Shown piece by piece: positions 1 through 64,000 of a stretch of DNA of 64,000 nucleotides. A program made the position numbers and the translations under genes. The DNA comes from Halanaerobium hydrogeniformans (lineage in GTDB: Bacteria > Bacillota > Halanaerobiia > Halanaerobiales > Halanaerobiaceae). Below the pieces are notes generated by a model. That model did not search any database. It saw only the letters and a program-made list of their open reading frames with translations, and was not told where the DNA came from. Each line of letters opens with the position of its first letter. Position 1 is the first letter of the stretch. Location: positions 1-64,000 of the forward strand of contig NC_014654.1 of assembly GCF_000166415.1 (NCBI RefSeq), in the 5' to 3' direction.

Positions 1-76
1 AGTGTTTATTCAACCCCCTTTAAATGGGGGTGAATTTTACTTAAGATTAATTTTTTAGAATTACAGGAGGTATTTT

Positions 77-1498
77 ATGTCTTTTTCGCAAAAAGAACTA
101 AATCATATCTGGGAGAAAACTTTAGAGAAGATTAAAGAAAAAATTACTAATCCTAGTTTTAATACCTGGTTTTCAGAAACAAAAGCAGTTTTAACTACAA
201 AAGAAAATCAGCTGGTTTTACAGGTTCCTAATAACTTTATTCAGGAATGGATTGAAACACAATATATTAATTTAATTGAGGATATACTAAATGATCTCAC
301 TGGCAATGAATGGAGCCTGCTTTTACTAACTCCCAAAGAGGTAAAAAAATTCAAAGAAAAACAGGCTGAAAACAAAAAAGTCCACTCAAAAAATAATAAT
401 ACTGATCTGATGGATGAAACTGATGATTTCGATGATTTAGGGGAGCAGGAGGATGAAGAAAAACTTAATAATGGTTTTAATCCTAAATATACTTTTGATA
501 CTTTTGTAGTAGGTAACAGCAACCGTTTCGCTCATGCTGCTTCACTAGCTGTAGCAGAAGCACCAGCAAAGGCATATAATCCTCTTTTTATTTATGGAGA
601 TGTAGGTTTGGGTAAAACTCATTTAATGCAGGCTATTGCTCACTTTATTTTAAAAAATAATCCTGATTATAAGGTTGTGTATGTTTCATCTGAAACTTTT
701 ACAAATGAACTCATAAATTCAATTAAAGATGATTCAACTGTTGATTTTAGGGATAAATATAGAAATATAGATATTTTACTGGTTGATGATATTCAGTTTT
801 TAGCTGGCAAAGAACGGACTCAGGAAGAATTTTTTCATACTTTTAATACTTTGCATGAATCAAACAGACAGTTAATAATTTCCAGTGATCGCCCACCAAA
901 GGAAATTCCTACACTTGAGGAAAGACTTAGATCCCGATTTGAATGGGGTTTAATAACTGATATACAAAAACCTGATTTAGAAACTAGAATTGCTATTTTA
1001 AGAAAAAAGGCAGATATAGAAAACTTAACCATCCCTAATGAGGTAGTTATTTATATTGCCAATAAAATACAATCAAATATTAGAGAATTAGAAGGAGCAT
1101 TGGTTAAGGTTATTGCGTATTCTTCACTTGTTGATCGGGAAATAGATATTGAATTAGCCAGAGAAGCTTTAAAAGATCTAGTTAATAAGAAAAAAGATGA
1201 ACATATCGAGGTTAATATAGAACGAATCAAAAAAATTATTATTGAAGACTATAATTTACGGATGGAAGATATGGAATCTAAAAAAAGAACCCAAAATATT
1301 GCTTTTCCTCGTCAAATTGCAATGTATTTAAGCAGAGAATTAACAGATTTTTCTTTACCCCATATTGGAGACGAATTTGGTGGTAGAGATCATACAACTG
1401 TTATTCATGCTCATAATAAAATTAAAGAAAAAATAAAAAATGAAGAAGATTTCAGCAAGAAAATAGAACGTCTAACCAATACAATAAAACACGGATAA
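77..1498 (+). CDS. dnaA: Chromosomal replication initiator DnaA
   Basis: ATP-dependent initiator that binds DnaA boxes at oriC, opens the duplex and loads the replicative helicase. The 473 residues are a normal length. Domain I occupies about residues 1-90, an acidic linker about 100-135, and the AAA+ core about 136-350 with Walker A GDVGLGKT (174-181) and Walker B LLVDDIQF. The C-terminal DNA-binding domain carries the DnaA signature around [16 protein letters not shown] strong AGGAGG lies 6 nt before the ATG. The gene is followed directly by oriC and dnaN, the standard Firmicutes origin order. Identification is secure. Confidence 0.99.
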
Positions 1499-1744
1499 AT
1501 TTATAAACAAAAATTGTGGATAGTTATTAAGGTAGTTGTAGATAGAATGTTAATAAAATAAAACTGTTAGTATGTGGATAACTTTTGGGTGTTAAGCCCA
1601 CATATTATCTACAGGCAAAATCAACTACTAGTTGGTATTAGAGGGCTTATCCACATATTAACAGCCCCTACTACTATTACTACTAGTTATATTAATAAAA
1701 AAACAACTATAATATTTTGTGCTTATTGTTAATAACTTTTTAAA
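1499..1744. other. oriC: Chromosomal origin oriC (dnaA-dnaN spacer) with DnaA boxes and DnaA-trio
   Basis: The 246-bp spacer holds four DnaA boxes visible by eye: TGTGGATAG (1515-1523), TGTGGATAA (1573-1581), TTATCTACA (1605-1613) and the consensus TTATCCACA (1647-1655). The last box is followed by a short GC-rich patch (about 1663-1668) and then six CTA-like triplets, CTACTACTATTACTACTA (1668-1685), before an AT-rich run. Box, GC patch, triplets and AT-rich DNA in this order match the basal unwinding element described in Bacillus, where DnaA-trios guide strand opening. The promoter of dnaN must also lie here. Confidence 0.93.
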
Positions 1745-1759
1745 ATGGAGGGATCTAAG

Positions 1760-2875
1760 TTGAAATTTTCAATAGAACAAAAGGATTTATACAAAGCTTT
1801 AAACATAGTTAGAAGAGCTGTAGCTAAAAACAAAACACTTCCTATTTTGACAGGTATTTATTTAAAAGTAGAAAAAAATATACTAAGTTTAAAAGCTACA
1901 GATTTAGAATTAGGTATTAAATATAATGTTAATGTTGATTCAGAAGAAGAGGGTTCAGTTGTATTGCCTGCAATGCAATTTATTAACATTATTAGAGAAT
2001 TACCGTCAGAAAAGATTGAAATTGAATTAAACGAAGATAAATGGCAGTTGCAAATAAATTGTTTAAACTCATTATTTAAAATTAATGGTTTTGATCCTGA
2101 TGAATTTCCAAGTCTACCAGAAGTTGAAGCAAGTGCTGAATTTAATTTGCCTGCTGCTAAATTTAAATCAATGCTGGAAAAGGTTAAAATATCAACTTCA
2201 AAAGATGAAACTCAACCAGCTTTGACCGGAGCGCTTTTTGTTGTTAAAGCAGAAGAAGTGAGAATGGTTTCAACCAATACATATCGATTATCTTATGTTG
2301 ATTCTCCTTTAAAAACTAATTTAGATCAAATAATAGAAGTTATTTTACCTGGTAGTACCTTAGATGAATTAAATAATTTACTGGAAGATGAAGGTAGTAT
2401 TGATATTGTAGTTGATAACAATTATGCTCGTTTTGAATTTGCTGGTATAGAATTAATATCTAGACTTATTGAAGGTAAATTTCCCAATTATGAACTAGTA
2501 ATACCAGATGAATTTAATTCAAAATTCAAAGCAGACTTATCTAAACTACATGGAGCAGTTAAAAGAGCATCATTGATAGCTAAAGAAGACGCGAATATAA
2601 TTTCTATTTCAGCTGATGAAGGAATAATGGAAATTAATTCAACTGAAGGAAGTGCTGGTTATGCTCATGAAGAGCTTTCAATAGAATTGTCCGGTCCTGA
2701 TCAAAAAATTAATATTGATGCTGGTTATTTAATTGATGTATTAAAAGTGTTAGATAGTGAAGAAATAAATATAGAAATGATAGGTCCATTAAATCCTCTT
2801 GTTATAAAAAATGAAGATCAAGCTGGAGGAAAATTTATTTATTTAATTATGCCTGTTAGAGCTCAGGCTTCTTAA
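1760..2875 (+). CDS. dnaN: DNA polymerase III beta subunit (sliding clamp)
   Basis: Ring-shaped processivity clamp that tethers DNA polymerase III to DNA. I place the start at TTG 1760: GGAGG (1747-1751) sits 8 nt upstream, and the resulting N-terminus, MKFSIEQKDLYKAL, is the normal DnaN start. An in-frame ATG at 1745 overlaps that ribosome-binding site and would only add five residues. The 371-residue product shows the three-fold repeated clamp domains and ends in the typical YLIMPVR. It lies directly downstream of oriC and is followed closely by the S4-domain gene and recF, so it is probably cotranscribed with them. Confidence 0.97.
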   Translation: MKFSIEQKDLYKALNIVRRAVAKNKTLPILTGIYLKVEKNILSLKATDLELGIKYNVNVDSEEEGSVVLPAMQFINIIRELPSEKIEIELNEDKWQLQINCLNSLFKINGFDPDEFPSLPEVEASAEFNLPAAKFKSMLEKVKISTSKDETQPALTGALFVVKAEEVRMVSTNTYRLSYVDSPLKTNLDQIIEVILPGSTLDELNNLLEDEGSIDIVVDNNYARFEFAGIELISRLIEGKFPNYELVIPDEFNSKFKADLSKLHGAVKRASLIAKEDANIISISADEGIMEINSTEGSAGYAHEELSIELSGPDQKINIDAGYLIDVLKVLDSEEINIEMIGPLNPLVIKNEDQAGGKFIYLIMPVRAQAS

Positions 2876-2888
2876 AGGAGGGTTATGT

Positions 2889-3107
2889 TTGGAAAAAATA
2901 GAGATTAATACCGATACAATAAACTTAGATCAATTTTTAAAATGGGCAAATATTGCTATGAGTGGTGGAGAGGCTAAATATCTAATTCAAGAAGGAGAAG
3001 TAACAGTTAATGGAGAAGTAGAAACACAGAGGGGAAAAACTCTAAAAGTGGGAGATGTTGTATCTCTAACTGGAAACGATAAAAAATATATAGTAAGTCG
3101 GGGATAA
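2889..3107 (+). CDS. yaaA: YaaA-type S4-domain RNA-binding protein
   Basis: A 72-residue protein made almost entirely of one S4 RNA-binding domain, with LDQFLKWANIAMSGGEAKYL followed by a beta turn around VTVNGEVETQRGKTL. Translation starts at TTG 2889, served by GGAGG at 2877-2881; the nearby ATG at 2885 is out of frame. Position between dnaN and recF is the conserved site of yaaA in Firmicutes. YaaA-like proteins have been linked to ribosome assembly, but the precise role is not settled. The gene ends 3 nt before recF. Confidence 0.9.
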   Translation: MEKIEINTDTINLDQFLKWANIAMSGGEAKYLIQEGEVTVNGEVETQRGKTLKVGDVVSLTGNDKKYIVSRG

Positions 3108-3110
3108 TAA

Positions 3111-4232
3111 ATGCATTTAAAAAGGGTTCTCTGCCGTAATTTTCGCAATTTCGATGAAATAATACTTGATTTAAATTCAAATTTAAATATATTTTTAGGT
3201 GATAATGGTCAGGGAAAAACAAATTTATTAGAAGCAATTTACATAATGGCTACAACTAATTCCCACCGCAGTAGTGTTTGTTCTGAATTAATAAATTGGA
3301 AAAAAGAAGAAGCTCTTATTCAGTTGCTTTTAGAGCGCAGAGAGGGTAATATTAAATTAGCTATGCGTTTAGATAAAGGTGGACGCAGGGTAGAATTAAA
3401 TGATAATCCACTTGATAAGGTAAAAGAAATGGTGGGTTATCTTAATGCTGTTTTATTTTCGCCTGAAGATTTAAAGTTGGTTAAAGAGGGACCTTCTCAC
3501 CGGAGAGAATTTATTAATTTGGAAATTTCTCAGGTTAGCAGATATTATAATCATCTTTTAAGTAAATATGATCATATTTTAAAACAGAGGAATAATCTTT
3601 TAAAATCAATTAGAGATGGGAAAAAATCTTCAGAAAATATGCTCTCTATTTGGGATGAACAGTTATCTACTATTGGGGCAAAAATTATTTTAAAAAGAAT
3701 AGAAGTAGTTGATAAATTAAAAATCTTGGCTAGACTTTCTCAAAGACAGATAACAGAGGGAAAAGAAGAACTAGAAATAGAATATGATATATCATTAGAT
3801 GGTTTTTCTGAAAAAATGGGAGAGGCAGAGTTGAGAGGACTTTTTAATAAAAATTTAAAAGAAAAAAGAGAACAAGAAATTAATAGAGGTTATACTGTTA
3901 TTGGACCACACAGAGATGATCTAATCTTAAAGATAAATGAGATGGATTTAAGAAAATATGGATCTCAAGGCCAACAGAGAACTGCTGCTCTGGCTTTAAA
4001 ACTTGCAGAGCTTGAATTTATGAAATCTGAAACGGGAGAATATCCAGTTCTGCTTTTAGACGATGTTTTTTCTGAATTAGATAGTTTAAGAAGAAAAGCA
4101 TTGATTAATATTATAGCAAATAAAATTCAAACTATAATTACAGCAACAGACGGAGAAAATTTATCCGGACTTAAAAATAACTCTTATCATGTTTATAGAG
4201 TTAAAGAGGGTAAAATTAAAAAAAGAGGGTGA
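3111..4232 (+). CDS. recF: DNA replication and repair protein RecF
   Basis: SMC-like ATPase that helps load RecA at single-strand gaps together with RecO and RecR. The 373-residue protein has Walker A GDNGQGKTN near residue 30, the ABC-type signature SQGQQRT near 285, and Walker B LLLDDVFSELD near 315. These and the length are typical of RecF. It begins 3 nt after yaaA and its end overlaps the extended reading frame of the DUF370 gene, so the cluster is translated as an operon. Nothing unusual. Confidence 0.96.
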   Translation: MHLKRVLCRNFRNFDEIILDLNSNLNIFLGDNGQGKTNLLEAIYIMATTNSHRSSVCSELINWKKEEALIQLLLERREGNIKLAMRLDKGGRRVELNDNPLDKVKEMVGYLNAVLFSPEDLKLVKEGPSHRREFINLEISQVSRYYNHLLSKYDHILKQRNNLLKSIRDGKKSSENMLSIWDEQLSTIGAKIILKRIEVVDKLKILARLSQRQITEGKEELEIEYDISLDGFSEKMGEAELRGLFNKNLKEKREQEINRGYTVIGPHRDDLILKINEMDLRKYGSQGQQRTAALALKLAELEFMKSETGEYPVLLLDDVFSELDSLRRKALINIIANKIQTIITATDGENLSGLKNNSYHVYRVKEGKIKKRG

Positions 4233-4240
4233 GTTTTAAG

Positions 4241-6423
<2,183 letters not shown>

Positions 6424-6446
6424 ATCTTATTATTATATAAAGGCTG

Positions 6447-8954
6447 GTGAATAATTTGAATCAAAAAGCAGCAAGAGTAGAAAAAATTGACATAGATAAA
6501 GAAATGAGGGGTTCTTATCTTGATTATGCAATGAGTGTAATTGTAGGTAGAGCTCTTCCTGATGTAAGAGATGGCTTAAAACCTGTTCATAGGAGAATAT
6601 TATATGCTTTAAATGATCTAGGTATGACTCCTAATAAACCACATAAAAAATCAGCTCGTATTGTTGGGGAAGTACTTGGTAAATACCATCCTCATGGTGA
6701 TACAGCTGTTTATGATACTATGGTAAGGATGGCCCAGGATTTTTCATATCGCTATCCACTTATCGATGGACATGGTAACTTTGGGTCTGTTGATGGTGAT
6801 TCAGCAGCAGCCATGCGTTATACAGAAGCAAGAATGTCATCTATCACAACAGAATTATTAACAGATATAAATAAAGAAACTGTAGATTTCACACCTAATT
6901 TTGATGAATCTTTAGAAGAACCGCAAGTTTTACCGGCAAGGTTCCCCAATCTTTTGGTAAATGGAAGTGCAGGAATTGCAGTTGGAATGTCAACAAGCAT
7001 TCCTCCTCATAACCTGGGCGAAGTAATAGATGGTGTCGTAAAATTAATTACTAAACCAGAAATAACAACCAAAGAATTAATGACAATTATTAAAGGACCT
7101 GATTTTCCTACAGGTGGACAGATTATGGGAAGGGGAAGTATCTACAAAGCTTATAAAACTGGTAGAGGAAAATTAACAGTCAGAGCTAAAACAAGGATCG
7201 AAGATTTAAAGGTTAATAGAAAACAGATTATAGTAGATGAATTACCCTTTCAGGTAAATAAAGCTCGTTTGATCAAAAAAATTGCTAATCTGGTTAAAGA
7301 TGAAAAAATTGATGCTATTTCTGATATTAGAGATGAATCTGATAGAGATGGAATGAGAATTGTAATAGAGTTAAAAAGAGAAGCTACTCCAGAAGTTGTT
7401 TTGAATCAATTATATAAACACAGCAGATTACAAATAACCTTTAGTACAATAATGATTGCTCTGGTAAATAATGAGCCAAAGGTATTATCATTAAAAGAAA
7501 TTTTAGAACATTATTTAGAACATCAAAAGAAAGTGATTACCCGAAGAACTAAATATGATTTAGATAAGGCATTAGATAGAGCTCATATTTTAGAAGGATA
7601 TAAAATTGCTCTGGCAAACATAGATGAAATTGTAGAAATGATTAAAGAAGCTGAAGATGTGGATACTGCTAGAATTGCATTAATGGATGATTATGAATTA
7701 TCTGAGATTCAAGCAAATGCGATTTTAAGAATGAGATTGCAGAGTTTAACAGGGTTAGAAAGAAATAAAATTGATACTGAATATGATGAACTTCAAGCTA
7801 AAATAACCAGATATCGTTCTATTTTAGCTGATGAAGATAAACTTCTTAATATAGTTAAAAAAGAGATATTAGAAATAAAAGACAAATATAATGATAAGCG
7901 TAGAACTAAGATTATGGATAAGGTAACTGATCTTGAAATTGAAGATTTAATAGAAGAAGAACAAATAGTAATTACTATGACCCATCAGGGATATATAAAA
8001 AGAATGGCATTAGATCTCTATAGAAGTCAAAGACGTGGAGGTAAAGGTGTAATTGGTATTAGTACCAAAGAAGAGGATTTTGTAGAAAATATATTTACTA
8101 CTACAACCCACCATAAATTCCTGTTTTTCAGCAATCAAGGAAGGGTCTATAGACTTAAAGGATATCAAATTCCAGAAGCAGGTAGACAGGCAAGGGGTAC
8201 GGCAATAATAAATCTTTTAGAATTAAAAGAAGAAGAAAGAATAACCGCCGTGATTCCTGTTAAAGAGTTTCCTGAAGATGCCTATTTAATTATGGCCACC
8301 AAAAATGGTTTAATTAAAAAGACATCATTAGATGCTTATGATACTAATTATACTGGACTGATTGGTATTAATTTACGAGAAAATGATGAATTAATTGGTG
8401 TCAGGATTATTGATGAAGATGAGAATATAATTTTAGTTAGCAAAAATGCCAAAGCTATTCATTTTAATGAAAGTGATGTAAGGTCAGTAGGTAGAAATTC
8501 TTATGGAGTTAGAGGAATCAGGCTTAGTGAAGAAGATTATGTAATAGACATGGGAATTGATTCTGCTGGAGAGCATCTGCTTGTAATTACCGAAAATGGA
8601 TATGGTAAAAAAACACCTCTTACAGAGTACAGAATTCAAAACAGAGGTGGAAAAGGTATATTAACTGCTAATATAACCGAAAAAAATGGTCAACTTGCAG
8701 CAGCTAAAATTGTAGATGCTAATTCTGAAATGATGGTTATTACTCACGAAGGAATTATTATTAGAGTTCAGGCAGAAGAAATATCAACTACAGGTAGAAA
8801 TACTATTGGTGTTAAAATAATAAATGTTGAAGAAGATGATAAAGTAGTTTCTCTTGCTAGAATTAATGAAGATGAGATAGTGGATGAACTCGAAGAATTA
8901 GATAAAATAGAAACAGAAACTGATGATCTAGATAAATTATATGAAGAAGAATGA
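6447..8954 (+). CDS. gyrA: DNA gyrase subunit A
   Basis: Breakage-reunion subunit of gyrase. The 835-residue protein has the catalytic tyrosine in [10 protein letters not shown], the helix [15 protein letters not shown] that forms the quinolone-resistance region, and the GyrA box QRRGGKG that wraps DNA in the C-terminal beta-propeller; the tail is strongly acidic. The position equal to E. coli Ser83 is Thr here. Start is uncertain: GTG 6447 is listed, but TTG 6456 has better spacing from GGTGA and would shorten the protein by three residues. It lies 23 nt after gyrB in the usual pair. Confidence 0.97.
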
Positions 8955-8996
8955 TTGTAAAAATTATAAATATTATAAAATAAAGGTGTTTTAAGG

Positions 8997-9036
8997 CTAT
9001 AAAACCCGCTTTCACAGGGGTTTTTATAGTCAAATG
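8997..9036 (+). terminator. Rho-independent terminator after gyrA
   Basis: An inverted repeat, CTATAAAACCC paired with GGGGTTTTTATAG (8997-9029), ends in a T-rich tail. It separates the gyrase transcript from the rRNA promoters that begin about 25 nt later. Confidence 0.7.
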
Positions 9037-9055
9037 AAATAAAATCAATAATTCC

Positions 9056-9085
9056 TTGACAAAGGAAGTTAATCAATGTTAACAT
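9056..9085 (+). promoter_or_regulatory. rRNA operon promoter P1
   Basis: TTGACA (9056-9061) and TAACAT (9080-9085) are separated by 18 bp. It is followed by AAATGTCGCTG, the same downstream word that follows P2, which suggests the two start regions arose by duplication. Confidence 0.7.
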
Positions 9086-9142
9086 AGTAAATGTCGCTGA
9101 AAAAGACACATTGTTTTTTTGGAAAAATAATAAAAAAAGTTC

Positions 9143-9171
9143 TTGACAAACGACAGCAGTATTGATAAGAT
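9143..9171 (+). promoter_or_regulatory. rRNA operon promoter P2
   Basis: TTGACA (9143-9148) and TAAGAT (9166-9171) are separated by the ideal 17 bp. The AAATGTCGCTG word follows as in P1. Tandem promoters are usual for Firmicutes rRNA operons. Confidence 0.78.
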
Positions 9172-9177
9172 ATTAAA

Positions 9178-9501
9178 TGTCGCTGTTAAAAACAAAAGCG
9201 ATCTGTGAGGGGCAAAACTTCCCGAGCAAAGCACCAATCTTAGTATTATTAAAGAAGATAGAGTGCGACGGTCTCAATGACCTAGCAAGGTATCATCTTA
9301 TTATTGTTCTATTAAAGAAGATCAGTGCGACGGACTCAATGTCCAAGTGCTGAATCATCCTTTTTGTTCTATTAAAGAAGATTCAGTGAACCTTGAAAAT
9401 TAAACAGCAAGCCAACGTTAATATACTTTGAGTGTTAAAACTTAAAAGTAATTATTAGTTCAAAGCTTTTATATAAATAATAGAAGCCAAATCAAATTCT
9501 T
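9178..9501 (+). repeat. rRNA leader with three ATTAAAGAAGAT repeats and covarying hairpins
   Basis: The transcribed leader holds three copies of ATTAAAGAAGAT at 9248-9259, 9311-9322 and 9371-9382, spaced 63 and 60 nt. Copies two and three are preceded by TGTTCT, so each reads TGTTCTATTAAAGAAGAT and resembles a boxA antitermination signal. Copies one and two are each followed by a small hairpin with loop TCAAT: GGTC/GACC (9270-9282) and GGAC/GTCC (9332-9344). The paired changes keep the stem, which is evidence for structure in the RNA. Positions 9389-9412 form the 5' arm of the 16S processing stem. Confidence 0.7.
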
Positions 9502-11057
<1,556 letters not shown>

Positions 11058-11185
11058 AGAGAACGTGAGCTTGCTGTTTAATTTTGAAGGTTTGCAAAAA
11101 TCATTCAATAAAAATAAAAAATAGAAAAAACAAATAAATCCTGCAATAAAAGATGTGAGGATTTATATTAATTTAAAAAGAGAAT

Positions 11186-11262
11186 GGGTCTATAGCTCAG
11201 TTGGTCAGAGCGCACGCCTGATAAGCGTGAGGTCGGTAGTTCAAATCTACCTAGACCCACCA
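11186..11262 (+). tRNA. tRNA-Ile (GAT)
   Basis: 77-nt cloverleaf with anticodon GAT, paired acceptor GGGTCTA/TAGACCC, a standard T-loop TTCAAATC and an encoded CCA. Its place in the 16S-23S spacer is the usual one. Confidence 0.97.
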
Positions 11263-11287
11263 TTTCACTAATTTAGAACTACTATAC

Positions 11288-11363
11288 GGGGGTATAGCTC
11301 AGCTGGGAGAGCGCCTGCCTTGCAAGCAGGAGGTCAGCGGTTCGAATCCGCTTACCTCCACCA
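11288..11363 (+). tRNA. tRNA-Ala (TGC)
   Basis: 76-nt cloverleaf with anticodon TGC, acceptor GGGGGTA paired with TACCTCC (one G-T pair), T-loop TTCGAATC and an encoded CCA. It is the second spacer tRNA of the rRNA operon. Confidence 0.97.
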
Positions 11364-11481
11364 ATTTAACACCTTGAATGTTAGAAATCAGAAGTTAGGA
11401 TATAAGCAAAAAATAAAACTAACTTTTAATTTGTAACATTTAAAAACTGTACATTGAAAAATGCATATAGGAAATAATATA

Positions 11482-14512
<3,031 letters not shown>

Positions 14513-14549
14513 TATTTATTTCCTATATGTATCTTTGAATTTACAGTTT

Positions 14550-14665
14550 TCCGGTGGTAATTGCGGAGGGGTAACACTTGTTCCCATTTCGAACACAAAA
14601 GTTAAGTCCTCCAGCGCCTATGGTACTGCATTGGTAACGATGTGGGAGAGTAGGTCTCTGCCGGA
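14550..14665 (+). rRNA. rrf: 5S ribosomal RNA
   Basis: A 116-nt 5S rRNA whose ends pair (TCCGG with CCGGA) and which contains the conserved CCATTTCGAACAC and GTGGGAGAGTAGGT segments. The operon transcript probably ends just after it in the TCCTTTTTTG run at about 14665-14675. Confidence 0.95.
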
Positions 14666-14796
14666 TCCTTTTTTGTTTTAAATTAATATATTTTCCATTA
14701 AAAAAACTGATAAATATTTAAAAAAATACTGGAAATAATAAATAAATTATGCTAAAATAATAAATAAGGGAAATAATAATATAACTTTAATAATAC

Positions 14797-14872
14797 TCCC
14801 CGATAGCTCAGTTGGTAGAGCAGGTGACTGTTAATCATCTTGTCGCAAGTTCGAGTCTTGCTCGGGGAGCCA
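14797..14872 (+). tRNA. tRNA-Asn (GTT)
   Basis: 76-nt cloverleaf with anticodon GTT, acceptor TCCCCGA/TCGGGGA, T-loop TTCGAGTC and an encoded CCA. It lies 131 nt after the 5S gene and could be a tail gene of the rRNA transcript or have its own promoter. Confidence 0.97.
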
Positions 14873-15044
14873 TTTTTTAAATATAATTGTCAGAATAATT
14901 TCATTAATATAAAAACTTTCATATAGATGCCGTTAAAGCCAGTATATACAAGGTGGGATCAGATGATGAATGTTAAGATGAGAGTTGAAACAATATTAAA
15001 AATTTTGCATATCTTTACATTCTTTTCATTATTTTTAAAATTAT

Positions 15045-15072
15045 TTGACAAATCTGAAAAAAATGCTATACT
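15045..15072 (+). promoter_or_regulatory. Promoter upstream of the glycerol genes
   Basis: TTGACA (15045-15050), 16-bp spacer, TATACT (15067-15072). It would start transcription near 15080, ahead of the terminator-like hairpin at 15135-15206 and the membrane-protein gene at 15339. Confidence 0.65.
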
Positions 15073-15127
15073 ATTTCTAGTGATAAAAAAATGTGTAAAA
15101 AATTGAATATAAAATTAGGTGGAGAAA

Positions 15128-15206
15128 ATGAGAAAACCTTATTGATAATAACTTGAGCTAACTATGTCTAAATACTTTTATTAGTTGTTATCAATAAGGT
15201 TTTTTT
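15128..15206 (+). promoter_or_regulatory. Leader hairpin (attenuator-like) with a five-codon ORF
   Basis: A 19-bp stem, 15135-15153 with 15183-15201 (one G-U pair), is followed by a T7 run and looks like a complete intrinsic terminator between the promoter and the gene at 15339. A tiny ORF, ATG AGA AAA CCT TAT TGA (15128-15145), preceded by AGGTGGAG, overlaps the left arm. A ribosome on it would block the hairpin. The gene could be controlled by attenuation, or the segment could instead make a small RNA of about 120 nt. No known riboswitch is recognised. The rest of 14873-15338 shows no gene. Confidence 0.5.
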
Positions 15207-15338
15207 CATTGAAACCTTAATATATTAATTGGAAGGGGGATAGAAAAATAGTACTTAGGTTGAATTAATTTCATAATATTATGACTATATTATCTTTATT
15301 ATCTATTAGGAAAATCAAAAATTAGGAGGATTAAGTAT

Positions 15339-16214
15339 ATGGGAATTACTTTAAATTTAGTTTTAGCAGCTTTTGGTGGCGGACTTTTCGGATCAGCAAT
15401 CGGTGCATTACCCGCATTTATTTTTACAGGATTTTTAGTATTAGCTGGTGAAGCTCTAGCACTCGCTGGAGGAGCAGGAGATTTTACAGGAGTTATAGCA
15501 TTTGGTACTTTATTTGGTCCACATATCGCTTTTGCTGGTGGAGCAGCTGCAACAGCTTATGCTGCAAGCAAAGGTAAATTAGAGGGTGGAGCAAATATCT
15601 TAAAACCTTTAATGGGAATTAGAGAAAACTGGGACATCTTACTTGTTGGTGGAGCTTTTGGTGTTTTAGGTTTAGTAGTTAATCAATTCTTAGCTTCAAT
15701 TGGTACTCCTAGTGATACAATTGCTATCACTGTTGTTGTTTCTGCTTTAGTTCATAGAGTTGCTTTTGGTGAAACAGGTATCTTTGGTAAATATGATCCA
15801 GAAGTAAGTGATTCAAGATGGAGTATTACTCCTGATATTGCCTGGTTACCATGGCAGATGAATCTTTCTCAATTAATTCCAATTGGTTTAGGTACAGGTT
15901 TAGTTGCTGGGTTTGTTGCAATAGAAACTGGTACAGTATTTATCATGTTCGGTATTACAGCTGCTTCTTTAATTATTCTGCAGACAATGGGTGAAGGTCC
16001 AGTTACTCACCATATAGCTTTCCCTGCAGCAGCGGCAGCAATGGCTACAAACAGTGTTATCTGGGGTGGAATCTTTGGTGTGCTAGGTGCTATCTTAGGT
16101 GAATTCTATGCTCGCTTATTCTACTCTTGGGGAGATACTCACATTGACCCTCCTGCAGCAACAATTGCAACATTGATTACAGCTGCAATGTTATTCTTAG
16201 GATTCTCATTCTAA
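15339..16214 (+). CDS. Polytopic membrane protein, candidate glycerol facilitator
   Basis: A 291-residue, very hydrophobic protein with about eight probable membrane segments rich in Gly and Ala, a soluble loop around residues 147-170 (FGKYDPEVSDSRW) and a final segment after HIDPPAATIATL. No signal peptide or known catalytic motif is visible. The NPA motifs of GlpF aquaglyceroporins are absent. It lies just upstream of glpK on the same strand, and no other glycerol entry protein is in the locus, so a role in moving glycerol or a related polyol is inferred. From memory, haloarchaeal glycerol-kinase loci also carry an uncharacterised membrane protein proposed as a facilitator. A good AGGAGG precedes the ATG. 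Confidence 0.55.
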   Translation: MGITLNLVLAAFGGGLFGSAIGALPAFIFTGFLVLAGEALALAGGAGDFTGVIAFGTLFGPHIAFAGGAAATAYAASKGKLEGGANILKPLMGIRENWDILLVGGAFGVLGLVVNQFLASIGTPSDTIAITVVVSALVHRVAFGETGIFGKYDPEVSDSRWSITPDIAWLPWQMNLSQLIPIGLGTGLVAGFVAIETGTVFIMFGITAASLIILQTMGEGPVTHHIAFPAAAAAMATNSVIWGGIFGVLGAILGEFYARLFYSWGDTHIDPPAATIATLITAAMLFLGFSF

Positions 16215-16335
16215 GTAAATTTTATGCTTAACAATTAATTATAGCTTGAAATAAGATAAATAGATTGCATTCACTATGATTAATGTAAGACCTTTTATAG
16301 ATTCATGTAAGATAACAAAATAACAAGAGGAGTGA

Positions 16336-17838
<1,503 letters not shown>

Positions 17839-17889
17839 AAAAATAATATAAAGTTACTATTATATTATTGGACATAGAAAATTAGAAAG

Positions 17890-17934
17890 CCCAATCCAGA
17901 CAGCATATTTTTTATGGTGTCTGGTTGGGTTTTA
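17890..17934 (+). terminator. Rho-independent terminator after glpK
   Basis: CCCAATCCAGACA (17890-17902) pairs with TGTCTGGTTGGG (17918-17929) and is followed by TTTTA. It separates glpK from the next gene at least in part. Confidence 0.85.
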
Positions 17935-17976
17935 TTTATCTTATGGATAAAAAATATGAATTAGGAGGAAATAAAA

Positions 17977-19455
17977 TTGTCTCAAAACAAATATGATGTA
18001 ATTATTGTTGGAGGAGGCATTTCTGGTTGTGCAGTGGCCTGGAAACTTGCCAGGTATAATATTGATGTTTTATTACTAGAAAAAGATCCAGATGTTGCAA
18101 CTGGTACAACCAAAGCTAATACTGCTATTATTCATGCTGGATATAATGCTGATCCAGAAAAACAAAAAGGTCGTTTAAATAATAAAGGAAATATCCAGAT
18201 TAAACAAATTGTAAAAGATTTAAATATACCTTTTGAAGAAATTGGTTCATTAGTGGTTGGTATGGAGGGCGATAATTTAAGTGTTTTAGATGAGTTATTA
18301 GAAAAGGGAAAAAGAAATGGTGTAGAAGGCCTAGAAATTGTTGATAAAGAATGGTTGCTCAGAGAAGAGCCCCATATCAACAAAGATGTTGTTGCTGCTT
18401 TATGGGCTCCAACTGCTGGGATTATTACTCCCTGGGAATTCGCCTTAGCTATGGCTCAAAATGCTGTTGCAAATGGAGTAGATATTCAATTAGAAACTGA
18501 AGTATTAGATGTATATACTGATAATGGTAAAGTTACCGGTGTAAAAACTAATAAAGGAGATTATCAGGCTGATTATGTAGTTAATGCAGCTGGGTTATAT
18601 GCTGATGATGTTGCTAAAATGGTAGGTGTAGAAAAAATTGAAATCCATCCTCGTAAAGGTGAATACTATATTTATGATCATGCTAAAGATTTTGAAATCA
18701 ATCATGTACTTTTCCCAATCCCAACCAAAATATCAAAGGGTATAGTTTGTACTCCTACAGTAGAAGATAATTTACTTATCGGGCCTACCTCAGATTTTGT
18801 AGACAGCAAAGAAGATTTAGCTACATCCAGGGAAGGATTAGATCATGTCTTTGAGGGCGCTAAAAAGATGTTCCCTGATCTAACTCTACAGGATACTATT
18901 AGAGTATTTGCTGGTTTAAGAGCCGCGGATAAAACAGAAGATTTTGTTATAGAAGCAGCAGATACTGTGGATGGTTTTGTTAATGTTGCTGGAATCCAAT
19001 CACCTGGATTATCTTCAGCTCCTGCAATCGCTGATTTGGCAGCTGAAATCTTAGAAGATTTAGGCTTAACTTTAGAAGAAAAGAAAGATGTTATTGAAAC
19101 TAGAGAAGAACCTGTAAGATTCTATGAAATGTCAAATGAAGAAAGAGCAAAATATGTTGAAAAAAATAAAAAATATGGTAAAATTATCTGTCGTTGTGAG
19201 ACAGTATCATATAAAGAAATCTTAGATGCTATACATGGTCCTGTTGGAGCAAGAACAGTTAATGCTGTAAAAAGAAGAACGAGAGCCGGTGCTGGTAGAT
19301 GTCAGGGTGGTTTCTGTGGGCCTAGAGTAACTCAAATATTAGCAGATGAACTCGGCATTGATACCACTGAAGTAAGATTAGAGAAAAACAATTCAAAAAT
19401 TGTTGAACACAAAATAAAAGGTTTACTCGGAAGTAAGGTGATTGATAATGCTTAA
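17977..19455 (+). CDS. glpA: GlpA-like FAD-dependent glycerol-3-phosphate dehydrogenase
   Basis: Oxidises glycerol-3-phosphate to dihydroxyacetone phosphate. The 492-residue protein has an N-terminal FAD-binding GGGISGCAVAWKLAR, a DAO-type oxidoreductase core to about residue 375, and a C-terminal BFD-like [2Fe-2S] domain with ICRCETVSYKEI and CQGGFCGPRV (C-X-C then C-X4-C). This layout matches anaerobic GlpA rather than aerobic GlpD. TTG 17977 has AGGAGG upstream. Its end overlaps the next gene by 8 nt, and the trio with that gene and DUF1667 is conserved beside glpK in many Clostridia. The electron acceptor is not evident. Confidence 0.9.
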   Translation: MSQNKYDVIIVGGGISGCAVAWKLARYNIDVLLLEKDPDVATGTTKANTAIIHAGYNADPEKQKGRLNNKGNIQIKQIVKDLNIPFEEIGSLVVGMEGDNLSVLDELLEKGKRNGVEGLEIVDKEWLLREEPHINKDVVAALWAPTAGIITPWEFALAMAQNAVANGVDIQLETEVLDVYTDNGKVTGVKTNKGDYQADYVVNAAGLYADDVAKMVGVEKIEIHPRKGEYYIYDHAKDFEINHVLFPIPTKISKGIVCTPTVEDNLLIGPTSDFVDSKEDLATSREGLDHVFEGAKKMFPDLTLQDTIRVFAGLRAADKTEDFVIEAADTVDGFVNVAGIQSPGLSSAPAIADLAAEILEDLGLTLEEKKDVIETREEPVRFYEMSNEERAKYVEKNKKYGKIICRCETVSYKEILDAIHGPVGARTVNAVKRRTRAGAGRCQGGFCGPRVTQILADELGIDTTEVRLEKNNSKIVEHKIKGLLGSKVIDNA

Positions 19456-20728
19456 AGTAAAAAAAGATGTAGTTGTTATTGGTGGTGGACCAGCTGGTTT
19501 AGCTGCTGCAGCTGAGGTTTATGATAATGGAGTAGAAGATGTAATAATCCTTGAGCGTGACTTTGAGCTTGGTGGTATTTTACCACAGTGTATTCATAAT
19601 GGATTCGGCCTCCATTATTTTAAAGAAGAGTTAACCGGACCTGAATATTCTCAGAGATTCGAAAATGATGTAGAAGAAAGAGATATTGAGGTTAAACTGA
19701 ATACCATGGTTTTAGATGTAACTCCTGATAGAAAAGTTTATGCGATGAATCAGGAAGAGGGTTTTCTGGAAATTGAAGCTGGTGCAGTAATACTTGCTAT
19801 GGGATGTAGAGAAAGAACAGCTGGTGCTTTAGGTATTCCTGGAACAAGACCAGCGGGTGTTTTAACTGCAGGTACAGCCCAACGCTTTACAAATATTGAA
19901 GGATATGTACCAGGTGAAGAAGTTGTAATACTTGGTTCTGGAGATATTGGACTAATTATGGCTAGAAGAATGAGACTAGAGGGAGCAGACGTAAAAGCTG
20001 TCTGTGAAATTCTACCATATACCGGTGGACTAACCAGAAATGTAGTTCAATGTTTAGAAGACTACGATATTCCTCTATTGCTTAATCATACCGTTACAAA
20101 AATAATTGGTAATGATAGACTTGAAGCAGTTGAAATTACTGAAGTTGATGAAAATATGAAACCTAAACCAGAAACTTCAAAAATTATTAAGGCTGATACC
20201 TTACTGCTTTCAGTTGGCCTAATTCCTGAAAATGAACTTTCTAAAAAAGCAGATGTAGTACTTGATGATACTACAGGAGGACCGTTTGTAAATGAAGGAC
20301 GTGAAACCAATATAGAGGGTATATTTGCCTGTGGTAATGTATTACATGTACATGATTTAGTTGACTGGGTAACCCAGGAGTCACAAATTGCAGGAAACTG
20401 GGCTGCTAAATATGTCAAAGGTGAATATAAAAGAACCGATTCTAAAATCAAGATGAAAGCCGGGGAAAATGTTAGTTATGTAATTCCTCATACTGTAGAA
20501 TTGGATGGTTCAGATAGAAATAGAATACCACTTTATATGAGGGTTTCAACTCCTTTAATGGCAGTAGATATTAATCTATATGCTGATGGAGAAAAACTAT
20601 ATTCTTTCTCTGAACCATTTGCTAAGCCCGGAGAAATGATTACAGTTCCTTTAGCACAAAAAACTCTAGATGACTTAGATGATGTTAAAGAAATCAGAGT
20701 GGATATTATAGAAAAGGAGGGACAATAA
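19448..20728 (+). CDS. NAD(P)/FAD-dependent oxidoreductase, GlpB-like partner
   Basis: A pyridine-nucleotide-disulfide-type flavoprotein of 426 residues. It has an FAD site VVIGGGPAGLAAAAEVYD at the N-terminus and a second dinucleotide-binding site VVILGSGDIGLIMARRM in the middle. I choose ATG 19448 with AAGGTGATTG upstream; an in-frame TTG two codons earlier is possible. It overlaps the GlpA-like gene by 8 nt and abuts the DUF1667 gene, so the three are almost certainly one complex or pathway that passes electrons from glycerol-3-phosphate to an unidentified acceptor. It is not a close match to E. coli GlpB. Confidence 0.82.
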   Translation: MLKVKKDVVVIGGGPAGLAAAAEVYDNGVEDVIILERDFELGGILPQCIHNGFGLHYFKEELTGPEYSQRFENDVEERDIEVKLNTMVLDVTPDRKVYAMNQEEGFLEIEAGAVILAMGCRERTAGALGIPGTRPAGVLTAGTAQRFTNIEGYVPGEEVVILGSGDIGLIMARRMRLEGADVKAVCEILPYTGGLTRNVVQCLEDYDIPLLLNHTVTKIIGNDRLEAVEITEVDENMKPKPETSKIIKADTLLLSVGLIPENELSKKADVVLDDTTGGPFVNEGRETNIEGIFACGNVLHVHDLVDWVTQESQIAGNWAAKYVKGEYKRTDSKIKMKAGENVSYVIPHTVELDGSDRNRIPLYMRVSTPLMAVDINLYADGEKLYSFSEPFAKPGEMITVPLAQKTLDDLDDVKEIRVDIIEKEGQ

Positions 20729-21106
20729 ATGAAAGAAACTAAGACCCTGACTTGTGTAGCCTGTCCAAAAGGCTGCGAAGTAACCGTAGAATTTGAAGGC
20801 GATGAAATCTTAAATATTGATGGACATGCTTGTCCACAGGGTAAAACTTATGCAGAAGAAGAAATTGTTGCTCCTACTAGAATATTACCTACAACCGTAA
20901 AGGTAAAAAATGGAGCATTACCTCTTTGTCCGGTTAAAACAACCAAACAGATACCCTTAGAAATAATTCATGATGCTATGGCAATAATCGGTCAAAAAGA
21001 AGTTGAAGCACCTATAGAAATAGGACAGATAATAATAGAAAATATACTAGATTCAGGTGCAGATATTGTTGCTACAAGAGATCTACCAAAAAAAATTGAG
21101 GTGTAA
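20729..21106 (+). CDS. DUF1667 cysteine-rich protein of the glycerol-3-phosphate oxidation set
   Basis: A 125-residue protein of the DUF1667 family. Cysteines at 9, 12 and 16 (CVACPKGC), 35 (HACPQG) and 67 suggest a metal or iron-sulfur site. The ATG follows the upstream stop codon directly. In many anaerobes this gene is the third of a GlpA-like, flavoprotein, DUF1667 trio, so an electron-transfer role similar to GlpC is inferred, though no GlpC-type CCG domains are present. Confidence 0.85.
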   Translation: MKETKTLTCVACPKGCEVTVEFEGDEILNIDGHACPQGKTYAEEEIVAPTRILPTTVKVKNGALPLCPVKTTKQIPLEIIHDAMAIIGQKEVEAPIEIGQIIIENILDSGADIVATRDLPKKIEV

Positions 21107-21109
21107 AGA

Positions 21110-21631
21110 ATGAAACTAAAAGATAAAAAAATTGCGATGCTCATTGGACCAGGATATGAAGACTTAGAATTTTGGGTTGTCTATATGCGAATGATTGAAG
21201 AAGGAGCAGAAGTTGATGTAGTTGGAGTTGAAAAAGGTGTAGAATACTCAAGTAAACACGGCTGTCTTAAAAAAGCAGCAGACTACACAGCTGGTGAAGT
21301 ATTAGACAATGATTATGATGGTGTTTTAGTTCCAGGTGGATGGACACCAGACAAAATCCGTAGAGATGCTGATGTTGTAGAATTGGTCAGAAAAAACCAT
21401 GATGCCGGTAAAATAATAGGATTAATCTGTCATGCAGGACTTGTTGGAATTTCAGCAGGTATTGTTGACAGTAAAGCGACCGGTTCTCTTGGTATAAAAG
21501 ATGACTGCATAAACGCAGGTGCTGAATGGGTAGATGAAGCTGCCTTTAGAGATGGTGATATTGTCTGGGGTAGAGTGGTAAAAGATATTCCTGCCTATTG
21601 TAGAGAGCTTGTTGCAGCATTAGCAGATTAA
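21110..21631 (+). CDS. DJ-1/PfpI family protein
   Basis: A 173-residue class-I glutamine-amidotransferase-like protein. The nucleophile elbow is GLICHAG, with Cys107 and His108, and Glu17 lies in GPGYEDLE, the usual DJ-1/PfpI pair. Members act as proteases, deglycases or glyoxalases; which applies here cannot be read from sequence. It lies 3 nt after DUF1667 at the end of the operon. A dihydroxyacetone-phosphate-producing pathway also yields methylglyoxal, so a glyoxalase or deglycase role would fit. That is inference. Confidence 0.82.
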   Translation: MKLKDKKIAMLIGPGYEDLEFWVVYMRMIEEGAEVDVVGVEKGVEYSSKHGCLKKAADYTAGEVLDNDYDGVLVPGGWTPDKIRRDADVVELVRKNHDAGKIIGLICHAGLVGISAGIVDSKATGSLGIKDDCINAGAEWVDEAAFRDGDIVWGRVVKDIPAYCRELVAALAD

Positions 21632-21678
21632 TTAAAGAATAGCCTTATAATTGGATAAAATTTGAAAGATGGTTTGTT

Positions 21679-21730
21679 TTTAGCTATGGTGAAGTATTTA
21701 ATATTTTGCCATAGCTAAATTCTCTTTATA
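21679..21730 (+). terminator. Hairpin terminator after the DJ-1 gene
   Basis: TTTAGCTATGG (21679-21689) and CCATAGCTAAA (21709-21719) form a perfect 11-bp stem, followed by a moderately T-rich segment TTCTCTTTAT. It probably ends the glycerol-3-phosphate operon. Confidence 0.6.
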
Positions 21731-21781
21731 ATAAATTACTATATTTGTTAATTTTTAATAATTTTATAAGTTCTTAATTGT

Positions 21782-21810
21782 TTGATTATTTAAAATTAAT
21801 ATGATAAAAT
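21782..21810 (+). promoter_or_regulatory. Probable promoter of the dha operon
   Basis: TTGATT (21782-21787), 17-bp spacer, TAAAAT (21805-21810), about 110 nt before dhaK. It is the best sigma-A-like match in the spacer but is imperfect. Confidence 0.45.
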
Positions 21811-21922
21811 TACTATGATGAAGAGAGAGCATTAATAGAATTAATTAAACTTTCCAAGACAAAAATAGAGAAATTTATATTTTTTAAAAATAAATTAAAA
21901 TAATAAAAGGAGGAGTTTAGTT

Positions 21923-22915
21923 ATGAAGAAAAAATTAGTTAATAATCCAGATCATGTTGTAGAGGAAATGGTAGAAGGTATAGTTCTTGCCGCCCCAGAT
22001 AAGCTGACCAAGATTGAGGGCTATAATGTAGTTGTTAGAAAAGATAGCCCCAATGAAAAAGTTGCTCTAGTAAGTGGTGGTGGAAGCGGTCACGAACCAA
22101 CTCATGCTGGATTTGTTGGTGAAGGTATGTTAGATGGAGCAATTGCTGGTGATGTTTTTACTTCTCCTACTCCTGATGCTGTTTTTGAAGCAATAAAGGC
22201 AGTAGATGGTGGAAAAGGTGTTCTCTTAGTAGTTAAAAACTATACTGGTGATGTTATGAACTTTGAAATGGCAGCTGAAATGGCTGAAGCAGAGGGCATC
22301 GAAGTAGACCATGTAGTTGTAGATGACGATGTTGCTGTAGAAGATAGTTTATATACCACAGGTAGACGTGGTGTAGCAGGAACTATTTTCGTTCATAAAA
22401 TTGCTGGTGCAAAAGCAGAAGCTGGCGCAGATTTAGCCGAAGTAAAAGAAGTTGCAGAAAAAGTTATAGAAAATGTTAAAACCAAAGGTATGGCTTTATA
22501 TCCTTGCCGTGTTCCTTCTGCTGACGAATCAACCTTTACTTTAGATGAAGATGAAATTGAATTAGGTATTGGTATTCATGGTGAACCAGGAACAGAAAGA
22601 ACTGAAATCATGAAAGCTGATGATATTGTTGATGAACTATTAGGTAGTGTTATTGAAGATATTCCATATCAATCTGGTGATGATGTAGCATTGATGATTA
22701 ATGGTATGGGTGGAACACCATTAATGGAACTGTTTGTTGCCAATAGAAGAGCCAATCAGATTCTTGAAGAAAAAGGAATTAATATTTATAAAACATTTGT
22801 TGGAGAATATATGACTTCATTAGAAATGGCTGGTCTTTCTATAACACTTCTTAAACTTGATGATGAAATGAAAGAACTTTTAGATGCTCCAACAGAAATT
22901 AATATAATGAAATAA
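21923..22915 (+). CDS. dhaK: Dihydroxyacetone kinase subunit DhaK
   Basis: Binds dihydroxyacetone and positions it for phosphate transfer from DhaL-bound ADP/ATP. The 330-residue protein contains GGGSGHEPTHAG (52-63) and His219 in GIGIHGEPG, the residue that forms the hemiaminal with substrate in E. coli DhaK (His218). Length and motifs are typical. AGGAGG lies upstream of the ATG. dhaL and dhaM follow, so this is the PEP-dependent form. No glycerol dehydrogenase gene is nearby, so the source of dihydroxyacetone is not shown in this window. Confidence 0.95.
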   Translation: MKKKLVNNPDHVVEEMVEGIVLAAPDKLTKIEGYNVVVRKDSPNEKVALVSGGGSGHEPTHAGFVGEGMLDGAIAGDVFTSPTPDAVFEAIKAVDGGKGVLLVVKNYTGDVMNFEMAAEMAEAEGIEVDHVVVDDDVAVEDSLYTTGRRGVAGTIFVHKIAGAKAEAGADLAEVKEVAEKVIENVKTKGMALYPCRVPSADESTFTLDEDEIELGIGIHGEPGTERTEIMKADDIVDELLGSVIEDIPYQSGDDVALMINGMGGTPLMELFVANRRANQILEEKGINIYKTFVGEYMTSLEMAGLSITLLKLDDEMKELLDAPTEINIMK

Positions 22916-22950
22916 GCTATTCAAGATAGTTATTTAAGGAGGACTTATTT

Positions 22951-23580
22951 GTGACTGAGAAAAGCAAAGAAATTCTGGATAAAATAGCAGATGTAATTAT
23001 TGAAAACAAGAAGCATCTAACAAAATTAGATTCTGCTATAGGTGATGGTGACCATGGAATTAATATGGCAAGAGGTTTTAAAGAAGTTAAAGAAAAAATA
23101 AATGGTAATAATTTCGAAACAAATCAAGAATTACTTAAATCAGTAGCAATGACTTTGATTTCTACTGTTGGAGGTGCTTCAGGACCTCTATATGGAACTG
23201 CTTTCCTTTATATAAGCAAGGTAATACCTGATGCCGATTTTACAGTTGATTCACTTATAGAAATCGGTCAATCTGCTGTTGATGGAATTCAAAAAAGAGG
23301 TAAGGCTGAGCAGGGTGAAAAAACAATGTTAGATGCTATAATTCCTGCTGTAGATGCACTCAAAGAAAGCAAAGAGAATGGTGATGATTTAGAAGAAGCC
23401 TTACAAAAATGCAAAGCAAAAGCAGAAGAGGGTATGAAAGCCACAATTCCGATGCAGGCTACAAAAGGTAGAGCAAGTTATCTAGGTGAGAGAAGTATCG
23501 GCCATCAGGATCCAGGAGCTACTTCAAGTTATTTAATGATTAAAACAGTAGTAGATGAATTATATAAATACAAAGACTAA
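22951..23580 (+). CDS. dhaL: Dihydroxyacetone kinase subunit DhaL
   Basis: ADP-binding subunit that shuttles phosphate from DhaM to dihydroxyacetone on DhaK. The 209-residue protein has the magnesium-nucleotide aspartates in LDSAIGDGDHGIN (Asp27, Asp32, Asp34) and the nucleotide loop GGASGPLYGTAF. Start is GTG 22951 with AAGGAGG upstream; an ATG is not available. The gene is 35 nt downstream of dhaK and 27 nt upstream of dhaM. Confidence 0.95.
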   Translation: MTEKSKEILDKIADVIIENKKHLTKLDSAIGDGDHGINMARGFKEVKEKINGNNFETNQELLKSVAMTLISTVGGASGPLYGTAFLYISKVIPDADFTVDSLIEIGQSAVDGIQKRGKAEQGEKTMLDAIIPAVDALKESKENGDDLEEALQKCKAKAEEGMKATIPMQATKGRASYLGERSIGHQDPGATSSYLMIKTVVDELYKYKD

Positions 23581-23607
23581 TTAATTTAAATTGATTGGAG
23601 TGAGTAG

Positions 23608-24000
23608 ATGGTTAATATTTTGCTTGTTTCCCACAGTGTAGAGATTGCTAAGGGAACTAAAGAATTAGCAGAACAGATGAAACAGGGTGATGTGGAAATT
23701 GTTGCAGTTGGAGGAACAGAAGCTGGAGATCTTGGTACAAATCCAGATGCAATAGAATCTGCAGTTAATGAGATCGATAAAAGTGATGGCTTAATCATCC
23801 TGGCTGATTTAGGTAGTGCTGTAATGAGTGTAAATATGGTACTGGATTGGCTTGATGATGAGGTCAGAGAAAAAATACATTTAGCAGATGCCCCATTTGT
23901 AGAAGGAGCTGTTATTGCAGCTGTTGAGTCAGGAATGGGCAATTCGATGGAAGAAATATTATCTTCTATAGAATCTGCTGAAATAATCAAAAAAAATTAA
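23608..24000 (+). CDS. dhaM: PTS-dependent dihydroxyacetone kinase phosphotransferase DhaM
   Basis: A 130-residue EIIA-mannose-type domain that accepts phosphate from HPr and rephosphorylates ADP on DhaL. His9 in ILLVSHSVEIA is the expected phosphorylation site, and GGTEAGDLGTN is the family signature. It is the single-domain form, without the fused HPr and EI-like domains of E. coli DhaM, so it must depend on general PTS proteins encoded elsewhere. It ends the operon just before a terminator. Confidence 0.93.
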   Translation: MVNILLVSHSVEIAKGTKELAEQMKQGDVEIVAVGGTEAGDLGTNPDAIESAVNEIDKSDGLIILADLGSAVMSVNMVLDWLDDEVREKIHLADAPFVEGAVIAAVESGMGNSMEEILSSIESAEIIKKN

Positions 24001-24017
24001 AAAAACAAAGCGTATTA

Positions 24018-24056
24018 AAAAACGGGTCAGTATTAATTTACTGGCTCGTTTTTGAT
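24018..24056 (+). terminator. Rho-independent terminator after dhaM
   Basis: A 13-bp stem with two G-U pairs, 24020-24032 with 24039-24051, around a short AT loop and followed by TTTTT. Confidence 0.85.
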
Positions 24057-24083
24057 TTTCTAACAAATTTTTTGAAAATTATG

Positions 24084-24112
24084 TTGACAAAGAAAATTCA
24101 ATACTATATAAT
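24084..24112 (+). promoter_or_regulatory. Consensus promoter of the fructose operon
   Basis: TTGACA (24084-24089), 17-bp spacer, TATAAT (24107-24112): a perfect sigma-A match, about 55 nt before fruR. The A/C-rich stretch downstream (about 24121-24148, with repeated AAACAAA words) is a plausible FruR operator, since DeoR-type regulators bind such repeats near their own promoters. Confidence 0.88.
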
Positions 24113-24166
24113 CATAATTGAACATAAACAAAAACAAACAATCACTAACGAAAAGAGGTTTTAATT

Positions 24167-24928
24167 ATGTTTGCCGAAGAAAGAAGAAAAGAGATAATAA
24201 AGACTTTGGAAAACAGTAAAAGAGCGAGTGTTAATGAATTAAGTGAAGAATTTGATGTTTCCCGAGCAACAATTAGAAGAGATTTAAGTGAGTTAGAAAA
24301 GGAAGGTTTTTTAAGAAGAACTCATGGCGGAGCAATTTTAAGTGGAAGCAGCAAATTAGAACCATCTTATAAGGAAAAAGAAGACCATTTTGCTAGCGAA
24401 AAAGCAGCTATTGGTAAAAAAGCAGCAGAAATTATCAAAGATGGAGATACTATTTATATAGATGCAGGAACAACTACCAGAAATATTATTGACCACCTTA
24501 AGGGAAAAAACAATTTAACCATAGTTAGCAATGCCCATCACATAATAAAGAGGGTCAAAGATTCGGAAATAGATTGTGAGCTTGTAGTAGTCGGAGGAAG
24601 TTTCAAAAAAACAACTGAGGCAATGATAGGTCCAATGGCAGAAGATTTTTTAGAGAAATTAAGGGTTGATAAAGCTTTCATTGGTGTAAATGGATTTAAT
24701 TTGGAAGCTGGAGCTACAACTCCAGACCCTAAAGAGGCAAAGATAAAAGAAATTGCAGTTTCAATTGCAGCTGAAAATTTTTTTCTCTTCGACAGATCTA
24801 AGTGGGAAGAAGTATATTTTTGCAGATTTGCTGATTTAAATATGATAGATTTTATAATAACAGATCAATTGGCCAGAGAAAAAGAAAAGGCTTTAAAAGA
24901 GAAAAATATTCAAATTATAAAAGCTTAG
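24167..24928 (+). CDS. fruR: DeoR-family fructose operon repressor
   Basis: A 253-residue DeoR-type regulator. Residues 1-57 form the helix-turn-helix with SRATIRRDLSELEKEGF and the family signature RRTHGGA. The rest is the sugar-phosphate-sensing domain with GDTIYIDAGTT and the NAHH segment. Being the first gene of a fruK-PTS operon points to fructose-1-phosphate as effector, as for FruR in other Firmicutes. The assignment to fructose rests on the neighbours. Confidence 0.88.
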   Translation: MFAEERRKEIIKTLENSKRASVNELSEEFDVSRATIRRDLSELEKEGFLRRTHGGAILSGSSKLEPSYKEKEDHFASEKAAIGKKAAEIIKDGDTIYIDAGTTTRNIIDHLKGKNNLTIVSNAHHIIKRVKDSEIDCELVVVGGSFKKTTEAMIGPMAEDFLEKLRVDKAFIGVNGFNLEAGATTPDPKEAKIKEIAVSIAAENFFLFDRSKWEEVYFCRFADLNMIDFIITDQLAREKEKALKEKNIQIIKA

Positions 24929-24965
24929 ATTTGACGTAACAAGATTTTAACAGGGAGGTGAAAAG

Positions 24966-25898
24966 ATGATTTTAACAGTAACTCTTAACCCAGCTGTAGA
25001 TAAAATAATAATTCTTGACAAATTAAAATTGGGAAAATTAAATCGAGTAAAAGATGCAAAAGCTCTTGCAGGTGGGAAAGGTATCAATGTATCTGAAGTG
25101 CTTAGTGCTTTAGGAGTTGACAATACAGCTCTAGCAATAGTTGGAGGAGATAACGGAAATTTAATCAATAATTATCTTGAAAAAAGAGGTGTAAAAACTG
25201 ATTTTCAGTGGTCAAATATTAATACCCGCCAGAACCTTAAAATCAAAGAAAATAACAGCAATAGAGAAACTGAAATAAATGAAACAGGAAGAGTAACAAA
25301 AAAAGATATAAAAGCATTCAAAAAAAATCTTGATAAATATTTAACCGCAGATAACACTATAGTTCTTTCTGGCAGTCTTCCTGAAGGAGTAAATAAAGAT
25401 ATTTATGCAGAATTGATAGAAAAAGCTGTTACACAAGATGCAAAAGTGATTCTTGATAGTTCAGGTGAAGAATTTAAACAAGCAATTAATAAAGCTCCAT
25501 ATTTAGTAAAACCAAATTTAGCTGAGATAGAAAATCTTCTATCAACGAATATAGAGAGTGATGCTGACCTTAAAAAGGGAGCTGAATACTTGTTAAAAAA
25601 AGGTATAAAAATTGTGATGATTTCTTTAGGAGCAGAAGGTGCTTTTATTGCTTCAAAAGATGAGGCATACAGACTTTATACTCCTGAAGTAGAAGTAGCG
25701 CAAACAACCGTAGGTGCAGGTGATACTATGGTTGCTGGACTGGCAGCAGAAATTGATAAAAATTCTTCTTTAAAAGAGACAGCAGTTTATGCTTCAGCAC
25801 TAGCAACTGTATTTGTAAAAAGCGGCTCTATAGAAAATGTTACCAAAGAGCAGCTTAATGAAATAAGAAACACTATTAAAGTAAAGAAAATCTATTAA
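24966..25898 (+). CDS. fruK: 1-phosphofructokinase
   Basis: PfkB-family kinase that converts fructose-1-phosphate to fructose-1,6-bisphosphate. The 310-residue protein starts MILTVTLNPAVDK, typical of FruK/LacC, has the substrate loop GGKGINVSEVL and the catalytic GAGD in TVGAGDTMVAG with the base aspartate. It lies 37 nt after fruR and 16 nt before the EIIA gene, which separates it from tagatose-6-phosphate kinases. Confidence 0.93.
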   Translation: MILTVTLNPAVDKIIILDKLKLGKLNRVKDAKALAGGKGINVSEVLSALGVDNTALAIVGGDNGNLINNYLEKRGVKTDFQWSNINTRQNLKIKENNSNRETEINETGRVTKKDIKAFKKNLDKYLTADNTIVLSGSLPEGVNKDIYAELIEKAVTQDAKVILDSSGEEFKQAINKAPYLVKPNLAEIENLLSTNIESDADLKKGAEYLLKKGIKIVMISLGAEGAFIASKDEAYRLYTPEVEVAQTTVGAGDTMVAGLAAEIDKNSSLKETAVYASALATVFVKSGSIENVTKEQLNEIRNTIKVKKIY

Positions 25899-25914
25899 TT
25901 AAAGGGGTGTAATA

Positions 25915-26364
25915 ATGGAAGTAAACGAATTTATTAATCAGGATTTAATTAAGATGGAGCTGCAGAGTAAGGACAAAGATTCGGTAATCAAAGAAATGAT
26001 TGATATCATGGTTGAAAATGGCATTGTTGGTGACAAAGAAGAAGTTGTAAAAAAGGCAATGGAAAGAGAAGCAAAAGGAACAACAGGTGTTGGTAGAGGT
26101 GTTGCAATTCCTCATGTTAAAAGTGATGCGGTTAAAAAAGCTGCTGTAGCATTTGGTAGGTCAAGTGAAGGTATTGATTATGGATCAATGGATGAAAAAC
26201 CAAGTTATTTATTTTTCCTAATCACTGTTCCAGAAGAATCTCATAATGAACATTTGAAAATATTGGCTCAACTATCAAGAAATTTGGTCCATGATGATTT
26301 TAGAGACAGCCTTTTAGAAGCAGAAAGTGCAGAAGAGGTAATGGGTATTTTAGAAGCAATTTAA
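25915..26364 (+). CDS. Fructose PTS EIIA component
   Basis: A 149-residue EIIA domain of the fructose-mannitol family. His67 in GVAIPHVKSD is the phosphorylated residue. It passes phosphate from HPr to the EIIB domain of the next gene. In many bacteria the EIIA, EIIB and EIIC parts are fused in FruA; here EIIA is separate. It is followed after 106 nt by EIIBC. Confidence 0.92.
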   Translation: MEVNEFINQDLIKMELQSKDKDSVIKEMIDIMVENGIVGDKEEVVKKAMEREAKGTTGVGRGVAIPHVKSDAVKKAAVAFGRSSEGIDYGSMDEKPSYLFFLITVPEESHNEHLKILAQLSRNLVHDDFRDSLLEAESAEEVMGILEAI

Positions 26365-26470
26365 TTTAAACGGTCTATTTATTCTATTTTCTATTTATTC
26401 TATTGATTATTCGTCAAGTAATTATTTTAATTACTAAAAGATTGAAGTTAAAAACCAAGGAGGATTTATA

Positions 26471-27868
26471 ATGAGTGAAAAGAAAAAAATTGTTGCGGTA
26501 ACTTCCTGTCCGACAGGAATTGCTCATACTTATATGGCTTCTGAGTCTTTAGAAGAAGCAGCTAAAAAAATGAATGTAGAAATATCTGTTGAAACCCAGG
26601 GTTCTGTTGGGGTTGAAAACGAATTGTCTGAAGAGGATATTAAAGCAGCAGATGCTGTAATAATTGCTGCAGATACAAATGTAAGTCATGAAAGATTTGT
26701 TGGTAAATATATAGAAGAGGTTGCTGTAGCAGATGCAATTAATGATGCAGAAACTTTAATTAAGAATGCTTTAGAAGGTGCTGAAAAAGGTGAAGTTAAA
26801 GAAGATGTTAGCTTAGAAGCTCAAGTTGACGATGAAAAAGCAAAAAGAAAGCAGAAAAGAACCGGAGCTTATAAGCATTTAATGACCGGAGTATCATTTA
26901 TGTTACCTTTTGTTGTGGCAGGTGGACTGGCAATAGCTATTTCATTTGTTTTCGGTATTGATGCGGCTGAAGAATCAGGGACTCTTGCTGCAGCTTTAAT
27001 GCAGATTGGTGGAGACGCAGCTTTTGCTCTAATGGTTCCAATTTTAGCGGGTTATATTGCATTCTCCATTGCTGATAGACCTGGTATTGCTCCTGGTATG
27101 ATCGGTGGTATGCTGGCAAGTCAATTAGAAGCAGGTTTTCTTGGTGGTATTATAGCAGGTTTTCTAGCCGGTTATGTAACTCAGTTTTTGAAAGAAAAGA
27201 TTTCTTTGCCGAAAAACTTAGAAGGTTTAATGCCCATTCTGGTATTGCCTTTCCTGGCTAGTTTAATAATTGGTCTATTAATGATCTATTTGATTGGACC
27301 ACCTGTAGAAGCAATAATGACAGGTTTAGAGAGCTGGCTACAAGGAATGACAGATGCTAATGCAGCTTTACTTGGTCTAATCTTAGGAGCTATGATGGCT
27401 TTTGATATGGGAGGACCTGTAAATAAAGCAGCTTATACATTTGGTGTTGGTCTGCTGGGATCAAATATTTTTGCTCCAATGGCAGCAATTATGGCGGCAG
27501 GTATGACACCTCCACTTGGCCTTGCTTTAGCAACAGTATTGTTTAAAGATAGATTTACCAGACAGGAAATTGAAGCAGGAAAACCAGCCTGGGTTATGGG
27601 AATATCCTTTATTACTGAGGGAGCAATTCCATTTGCCGCAGCTGATCCATTAAGAGTAATCCCTTCAATAATGACTGGTTCAGCAGTTACTGGTGCTTTA
27701 TCAATGTTATTTGGGGCAGGCTTAAGAGCGCCTCATGGTGGTATTTTTGTCCTACCGATTCCTGGAGTTGTAACTAATCTGGGATTATATGCAGTAGCGA
27801 TAGTTGCTGGTACTTTAGTAACTGCATTAATGTTAAGGGTTACAAAACCTAAATTAAAAAATGCTTAA
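26471..27868 (+). CDS. fruA: Fructose PTS EIIBC permease
   Basis: Imports fructose with phosphorylation at carbon 1. The 465-residue protein has an N-terminal EIIB domain with phosphocysteine Cys13 in [13 protein letters not shown], a charged linker to about residue 135, and an EIIC membrane domain with about nine hydrophobic segments, including the motifs [12 protein letters not shown] and [22 protein letters not shown] precedes the ATG and the gene ends shortly before a terminator. The pairing with fruK supports fructose as the substrate. Confidence 0.94.
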
Positions 27869-27908
27869 AGAAAATTTTCCTAATAAATAATAAAGATAAT
27901 ATGCAAAA

Positions 27909-27936
27909 GAGAGGGCCTTAAGGCCTTCTTTTTTGT
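27909..27936 (+). terminator. Rho-independent terminator of the fructose operon
   Basis: GAGGGCC/GGCCTTC stem with a TTAA loop at 27911-27928, followed by TTTTTTG. Confidence 0.88.
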
Positions 27937-28082
27937 TTTAAATATAAAAATTTTTAATTTAATAGAAGAAATACCATTAAAAATTGATTATAAATTTATT
28001 GATTGGTTTCATTAATGATTAATCTTTGATATAATAAAGTAATATTTAAAAAAATTATTTTAAAAAATTAGGGAGTGTTAAG

Positions 28083-29105
28083 ATGATTTTTATTAAGAAG
28101 GTTTTTGTTTTAACAGCTATTATTTTTTTAGTGTTTTCAATGTCAGCTATGGCACAAAATATTGAAAATACAATGAGTTTAGATCAGACAGGTCCTGCAG
28201 CAGTTGTTAATGGGGAAGAAATTTCCAGGCAGGAATTAGAGGGATTTGCAGCTTTAAACGAAATATTAATGGATATTTTGCAATCTAATCAAGAATTTGG
28301 AACAGTATTATTACAGACAGAATCTGGCCAGGAATTAATTGAGGAATTTATGAGATATAAATTAGACCAATTAATCAGTACAAAATTGATGGTTCAGGAA
28401 GCAAAAAATCGAGGTTTAGAAGTAAGTGATCAGGAGATTAATCAAATTATTGATCAGCAGATTGCTGGAATTAAACAGCAGAACAATCTCAATGATCAAC
28501 AATTAGAAATGGCTCTTCAGCAGGAGGGTTTTGCTTCTTTAGATGAATATAAATCTTTGCTTATTGAAAGTAATATGGACAGATTTTTTATAGAAAAATT
28601 AAGAACAGATATTACTGAAGAAATAACCATAAGTGATGCAGAAGTAGAAGAATTTTATAATGAAAATCAAGCTCAATTTGCAATTCCTGCAGAATACAGA
28701 ATCAGCCATATTTTGTTTAATGAAGCAGATAAAGCAGAAGAAGTACTAACTCAAATAGAGTCTGGAGCAGACTTTGCCGAAATGGCTAAAGAACATTCTA
28801 TTGGTCCGACTGCTGAAAATGGTGGTGATTTAGGCTTTATTGCAGCTGATGATAGAGGTATAGATGCAGTTTTCTTGAATGCTGCTAAAGAGCTTGAAGT
28901 CGGACAGGTAAGTGAGAGTCCTGTAGAAACTCAATTTGGATTTCATATTATTAAAATTACTGATTATCGTGATGGTAGTAGCAGAGAATTTGCTGAAATT
29001 AAAGACGAATTAAAAGAAGAAATGCTTTCTCAGAGAGCTAATCAGCTCTGGAATGAATTCATTATTGGACTCAGAGAGGATGCTGAAATCACTATAAATC
29101 TCTAA
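28083..29105 (+). CDS. SurA-like periplasmic peptidyl-prolyl isomerase
   Basis: A 340-residue exported foldase. Residues 1-25 are a signal peptide ending MSAMA before QN; no lipobox cysteine is present, so it is not a PrsA lipoprotein. A SurA-type helical N-terminal domain with QEINQIIDQQI-like segments follows, then one parvulin domain (about residues 200-295) with HILFNEADKAEEVL, GGDLGFI and TQFGFHIIKI. In an outer-membrane-bearing Firmicute it would escort outer-membrane or secreted proteins through the periplasm. It is a single gene between two terminators. Confidence 0.88.
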   Translation: MIFIKKVFVLTAIIFLVFSMSAMAQNIENTMSLDQTGPAAVVNGEEISRQELEGFAALNEILMDILQSNQEFGTVLLQTESGQELIEEFMRYKLDQLISTKLMVQEAKNRGLEVSDQEINQIIDQQIAGIKQQNNLNDQQLEMALQQEGFASLDEYKSLLIESNMDRFFIEKLRTDITEEITISDAEVEEFYNENQAQFAIPAEYRISHILFNEADKAEEVLTQIESGADFAEMAKEHSIGPTAENGGDLGFIAADDRGIDAVFLNAAKELEVGQVSESPVETQFGFHIIKITDYRDGSSREFAEIKDELKEEMLSQRANQLWNEFIIGLREDAEITINL

Positions 29106-29124
29106 AATAAATAAAGATGTATTT

Positions 29125-29165
29125 AAAGCTCCTGGTTTATTTTCCATTAAATTAGGAGTTTTTCA
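29125..29165 (+). terminator. Rho-independent terminator after the SurA-like gene
   Basis: AAAGCTCCT (29125-29133) pairs with AGGAGTTTT around a roughly 20-nt AT loop and ends in TTTTT. Confidence 0.7.
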
Positions 29166-29181
29166 TTAAAAATAATGGGAG

Positions 29182-30474
29182 ATGAAAGTATTGCAGGATA
29201 TTATATTAAAATATGGCAAAAAAAAATTAAATTTTAATATAGAAGAAGTTAAAATTAAGAAAATTATTGAGGCTAATTTAATTAATCAATCTTCTTTGGC
29301 AGAGATCACTAAAAAAGCACTTGCTGAACCGATTGCATCTAACAGGCTGAGCGAGATTGTAAATGAGGGAGAAACAGCAGTTATTGTAATTTCTGACTTA
29401 ACACGATCCTGGCAGAAAATTGATCAGTTTCTTCCCTTTATAATTAAAGAACTTCAAGTGGGTGGAATTAAAGCAAAAGATATAAGCCTGCTTTGTGCTG
29501 GGGGATCTCACCGTCCTCATTCAGAAACTGAAATCAAAAAATTGATTGGGGAAGAATTATATAAAAACTTTAAGTTTATAGATCATGACTCAACTAAAAA
29601 AGAAGATCTAGTCAAAGTAGGAGTTACAAGCTATGGAACAGAAGTTATAGTTAATAAAAATATTTTAGAAAATGATCGAGTTATTTTAACTGGCGGGATC
29701 GTTTTCCACCCTCTGGCTGTATTTTCAGGAGGCAGAAAATCACTTTTGCCTGGAACTGCAGCTTATCAATCTATTATGAAAAATCATTCTTTATCTCTGG
29801 CCGAAAAAGAGGGAGCAGGAATCAAAAAAAGTGTTGCCAGCAATAATCTTTCAGATAATCCAGTTCATCTGGATATGTTAGAAGCTGCCAAAATGATAAA
29901 TAATGTTGATTTTATTTTCAATGTTATTCCTGATGGCAGAGGAGGGATTTCAGCAGCAGTTGCAGGTGGTTTATTTAAAGCCCATCAAAAAGGCTGTCAG
30001 ATTACAACTGATTTGTTTGCTAAAAAGATTGATGAAAAAGCTGAGCTAGTAATTGCTTCCTGTGGGGGTTTCCCCAAGGATATGAATCTTTATCAGATCT
30101 CAAAAGCAATTATCAATTCAGTTAGAGCCGTCAAAAAGGGTGGTTATTTACTTTTAATGGGTCAGGGCAAAGAAGGCATAGGTCATCCAGAAGTTAAAGA
30201 GATTATCCAGAACTGCAAAAATAATTTAGAGAGAGAAATGCTTTTACGCAGAAACTTTACAATTGCTCGTTTTGTAGGTTATTTAATTACTTCAAAAATA
30301 GAAGATATAAACTGTATCTTAATAAGCGAATTAGAACAAAGGCAGCTGAGCACCACCAGCATTAGAGTTGTAAAAACTTTAGAGGCTGGTTTAGAGATAG
30401 TGGAAAATGACTTAGGTAAATTACCCCCAGCATATATTATGCCTGATGCTGCCAACACTTTACCAATCGAATAA
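29182..30474 (+). CDS. larA: LarA family (DUF2088) nickel-dependent 2-hydroxyacid racemase
   Basis: A 430-residue LarA-type protein. Lactate racemase interconverts L- and D-lactate using a nickel-pincer nucleotide. Expected active-site elements are present: the histidine in GGSHRPHSETE, the histidine in GIVFHPLAVFSGG, and the lysine in GGRKSLLPG that binds the cofactor. The start may be TTG 29191, which fits GGGAG better than ATG 29182. The cofactor genes larB, larC and larE are not in the window. The family includes racemases of other 2-hydroxyacids, so lactate is not certain. Confidence 0.8.
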   Translation: MKVLQDIILKYGKKKLNFNIEEVKIKKIIEANLINQSSLAEITKKALAEPIASNRLSEIVNEGETAVIVISDLTRSWQKIDQFLPFIIKELQVGGIKAKDISLLCAGGSHRPHSETEIKKLIGEELYKNFKFIDHDSTKKEDLVKVGVTSYGTEVIVNKNILENDRVILTGGIVFHPLAVFSGGRKSLLPGTAAYQSIMKNHSLSLAEKEGAGIKKSVASNNLSDNPVHLDMLEAAKMINNVDFIFNVIPDGRGGISAAVAGGLFKAHQKGCQITTDLFAKKIDEKAELVIASCGGFPKDMNLYQISKAIINSVRAVKKGGYLLLMGQGKEGIGHPEVKEIIQNCKNNLEREMLLRRNFTIARFVGYLITSKIEDINCILISELEQRQLSTTSIRVVKTLEAGLEIVENDLGKLPPAYIMPDAANTLPIE

Positions 30475-30536
30475 AGAAGTAATAGAATAAACTTGAATTT
30501 AAAATTTTGCTGTAATATAATTAATTTAAGAAATAA

Positions 30537-30783
30537 ATAGCCAGAGACTAAAAACTTAGAAGGGCAATAGTAGATATTTAGTAGAAAAAACCAGAGAGCT
30601 GATGGCTGCTGAAAATCAGCCTACTAAATATTCGAATCCAGCCTGGAGTTGTAAGGAAGAAAAGAATTTTCTGAGTAATCCAAACCGGAGAAGTCCGTTA
30701 AAACTTTTTAAGCGGCAGTTAATTTGTCATTAGGGTGGCACCACGGGAAATCCTCGTCCCTTTTTATAGGGAGGAGTTTTTTT
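30537..30783 (+). promoter_or_regulatory. T-box riboswitch controlling serS
   Basis: The leader of serS has the T-box AGGGTGGCACCACGGG (30732-30747) followed by a terminator stem (30751-30776) and T7 run. Upstream is a long Stem I whose arms include ATATTTAGTAG and CTACTAAATAT. A TCC serine codon at 30637-30639 in CGAATCCAGC sits where the specifier would be expected. Uncharged tRNA-Ser pairing with the specifier and with TGGCA would favour the antiterminator and raise serS expression. The T-box is certain, the exact specifier is a judgement. Confidence 0.93.
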
Positions 30784-30798
30784 ATTTTTAGAATATAA

Positions 30799-32082
<1,284 letters not shown>

Positions 32083-32124
32083 CAAAAATATAATCAACAA
32101 GTTAATATAGATAAAAGATTAATC

Positions 32125-32192
32125 AATCCTCTTTTGCTGTAGTGTTAAAAAGATAAAATTTAACTGCAGTAAAAGGGGATTTTTATTTTTTT
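32125..32192 (+). terminator. Rho-independent terminator after serS
   Basis: AATCCTCTTTTGCTGTAGT pairs imperfectly with ACTGCAGTAAAAGGGGATT around a central AT loop and ends in a TTTTATTTTTTT tail. Confidence 0.8.
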
Positions 32193-32278
32193 AAATTTTT
32201 TTCAAAAAAAAGAAGGAGTATTGAAGTCAGTCTAGAATATAGTTAATGAGATAAAAATAAAACTGCGTTTTACTATTA

Positions 32279-32298
32279 GAAACAAAAAGTTTTGTTGT
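32279..32298. promoter_or_regulatory. Possible operator upstream of the KDG genes
   Basis: ACAAAA and TTTTGT arms around AG (32282-32295) form a short palindrome about 45 nt before the aldolase gene. IclR-type KdgR repressors often bind A/T-rich palindromes ahead of such operons. No regulator gene is adjacent, so this is only a candidate. Confidence 0.3.
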
Positions 32299-32338
32299 TC
32301 GTTATAACTATCTCTAAAAGATTAAAGGAGGATTTTAA

Positions 32339-32989
32339 ATGAGTAAGTGGGATGATTTAAAAAGAGTTGAAGAAAGTGGAATTGTTGCTGTTGTGAGAGC
32401 TGAAAATGCTGAAGAGGCAATAAAAATTACAGAGGCAGTGAAAAAAGGTGGAATCAAAGCTATTGAAATCACCATGACTGTACCTGGTGCAATCGATGTA
32501 ATTGATGAGCTTACAGATGAATACAGTAGAGACGAAATTTTAATTGGAGCAGGTTCTGTGCTTGATGCAGAAACAGCTCGGGCTTGTATTTTAGCTGGTG
32601 CTGAATATATTGTTTCTCCTTCTTTTGATAAGGAAACCGTTGCTTTGTGTAATCGCTATCAGAAGGCCGTTATGCCTGGTGCAATGACTGTTACAGAAGT
32701 TGTAAATGCTATGCAGACTGGGGCTGATATAGTTAAAATTTTCCCGGCAACATTATTTGGTCCAAAAATTATTAAAGCGGTTAAAGGCCCGGTACCTCAT
32801 GCACCCTTAATGCCTACAGGTGGAGTTAACCTGGATAATGTTAAGGAATGGATTAAAGCTGGTAGTTATGCAGTTGGTGTGGGAAGTTCTTTAACTAAAG
32901 GTGCAAAAACTGGAGATTATGAGCAGGTTACAAAAACTGCTAAAGAATTTGTAAGGTTGATTAAAGAAGCTAGAGAAGAAATGAAGTAA
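32339..32989 (+). CDS. eda: KDPG/KHG aldolase
   Basis: Cleaves 2-keto-3-deoxy-6-phosphogluconate to pyruvate and glyceraldehyde-3-phosphate. The 216-residue protein has the catalytic glutamate in IEITMTVPGA and the Schiff-base lysine in DIVKIFPATLFGP, with the phosphate-binding GGVNLDN after it. AGGAGG is well placed. It leads an operon with a KDG kinase 32 nt downstream, the usual endpoint of pectin, hexuronate or gluconate catabolism. Confidence 0.93.
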   Translation: MSKWDDLKRVEESGIVAVVRAENAEEAIKITEAVKKGGIKAIEITMTVPGAIDVIDELTDEYSRDEILIGAGSVLDAETARACILAGAEYIVSPSFDKETVALCNRYQKAVMPGAMTVTEVVNAMQTGADIVKIFPATLFGPKIIKAVKGPVPHAPLMPTGGVNLDNVKEWIKAGSYAVGVGSSLTKGAKTGDYEQVTKTAKEFVRLIKEAREEMK

Positions 32990-33021
32990 AATTTCAAAAA
33001 TTATCAGGAGGTTTTAATATT

Positions 33022-34044
33022 ATGTCTAAGAAAGTTGTAACTTTTGGAGAGATTATGTTGCGTTTAACACCACCTGCTCATGAACGTTTTGTTCAGGCAG
33101 ATAGTTTTAATGTTATTTATGGTGGTGGAGAGGCTAATACTGCTGTATCACTTGCTAATTATGGTCTGGATGCACGTTTTGTGACTAAATTACCAGATAA
33201 TCCAATCGGGCAGGCTGCCTTAAATGAAGTTCGTCGCTTTGGTGTTAATACCGATTATATTGCTCGTGGAGGAGATCGCTTAGGTATTTATTATTGTGAA
33301 AACGGTGCCAGCCAGAGACCATCTAATGTTATCTATGATAGAGCTCATTCAGCTATTGCTGAGGCCGAAAGCGCAGATTTTGACTGGGAAGAAATTTTTG
33401 CTGATGTTGACTGGTTTCACTATACAGGTATAACCCCTGCTCTAAGTGAACAAATGTCAGATGTTACTTTAGAGGCTGTTAAAGCTGCTAAAAAGCATGG
33501 TGTCAAGGTTAGTTGTGACCTAAACTATAGGGCCAAACTGTGGAGCCGTGAAAGAGCAGGCCAGGTAATGGAAGGTCTAATGGAATATACCGATGTTGTA
33601 ATTGCTAATGAAGAAGATGCCGAAATGGTATTTAATATTAAAAGTGGTTCTGATATTACAGGTGGAGATCTCAATGTCGATGGTTACAAAGATGTTGCAA
33701 GCCAGTTAATTGAACGTTTTGATCTCGAATTAGTTGGTAGTCATCTAAGAATTAGCCACAGTGCTTCTAGAAATGGTTGGCTGGTAATTTTATTTGATGG
33801 CGAGAACTTCGTCCAATCAGCTAAATATGATATTCATATTATTGATAGAGTTGGAGGCGGAGACTCTTTTGCTGGAGGTTTAATATATTCACTAGTTACA
33901 GGCAAAGACCTTCAGGATGCTGCTGAATTTGGAGCTGCTGCTTCCTGTTTAAAACAGTCAATACCAGGTGACTTTAACCATGTTAGTGTTAAAGAGGTAG
34001 AAACTCTTGCGGCAGGTAATGCTTCAGGTAGGGTTAAAAGGTAA
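33022..34044 (+). CDS. kdgK: 2-keto-3-deoxygluconate kinase (first copy)
   Basis: PfkB-family sugar kinase of 340 residues. It has the N-terminal TFGEIMLRLTPP, the sugar-binding YGGGEANTAVSLANYG, and the catalytic DRVGGGDSFAGG, where GGGD replaces the more common GAGD. Located directly after eda, it most probably phosphorylates 2-keto-3-deoxygluconate to give the aldolase its substrate. AGGAGG lies 10 nt upstream. Confidence 0.9.
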   Translation: MSKKVVTFGEIMLRLTPPAHERFVQADSFNVIYGGGEANTAVSLANYGLDARFVTKLPDNPIGQAALNEVRRFGVNTDYIARGGDRLGIYYCENGASQRPSNVIYDRAHSAIAEAESADFDWEEIFADVDWFHYTGITPALSEQMSDVTLEAVKAAKKHGVKVSCDLNYRAKLWSRERAGQVMEGLMEYTDVVIANEEDAEMVFNIKSGSDITGGDLNVDGYKDVASQLIERFDLELVGSHLRISHSASRNGWLVILFDGENFVQSAKYDIHIIDRVGGGDSFAGGLIYSLVTGKDLQDAAEFGAAASCLKQSIPGDFNHVSVKEVETLAAGNASGRVKR

Positions 34045-34068
34045 AAAGATAATAAATTATATAGATAG

Positions 34069-34107
34069 AAAATAAGGCTGCATTTATTTTGTAGCCTTAT
34101 TTTCATT
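34069..34107 (+). terminator. Rho-independent terminator between the two sugar kinases
   Basis: A 13-14 bp stem formed by 34069-34082 and 34090-34103 (core AATAAGGCTGCA) with a TTTATTT loop. The T-rich 3' arm ends the eda-kdgK transcript at least partly. Confidence 0.85.
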
Positions 34108-34168
34108 TAAAGTAATATTTTTCTAAATTAGGATATTTTAAAAAAATTTAAATTAAGGAGGTTTCAAA

Positions 34169-35128
34169 ATGATTGATGTAGTTACAATAGGAGAAACCAT
34201 GGCAGCTATGGCTCCGAAAGAGGTGGGTTCACTTAAATATTTAAATAATTTTTCCAAATATATTGCCGGAGCAGAATCCAATGTGGCAATTGGTATTAAA
34301 AGATTAGGATTTAAATCAGGTTGGATAAGTAAATTGGGGAAAGACCCTTTAGGAGACTATGTAGAATTTTTTATTAGAGGAGAGGGAGTAGATGTTTCGC
34401 AAGTTAAAAAGGATAGTGATCATCGAACAGGTCTTTTAATTAAAGAAATGCATACGACTAAAGAACCAAAGGTTTTTTATTATAGAGATAATTCTGCTGC
34501 AAGTCATCTTGAGCCAGATGATATAGATGAAGGTTATATAAAAAAAGCCAGACATATGCATTTAACAGGTATAACACCTGCTTTGAGTGATTCAGCTCAG
34601 AATGCTTTCTTTAGAGCCTTAAATTATGCTAAAAAAAATGGTTTAAGGGTTTCTTTTGATCCAAACTTGCGCTTTAAATTATGGTCTACAGTAGAAGAAA
34701 TGAAAAATGTAATGCTTAATATAATTCCTCAGGTAGATGTGCTTCTGCCGGGTATTGAAGAAGGAGAAATCCTGCTTGGACTCAGTGAACCTGAAGCAAT
34801 AATTAAAGCTTTTTATGAAATGATGAACGAGGGTTCCCTGGTTGTATTAAAGCTTGGGGCAAAAGGTGCTCTATATTATCAGGGTGATCAGATAGTACAT
34901 GTAGATCCCTATAAGGTAAGTAATATTGTAGATTTAATTGGAGCAGGAGATGCTTTTGCTGCTGGACTTATTACTGGTCTACTGAGAGAGATGTCAATAA
35001 AAGAAGCTGTGGAGCTAGCAAATTTAGTTGGTGCTCTTTGTATTACTGTTAAAGGAGATATCGAAGGTTTGCCGACCTGGGAACAGGTAGAAGTTTATCA
35101 GGGCAAAAAAGAAGAGATTCATCGTTAA
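34169..35128 (+). CDS. PfkB-family sugar kinase, probable second KDG kinase
   Basis: A 319-residue ribokinase-type kinase with TIGETMAAMAPKEVG at the N-terminus, the sugar loop AGAESNVAIGIKRLG and the catalytic DLIGAGDAFAAGL. It resembles 2-keto-3-deoxygluconate kinases of another subgroup than the one just upstream and has the canonical GAGD. A terminator separates it from the eda operon, so it may be expressed separately. The precise substrate is uncertain: KDG, fructose or a related keto-sugar are possible. Confidence 0.8.
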   Translation: MIDVVTIGETMAAMAPKEVGSLKYLNNFSKYIAGAESNVAIGIKRLGFKSGWISKLGKDPLGDYVEFFIRGEGVDVSQVKKDSDHRTGLLIKEMHTTKEPKVFYYRDNSAASHLEPDDIDEGYIKKARHMHLTGITPALSDSAQNAFFRALNYAKKNGLRVSFDPNLRFKLWSTVEEMKNVMLNIIPQVDVLLPGIEEGEILLGLSEPEAIIKAFYEMMNEGSLVVLKLGAKGALYYQGDQIVHVDPYKVSNIVDLIGAGDAFAAGLITGLLREMSIKEAVELANLVGALCITVKGDIEGLPTWEQVEVYQGKKEEIHR

Positions 35129-35216
35129 TGGAATTTAATAAACTAAGCTAAATTTCTTTATTTGTATCTAATGTGCTTTAAGTAAGTATAATTGACTAAT
35201 TTACTCTGTATTCATA

Positions 35217-35245
35217 CTGAAATATAGGCAAAATTATGCTATAAT
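35217..35245 (+). promoter_or_regulatory. Promoter of nrdJ (extended -10)
   Basis: CTGAAA (35217-35222), 17-bp spacer, TATAAT (35240-35245), with TG one base before the -10 element. It lies 43 nt before the start codon. No cobalamin riboswitch is visible in the 159-nt spacer. Confidence 0.65.
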
Positions 35246-35287
35246 GAATATTCAGGTACATTTAGTAATTTAAAGGAGGTTGGTAAT

Positions 35288-37684
35288 TTGAGCAAATCTG
35301 ATATGACAGTAATTAAAAGAGATGGTCGTGAGGTAGAATATAAAAGAGAGAAGATAAAGACGGCTATTCACAGAGCGATGATTGAATCTGGAGAAGATGC
35401 AGGTGAGAAAGATGCGGAGAAGGTGGCTGTTGAAGTAGAAAACAGTCTAAAAAAAGAATTTTACAGTAAAGATAAAGTGCCAAAGGTTGAGGAGATTCAG
35501 GATTTAGTTGAAGAAGAATTAATGAAATCAGCTTATGTGACTACTGCAAAAACTTATATATTATATAGAAGTAAAAGACAGCAGTCAAGATTACAAAGGA
35601 AAAGCAAGGATAAAGAAGGAGCCTTGTTAACCAATGAATTTTTAAGCAAATATAAGCATCAGCCTAATCCATTTCCAACTGAGTTGGGAGAATTTATTTA
35701 TTATAGAACATATTCTCGCTGGTTACCGGAAGAACAGCGAAGAGAATACTGGTGGGAAACAGTCAAAAGGGCTGTTGAATATAATTGTTCTTTAGCTCCT
35801 ACTACTAAAAAAGAGGCAGAAAAGCTTTATGATAATGTTTATTATTTAAAGAACTTTTTAGCTGGTAGGACATTATGGACAGCCTCAACCAAATCCAGCA
35901 AAAAATATGGGATGTCAAATTACAATTGTAGTTTTACAGTAATTGATAGTTTTAAAGCCTATCAAGATTTATTTTATCTTTTGATGATCGGTAGCGGTGT
36001 TGGATTTCGCGTATTACCTCGTGATGTAGAGAAATTGCCTAAGATTAGAACAGATATAGAGGTTATTCATAAATATTATGAGCCTGTACCTAAAGATGAA
36101 AGAAGAGAATATACAGATTTTGATTTTGACGGCAAAGATGTAGTAAAAGTAAATGTTGGTGACAGTAAAGAAGGCTGGATCCAATCTTTAGAATATTACT
36201 TTAAGTTTTTAACTGATCATGCTTTTCGTCCTGTAAAAAGAATTATCTTTAATTATGATTCTGTTCGCCCTAAAGGAGAAAAGCTAAAAACTTTTGGTGG
36301 AACCGCTTCAGGACATCAAAGTTTGAAGAGAATGTTCACTAAAATAGATAAACTTTTAAGAGAAAAACCGGATAGAGAAATGGACTCTATTAAAAGAGTT
36401 AAATTAAAGTCAATCGATGCAATGGATATTGCAAACATAATAGCAGAAAATGTAGTTTCTGGTGGAGTTAGACGTTCATCTCAAATTTGTCTTTTTGCTA
36501 AAGAAGATAAAGAAATTGCCCAGGCTAAAAGCAATCTTTATATAAAAGAAGATGATGAATGGGTTATCAATCCCGAGATTTCTCACCGTCAGATGAGCAA
36601 TAACAGTATTTTCTATGAAGATAAGCCTTCTCGAGAACAGCTTAGTTGGCATGTTAAGCAGATGCGTTTTAGTGGAGAGCCAGGTTTTATTAATGCTGTA
36701 GAAGCAAGCCGCAGGCGCGAAAACTTTAAAGGAGTTAATCCCTGTGCTGAAATTCTCTTGGACTCCAAAGGAGTATGTAATTTAACATCATTAAATGTGA
36801 TGGCATTTGTTGATGAAGAAGGTAATCTAGATAAAGAAGCCATGTTTGAGGCCCAAAAACTTTCTGCTCGTTCCGGTTACAGGATGTCTTTAATAGAATT
36901 TGAACTTCCAGAATGGGATCAAATAAACAAAAGAGACAGATTGATTGGAAACTCTGTAACGGGCTGGCAGGACATGAAAAATGCTGCTGGATTAAGTGAA
37001 GAAGAGGAAGCACAACTTTTAAAAGAGTTAAGAGAGGTATCACATAAGGCTGCTAAAGAGATAGCAGAAGATGTGGGAGATAATGTGCCCAAATTGATGA
37101 CCACGGTTAAACCTGAGGGAACTCAAACTCAGATGCCAACAGTTTCTAGTGGTTTGCATTATTCTCACAGTGCATATTATATACGTAGGGTAAGGATTTC
37201 TGCATCTGATCCGCTGGCCCGGGTCTGTGAAGAATTAGATTATCCTATTCATCCAGAAGTAGGTCAGAATCCAGATGATCCAGAAACATTAGTTATAGAG
37301 TTTCCGGTTAAGGCACCAGAAGGTGAAGTTAAAGCTGACATTGATGCTATTACCCAGCTGGAAACATATAAGATGTTTATGAAAAACTATGTTGACCACA
37401 ACGCTTCTATTACTGTTCATGTAAAAGATGATGAATGGGAAGATGTAGAAGAATGGTTATGGGAAAACTGGGATGATGTAGTTGGGATTTCATTCCTATC
37501 CTACAGTGATAACTTCTATGAACTAATGCCTTATGAAGAAATCACAGAAGAAGAATATAATAAAAGAGTAGAAGAGATGAAAAGATTTAATCCCTCTTTA
37601 GTAACAAAGTATGAAACAGAATATATAGAACGAGAAGTAGAAGAGGGTGCATGTGAAACTGGAGCTGCCTGTCCTATAAGATAA
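35288..37684 (+). CDS. nrdJ: Adenosylcobalamin-dependent ribonucleotide reductase (class II)
   Basis: Reduces ribonucleotides to deoxyribonucleotides using B12, so it works with or without oxygen. The 798-residue protein has an N-terminal ATP-cone (about residues 3-95), the first redox cysteine in YNCSFTV, the radical cysteine and glutamate in GVNPCAEILL, and the RTPR-type segment KPEGTQTQMPTVSSG. The C-terminus ends CETGAACPIR, a cysteine pair for re-reduction spaced C-X5-C rather than the C-X4-C I recall from the Lactobacillus enzyme. Start is TTG 35288 after AGGAGG. It is followed by a strong terminator and looks like a single gene. Confidence 0.93.
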   Translation: MSKSDMTVIKRDGREVEYKREKIKTAIHRAMIESGEDAGEKDAEKVAVEVENSLKKEFYSKDKVPKVEEIQDLVEEELMKSAYVTTAKTYILYRSKRQQSRLQRKSKDKEGALLTNEFLSKYKHQPNPFPTELGEFIYYRTYSRWLPEEQRREYWWETVKRAVEYNCSLAPTTKKEAEKLYDNVYYLKNFLAGRTLWTASTKSSKKYGMSNYNCSFTVIDSFKAYQDLFYLLMIGSGVGFRVLPRDVEKLPKIRTDIEVIHKYYEPVPKDERREYTDFDFDGKDVVKVNVGDSKEGWIQSLEYYFKFLTDHAFRPVKRIIFNYDSVRPKGEKLKTFGGTASGHQSLKRMFTKIDKLLREKPDREMDSIKRVKLKSIDAMDIANIIAENVVSGGVRRSSQICLFAKEDKEIAQAKSNLYIKEDDEWVINPEISHRQMSNNSIFYEDKPSREQLSWHVKQMRFSGEPGFINAVEASRRRENFKGVNPCAEILLDSKGVCNLTSLNVMAFVDEEGNLDKEAMFEAQKLSARSGYRMSLIEFELPEWDQINKRDRLIGNSVTGWQDMKNAAGLSEEEEAQLLKELREVSHKAAKEIAEDVGDNVPKLMTTVKPEGTQTQMPTVSSGLHYSHSAYYIRRVRISASDPLARVCEELDYPIHPEVGQNPDDPETLVIEFPVKAPEGEVKADIDAITQLETYKMFMKNYVDHNASITVHVKDDEWEDVEEWLWENWDDVVGISFLSYSDNFYELMPYEEITEEEYNKRVEEMKRFNPSLVTKYETEYIEREVEEGACETGAACPIR

Positions 37685-37727
37685 TAATTACAAAAAATAT
37701 TCAATTAATATTATAACTCTTAAAACT

Positions 37728-37762
37728 AAACTCCTATCAATTTAAATTGATAGGAGTTTCTA
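37728..37762. terminator. Bidirectional terminator between nrdJ and a convergent small gene
   Basis: A perfect 32-bp palindrome at 37728-37759 with core ACTCCTATCAATTT on each side. A-rich and T-rich flanks allow it to terminate transcription from both strands, serving nrdJ and the converging gene at 37763. Confidence 0.9.
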
Positions 37763-38050
37763 TTACGTTAAATAATTTTTTTTAGTGTCATCAGGTGCAT
37801 TATCAAGTTTCTTTTTTAGTTTTTTGTATTGATGATCTAAATTCCTATATTTGATTTTAATATTCTCAACTTCTCGATCATTTATACCCATTGAAACTTC
37901 TATATAGGAATAAATTGTTTTTAAAGCAGAAGCTATTATATTCAGATTTTTTTGTTTTATTTCATTACTTTGCTCAGGATCATAGTTTTTCAGCTTTTCT
38001 TCTACAATCTCAATATTATTTTTAAGTTTATTAATCATTTGATTCTTCAA
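37763..38050 (-). CDS. Small coiled-coil protein of unknown function
   Basis: A 95-residue charged protein read from TTG 38050 on the minus strand, with AGGAGG about 8 nt upstream. Nearly all of it is predicted helix rich in Lys, Glu, Asn and Ile, with a likely coiled coil at about residues 59-85 (VENIKIKYRNLDHQYKKLKKKL). No signal peptide, membrane segment or known motif is seen. The convincing ribosome-binding site and convergent terminator support a real gene. The function is unknown. Confidence 0.65.
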   Translation of the reverse strand: MKNQMINKLKNNIEIVEEKLKNYDPEQSNEIKQKNLNIIASALKTIYSYIEVSMGINDREVENIKIKYRNLDHQYKKLKKKLDNAPDDTKKNYLT

Positions 38051-38470
38051 TCGACTTCCTCCTTTTAAGATATATCTAATTTAGTATTAGTTAAAACATT
38101 TTTAATTATAGTCTGTTTAAAATAAAGGCTTTTTCTTTTGATCGAAGATTAGAGGCTCAATTATTATCATTGCTCTGTTCAAATACTATTTAGCTCCAAA
38201 TAGCTAGAGTAAATTTAACTATAGTTCAATTTACTCTATATAACTATAATATCATTTTAGCAATGATTACGCAACACTATGACCTATATTATGCTTTTAA
38301 TTCTATATTTATCAAAAAAATAGAGTTTTTCTTTACAAATATTAGTAGAAAGATAGTTTTAAGTAGACTATTTTTTTAAAAAAGCTTTAAAATAAATGAT
38401 GCTTGTGAGAGAATAGAATAATAGAGAAGTACTTAAGTTGAGATTTTTCAATAATTAGGAGGGATTTTAA
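38051..38470. other. Intergenic region with a 34-bp near-perfect palindrome
   Basis: No gene is visible in this divergent spacer. Positions 38205-38238 form a 34-bp palindrome with TAGAGTAAATT and AATTTACTCTA arms and AACTATAGTT at the centre; only two symmetric positions fail. Because genes diverge from this spacer, it may be an operator for one or both. It lacks a T run and does not look like a terminator. Confidence 0.5.
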
Positions 38471-39424
38471 ATGAAAATTGTGATGATTGAACCGATTAAT
38501 ATTTCTATGATGAAGTTAGAAGAATACAAACAAAGATTTGAAGTTGAAGGTCATCAATTGATCGCTTATTCTAATAGGGCCAAAAATGATAAGGAAATGA
38601 TTAAAAGAGCCGAAGATGCTGATATTTTAATTATTGCTAATCAGTCGCTTTCAGCTGATGTAATAAATAGCTGCAAAAATTTAAAAATGATTTCTGTTGC
38701 ATTTACAGGTTATGACCATATTGCGATTGATGCCTGTCAGAAAAATAATATAGTAGTATCGAATTCCTCCGGTTATGCAAATCAGGCTGTGGCGGAATTA
38801 GTCTTCGGTCTAGTAATTGATTTAATGAGAAATATAAAAGAGTCTGATCAGGCTGTTAGAGCCTCGAAAACCAGAAAAGGTTTAATTGGAAATGAACTTG
38901 CAGGAAAGAAATTCGGTATTATTGGATTTGGTTCAATAGGTCAAAAAACTGCCAGAATTGCCAAAGCATTTGACTGTAATATACTGGTTGATAATCATAA
39001 AAAACATAAAGCGGGCGAAGAGCTTGAGGTAGAATATTTGCAATTAGATCAATTAATGCAGGAGAGTGATATTGTAAGCCTGCATGTACCTCTAAAAGAG
39101 TCAACAAAAAATTTGATTGATGTAGAAAAAATTGCTTTGATGAAAAAGAATGCAATTTTAATTAATACTGCCCGGGGGCCTGTAGTAAATAGTAAAGATT
39201 TAGCTGAGGCTTTAAATAATGAAAAAATTGCCGGAGCAGGAATAGATGTTTTTGAAATGGAACCACCGATTCCGGAAGATCATCCACTTTTAAATGCCAA
39301 AAATACTATTTTAACTCCTCACACAGCATTTGCAACAGATGAGGCTTTTTTAAAAAGAGCAGATATAGTATTTAATAACATAGAAAAGTGGTTAGCTGGT
39401 AATCCCCAGAATGTTGTTAGTTGA
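38471..39424 (+). CDS. D-isomer-specific 2-hydroxyacid dehydrogenase
   Basis: A 317-residue NAD(H)-dependent dehydrogenase. The Rossmann motif is GIIGFGSIGQ, and the catalytic Arg, Glu and His are found in NTARGPVV, DVFEMEPP and LTPHTAF. An aspartate in LVDNHKK points to NAD rather than NADP. The substrate could be glycerate, hydroxypyruvate, D-lactate or another 2-hydroxyacid. The neighbours give no pathway. AGGAGG lies 8 nt upstream of the ATG. Confidence 0.88.
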   Translation: MKIVMIEPINISMMKLEEYKQRFEVEGHQLIAYSNRAKNDKEMIKRAEDADILIIANQSLSADVINSCKNLKMISVAFTGYDHIAIDACQKNNIVVSNSSGYANQAVAELVFGLVIDLMRNIKESDQAVRASKTRKGLIGNELAGKKFGIIGFGSIGQKTARIAKAFDCNILVDNHKKHKAGEELEVEYLQLDQLMQESDIVSLHVPLKESTKNLIDVEKIALMKKNAILINTARGPVVNSKDLAEALNNEKIAGAGIDVFEMEPPIPEDHPLLNAKNTILTPHTAFATDEAFLKRADIVFNNIEKWLAGNPQNVVS

Positions 39425-39525
39425 GAGATGAAAATCAAATAAAAGAAAAAATAATTATTTTAATTACTTTCAGCTTTTCTTTCTTTGTATAATTTCTAGA
39501 TAAGATAAAAAAAGCAGAAAATATC

Positions 39526-39554
39526 TTGACAGCAATAAAAAGATATAGTACAAT
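39526..39554 (+). promoter_or_regulatory. Promoter of tRNA-Ser
   Basis: TTGACA (39526-39531), 17-bp spacer, TACAAT (39549-39554), 19 nt before the tRNA. Confidence 0.85.
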
Positions 39555-39572
39555 ATTACTTGTGACATAAGT

Positions 39573-39660
39573 GGAGAGATGTCCGAATTGGCTAAGGGGC
39601 CGGACTTGAAATCCGGTGAAGCCGAAAGGTGTCGGGGTTCGAGTCCCCGTCTCTCCGCCA
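39573..39660 (+). tRNA. tRNA-Ser (TGA), probable integration site
   Basis: 88-nt tRNA with anticodon TGA, a long variable arm, acceptor GGAGAGA/TCTCTCC and an encoded CCA. A tyrosine integrase gene lies about 500 nt away, pointing toward it, and its 3' part is the likely attachment site of the following element. I did not find a second copy of the 3' end in the window, so the other boundary is unknown or lost. Confidence 0.96.
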
Positions 39661-39688
39661 TTGAATATTAAGGGCTAACGCCTATTTT

Positions 39689-39716
39689 AGAGACCTGCCG
39701 AGAGGCGGGTCTTTTT
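39689..39716 (+). terminator. Terminator after tRNA-Ser
   Basis: AGACCTGCC (39691-39699), GAGA loop, GGCGGGTCT, then TTTTTG. A GC-rich stem with a T tail ends the tRNA transcript. Confidence 0.9.
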
Positions 39717-39848
39717 GTGTTTTGGGAGTGAATCCTGCCATAATCCTGCCATTTTAAAAATTAAGTAAATTAATATAAAAGCAGCTTACTTTAAAAGCAA
39801 GCTGCTAATTTAATTAAATAGTTTATTAAAGCAGTAATTAATCTTCAA

Positions 39849-40085
39849 TTAACTAGGAGGGAACAATTCATCTAAATCAGTAAGTTTATCGCCTGTCCAT
39901 GGATTAATACCATTTTCAGCATCTTCCCAAAATGAATTGATTGCTTCCTTTCTTACTGTTTTATAGTATAGATCTTCGAGGCTATTAATAGTATCCTGCT
40001 TCTCCTTTTCAGTATCAAATTCATCATCTTCGTGTCTTTCTTCTTTTAGTCTATAAATCTCATCCATAATTTCATCACTTGTCAT
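39849..40085 (-). CDS. Small acidic protein of the integrated element
   Basis: A 78-residue acidic protein with ATG 40085 and AAGGAGA just upstream. It is mostly charged helix (DEIYRLKEERHEDDEFDTEKEK) with a short C-terminal WTGDKLTDLDELFP. No domain is recognised. It lies between the integrase and tRNA-Ser on the same strand as the integrase, 68 nt after it, and probably belongs to the same transcript. The function is unknown. Confidence 0.6.
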   Translation of the reverse strand: MTSDEIMDEIYRLKEERHEDDEFDTEKEKQDTINSLEDLYYKTVRKEAINSFWEDAENGINPWTGDKLTDLDELFPPS

Positions 40086-40153
40086 AAAATCATCTCCTTT
40101 TTAAATTAATGGCTAAAAAATATCTGCAGGTTTGCATTCCTGCAGATATTCAA

Positions 40154-41296
40154 TTATGAATTCATAAATTTCTTGTACTTATCAACTGATTCTTTCTGCA
40201 TAGAAGGAATAACATGAGAATATGTATCTAAAGTTGTAGTGATAGTAGAATGACCTAATCTTTCTTGTACAACTTTAGGATGTACTCCTGCTTGCAGCAT
40301 CAAGGTTGCATGTGTATGTCTAAGATCATGCAGGCTTACGCTATTAAGTCCTATTCTTTTAGCAAGTAACTTAAAACGATTTGTAGTAGTGTTAGGATAT
40401 ATTTTACTTCCATCTGACTTACAAAATACTAAGTTGTTATTTTGATATTCTGGTCCAAAGAGTAATTTATTTTCATTTTGTTTTATTTTTAATTTCTTTA
40501 AAATTTTAGTATCGTCTTCTGCAATTGATATTACTCTGCGGCTGGATTTGTTCTTGGGTCCCTTATATACCATACCAGTTTTTTTAGTTTTTACTAATGT
40601 TCTAGTTACCTGAATGGTTTTACCGTTAAAATCAATGTGATTCCAACCTAATCCCAATAATTCACCTCTACGCATACCAGTATTTACTGCTACATATATG
40701 AAATAATAAAGCCAAGAGTTACCTGCTTTATTCAGCAAATGTTCTACCTCTTCAATTGATAAGGTTCTTATTTCAGGCTTCTCAGGACTTGGAGCAGGGA
40801 CTGCTTTTACAGGATTGTAAGAAATGAGCTGCCATAGTACAGCCTGTTTAAAAGCTCTATTCAGTATTCTGTGGTGCTGAAGAACAGTTTTTTTAGATAA
40901 ACCACCTTCTTTCCCATCTAACCTACCTTTTTTCAATTTTTTATTTTGATAAGATTGAATATGGAGTGGTTTAACTTCTTTTAATTTTAAAGCCCCTAGT
41001 GCAGGTATAATATGTTTTGTTACTATCATTTCATATCCTGCATAAGTAGTAGGTGATAGTTTTGGCAGAGCATAATCTTCTAACCATCTTTTTAAATACT
41101 TTTCAACGCTAATTTTTGTTAAAGAAGTTCCAATTCCCATAGTTTTTTCTTGCCGCTTTTTAGCCACCCAATCTTTTGCTTCTCTTTTCGTATTAAAAGT
41201 CTTGCTAATTCTATTTCTTTTTCCAGTGGCAGGATCTTTACCCATATCCATAAAAACTTCGTAATTACCACTCTCAGTTTTTCTAATGTGTGCCAT
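40154..41296 (-). CDS. int: Tyrosine integrase of a tRNA-Ser-linked mobile element
   Basis: Site-specific recombinase of 380 residues, the usual size for phage and ICE integrases. Residues 1-60 are an arm-binding AP2-like domain (GNYEVFMDMGKDPATGKR), about 62-165 the SAM-like core-binding domain, and the rest the catalytic domain with Arg in GMRRGELLGL, HDLRHTHATL, LGHSTITTT and the Tyr nucleophile in DTYSHV. All key residues are present, so it may be active. Its place beside tRNA-Ser and an Xis-like gene marks an integrated element. Confidence 0.94.
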   Translation of the reverse strand: MAHIRKTESGNYEVFMDMGKDPATGKRNRISKTFNTKREAKDWVAKKRQEKTMGIGTSLTKISVEKYLKRWLEDYALPKLSPTTYAGYEMIVTKHIIPALGALKLKEVKPLHIQSYQNKKLKKGRLDGKEGGLSKKTVLQHHRILNRAFKQAVLWQLISYNPVKAVPAPSPEKPEIRTLSIEEVEHLLNKAGNSWLYYFIYVAVNTGMRRGELLGLGWNHIDFNGKTIQVTRTLVKTKKTGMVYKGPKNKSSRRVISIAEDDTKILKKLKIKQNENKLLFGPEYQNNNLVFCKSDGSKIYPNTTTNRFKLLAKRIGLNSVSLHDLRHTHATLMLQAGVHPKVVQERLGHSTITTTLDTYSHVIPSMQKESVDKYKKFMNS

Positions 41297-41354
41297 TGTT
41301 ATTCCTCCCTTATATTGCTATCTACTATCCTTATACAAGAAAAGAATAAATAAT

Positions 41355-41606
41355 TTAACTGCTTTTATTATCAAGATCACTGTAAAACCAAGCTAAGAAT
41401 TTATCGCGTGGAATCACCCATTTCCCTTCTAGCTTTTTAGCAGGTATTATGCTTCTATTTAATAGTTCATAAACTTTAGTTTTGCCGTATGGCAAAATCT
41501 GAACTAAATCTGCTGGAGATAGTGTAAATGGCAGATCTTTTCTTGATTTTCTAGATAGTTCTTTAAACAAATTTTCATTATCTTGATATTTATCATTATT
41601 TTTCAT
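41355..41606 (-). CDS. Excisionase-like helix-turn-helix protein
   Basis: An 83-residue protein with a MerR/Xis-type helix-turn-helix (SPADLVQILPYGKTKVYELLNR) followed by a wing ending GKWVIPRDKFLAWF. Such proteins direct excision with the neighbouring integrase or regulate it. It is 58 nt upstream of int on the same strand and is transcribed away from the 976-residue gene across an operator-like palindrome. Confidence 0.8.
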   Translation of the reverse strand: MKNNDKYQDNENLFKELSRKSRKDLPFTLSPADLVQILPYGKTKVYELLNRSIIPAKKLEGKWVIPRDKFLAWFYSDLDNKSS

Positions 41607-41666
41607 TTTCCACCTCCTAGTAGTTCTTTGCTGGTATGCAATTTTTTATTCTTATATTGAAATTAT

Positions 41667-41717
41667 AATATAAGTTAAAATCTTGTTCGATGTAAAACAA
41701 AAAATTATTGTTTTACA
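41667..41717 (-). promoter_or_regulatory. Divergent control region with a TGTAAAACAA palindrome
   Basis: TGTAAAACAA (41691-41700) and TTGTTTTACA (41708-41717) are perfect 10-bp arms with a 7-nt AT spacer. Read on the minus strand, TTTACA (41696-41691) and TATATT (41672-41667) could be the promoter of the excisionase gene, so the operator would cover its -35 region. The spacer between the divergent genes is the natural site for a lysogeny-type repressor. Confidence 0.55.
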
Positions 41718-41782
41718 AAAGAGAAAATAATAGAGGTAAAAACATATTTATGTTCAATATTGAATTAAGGGAGTGATTAAGA

Positions 41783-44713
41783 ATGACAGATAAAGCTTAT
41801 AAAAAAGAAATATTAAAAACTTCATATCGTGAAACATTAATCTATTGTATTAATTTACTTAACAACCCAGATTTTCAAGAATTTAATGAAGATATAAAAG
41901 AGATTAGAAATGATTGGATAAGCAAAAAAATTACAACTATAAATTGGGATAAGGATAATCGAATTAATAAATGCGGGGAGCTGAAATTAACCGGGCCTAT
42001 ACTACCAGTTAATATAGATAGAGAAAATATTGAATATATATTTTATGAGGGAAATATTCCCGGTATTGACGATAATATATATATAGATAGTTGGCAGTCG
42101 AAAATCAAAGAAAAATTTAATATAAATAAAATAATAATAGATTACAAAAATGGTGAAAATGCCAATAGAGAAGAATATCGAGATTTACTATTACATGAAT
42201 TACATCATAAGAAGAATAATAGTTATGATAAATTTGATCTTCTATTTAAATTAAAAAAATGTTCTTTTATAATGGAGTTGTATTTAGATAAAGTCATCGA
42301 GAAAAAAAATAGAGGTAATAATATATATAAATTTTATAAAAATTTAGCGGCTGAAATTAAAGACAGAAATATTAAAAAAATCAATATAATTTTGAAATCT
42401 ATTTTTGTTGCGTTCTCAAAAGAAGAGCTCAATTCTGATGTAATATCAAATATCTATGAAAAAGTAAGTTCTTATGATAAAAGCAAAACAGGTTATGAGG
42501 AAACCAAGGAAATTATTAATAATATAATTCTTGAACTAAAAAAAGAAAAAATTAATATTAACGAAATATCTCAATCTTTTCAGAAAATATTAACTAGTAA
42601 AGAATTTACCAAGACTAATATCAATACAAATAAATATTTTGAAACAAAAAAACATTTAGAAATAATTTTTGGAGAATTAAAAGAAGAAGGAATTAATAAT
42701 GATGTGCTAGCAAATATTCACAAAGATATAATTTCTTCTTATAAAAATAAAACAGCTAAAAAAGAAGATGCTAAAAAAAATATAAATGAAATATTGCTTG
42801 AATTAAAAAAAATAAAAATTAACAAGAGGATAGACAAAATATCTAAAAATTATAAGAATTGGTTTTTAGATAAGGAAGAATTTACTGAGAGTCATAAGGC
42901 AGAGGAGTATTTAGAGATATTTTTTGATGATTTAAAAGAAGAAGGAATTAATAATGATGTGCTAGCAAATATTCACAAAGATATAATTTCTTCCTATAAA
43001 AATAAAACAGCTAAAAAAGAAGAAGTTAAAAATAAAATAAATAAAATATTGCTTGAACTAAAAACAATGAAAAGTAATATAAATATAAAAAAGATTTCTG
43101 CTCTTTTTCGGGAATTACTCGATAATGATGAATTTAATAAGATTAATACTAATTTAGAAATAAATTTTGAAAAGCCAAAAGGAGAAATAAGTCTTAAAAA
43201 AGTCAAAATAATTTACAAAAAATTAGAATCATTGTTAAATAATTTAGAAGACAAAATAAAAATATATATTGAACAGATTATTTGCGAACTAAAACAAGAC
43301 AAAATTGACTATCTTAAGATTAACAATTTATTCAATAAAATCATCAATAACAAAAAAAGATTTTATGCAGAAAAGAAATTTGCGGAATTAATTTTTTATG
43401 AATATGAAAAGGAATATGAACATGAAAAGTTATTTGTTGATAATGATAAATTATCTAATATTTATAATAATATAAAAAAAAATATAGTTTATAAAAAAAA
43501 TGAAATAAATTTTTTGTCAGAATTTAGATCAGAAATAAATTATATAAAGTTTGATCATTATAATTTATTTGATTTCTATTTAGACTTAGGTAATTACTTA
43601 AATATAAAAGAAGAAAGATTTAATAATGTAATACCTTCTATGGAAATAGAATTTAAAGTATATAGTCATATTTTCGATATAACAATATATGATTATCAAG
43701 ATTTATTCGAGTATTTTGTTCCCGAAAACAAACTCGAAGGATCTATAATTTATAAATTTTATTGTTTTATTAATAATTATTATAATGAATTGAATCATAC
43801 TAAAATAGAGGATCCTTTATCAGAAAAGGAGAGAAAAGAATATAGACTTTTTAAAAGATCTTATCTTGGGATGAAAAAGGATATTGATAATGGTAAAACA
43901 AATTATGAGAAATCATTAGATTATCAAAATAAGGATGGCTACATATATAAATTCAATAAATATATAATAAAAGGCTGCAAAATAAAAAATGAATTTAAAG
44001 ATAAGGAAATGATATTTGACTTTAAGCGTTTACACGAGAAAATAAAAATAAAATTTATTAATTTAATTAAAAAATGGTCTTATCCATCTGTAGCTGGGCC
44101 TGAATATGGAATAGATGAGATTAATCGTTTCTTATGGCGTATTGCAGAAGATAAAAGTGGTGTTATTAGAGATAAATTTACAGAGGTAAATCCTTTGGAA
44201 GATCCATTTGCAATTTTTTTGAGCAATTGTATTGTTTTTGATATGAAAAACATTAAAGATATAGAAAGCTTTTTTATTCCTCCTAAAAAAAAGCTATATG
44301 ACTTAAGAGAATTGATAGTTCAATTTAAAATTGATAAGCATGAATTGGAAAAATTGAAAGAAATGATAGATAATCCTGATAAAACTAAAGAGGATATATC
44401 TGAAAAAATTAATTCTGATTCTTACAAAAAAGGGAAAGAAAATTACAAAAAAAAATTATTAAGAGAGCAGGAATCAGTATGGTCTTATCCAGGTAATTTA
44501 CCGACAAAAAAACTCTGGAATAATTTGTATTATTTAAAAAAAGAAGAATTAGAATATAATGAGATTGACCAAAAACTCAATTCAATAAATTATCACCGTA
44601 TTATGGAATTTTATAATTTTTATATAGATTTTCAAAAACAAGATTTTAATAATGATGATGAGATGTTCAATTATATAAAATCTAATAGCAAATACAATCG
44701 AAAAAAAATATAA
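41783..44713 (+). CDS. Large lysine-rich repeat protein carried by the mobile element
   Basis: A 976-residue protein of no recognised family, rich in Lys, Asn, Ile and Glu, and very AT-rich in DNA. Residues about 205-600 hold at least four diverged repeats of roughly 75-90 residues; two share the exact stretch GINNDVLANIHKDIISSYKN, and their DNA is nearly identical (about 42680-42775 and 42938-43030). HELHH at residues 138-142 matches a zinc-peptidase pattern but may be chance. The C-terminal part (WSYPSVAGPEYGIDEINRF and on) is less repetitive. No signal peptide or membrane segment is seen. The cargo position beside int and xis suggests a defence or host-interaction role, which is inference only. 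Confidence 0.6.
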   Translation: MTDKAYKKEILKTSYRETLIYCINLLNNPDFQEFNEDIKEIRNDWISKKITTINWDKDNRINKCGELKLTGPILPVNIDRENIEYIFYEGNIPGIDDNIYIDSWQSKIKEKFNINKIIIDYKNGENANREEYRDLLLHELHHKKNNSYDKFDLLFKLKKCSFIMELYLDKVIEKKNRGNNIYKFYKNLAAEIKDRNIKKINIILKSIFVAFSKEELNSDVISNIYEKVSSYDKSKTGYEETKEIINNIILELKKEKININEISQSFQKILTSKEFTKTNINTNKYFETKKHLEIIFGELKEEGINNDVLANIHKDIISSYKNKTAKKEDAKKNINEILLELKKIKINKRIDKISKNYKNWFLDKEEFTESHKAEEYLEIFFDDLKEEGINNDVLANIHKDIISSYKNKTAKKEEVKNKINKILLELKTMKSNINIKKISALFRELLDNDEFNKINTNLEINFEKPKGEISLKKVKIIYKKLESLLNNLEDKIKIYIEQIICELKQDKIDYLKINNLFNKIINNKKRFYAEKKFAELIFYEYEKEYEHEKLFVDNDKLSNIYNNIKKNIVYKKNEINFLSEFRSEINYIKFDHYNLFDFYLDLGNYLNIKEERFNNVIPSMEIEFKVYSHIFDITIYDYQDLFEYFVPENKLEGSIIYKFYCFINNYYNELNHTKIEDPLSEKERKEYRLFKRSYLGMKKDIDNGKTNYEKSLDYQNKDGYIYKFNKYIIKGCKIKNEFKDKEMIFDFKRLHEKIKIKFINLIKKWSYPSVAGPEYGIDEINRFLWRIAEDKSGVIRDKFTEVNPLEDPFAIFLSNCIVFDMKNIKDIESFFIPPKKKLYDLRELIVQFKIDKHELEKLKEMIDNPDKTKEDISEKINSDSYKKGKENYKKKLLREQESVWSYPGNLPTKKLWNNLYYLKKEELEYNEIDQKLNSINYHRIMEFYNFYIDFQKQDFNNDDEMFNYIKSNSKYNRKKI

Positions 44714-44898
44714 AAAATTGGTTTAAAACTTATTATAACCTTTTTAATTTGGAAACTCCTTTTAAATAAATATTTTCATCTCAAAAAAATTTTTTTAAAT
44801 TATACAAATAAGCGATTATTTATATTAAATTTACAGCAGATTATATTTATGATGGGTATGCTATTTATTGTAATCTATCAAATATTGAACATTAATAT

Positions 44899-45040
44899 TC
44901 AACGGGTGTTAGATAATCTAAAAAACCAGGAATAGAACCAGTAATTCTGCGATAATTATATCAATTAATATAGTCTAATAGCTCATATTTTAACTCTTCA
45001 AATGTATTAAGTATTCTATTATGGGGAAAAGGCATTTATA
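44899..45040 (-). pseudogene. Transposase remnant (IS3-type C-terminal end)
   Basis: The minus strand reads NTFEELKYELLDYIN, a stop, then YNYRRITGSIPGFLDYLTPVE. This resembles the end of IS3-family transposases (typically ...YNN.R.....L.PVEY). At least one in-frame stop and the absence of the catalytic part show it is a dead fragment. It belongs to the decayed stretch 44714-46526. Confidence 0.6.
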
Positions 45041-45126
45041 TAAATTATGGAATTATCAGTAATAAATGAGGTTTTAAAGAGCTTTTTATCCATTTTATTA
45101 CTTATTTAAACATAATATGTTAATAT

Positions 45127-45475
45127 AGGGTGGACTTGATTTCAGGTCCACCCTCGAAATATCGAAGTCCACCCTCCATGAAGCCCGGCACGTTAGTAAA
45201 AGGTGGTTTGGTGGACTTGTTTTGCCATATTTAAGCACCTGTGCAATTATCGCTGTGTATTCACTTCTGGTTGTTCTTAATCTTATACACTTACACTAGA
45301 ATTATTTATATATATATATATTAGCTTTTGAACAGGTCAACCCAGAGACAGAGTTGCACAGGCACCCCCAAAACCCACTTTCAGGTCCACCAAACCACCT
45401 TTGCCTGACATGACAACGATGTCGGAGGGTGGACTCCTGTTTTGGGGTGGGTGGACTTGTTTTTAAGTCCACCCT
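45127..45475. repeat. Symmetric array of eight TGGAC/GTCCA boxes
   Basis: Four copies of (A)GGGTGGACTTG-like sequence and four of its complement are arranged as a mirror around 45301. Forward copies start at 45127, 45208, 45424 and 45449. Reverse copies end at 45154, 45177, 45393 and 45475. Paired copies are equidistant from the centre to within one base. Outer pairs form hairpins (45127-45154, 45449-45475), and the inner pair extends to an 18-bp inverted repeat. The centre holds TATATATATATATAT (about 45308-45321). The patch is far richer in G and C than its surroundings. Its nature is unknown: a replication origin or a MITE-like element are the main options. Confidence 0.75.
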
Positions 45476-46060
45476 ATCTTTGAATTATTCGTTTTTTTTC
45501 ATAATTTTATTTGCTGCCAATAGGGATGTTATGTCCTAATACAATTGCATAAGCAAAATTTAAAATATATTAGAGTATAAGAATAAAATCTCTTATAATT
45601 TATATTTTCGTTTTGTATTGATTTGTACTAAAATGTGTTATATTATTAATGCAAATAATTAGAAGGAAGCAAGGATAATGGCAGATAATTAATATTATTT
45701 TTCTGCTGAATTGTCAGATATACTTAATTTAGATGCTCGTAATGTGAGAAATTGATTCACAATGTAAATCTACAGTGGTAAAAGTTAGTTTACAATTGTG
45801 ACCAGAGCAAAAATAATTTGATCAGTTTATTGATAAAAACAAAAACACAAAGAAGCATGAATTTAGTTTTCTAAATTTTGAAATTATATATATTTCTGAA
45901 AGAAATGCCTTGTTATTAAAATAATAGGTGTAACAAATCCAAAAAGTGATGTTTCAAAGACTAGCACTGTTAAAATTTTCGGATCTGTGTTAGCTAAAAT
46001 AATCCGATAAAATATTGTCAGAATATTTAAGATGTGATCAAATGCAAATTATATATGATT
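45476..46060. other. Decayed sequence without an intact gene
   Basis: The stretch is AT-rich and shows short coding-like pieces broken by stops. One example starts at about 45678 after a GGAAGCAAGG ribosome-binding-like sequence (MADN, stop, YYFSAELSDILNLDARNVRN). It looks like the ruins of a replication or regulatory gene linked to the DnaD-like remnant that follows. The 44714-44898 and 45041-45126 pieces show nothing recognisable. Confidence 0.45.
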
Positions 46061-46353
46061 TGCAACTAGAAAAAATCAACAAATATATTTCTGAAGGATT
46101 ATCTGAGCAGCTTATTTTAAAAGCTATTGAGTATTGTGGTTTAGGAGGACATAACTAATCGTTTTTCTTTAACAGGCTATTTATGCTTGTAGAGGATGAA
46201 ATTTATACAGTTGATCAGTTGGATAATGTTCTGTCTACAAATAAGTCAACCCATTCTTCCCAAAAAAATAACTCCAGTGAAGATAACAAACAAGATGATT
46301 CCGATTACAAGTGGAAAGATTTCTTTATCGATTTTTCAAAATACAAAGAATAA
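46061..46353 (+). pseudogene. DnaD-type replication protein remnant
   Basis: The frame ending at TAA 46351-46353 reads KINKYISEGLSEQLILKAIE, then a stop at 46156-46158, then NRLFMLVEDEIYTVDQLDNV and a hydrophilic tail. This is the shape of a DnaD/DnaB-like C-terminal domain (helices around EGLSEELI..AIE and EGIYTVEQ). In Firmicutes phages and elements such proteins load the helicase at the element's origin. The stop, and probably an upstream frameshift, make it a pseudogene. The box array lies 600 bp upstream. Positions 46354-46526 show no gene. Confidence 0.6.
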
Positions 46354-46526
46354 TTTAATCAAAAAAGAAAAGAGTTAATTATTGATCTGATAGTTAAACA
46401 GCTAGCCTATCAGGGTGCTCTAAAATCTACCAGAACAGCTTTACATGGATTTTAACAGACTAAAAGGCATAAAGGGGTTATAAAACCTAAAACAGTTCTA
46501 TATCAGCCAATATAGGAGGTGTTTTA

Positions 46527-47444
46527 TTGATTAGGATTGAAAAAATTTCAATAGATATGATAAAAAAGAACCCAAGTTTATATCCTATGGATTTTAATAA
46601 AGAGAAATGGGAGGAATTTGCTCGTTCCATTTCGCAAATTAGCATTTTAGAAATGGTGATTGTGAAAGAACTAGATAATGGTTACTTACAATTGAGCGGC
46701 AATTCCAGGATTAAAGCTAATAGAAAAGCAGGTAAAGACGAAATATCTGTTATTGTTGTTGATGATATCGAGTTAGATTTAAAAAAGAAAGAAATCATCA
46801 AAAATTTACAACCTAAAGAAATAGATCCTCTTGAGCGAGCATTAATAATAGATCGATATATCAAAGAAGAAAATTTAAGCAAGAAAGCAGCTAGTGAAAA
46901 GTTAGATATAGCTAGAATGACATTAACAGTTTGGCTCATAATCTTAGAATATGAAGAAAAGTATCAACAGGCAATAATTGATAATTTTTATGAAAAAGAT
47001 GGTGCAAATTTAACTTTATCTCATCTTTCTTTAGCAAAAAATCTGGAATCAACAACTTATAATCATGAACTAGCGACAAGATATTTAGATGCAATAATGG
47101 ATTATGGATTAACAAGAAAGCAAAGCATGAAATTGAAAGATCTAATCAAAAAACATCCCAGGATAGATATAAGAAAAGCGGTTGAAATTTTTATCAACCA
47201 GGAAAAACTAGAAGACGAGTTAGTTAACAATGTTGAGTTAAATGACGAAATAAGAGAATTAATAGAAATTTTTGATAATGTAAATTCTAAAATGGAAGGT
47301 ATGATTAATGTCAGCACTCAAATAGATAAAAGGCTTGAGAAAAGATTGCTTAAAGAACTTTTGCTTACAGAACACAAACTGCAGCAGATTTCGATAGAAA
47401 CATTCGGTAAAACTTTAGATGAAGCAAAAGAAGAGCTACTGTAA
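46527..47444 (+). CDS. ParB-like N-terminal domain protein
   Basis: A 305-residue protein with a ParB/Srx-type domain in the first 95 residues (IDMIKKNPSLYP, then QLSGNSRIKANRKAGKDE as the box-II element). A helix-turn-helix follows around LSKKAASEKLDIARMTLTVW, and the C-terminus is a charged helical region. TTG 46527 follows AGGAGGTG. No ParA ATPase gene is near, so a plain partition role is doubtful. It could be an element-borne DNA-binding protein or a regulator. Confidence 0.72.
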   Translation: MIRIEKISIDMIKKNPSLYPMDFNKEKWEEFARSISQISILEMVIVKELDNGYLQLSGNSRIKANRKAGKDEISVIVVDDIELDLKKKEIIKNLQPKEIDPLERALIIDRYIKEENLSKKAASEKLDIARMTLTVWLIILEYEEKYQQAIIDNFYEKDGANLTLSHLSLAKNLESTTYNHELATRYLDAIMDYGLTRKQSMKLKDLIKKHPRIDIRKAVEIFINQEKLEDELVNNVELNDEIRELIEIFDNVNSKMEGMINVSTQIDKRLEKRLLKELLLTEHKLQQISIETFGKTLDEAKEELL

Positions 47445-47570
47445 AAGGATAAGATTTGATTATTTCTTCCAAAATTTGATTTTGTAGCAATTATATATTA
47501 TAATCAAAGTTGTTAATTAATTGAACTTTGTTTAAAAATTAAATTACCGCAAACTTAGAGGGGTTAAGCT

Positions 47571-48092
47571 ATGGAAGAGAAAATCACTGATATACTAATT
47601 ATACTCGATAGAGAAGACAGTCCATCTCAAAGGAAAATAGCTGATCAGACAGGTTTTTCACTGGGTTTAGTTAATGCATTGATAAAAAAATGTGCTAAAA
47701 AAGGGTTAGTGAAAATTAAAAAACTGAATTCTAGAAATATGAAATATATTTTAACTCCCAAAGGAATCAAAGAAAAGACTAAAAAGACCATCGATTATGT
47801 GAAGAAATCCTATCAGGCTATTAATCAACTTCAGGCTTCAATAGAAGAGTTGGCTAATAAACACAGCAAGGAAGGGAAAAACATTTATATTCTAGAAGAA
47901 CGTAAAGATGAAATTCGAAATATCGTCCAGAATATATTAGTTGAACTTGAAGTGGATTATACTGTTGTTGATGGAGTAGAAAATATTGAGGAAACTATAT
48001 TTGATATAAAAGAAAATGTTCTCTATCACTGGAATCCAGGACTTGAAACTAACTTTAAGGAAGCAGAAGTAGTTAATATTTTTAGATATTAA
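47571..48092 (+). CDS. Winged-helix transcriptional regulator
   Basis: A 173-residue protein whose first 80 residues are a MarR-like winged helix (SPSQRKIADQTGFSLGLVNALIKKC, then YILTPKGIKEK). A helical linker and a C-terminal alpha/beta segment with NIYILEERKDEIRN follow. Its place before a polysaccharide-type region suggests control of surface-glycan genes, though no operator is identified. The ATG has GGGG 8 nt upstream. The exact family is unknown. Confidence 0.7.
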   Translation: MEEKITDILIILDREDSPSQRKIADQTGFSLGLVNALIKKCAKKGLVKIKKLNSRNMKYILTPKGIKEKTKKTIDYVKKSYQAINQLQASIEELANKHSKEGKNIYILEERKDEIRNIVQNILVELEVDYTVVDGVENIEETIFDIKENVLYHWNPGLETNFKEAEVVNIFRY

Positions 48093-48266
48093 ATGATTAA
48101 AAATAGCTTAAAAAAGTTAATTTGAGGGAAATAAACAATAACTAAAATATTTTACATATATTTACTTTGACACTCGATGTCTTGATTTAGGTTTTATATT
48201 CTATTATGTTATATTTTAAATTCGACAATTGCTTATCAAGTTCTTGACTTGTAGAGGAGACTGAAA

Positions 48267-48812
48267 ATGAAAAGGGTTGAACCAATTAGAGACAAGAAAA
48301 AGATTGAGCAAATCAAAGCAATATTGAAGGCCCAAAGTGATAGAAATTATATGATTTTTGTGGTAGGTATTAACACAGGTTTGAGAATAAGTGATTTGCT
48401 TTCGCTTAAGGTTGAACATATAAGGTATAAAAGGCATATTATGATTATAGAGAAAAAGACTTCTAAAATTAAGCAGTTTTTAATCAATTCATATCTACGT
48501 AGAGAGTTGGATGAATATATGAAAGATATGGATGATTACGAATATTTGTTTCAGAGTAGAATTGGCAAAAATAAACCTTTATCAAGGTTTCAGGCTCACA
48601 GAATAATGAAAGAAGTTGGTAGAGAAGTTAATTTAGAAAGAATAGCTTGCACAACGACAAGGAAGACCTTTGGTTATCATCACTATAAACAGTATAAAGA
48701 TTTAGCTCTTCTTCAGAAACTTTTTAATCACTCTAAACAATGGGTAACATTAGATTATATAGGGATCAATCAAGATATGATGGATGAGTCTATTGAAAAT
48801 TTTCGTTTGTAA
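48267..48812 (+). CDS. Short tyrosine recombinase
   Basis: A 181-residue catalytic-domain-only recombinase. It has Arg in TGLRISDLLSL, the second Arg in TTTRKTFGYHHYK, LFNHSKQW and the Tyr nucleophile in LDYIGI. The HxxR motif of the family reads TTTR here, so the first catalytic histidine is replaced by Thr. The N-terminal core-binding domain is missing. Relatives are common near variable surface loci in Firmicutes, where some invert DNA. Activity is uncertain. A strong GGAG is upstream of the ATG. Confidence 0.82.
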   Translation: MKRVEPIRDKKKIEQIKAILKAQSDRNYMIFVVGINTGLRISDLLSLKVEHIRYKRHIMIIEKKTSKIKQFLINSYLRRELDEYMKDMDDYEYLFQSRIGKNKPLSRFQAHRIMKEVGREVNLERIACTTTRKTFGYHHYKQYKDLALLQKLFNHSKQWVTLDYIGINQDMMDESIENFRL

Positions 48813-48887
48813 TATTGGAGTTATTTCATATATTTGTGGATTTTACATAAATGATATATAAATATAAATTTGGGGGCATAAGTTTAA

Positions 48888-50690
48888 ATGATTACTTCGC
48901 TTAAAAAATTATGGGATTTATTTAATAAAAGAGAAAGGCTGCAGATTTTCGGTCTGCTAATAGCTATCTTAGCTATGGCATTAGCTCAGGTTGTTGGAGT
49001 TGCTTCTGTAATGCCCTTTATGGACTTAGTAATGAACCCAGAAATGATAGAAGAGAGCAGAGTGCTTAACACTTTATATAATTATTTTAATTTTGAATCG
49101 ATCAATAGATTTACAATTTTTATCGGAGCAGCAATGTTTTTTGTAATTGTCTTATCAAATGCTATTTCTACCTTTGCTATCTGGTTAAAGATGAAGTTCG
49201 TCTGGAAGAACAACCACCGACTTTCGTTAAGGTTATTAAAACAATATATGGCTAAACCTTACAGCTATTTTTTAGTCAACAACTCATCTGATTTAGGTAA
49301 AAATGTATTGCAGGAAGTTCAATCATTAACAACTCAGTATTTAATCCAACTTGTTGATTTAATAACTTACAGTTTAGTTGCTTTAGCTTTAATATCTTTT
49401 TTATTTATTACTGATTTTAGAGTTACTCTGGCAGCTATATTTATTTTAGGTGGAAGTTATGGCTTAATTTATTTTTTCACTAAAAAGAAGATGAAAACTG
49501 CAGGAGCAGAAAGGCTTGAGGCAAATAAATATCGTTATAAAACTGCCAATGAAGCTTTCAATGGAGTTAAACAGATAAAAGTCAGAAGTAAAGAAGAAGA
49601 GTTTATTAATCGTTTTGCAGTTCATTCTTCTGAGCATGCTGATTTAAGAGCCTGGTATGATATTATCCGAAGATTACCTCGCTATATTTTAGAGGCAGTT
49701 GCTTTTGGAGGGATAGTTTTACTTGTTTTATATCTGATTATTTCTGGTCAGGAGGCAAGTCAGGTAGTTCCTATAGTAAGTTTGTTTGCCTTTGCTGGTT
49801 ATCGTTTGATGCCTGCCTTACAGAAAATCTTTGCAGGAGTTAGTTCTCTAACTTTTAATTCTGCTGTTTTAGATAGAATACATGAAGATATTTTTGAAAC
49901 AGGGCAGTTTGCTTCTAAAGCCTGGCCGAAAGAAATACCTGAAGCTTTAGATTTTAAAGATACAATTAAAGCAGAAAACTTATCTTTTAAATATCCAGGA
50001 GATAATAAGCCAGTGCTCAATAATGTTAGTTTTGAGATTGAGCATCATACAGAAATAGGTTTAGCTGGAGCTACTGGAGCTGGTAAATCTACTTTAGTTA
50101 ATATTATTTTAGGTCTTTTAAAATTCCAATCAGGTAAAATGACTGTGGATGGGGTAAAATTAACTGAGGATAATATGAGGAACTGGCAGCAGAATATAGG
50201 TTATGTACCTCAGGATATATATTTATGTGATGATACCATTTCAAGCAATATTGCTTTTGGAGTTCCAGAAGATCAAATAGATATGAAAGCAGTTAAAAAA
50301 GCTACTAAAATAGCTAATATAGATCAATTTATAGAAGATGAATTACCGAAAGGTTATGATACCATTGTTGGAGAAAGAGGAGTTAGAGTAAGTGGTGGAC
50401 AGAGACAGAGGTTAGGACTAGCTAGAGCTCTTTATCATGATCCAGAAGTTTTAGTTTTAGATGAGGCTACAAGTTCTTTAGATAATAGAACTCAGAAATC
50501 TGTTATGGAAGCTATTAATAATATCGCTGAAGTTAAAACAATGGTAATGATAGCTCATAGATTAAGTACTGTTAAGGATTGTGATCGAATTTATCTCTTA
50601 GAGGATGGAGAGATTATTGACTCGGGTACTTATGATGAGTTAGTTGAGGGTAATTATAAGTTCAGGAAATTGGCTAATTTGAGTGGGTGA
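48888..50690 (+). CDS. ABC exporter, glycan- or lipid-linked substrate
   Basis: A 600-residue half-transporter. An N-terminal domain of about six membrane helices (residues 15-310) is followed by an ATPase domain with Walker A GATGAGKST, signature VSGGQRQRLGLARAL and Walker B VLVLDEATSSLD. Its size and layout resemble PglK and MsbA, which flip lipid-linked sugars or lipids. Lying at the head of a phosphonate and glycosyltransferase cluster, it is a good candidate to export the modified glycan. It works as a homodimer, in the inner membrane. The substrate is inferred from context. Confidence 0.85.
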   Translation: MITSLKKLWDLFNKRERLQIFGLLIAILAMALAQVVGVASVMPFMDLVMNPEMIEESRVLNTLYNYFNFESINRFTIFIGAAMFFVIVLSNAISTFAIWLKMKFVWKNNHRLSLRLLKQYMAKPYSYFLVNNSSDLGKNVLQEVQSLTTQYLIQLVDLITYSLVALALISFLFITDFRVTLAAIFILGGSYGLIYFFTKKKMKTAGAERLEANKYRYKTANEAFNGVKQIKVRSKEEEFINRFAVHSSEHADLRAWYDIIRRLPRYILEAVAFGGIVLLVLYLIISGQEASQVVPIVSLFAFAGYRLMPALQKIFAGVSSLTFNSAVLDRIHEDIFETGQFASKAWPKEIPEALDFKDTIKAENLSFKYPGDNKPVLNNVSFEIEHHTEIGLAGATGAGKSTLVNIILGLLKFQSGKMTVDGVKLTEDNMRNWQQNIGYVPQDIYLCDDTISSNIAFGVPEDQIDMKAVKKATKIANIDQFIEDELPKGYDTIVGERGVRVSGGQRQRLGLARALYHDPEVLVLDEATSSLDNRTQKSVMEAINNIAEVKTMVMIAHRLSTVKDCDRIYLLEDGEIIDSGTYDELVEGNYKFRKLANLSG

Positions 50691-50936
50691 GATTTATGGA
50701 TTAAAGACCTAAGATAAATTAAAGTATATTTTTTAAAGTATTATTATGTATATTATATAAAGTTGGAATAGATTATCGGACAAATATTTTGATATTTAAC
50801 TTTTGATTTGAATATAAAATTTTGTCTCTATTATTGGAATGTTTTTTACTGAGTATAATAATTATAAATTCTGTGAGAAAATTAATTTAAGTTTCCTATA
50901 AATTAACAGGATTCATAATATGAAAGGTGGAAAAAA

Positions 50937-52238
50937 GTGAAAAAAGTTTATTTAGCAATGAGTACAGATATAATTCATCATGGGCATATGAACATAATTG
51001 AGAAAGCAAGGGAATTAGGAGAAGTAACAGTTGGCATTTTAGCAGATGAGGTTGTAGCTAGTTATAAAAGATTTCCTCTTTTATCATTTGATGAAAGAAA
51101 AAAAATAATAGAAAATATCAAAGGTGTAAATAAAGTAGTTAAACAGAAAGAGTTAGATTATGTTAATATTCTTAAAACAATTAAACCTGATTATGTAGTT
51201 CATGGAGACGATTGGAAAAAAGGACCTCAGAAAAGCATTAGAGAAAGAGTAATTAAAACTTTGGCTGAATGGGATGGACAATTAGTTGAAATAGAATATA
51301 CTGAGGGAGAATCTATTGAACAACTAGATGATAAAATTGATGAATTAGGGACTACACCTAATCAAAGAAGGAAAAAATTAAGAAGATTAATTGAAATGAA
51401 ACCAATTGTAAAAATTTTAGAAGCTCATAATGGTTTAACTAGTTTAATAGCAGAAAAGACAAAAGTAGTTGAAAATGGAGAAATAGCAAGTTTTGATGGT
51501 ATGTGGATTAGCAGCCTATGTGATTCTACTGTTAAAGGAAAACCAGATATTGAATTAGTTGACCTTACTTCTAGAATAAATACAATTAATGAAATTCTTG
51601 AAGTAACTACTAAACCTATTATATTAGATGGAGATACTGGTGGTAAGATTGAACACTTCACATTTACGGTTAAAAGCTTAGAAAGAATTGGAGTTTCTGC
51701 TGTAATAATTGAAGATAAAATAGGTTTAAAGAAAAATTCTTTATTTGGTACAGAAGTTCAACAAGAACAGGATTCTATTGAACATTTTTGTGAAAAAATA
51801 GTAGCTGGTAAAAAAGCTCAGGTAACTGATGATTTTATGATTATAGCAAGAATAGAAAGTTTAATTTTAAAAGCTGGTTTAGAAGATGCTTTAAAAAGAG
51901 CCAAAGCTTACATTGAAGCTGGAGCAGATGCTATAATGATACATAGTAAGATTGATACTCCAGTTGAGATTCTCGAGTTTTGTGAAGAATATAAAAAGTT
52001 TGACCATAAAATTCCTTTAGTTGCCGTACCTTCTTCATATTGTCAAATTACTGAAGATGAATTAATTGAAGCTGGTATTAATGTTGTAATATATGCTAAT
52101 CAGTTAATTAGAAGTGCTTATCCTGCAATGAAAAATACTGCTGAGAGTATTTTAAGAAATAATAGAGCTAAAGAAGCAGATGAAGATTATTGTATGCCAA
52201 TTAAAGAAATTTTAACTTTAATACCAGGAGGAAAATAA
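50937..52238 (+). CDS. pepM: Phosphoenolpyruvate mutase with N-terminal cytidylyltransferase-like domain
   Basis: Makes the C-P bond: converts PEP to phosphonopyruvate. The 433-residue protein has a TagD-like nucleotidyltransferase domain (about 1-135) with HHGHMNII in place of HxGH and VHGDDWK. The C-terminal mutase (about 150-433) has LDGDTGG and the diagnostic EDKIGLKKNS. The fusion is known for other PEP mutases. The N-terminal domain lacks the usual RTSGISTT-type C-terminal motif, so its activity is uncertain. Start is GTG 50937 after AAGGTGG. It leads a tight operon with the next three genes. Confidence 0.93.
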   Translation: MKKVYLAMSTDIIHHGHMNIIEKARELGEVTVGILADEVVASYKRFPLLSFDERKKIIENIKGVNKVVKQKELDYVNILKTIKPDYVVHGDDWKKGPQKSIRERVIKTLAEWDGQLVEIEYTEGESIEQLDDKIDELGTTPNQRRKKLRRLIEMKPIVKILEAHNGLTSLIAEKTKVVENGEIASFDGMWISSLCDSTVKGKPDIELVDLTSRINTINEILEVTTKPIILDGDTGGKIEHFTFTVKSLERIGVSAVIIEDKIGLKKNSLFGTEVQQEQDSIEHFCEKIVAGKKAQVTDDFMIIARIESLILKAGLEDALKRAKAYIEAGADAIMIHSKIDTPVEILEFCEEYKKFDHKIPLVAVPSSYCQITEDELIEAGINVVIYANQLIRSAYPAMKNTAESILRNNRAKEADEDYCMPIKEILTLIPGGK

Positions 52239-52242
52239 ATTT

Positions 52243-53376
52243 ATGATTAAACCAGCTGATTTTTATGAAAAACTTAATAATATAGGTATAGAATTTTTTG
52301 CTGGAGTTCCTGACTCTTTACTGAAAGATTTTTGTGCTTATGTAACTGATAATACTTCTAATGAAAAAAATATAATAGCGGCAAATGAGGGCAATGCTAT
52401 TGCCCTTGCTGCCGGCTATAATTTATCTACAGATAGAGTTGGTTTAGTTTACATGCAAAATTCAGGTTTGGGAAATTCTATAAATCCTTTATTGTCTCTT
52501 GTTGAAGAAAATGTTTATGATATACCAATGCTTTTAATAATTGGTTGGCGTGGAGAGCCTAATAAAAATGATGCTTGCCAACATTTAAAACAAGGCGAAG
52601 TGACTAAAAAATTATTAGATACTATAGATATTAAATATAATATTTTGCCAGAAAATACAGAAGAGGCTAATATATTATTGGGAAATATTGAAGATTATTT
52701 CAAGAAAGAAAATAAGCCATATGCATTAATAGTAAGACGAGGTACTTTTGAAAAATATGAATTGAATGGTAAGTATAAAAATAACTTTGAAATGAGTAGA
52801 GAAGAAGCTATTGAAATATTAGTTAATAATATAGAAGATGGTGTATTTTTTTCTACAACAGGAAAGGCATCAAGGGAACTTTATGAGATCAGAGAAAGAA
52901 ATAACCAATCTCATGATAATGACTTTTTAATGGTTGGATCTATGGGACATATATCACAGATAGCTTTATCAGTAGCAGTTGATCGGAAAAACGAGAATAT
53001 ATATTGCTTAGATGGTGATGGTTCAATGATTATGCATTTAGGTGGTCTTTCTTTGGTTGGCTCATTAGGATCCAAAAACTTTAAACATGTGATTTTAAAT
53101 AATGGAGCTCATGATTCCGTGGGTGGTCAACCTACTGTTGGTTTTAATATTGATATTAATAAAACTGTAAAAGGTTTAGGTTATGAAACTGTATTCCAGG
53201 TAGAAACCAAAAAGGAACTAGAAGAAAAGTTAGAAGATTTTATTATCTGTAAAGGTCCAGCACTTATGGAGATAAAAATTCACAAAGGAGCAAGGGATGA
53301 TCTAGGAAGACCTGATATATCTTCTCATAAACGAAAAGAGTTATTTATGGATTATTTACAGAGAGATAGAAATTAA
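52243..53376 (+). CDS. ppd: Phosphonopyruvate decarboxylase
   Basis: Thiamine-diphosphate enzyme that decarboxylates phosphonopyruvate to phosphonoacetaldehyde, pulling the unfavourable mutase reaction forward. The 377-residue protein has FFAGVPDSLLKDF at the N-terminus and the TPP motif GDGSMIMHLGGL...VILNNGAHDSVGG (GDG to NN). It starts 4 nt after the mutase stop with AGGAGG upstream, and its stop overlaps the next ATG by one base. Confidence 0.95.
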   Translation: MIKPADFYEKLNNIGIEFFAGVPDSLLKDFCAYVTDNTSNEKNIIAANEGNAIALAAGYNLSTDRVGLVYMQNSGLGNSINPLLSLVEENVYDIPMLLIIGWRGEPNKNDACQHLKQGEVTKKLLDTIDIKYNILPENTEEANILLGNIEDYFKKENKPYALIVRRGTFEKYELNGKYKNNFEMSREEAIEILVNNIEDGVFFSTTGKASRELYEIRERNNQSHDNDFLMVGSMGHISQIALSVAVDRKNENIYCLDGDGSMIMHLGGLSLVGSLGSKNFKHVILNNGAHDSVGGQPTVGFNIDINKTVKGLGYETVFQVETKKELEEKLEDFIICKGPALMEIKIHKGARDDLGRPDISSHKRKELFMDYLQRDRN

Positions 53377-54101
53377 TGCAAGCATTAATATTAAATTCTG
53401 GTCTTGGAAGAAGAATGGGAGAGTTGACGGATAAGAAACCTAAATGTATGGTAGAAATTAATAATAATCAGACAATATTATCAAGACAATTAGATATTTT
53501 AAGAGACAATTATATAACTGATATTGTTATAACAACAGGTCCTTATGAATCTGAAATCAAAAAATTAATTAAAAAGAATTATGAGAACTTAAATATACAA
53601 TTAATTAATAATAACAAATATGATAAAACCAACTATATATATTCAATGTATTTGGCTAAAGAAATAATTAGTGAACGTGCTGATGTTTTATTATTACATG
53701 GGGATTTGGTGTTTAATGATAAAATTCTTAAGAAGATAAATAGTGCTGTATTTGATAATTTTGTTTTAATAAATAAAAATAAGAAGAATCCATCTAAAGA
53801 TTTTAAAGCAATAATTGAAGATTATAATGTTAAAAAAATTGATGTAAATCTAGAAGGGAATAATGCTTTTTCATTACAGCCTTTTTATAAATTTAAATAT
53901 AATGATTTTAAAGTTTGGTTAAATGAAATTGGAAATTTTATAATGAATGGTGAAAATAAAGTTTATGCTGAAAAGGCTTTAAATCAAGTTTTAAATAAAA
54001 AGATTGAACTCAAATATGTGGATATTGGAAGTTTATTATGCATGGAAGTTGATAATAAAGAAGATCTTAAAAGAGTTCAAGAAATTTTAAATAAGGATTG
54101 A
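53376..54101 (+). CDS. Phosphonate-type CTP nucleotidyltransferase (PntC-like)
   Basis: A 241-residue MobA/LicC-type nucleotidyltransferase with the signature LNSGLGRRMGELTDKKPKCM and an acidic metal site in LLHGDLVF. In phosphonate clusters this family (PntC) activates the head group as its CMP ester, analogous to CDP-choline. The position between the decarboxylase and the reductase supports activation of 2-hydroxyethylphosphonate or a close relative. The substrate is inferred. The start codon overlaps the upstream stop. Confidence 0.85.
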   Translation: MQALILNSGLGRRMGELTDKKPKCMVEINNNQTILSRQLDILRDNYITDIVITTGPYESEIKKLIKKNYENLNIQLINNNKYDKTNYIYSMYLAKEIISERADVLLLHGDLVFNDKILKKINSAVFDNFVLINKNKKNPSKDFKAIIEDYNVKKIDVNLEGNNAFSLQPFYKFKYNDFKVWLNEIGNFIMNGENKVYAEKALNQVLNKKIELKYVDIGSLLCMEVDNKEDLKRVQEILNKD

Positions 54102-54102
54102 T

Positions 54103-55239
54103 ATGATGAGACAAAAAGAATATTTTGGTTTTAATTCAATCAGCAAGCTAAAAGAAATAATTGATATAGAAAGTCCTTCTAAAATATTTTTAGTAACTGG
54201 TAAGTCTTCATATGAAAAATCAGGTGCAAAAGATAAAATAGAAAATATATTAAAAGGTAATATTGATTATCAAATATTTAATGACTTTTCTAATAACCCT
54301 AAATATACTGATTTAAGGAAAGGTATTTCTAAGTTTAAAAGTGAAGAATTTGATATGATTATTGCAATTGGTGGTGGTAGTGTAATTGATATGGCTAAAT
54401 CGATTAATATATTAGCTAAACAAGATCATCCTCCAGAAAAATATATTTTAAAGCAAAAAAAGCTTGCAGATAAATCAATACCATTATGTGCTATACCCAC
54501 CACTTCAGGAACAGGTTCTGAAGCTACTCATTTTTCTGTTATTTATTATAATGAAACAAAATATTCATTAGCTAACCAGAATATTTTTCCTGATTATGTT
54601 GTGTTGGACCCAGAATTAACATTTTCATTATCGGAATATATAACAGCTAGTACAGGAATGGATGCTTTATGTCAAGCAGTTGAATCTTATTGGAGTGTTA
54701 ATTCAACTGAAAAATCTAAAAAATTTGCAGAAAAAGCTATAAAAATATTATTAAAGAATATTAATGAAACAGTCAATAACCCAGGAAAGTTAAATAGAAA
54801 GAAGATGATGCTTGGAGCTAATTATGCTGGTAAAGCTATTAATATTTCTAAAACAACTGCTCCACATGCTTTTTCGTATATAGTAACTTCTAAGTGCAAT
54901 GTTCCTCATGGGCATGCAGTTTCATTATTTTTAGGAGAAATATTAATTCATAATAGTGAACTAGATCAAAATGAAATTGTTGATTATAGAGGCAAAGAAT
55001 ATGTTAGGGGAGTTGTTAATGATATTAATCAATTTTTTTATTCTTTAAATTCTAAAGAAGCTAGAGATAATATATATGAGTTAATGATTAATATTGGTTT
55101 AGAAACTAGTTTGTCTAAATTATGTAAAGATGTGAAAGTAAAAGATTTAATTGAAGGTGTTAATCAAGAAAGATTAAAAAATAATCCGGTATATATTAAT
55201 AATATAAGAGAAATATTTAATAGAATAATTGCTTTTTAA
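54103..55239 (+). CDS. phpC: Phosphonoacetaldehyde reductase (iron-containing alcohol dehydrogenase)
   Basis: Reduces phosphonoacetaldehyde to 2-hydroxyethylphosphonate. The 378-residue group-III dehydrogenase has the NAD site IAIGGGSVIDMAK and metal ligands in GMDALCQAVESYW, TAPHAFSY and VPHGHAVSLF. The position usually His in DALxHAIE is Gln here, as I recall for phosphonate-linked members. No aminotransferase gene is present, so the product should be hydroxyethylphosphonate and not aminoethylphosphonate. An IS3-type element begins 20 nt after its stop. Confidence 0.85.
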   Translation: MMRQKEYFGFNSISKLKEIIDIESPSKIFLVTGKSSYEKSGAKDKIENILKGNIDYQIFNDFSNNPKYTDLRKGISKFKSEEFDMIIAIGGGSVIDMAKSINILAKQDHPPEKYILKQKKLADKSIPLCAIPTTSGTGSEATHFSVIYYNETKYSLANQNIFPDYVVLDPELTFSLSEYITASTGMDALCQAVESYWSVNSTEKSKKFAEKAIKILLKNINETVNNPGKLNRKKMMLGANYAGKAINISKTTAPHAFSYIVTSKCNVPHGHAVSLFLGEILIHNSELDQNEIVDYRGKEYVRGVVNDINQFFYSLNSKEARDNIYELMINIGLETSLSKLCKDVKVKDLIEGVNQERLKNNPVYINNIREIFNRIIAF

Positions 55240-55333
55240 TAAATTATATTAAAGTCTTTTGAGCTAGCCCCTCTAATCTTGGACAAACTTTAATATGATT
55301 TGTTAAACATAGTTTTTTCAATAAATTAACTGC

Positions 55334-56275
55334 TTATGCAGCAAATCTAATTCCTGAAACTAAGTTGTTAAGAACATTTTTATGATAAACTGCTGGTGGT
55401 ATTTTACCAACAGATGAATGTGGTCTCCTATTGTTGTATTTATCAACAAATTTAGCAATAGAATTCCTGCAGTGGGTTATGCTGCGGTAATGTTTTTGAT
55501 ATACTTCAGCTCTTTTTAATGTGCCGTGAAAGCTCTCAATATGGGCGTTTTCTTCTGGTGTGTTTACCATTGTTCTTTCATGAGATATATCAAGCTCTCT
55601 AATCCTGGTCTGAAACTCTCGACTTCTAAACTGGGTACCATTATCAGTTCTTAATATTAGATTATCAGTATTCCGATTTTCTATTGCCTTTTCAAGGGCT
55701 TTAAGAGCTTCTTTTGTGCGGCATCTTAATCCTTCATGATGACCTACAATCTCTCTGGTAAATACATCAATAATATCAAACATATATACCCACTGGCCAC
55801 TGTTATCTATGTACATCTGGACCATATCCATCTCCCAGAGCTGGTCAGGTCCAGTGAGTTCATGTTTTTGTTTTAATTGATAATTTTTAGGTTTTGGAAC
55901 TCTCTTATCCTGTAGTAGATCTAAGACTTTCATTATACGGTAAATACGCTTATGATTAACTTTTAGATTTTCTGTATAATTCAAGTAATCAGTTACCATT
56001 CTATAGCCCAGATGAGGAGACTCATCACAGTACTTTTTAACCAATTTAACAACCTCTTTTTCTGGAACTAAATTACCATCTTTATCATAAGCTGGATGAC
56101 CAGTGTAAAGTTGATCTTCAGTATTAGTATCTTTCTCTTTTTGATCATTGTTCTGACGGTAATAATAGGTGCTCCTGGCTATATCAAAAGTTCGGCATAG
56201 TTCTGCTACAGTATATTCTGATTTAAGCTGATTAATTATCTTGATTTTATCGACAGTATTTAGTTCTGCCAGGGC
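55334..56275 (-). CDS. IS3-family transposase OrfB (copy 1)
   Basis: The catalytic half of the transposase, about 314 residues in an open frame running from the frameshift site near 56280 to 55334. It has no good internal start, as expected for a frameshift product. The DDE integrase core shows WEMDMVQMYID, LRTDNGTQFRS and the final Glu in NTPEENAHIESFHGTLK. CAA codes Gln where copy 2 has a TAA stop. The upstream limit is approximate. Confidence 0.88.
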   Translation of the reverse strand, partial: ALAELNTVDKIKIINQLKSEYTVAELCRTFDIARSTYYYRQNNDQKEKDTNTEDQLYTGHPAYDKDGNLVPEKEVVKLVKKYCDESPHLGYRMVTDYLNYTENLKVNHKRIYRIMKVLDLLQDKRVPKPKNYQLKQKHELTGPDQLWEMDMVQMYIDNSGQWVYMFDIIDVFTREIVGHHEGLRCRTKEALKALEKAIENRNTDNLILRTDNGTQFRSREFQTRIRELDISHERTMVNTPEENAHIESFHGTLKRAEVYQKHYRSITHCRNSIAKFVDKYNNRRPHSSVGKIPPAVYHKNVLNNLVSGIRFAA

Positions 56276-56547
56276 TTTTTTTTAAGGATTTCCATCTGGA
56301 CTTTCTGTTGGCCAATAATTTTTTCCATCTCTTTAATTTGTTCGTCTTTTTTCTTAAGTTTAGCTTCCTGTTCAGTAGCAGATTCACCACTGAGTTTACT
56401 CATACCTCCGTTTAAGAATTCTTTTTTCCATAGGTAGATGGAATTACGGCTGACACTATATTCATCAGCAAGATCAGATATTTTTTCACCTTTGATAGCT
56501 CGAAGAACAATTTCCATTTTTTCTTCAGGATCATAACTTTTAGGCAT
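56260..56547 (-). CDS. IS3-family transposase OrfA (copy 1)
   Basis: A 95-residue OrfA with a helix-turn-helix (KISDLADEYSVSRNSIYLWKK) and a leucine-zipper-like coiled coil (residues 60-90). It binds the element ends and is joined to OrfB by -1 frameshifting on the A-run in CTTAAAA. The frames of OrfA and OrfB differ by -1 in this copy, the canonical arrangement. Confidence 0.9.
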   Translation of the reverse strand: MPKSYDPEEKMEIVLRAIKGEKISDLADEYSVSRNSIYLWKKEFLNGGMSKLSGESATEQEAKLKKKDEQIKEMEKIIGQQKVQMEILKKKPWQN

Positions 56548-56703
56548 TTGCTTTTACCCCCTGTAATTATTATAAGATGTTAAATTGGTATCTGTCCAAT
56601 ATATTTAGGGGGGGTCACACTTTTTTAAGAATATAAGGACTAAGACAGGGAGGGTAGATTTTAATAGGGATTATTATTTTTTCACTCCTCTATTAAACAC
56701 AAT

Positions 56704-58026
56704 TTGATGTATATAAAAAAAATTAAAAATAAAATACCTGAGACTATCAAAAATATATTAAAACCTTTCTATTTTAAATTGAAATCAATTATTGAAAACA
56801 TGAAAATAAAAAAACAGTATTACTATCATAAATATAATTTACAAAAAGTTAAGAATAAAGTTAAAAAACAAAAAAAAATAAATATTGCATTTATAGTTTT
56901 AAATTCTTCGATCTGGAAATACGATGAACTTTATAAAATGATGGAAAATGATGATAGGTATAATCCAATAATTTTAATTTGTCCTTTCACTAGATACGGG
57001 AAAAAAAGTATGCTTAATGAAATAGAAAAATGTTATAATATGTTTCTAAACAAAGGTTTTAATACAATAAAGTTATATAATACCGATGAAGAAACATATA
57101 TAAATGTAAAAGATAAATTTAAACCAGATATTATATTCTTTACTAATCCTTATTCTAATAAAACTAAATCAAAATATTATATATCTAACTTTCCTGATAT
57201 ATTGTCTTGTTATACACATTATTCATTTCATGTATGTAATAGAAATGAAACGATGTATAATAGTTTATTTAATAATTTATTATGGAAAGCTTTTTATGAA
57301 ACAGAAATTCATAAAGAAATAGCAAAAAAATATTCTAGAAATAATGCGAAAAATGTTGTCGTATCAGGATATCCAGGAATAGATAGACTCGAGTATGGGA
57401 AAAGTATTGTTCTTAATAAATGGAAAAAACAAAATTTTAAAAAAATAATCTGGGCTCCACATCATTCAATTCAAAAAAACGATGAATTAAAATATTCTAA
57501 TTTTTTAAGGTATCATAAATTTATGTTTGATATAGCTCAAAAGTATGAAGAGAGAATACAAATTGCTTTTAAGCCACATCCATTTCTAAAAAATAAACTA
57601 TATAATCATAATAACTGGGGAAGAACAAGAACAGATGAATATTATAGAAAGTGGGCTCAATTATCTAATGGACAATTAGAAACAGATGAGTATGTTGAAT
57701 TATTTAATTCATCAGATGCTATGATTTTTGATAGTGCTTCTTTTACTGCAGAATATTTATATTGTGGAAAGCCTTCATTATTTTTATATTCAGATGAAAA
57801 CGTTTCAGATAGATTTAATGAATTTGGTAAGTTAGCTCTCAAGCAACATTATACCGGATATAACAAAAAAGACATTAAAAATTTTATTGAAGATGTAATT
57901 AATGAGAAAGATAAAAAAGAAAAGTCAAGAAGAGAATTTTATAATAAATATTTAATACCTCCAGATGGTAATAAAGCTTCTAAGAATATAATGAATGATT
58001 TAAATAATTCTATATTTGGCGGTTAA
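56704..58026 (+). CDS. CDP-glycerol glycerophosphotransferase-like (TagB/TagF) polymer transferase
   Basis: A 440-residue protein whose C-terminal half matches the TagB/TagF fold: IIWAPHHSIQ, FKPHPFLKN, then FNSSDAMIFDSASFTAEYL. The first 70 residues are basic and suit membrane association. Family members transfer a glycerol- or ribitol-phosphate from a CDP-alditol to a glycan. Next to a phosphonate operon, it is the natural candidate to transfer a CMP-activated phosphonate. The start may be TTG 56704 or ATG 56707. No good ribosome-binding site is seen, and the gene lies 86 nt from the IS3 element, so it may have lost its original promoter. Confidence 0.75.
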   Translation: MMYIKKIKNKIPETIKNILKPFYFKLKSIIENMKIKKQYYYHKYNLQKVKNKVKKQKKINIAFIVLNSSIWKYDELYKMMENDDRYNPIILICPFTRYGKKSMLNEIEKCYNMFLNKGFNTIKLYNTDEETYINVKDKFKPDIIFFTNPYSNKTKSKYYISNFPDILSCYTHYSFHVCNRNETMYNSLFNNLLWKAFYETEIHKEIAKKYSRNNAKNVVVSGYPGIDRLEYGKSIVLNKWKKQNFKKIIWAPHHSIQKNDELKYSNFLRYHKFMFDIAQKYEERIQIAFKPHPFLKNKLYNHNNWGRTRTDEYYRKWAQLSNGQLETDEYVELFNSSDAMIFDSASFTAEYLYCGKPSLFLYSDENVSDRFNEFGKLALKQHYTGYNKKDIKNFIEDVINEKDKKEKSRREFYNKYLIPPDGNKASKNIMNDLNNSIFGG

Positions 58027-58463
58027 TAATATTTCTATAGAAACATATTTAGTAATTGGTGAAACAATTTTTTATTAGCAGTATTAATTATATTAATTAT
58101 CTGACTCTTGATGTAACTAAAAAGAAAGCATTATTAATATAAGAGAAAGTTAAACTATTTGTGTCTAGATTATTGACTTAGATCCAAATGTGATGTTGTT
58201 TGATTATAAATATTGCACTTTCAGGGATAAGATTAAATCAAATACCATATAACTTAACAGAACGGGAATAATGATAACGTCAAATAAAATATGATAGTTA
58301 CCACAAAATGTAAGTAAATAGTAATCGAGCATCACTAATTACGATTATAATGGAAATGATCAGAATGTCAAAAGTTTTAAGTTGTAAATAAAGTAAGAAA
58401 ATGGTATCTGGTGATTATAAATATCTAAAGAGATAAAACATGGATTTTCTAAAAGATATTTAA
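58027..58463. other. Gene-free AT-rich spacer
   Basis: No ORF of note, tRNA or clear terminator is seen in this 437-nt stretch between the polymer transferase and the IS6-like element. It may contain the end of the insertion sequence, but I could not identify matching inverted repeats. Confidence 0.6.
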
Positions 58464-59824
58464 TTACCTATCAGTTTTGGTGATCCATCTGATAAGTTGG
58501 GCCCAGGATTCGATAGGCTGACCTCTTGCTCCTACTACTATCAGTGGTGGTTTATCATTAAAGGAACTATGAGGTTTTAAATAATTGAAATAGAGCTGAT
58601 AAAGAGTTATATGAGCAAGTGCACCATCAAAAGAGCTAAAGCTTTTATGGCGTTTGTAATGGGCTTTATAAATACCGAAAAACCTTTCAATGATGTTTTT
58701 ATAAGGCCTGTAAATCTCATCTGAGTTATCATTATTAGTAAATAGACCCTTAAGTTGTTTGTGGTCAATATTGGTTTTCAAAAACACTCTAGCAGCATGG
58801 ACAGCAGCTCTGCAAACTGGAGCCATATCAGTAATTAGAACAAAGTTTTGCTCTTGATATTGGTCGATGATTCTTTTTAAAATGGTTATTGCACCTTTAG
58901 CATCGCGCTGTTTTGAAAGATGCTGAGCGATAACACAGCCATTTTCACCATCTATGGCAGTAAAGAGATAATGCCAGCTACCTTTGATTTTAATATATGT
59001 TTCATCAACAGCAACAATACCAGATAAGGGCAAATCAAGATTATTGATTTTAGGAGCAAGTCTGTAAGCTAAAGAGACAGTCCAGTTTTGGATGGTTTGA
59101 GCTGAAGGTGAAACACCATAGGCAAGTTTAAGAGCTCTTTCAGCCTGTCTTAAAGAAAGACCAAGACTGACATAAAAGTCAATAGCTTTAGAGATGGTAA
59201 AGTTTCCATAGTGAGAATGATCAAGGTTAACAGGTTCTTTATTAGGTTTGGAAACTTCAAGCTTATTGATATCAAAATTATAGGCTCTGTAGCGATAACG
59301 CTTATGTTCATTTTTCCATTTAGAACAGTCATCATTGCGGCATTTATACTTGGTAAAATGCTTGCGCTTTTTCTCTTTAGCAAGAGCATAGTTGCAGAAA
59401 GGACAGCGATATGTAGGGTGGTTCTTAGGTTTTTTAGGTTTCTTAGGAGCCCACTGATGTTTACAGAGTTTACACTGGAACTTTTGGTATCCATCTGGAT
59501 CATGACCGAAACTGTAGAGATATTTTTTGGGAGCTCCACATTGAGAGCACTCCTCAACCTTTACAGTTAGAGGTTTATTGCGATTAACAGGCTGAATAGT
59601 TTCACCATTTTTTCAGCTTCAGCTAGAATATCGCGATAGTCAACCTGATTATATTCTATAATAGGTTGTGGGTCATCAAAACTGTTAAATTTAGTATAAC
59701 TATCATCGAGTTTATTATTGGGTTCAAAATCAACCTGGAAAAGTCTGGACGAAAAAAGATAGGTCAAAAGAACAAAATTCATGATAGGTTTAAGCAGGAA
59801 ATTAGGTATTTTTCGAGAAAACAT
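58464..59824 (-). pseudogene. IS6/IS240-like transposase with a frameshift
   Basis: Read on the minus strand, an N-terminal part (from ATG 59824) and a longer C-terminal part are in different frames. The break is at the A6 run near 59611, where one base appears lost. The joined protein of about 450 residues has two zinc-ribbon-like cysteine sets (ECSQCGAPKKY..CKLC, CPFC..CRNDDC), then a DDE core with VDETYIKIKGSW, LITDMAP and NIIERFFGIYKAHYKRH. The match to DDE_IS240 transposases is convincing, but the exact family is not. Programmed slippage is possible. Ends of the element are unclear. Confidence 0.7.
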
Positions 59825-60009
59825 AACTTACATCCCTTCCTTTCTGGGTCTAGTAGGTTGTGACTTTCTCAATTACTATTTACTAGCTCAGGGGGAGGGG
59901 ATTCCTTCTTTTTATGGAGATTCCTAGCCTGACAACTATGATAACTATTAATATTTTTGAAAAAACTATTAGATTTGACGTAACAGGAATAATATATGGA
60001 GGTATTTCA

Positions 60010-61194
60010 ATGAAAAAGAATGTTGCTTTATTAGTTGGAAAATTAACTGGAGGAGGAGCTGAAAAAATTGCTGCTAATTTGTCATTACAATTAAGTGTAA
60101 AATATAATATTTATATATTTGTTTATAATGAAACTAAAAACACTTATTCTCATAAAGGCAAAGTTATAAAAGTTGAAAGCAATACATCAAAAAATATTTT
60201 TGGAAAAGCCTATTATTTATATAAAAGAGTAAATAACTTAAAGAAATTAAAGAAAAAATTCAAAATCGATATTACAATTAGTTTTTTAGACCACGCTAAT
60301 TTTTTAAATATCTTTTCAAGATATAACGATAAAGTATTGATTTCAGAACATAATTATATTAATGCCGATAAAGGTAATTTAAGTAAAAGAGGTGCATTTT
60401 TTAGATTTTTTTATAATAGAGCAGATGAAATAGTTGTCGTGTCAAAAGGAATTAAAAATAATTTGATAAATAATTTTAACATTAATCCAACAAAAATCAC
60501 TAATATTTATAACTCTTTTGAAATCAAAAAGATTAACAGATTATCTCAAAAAACTATTGAAAATAAGTACAATGATATTTTTAATAATCCATGTATTATT
60601 AATGTTGGTAGTCTATCTAAACAAAAAGGTCAATGGTTTTTAATAAGAATATTTAAATTAGTCAAGGAAGAAATCCTAGATGTAAAGCTAGTTATTTTAG
60701 GACAAGGTTCTATGGAAGAATATTTAAAAAATTTAACTAATAAATTAAACTTAGAAGATGATGTATATTTTTTAGGGTTTAAAGATAATCCGTATAAATA
60801 CATTAGAAACTCAGATGTTTTTGCATTTACTTCTTTATTTGAAGGGTTTGGGAATGTATTAATAGAATCAATGGCTTCTGGTACTCCTGTAATTTCAACA
60901 GATTGTAAACATGGCCCAAGAGAGATTATGACTAATGAAATTTTAGAAAAAAAATTAAAAGATGTTGAATATACAAAATATGGTGTATTAACTCCAGTAT
61001 TTAGTAATAAAATTTTAAATTATGATGACCAGTTTACTGAACAGGAAATTAAATATTCAAAAGCTTTAATCAAAATTCTAAAGGATGAAAATTTAAGAAA
61101 AGATTTCATTAATAACCAACAAAATATAATGAATAAATTTGATTTAACAAAAATCAGTAAAAAGTGGGAAGAATTAATAGAATTTAATTTATAA
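60010..61194 (+). CDS. GT4-family glycosyltransferase
   Basis: A 394-residue retaining glycosyltransferase with the GT-B fold. The N-terminus reads VALLVGKLTGGGAEKIAANLS, a segment typical of EPS transferases. Later come IINVGSLSKQKGQ and the catalytic region FTSLFEGFGNVLIESMASGTPVIS, with the E-x7-E motif. I choose ATG 60010, 7 nt after GGAGG; the frame continues 32 residues upstream but without a ribosome-binding site. It probably builds the repeat unit of the surface glycan. Donor and acceptor sugars are unknown. Confidence 0.87.
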   Translation: MKKNVALLVGKLTGGGAEKIAANLSLQLSVKYNIYIFVYNETKNTYSHKGKVIKVESNTSKNIFGKAYYLYKRVNNLKKLKKKFKIDITISFLDHANFLNIFSRYNDKVLISEHNYINADKGNLSKRGAFFRFFYNRADEIVVVSKGIKNNLINNFNINPTKITNIYNSFEIKKINRLSQKTIENKYNDIFNNPCIINVGSLSKQKGQWFLIRIFKLVKEEILDVKLVILGQGSMEEYLKNLTNKLNLEDDVYFLGFKDNPYKYIRNSDVFAFTSLFEGFGNVLIESMASGTPVISTDCKHGPREIMTNEILEKKLKDVEYTKYGVLTPVFSNKILNYDDQFTEQEIKYSKALIKILKDENLRKDFINNQQNIMNKFDLTKISKKWEELIEFNL

Positions 61195-61439
61195 AATTAA
61201 TGAATTTTGGTATTTGAATTTTCTGATTTAAAATATGACACAAACATTAGAAATAATTGAAATTATCAATAAAAATGTATCTTCAAAACATACATAATAT
61301 TTCTTTTTATGATATGATAGAAATATTAAGAATCTCTAAATAGTTTTAAGAAGGTTGTTGCGCCCTCTGTGACGCCCCCTAAAGATATTGGACAGATACC
61401 AATTTAACATCTTATAATAATTACAGGGGGTAAAAGCAA

Positions 61440-61739
61440 ATGCCTAAAAGTTATGATCCTGAAGAAAAAATGGAAATTGTCCTTCGAGCTATCAAAGGTG
61501 AAAAAATATCTGATCTGGTTGATGAATATGATTTCAGCCGTAATTCCATCTATCTATGGAAAAAAGAATTCTTAGATAGAGGTATTAGTAAACTCAGTGG
61601 TGAATCTGCTACTGAACAAAAAGCTAAACTTAAGGAAAAAGACAAACAAATTAAAGAGATGGAAAAAATTATTGGCCAGCAGAAAGTCCAGATGGAAATC
61701 CTTAAAAAAAGCCCTGGCAGAACTAAATACTGTCGATAA
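61440..61739 (+). CDS. IS3-family transposase OrfA (copy 2)
   Basis: A 99-residue OrfA like that of copy 1, with the helix-turn-helix KISDLVDEYDFSRNSIYLWKK. The A-run near the end is one base shorter, so the frame extends past the normal frameshift site and ends SPGRTKYCR. Productive -1 shifting into OrfB is therefore not expected. Confidence 0.85.
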   Translation: MPKSYDPEEKMEIVLRAIKGEKISDLVDEYDFSRNSIYLWKKEFLDRGISKLSGESATEQKAKLKEKDKQIKEMEKIIGQQKVQMEILKKSPGRTKYCR

Positions 61740-62652
61740 AATCAAGATAATTAATCAGCTTAAATCAGAATATACTGTAGAAGAACTATGCCGAACTTTT
61801 AATATAGCCAGGAGCATCTATTATTACCGTCAGAACAATGATCAAAAAGAGAAAGATACTAATACTGAAGATTAACTTTACACTGGTCATCCAGCTTATG
61901 ATAAAGATGGTAATTTAGTTCCAGAAAAAGAGGTTGTTAAATTAGTTAAAAAGTACTTTGATGAGTCTCCTAATCTGGGCTATAGAATGGTAACTGATTA
62001 TCTAAACTATACAGAAAATCTAAAAGTTAATCATAAGCGTATTTACCGTATAATGAAAGTCTTAGATCTACTACAGGATAAGAGAGTTCCAAAACCTAAA
62101 AATTATCAATTAAAACAAAAACATGAACTCACTGGACCTGACCAGCTCTGGGAGATGGATATGGTCCAGATGTACATAGATAACAGTGGCCAGTGGGTAT
62201 ATATGTTTGATATTATTGATGTATTTACCAGAGAGATTGTAGGTCATCATGAAGGATTAAGATGCCGCACAAAAGTAGCTCTTAAAGCCCTTGAAAAGGC
62301 AATAGAAAATCGGAATACTGATAATCTAATATTAAGAACTGATAATGGTACCCAGTTTAGAAGTCGAGAGTTTCAGACCAGGATTAGAGAGCTTGATATA
62401 TCTCATGAAAGAACAATGGTAAACACACCAGAAGAAAACGCCCATATTGAGAGCTTTCACGGCACATTAAAAAGAGCTGAAGTATATCAAAAACATTACC
62501 GCAGCATAACCCACTGCAGGAATTCTATTGCTAAATTTATTGATAAATACAACAATAGGAGACCACATTCATCTGTTGGTAAAATACCACCAGCAGTTTA
62601 TCATAAAAATGTTCTTAACAACTTAGTTTCAGGAATTAGATTTGCTGCATAA
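61707..62652 (+). pseudogene. IS3-family transposase OrfB (copy 2), interrupted
   Basis: The frame reads KALAELNTVDKIKIINQLKS and on to a TAA at 61873-61875, then continues with LYTGHPAYDKDG and the DDE core to 62652 (WEMDMVQM, NTPEENAHIESF). The downstream part alone starts at ATG 61987. With a stop and a lost frameshift site it is probably inactive, but it could be mobilised by the product of copy 1. Confidence 0.82.
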
Positions 62653-62874
62653 GCAGTTAATTTATTGAAAAAACTATGTTTAACAAATCATATTAAAGTT
62701 TGTCCAAGATTAGAGGGGCTAGCTCAAAGGCTTATATAGTAATATAAAAGATAATAGGAAAATATCATCCTGAATATTTTAATTCTAATAACAATAAATG
62801 TTTAATTTTGAATACTAAGTAGTAAAAGAATACCACATGATAGGTGTAATAAATCTAAATTTATTATCGAAAGA

Positions 62875-63777
62875 GTGATAAAAATCAGAAATATGAGAAA
62901 AGATATGGAGAAATTTATCGAAACTTTTGAAGAAGTAGGTATTAAAGGAACTTTGGAGAAATCTATTAAGTCGATTAAGTTTAGGCTAGTTAATAAACTG
63001 TTGAGAGCTTCTTATAGAAGTTATATAGAAATAAGGGGTAAATATAATATTGGTTTTAGTGATGAATATGGAGCAGAAATTATAAAGAATCCATATCAAG
63101 TGGTTATAGTTCCAATAGATTTAATTGAATATTGTATATCTCCATATGCAACATCTCACATTTCTTTTATCAAAAATAAAGATGTAAATGAATATAATCC
63201 CCCCGCAAGACAAACTGTTAGACCTATAAAAAATTTATTTATAACGGAAGCAAAAATAAAAGGGTTGATAATCAATGGTGATTGGGATGTAAATAGGTTT
63301 AACTTTTTTGATGATTCAATAACCCACAGTGCTTTTAGAGAACGATTTTTACAGAATAAACTTTGGTCAGACACATTATATTATAAAAGATTACAAATAT
63401 TATTAAATAAAAAAGGCTGTGGCAGAGGTAATACTAAAACTTTTGAAGAATATAAGAAAAAGTATCTAAAAAAATGGGATAACTTATATCAAGATATAAA
63501 GAATAATGGCTATAAAACTCAAAAAGAATTAGGGAAATCATCTATTGCAAAAGAGATTGAAGTTGGTATTTCTAGAAAAGGAGAAATATTACTTATAGAT
63601 GGAAAACATAGATTTTCTATTGCTAAGATTTTAGATATAGAAAAAATTCCAGTAATAGTTAATGTGTGGCAGAAAGAATACATAGAATGGCTTAAGGAGA
63701 ATAAAGATATAAGTAATGTAACTCCTAAGATAGCCATGGAACCTATATTGGATGGAAAGATTGAAGAGATAGAGTAG
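62875..63777 (+). CDS. ParB/sulfiredoxin-fold protein in the surface-glycan region
   Basis: A 300-residue protein from GTG 62875, after GAAAGA. Residues 1-190 are of unknown type. Residues about 215-280 hold a ParB/Srx-like core with SIAKEIEVGISRKGEILLID followed by GKHRFSIAKILDIEKIPVIV, where the DGxHR element matches the family. Proteins of this fold include free serine kinases (SerK, SbnI), nucleases and partition proteins, and similar proteins are common in bacterial polysaccharide loci. A role in modifying a glycan or its precursor is inferred. An alternative start at Met7 is possible. Confidence 0.6.
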   Translation: MIKIRNMRKDMEKFIETFEEVGIKGTLEKSIKSIKFRLVNKLLRASYRSYIEIRGKYNIGFSDEYGAEIIKNPYQVVIVPIDLIEYCISPYATSHISFIKNKDVNEYNPPARQTVRPIKNLFITEAKIKGLIINGDWDVNRFNFFDDSITHSAFRERFLQNKLWSDTLYYKRLQILLNKKGCGRGNTKTFEEYKKKYLKKWDNLYQDIKNNGYKTQKELGKSSIAKEIEVGISRKGEILLIDGKHRFSIAKILDIEKIPVIVNVWQKEYIEWLKENKDISNVTPKIAMEPILDGKIEEIE

Positions 63778-63827
63778 TATATAAATATAACGAAGTAAGT
63801 TTACTCAAAAGTAAATGCTAAAATTAA

Positions 63828-64000
63828 TGTTTTAAGAAAATGATTGTTGAAATTTATCATTCAGGCAGTTCATTAACTGATGTGGAACGTGAATATGGAG
63901 TAACAAGAGTGACAATATAAATGGTTCAAAGAATACAGTGAGATAGAATTTAATGAAAACACCACATTAACTAAAAAATAAATGCTTAAAATTCAAAAAG
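63828..64000 (+). pseudogene. IS3-type OrfA fragment at the window edge
   Basis: The frame reads KKMIVEIYHSGSSLTDVEREYGVTRVTI and is then broken after ATA by a missing base. Adding one base restores YKWFKEYSEIEFNENTTLTKK. This is the helix-turn-helix start of a different IS3-family OrfA. The element runs past the window end, so only the fragment can be judged. Confidence 0.6.

What the first reader, a model, noticed from the sequence alone, without database searches (positions are those of the whole stretch)
45127..45475. Mirror-symmetric 349-bp array of eight TGGAC boxes near a dead DnaD gene
Box orientation reads forward, reverse, reverse, forward, centre, reverse, forward, forward, reverse. 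Each box has a partner at the same distance from 45301, even where the sequence between boxes has diverged. This spacing suggests selection on position, as for a protein-binding array. The centre holds an AT tract like an unwinding region, and a DnaD-type remnant lies 600 bp downstream. A lost element origin fits. Alternatives are a MITE with long terminal repeats, or a DNA site for hairpin-recognising transposases.
Basis: partly seen in the sequence, partly recalled or inferred. Interest (0 to 1): 0.66.

Follow-up and report, generated by a model that had tools for sequence, protein, structure and literature searches.

The report
Orphan replication origin of lost element
The mirror-image array is best read as the replication start site of a phage satellite, phage or plasmid whose replication protein is gone from this bacterium; intact relatives of such sites, with the same mirrored layout and sometimes the same DNA box, lie directly behind D5-type helicase-primase genes in other genomes.

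Summary
Eight GGTGGAC boxes in 45127-45475 form four strand-inverted pairs that mirror about 45301 to within 1 bp, around an AT-rich centre (84% AT). It is the strongest palindrome in the 64-kb window. Paired boxes agree at 35/38 positions, spacers at 72/127. The genome is Halanaerobium hydrogeniformans. The array is single-copy and was not found in 150 relatives, so nothing supports a dispersed MITE.

The best match is a replication origin of the SaPI/PICI/P4 (D5-type initiator helicase) kind. The same or nearly the same boxes (GGTGGACTTG, GGTAGACTTG, GTGGACGG, GTAGACGG) form arrays beside D5/primpol genes in unrelated phages and Firmicute genomes. Among 47 D5 loci, 10 have mirrored iteron arrays directly downstream of the gene and none upstream. 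Two of these have 12 boxes that are 6/6 mirrored, with nearly identical spacing but different box sequences. The literature describes PICI origins as two iteron sets flanking an AT-rich region.

No D5 gene was found in this genome, so the origin is an orphan. The DnaD remnant is real, but its intact relatives carry repeats inside the rep gene itself; the array probably did not belong to it. Verdict: orphan D5-type origin, likely; function today unproven.

The parts
45127..45475 (.). Mirror-symmetric iteron array, proposed orphan D5-type replication origin
45128..45138 (+). Box 1 (GGGTGGACTTG), left outermost; partner of box 8
45143..45153 (-). Box 2 (GGGTGGACCTG on the minus strand); partner of box 7
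45164..45174 (-). Box 3 (GGGTGGACTTC on the minus strand); partner of box 6
45209..45219 (+). Box 4 (TGGTGGACTTG), inner left, pointing to the centre; partner of box 5
45382..45392 (-). Box 5 (TGGTGGACCTG on the minus strand), inner right, pointing to the centre
45427..45437 (+). Box 6 (GGGTGGACTCC)
45449..45459 (+). Box 7 (GGGTGGACTTG)
45464..45474 (-). Box 8 (GGGTGGACTTA on the minus strand), right outermost
45199..45216 (+). Second conserved arm element next to inner box 4 (AAAGGTGGTTTGGTGGAC), repeated inverted at about 45385-45402
   Evidence: (I2)
45275..45331 (.). AT-rich centre with (TA)n tract, proposed melting (unwinding) region
46048..46350 (+). Remnant of a DnaD-like plasmid replication gene (C-terminal third, one stop), probably a different replicon's relic
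45994..46061 (+). Fragment matching the start of a transposase-like gene of other Halanaerobium genomes, abutting the rep remnant
44866..45022 (-). Decayed end of an IS3-type orfB present in about 11 other copies in this genome
46527..47444 (+). Intact ParB_N-domain gene next to the remnants

Best explanation
The array is the replication origin of a lost mobile element (a phage-inducible-island-like satellite, phage or plasmid) of the kind started by a D5-type (SaPI Rep, P4 alpha, PICI Pri-Rep) initiator helicase. The GGTGGACTTG boxes are iterons. Each half-array would load one Rep hexamer pointing at the centre, and the AT-rich middle would be melted between the two. Mirror spacing would be kept because two helicases must be placed symmetrically; spacer sequence is free to drift. 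The initiator gene is gone from this genome, so the origin is an orphan and presumably silent unless a related initiator enters the cell. Shown here: the array, its symmetry, its single copy, the same boxes and a similar layout beside D5 genes elsewhere, and no detectable D5_N gene in this genome. Inferred: binding by a Rep, melting, and past replication.
For: Same box beside D5/primpol genes in unrelated phages: L037/L039 GGTGGACTT next to a D5-type primase-helicase, L355/L409 GGGTGGACTTG/A beside a D5-like helicase gene, with a primpol gene nearby. In the 86%-identical relative L410 the boxes have become GGGTAGACTTG, so boxes change together. In Firmicute genomes sampled by D5_N gene and not by box, arrays of GTGGACGG (L496) and GTAGACGG (L508) lie directly behind the D5 gene. 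Of 47 D5 loci, 10 have at least two mirrored pairs downstream and 0 of 47 upstream. L500 and L505 have 12 boxes, 6/6 mirrored, spacing 9-12-18-48-9-(103 to 106)-9-48-18-11/12-9, with different box sequences. The same-order genome G024 has an iteron array with 3 of 4 pairs mirrored directly after its D5 gene. Layout of the window array from the centre (inner box facing the AT tract, inverted box 43 bp further out) resembles the others, 46-60 bp. Literature: PICI origins always have two iteron sets flanking an AT-rich region (PMC6092414); [quoted passage not shown] Boxes are better conserved than spacers.
Against: There is no D5_N gene in the genome and no D5 remnant near the array, so the cognate initiator is inferred. 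The central gap (175 bp) is wider than in the compared arrays (about 60 to 109 bp). Most D5 loci tested (37 of 47) show no such array at this sensitivity. The termini read TA-GGGTGGAC...GTCCACCC-TA, which a TA-target transposable element would also show. DUF927-type initiators were not searched for.
Confidence: 0.75

Rival explanations
1. A plasmid partition site (centromere) bound by a ribbon-helix-helix or ParB protein, left from the same dead plasmid as the rep remnant.
For: Three Halanaerobium contigs have palindromic arrays of about 350 bp just upstream of parA: L418 centre 6869, L430 centre 4847, L412 centre 15963; the genes next to parA are as listed. A ParB_N gene lies 1 kb from the window array.
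Against: Those arrays are tightly packed 6- or 8-bp units, unlike the widely spaced 10-11 bp boxes here, and no parA was seen near the window array. The box itself recurs at D5 loci, not at par loci.
Confidence: 0.1
2. A palindromic MITE (long terminal inverted repeats, TA target site) moved by a Tc1/mariner- or IS630-like transposase.
For: TA on both sides of GGGTGGAC...GTCCACCC; spacer complementarity beyond the boxes.
Against: Single copy in the genome, no copy in 150 relatives, no plasmid match. Spacer complementarity also occurs in D5 origins (L497 z 4.2, L409 3.1, L410 2.6). A MITE gives no reason for internal boxes to be better kept than spacers.
Confidence: 0.1
3. Origin of the DnaD-like plasmid whose rep remnant lies downstream.
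For: Proximity: about 570 bp.
Against: The intact relatives L418 and L430 have repeats inside the rep reading frame (ATTTGTTG repeats in L418 at 3836-4052; repeated peptides NLQNADS/SLQNADS in L430 and KSTNGF-like in L418), as in lambda-O-type genes, and no GGTGGAC array was seen near them.
Confidence: 0.05

Closest known systems
SaPI / PICI replication origin (Rep or Pri-Rep, D5_N or DUF927 helicases)
   Same: Two oppositely oriented iteron sets flanking an AT-rich segment (PMC6092414, PMC7581432)
   Different: No rep gene beside it; wider centre; box sequence GGTGGACTTG; no demonstrated PICI gene set
Phage P4 ori/crr with alpha protein
   Same: Iterons for a primase-helicase; the P4 type I iteron GGTGAACAGT (from memory) resembles GGTGGAC
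   Different: Different sequence and layout; P4 was not compared directly here
Iteron arrays of IMG/VR contigs L037/L039 and L355/L409/L410
   Same: Same 9-10 bp box and position beside D5/primpol genes; inner boxes face an AT palindrome in L409/L410
   Different: Mirror symmetry of spacing is weaker there
Type Ib plasmid centromeres upstream of parA (L418, L430, L412)
   Same: About 350-bp palindromic arrays in the same genus
   Different: Dense 6-8 bp units next to parA and a small gene that is probably its DNA-binding partner

Membership tests
SaPI/PICI/D5-type replication origin | Two sets of iterons in opposite orientation flanking an AT-rich region | tested here: met
   definition from PMC6092414
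SaPI/PICI/D5-type replication origin | Iteron sequence of a kind used by D5-type elements | tested here: met
   GTGGAC/GTAGAC arrays at D5 loci
SaPI/PICI/D5-type replication origin | Lies directly 3' of a rep/pri-rep (D5-type) gene | tested here: not met
   No D5_N gene in the genome or window; hence called an orphan origin, not an intact one
SaPI/PICI/D5-type replication origin | Binds Rep and supports autonomous replication | not testable with these tools
   needs bench work
PICI (whole element) | int-xis-pri-rep-ori module with att duplication | tested here: not met
   int 40154 and an HTH_17 excisionase-like gene at 41355 near tRNA-Ser exist but no pri-rep and no duplicate of the tRNA end
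MITE | Dispersed multiple copies | tested here: not met
MITE | Target-site duplication at a homologous empty site | tested here: inconclusive
   TA on both sides, but no homologous flanks with an empty site were found
Type Ib plasmid centromere | Dense short repeats directly upstream of parA | tested here: not met
   spacing 17-175 bp, no parA in the ORFs around it

The most novel reading that the evidence does not exclude
The orphan origin is kept by selection, as a site replicated in trans by visiting D5-type phages or satellites (a replication hitch-hiker) or as a decoy that titrates their initiator; the better conservation of boxes than spacers would be its trace.
Probability: 0.1. Interest if true: 0.75.

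Novelty: new member of a known kind. Interest (0 to 1): 0.48.

Why it matters
It shows that such an origin can be recognised by layout alone after its initiator gene has gone, so orphan origins can be searched for in other genomes. The side result is more general: in two genomes of different genera, D5-type origins keep almost exactly the same mirrored spacing although their box sequences differ, which suggests that the geometry of loading two helicases is conserved while the initiator-box recognition changes.

Tried and rejected
Dispersed repeat: searched in the own genome, 150 relatives, plasmids; no copies. The exact-pattern hits in genome contigs are about as many as expected by chance (own estimate) and most are isolated matches. 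The E<0.01 matches in G018, G024, G050, G056 and G104 cover only the central part of the array around the AT tract. Array-like hits L317, L336/L320, L388, L391, L359 look like coding repeats and were set aside (by eye). Rfam: nothing at the array. A 33-residue peptide read from the broken frame at 45678, with the stops filled by guessed residues, found nothing useful in phages. A search for related phage helicases gave only the same contigs plus L410. The SaPIbov1 origin papers (PMC3804134, PMC1964853) are not held, so whether exact mirror spacing was described before could not be checked.

Full report
Observation. The array at 45127-45475 is as described. Eight copies of GGTGGAC(TTG) lie in orientation > < < > | < > > <, with gaps 17, 21, 43, 175, 43, 22, 17. 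All four pairs mirror about 45301 to within 1 bp. Shuffling gaps and strands reaches four pairs in 0.1% of trials; uniform placement in none of 1000. The heptamer occurs 14 times in 64 kb, 8 of them here. A sliding palindrome score over the whole window has its maximum at 45301. Paired box positions agree 35/38 and spacers 72/127 (P 3e-5). With boxes masked the spacers still pair better than shuffles. The genome has 2,613,117 bases in one contig, which is the figure printed for Halanaerobium hydrogeniformans (PMC4237134).

Not a dispersed element. The array is found once in its genome. No array was found in 150 relatives, 11 of them of the same genus, and the plasmid collection gave no match. 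The flanks are decayed insertion sequences: an IS3-type orfB end at 44866-45022, with about 11 further copies in the genome, and a transposase-like fragment at 45994-46061. No homologous empty site was found.

Same box at replication genes. Scans of viral contigs gave two unrelated phage groups with arrays of the same box. In L037/L039, GGTGGACTT boxes lie beside an 809-aa D5-type primase-helicase. In L355/L409, GGGTGGACTTG/A boxes lie beside a D5-like helicase gene, with a primpol gene nearby. The 86%-identical relative L410 has GGGTAGACTTG at corresponding places, as expected if boxes and initiator change together. These phages were found through the box, so they show where such a box can occur, not how often.

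Unbiased sample. D5_N (PF08706) genes were collected from relatives and from 299 genomes of the phylum, without regard to boxes, and 47 loci were read. In 10 of 47 the 640 bases downstream of the gene hold an array with at least two mirrored pairs; the upstream control has 0 of 47. Some of the 47 loci are related to each other (L485 and L487 share box and spacing), so they are not all independent. Two arrays use the same core as the window: GTGGACGG in L496 and GTAGACGG in L508. L500 and L505, from different genera, have 12 boxes each, all mirrored, with spacing 9-12-18-48-9-106-9-48-18-11-9 and 9-12-19-47-9-103-9-47-19-12-9, although the boxes are GTGTAGGT and GTAGCAGT. The same-order genome G024 has nine GTTACACTT boxes directly after its D5 gene, three of four possible pairs mirrored; alone this is weak (P 0.10 by gap shuffle). 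Measured from the centre, the window array has the inner box facing the AT tract and an inverted box 43 bp further out; in the other arrays where an inverted box was scored it lies 46-60 bp out. The orientation comparison is firm only for boxes with the GTRGAC core.

Literature. [quoted passage not shown] SaPI Rep and the SCCmec helicase Cch2 recognise iterons just downstream of their own genes; [quoted passage not shown]

The missing initiator. D5_N is not found in this genome at E 10 and D5 proteins have no convincing match near the array. The neighbouring remnant at 46048-46350 is the C-terminal third of a DnaD-like rep gene with intact relatives in two Halanaerobium contigs. In those relatives the repeats lie inside the rep frame, so that replicon probably has its origin in the gene, and the window array looks like the relic of a different replication system in the same graveyard. 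The 976-aa gene at 41783 has no family match. The integrase and excisionase-like genes beside tRNA-Ser could belong to the same lost element, but no attachment-site duplicate was found.

Centromere-like arrays. The same palindrome scan found arrays of about 350 bp upstream of parA in three Halanaerobium contigs. They consist of dense 6- or 8-bp units, as in known type Ib centromeres (from general knowledge), and differ from the window array in unit size and spacing.

Conclusion. The most likely reading is an orphan D5-type origin: iterons in two mirrored half-arrays that would each load one initiator hexamer towards a central melting region. Binding, melting and replication are inferred. A TA-target MITE and a partition site remain possible at about 0.1 each.

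Noticed in passing
L500:4735-5044 and L505:6680-6990: D5-type origins in two genera share an almost identical mirrored spacing of 12 boxes although the box sequences differ (GTGTAGGT and GTAGCAGT).
   Followed up: partly
Spacers of L496, L497, L500, L505, L413, L409, L410 arrays: A second short motif (CAAGG / AAGGCTT / AAACCC) recurs between the inverted and the inner box of many D5 origins; not seen in the window array, which has AAAGGTGGTTT there in both arms. Significance not tested.
   Followed up: no
L418:6677-7030, L430:4657-5037, L412:15770-16150: Palindromic arrays of packed 6-8 bp units upstream of parA in three Halanaerobium contigs, probably partition sites.
   Followed up: partly
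L418:3836-4052 and L430 rep gene: Repeats inside the DnaD-like rep gene that encode repeated peptides, suggesting an origin within the gene.
   Followed up: no
window 41783-44713: A 976-aa lysine- and isoleucine-rich protein with internal repeats and no Pfam or PHROG match, between the excisionase-like gene and the array.
   Followed up: no
window 48267-48812: A 181-aa integrase-domain protein lacking the N-terminal domains, at the right end of the island-like stretch.
   Followed up: no
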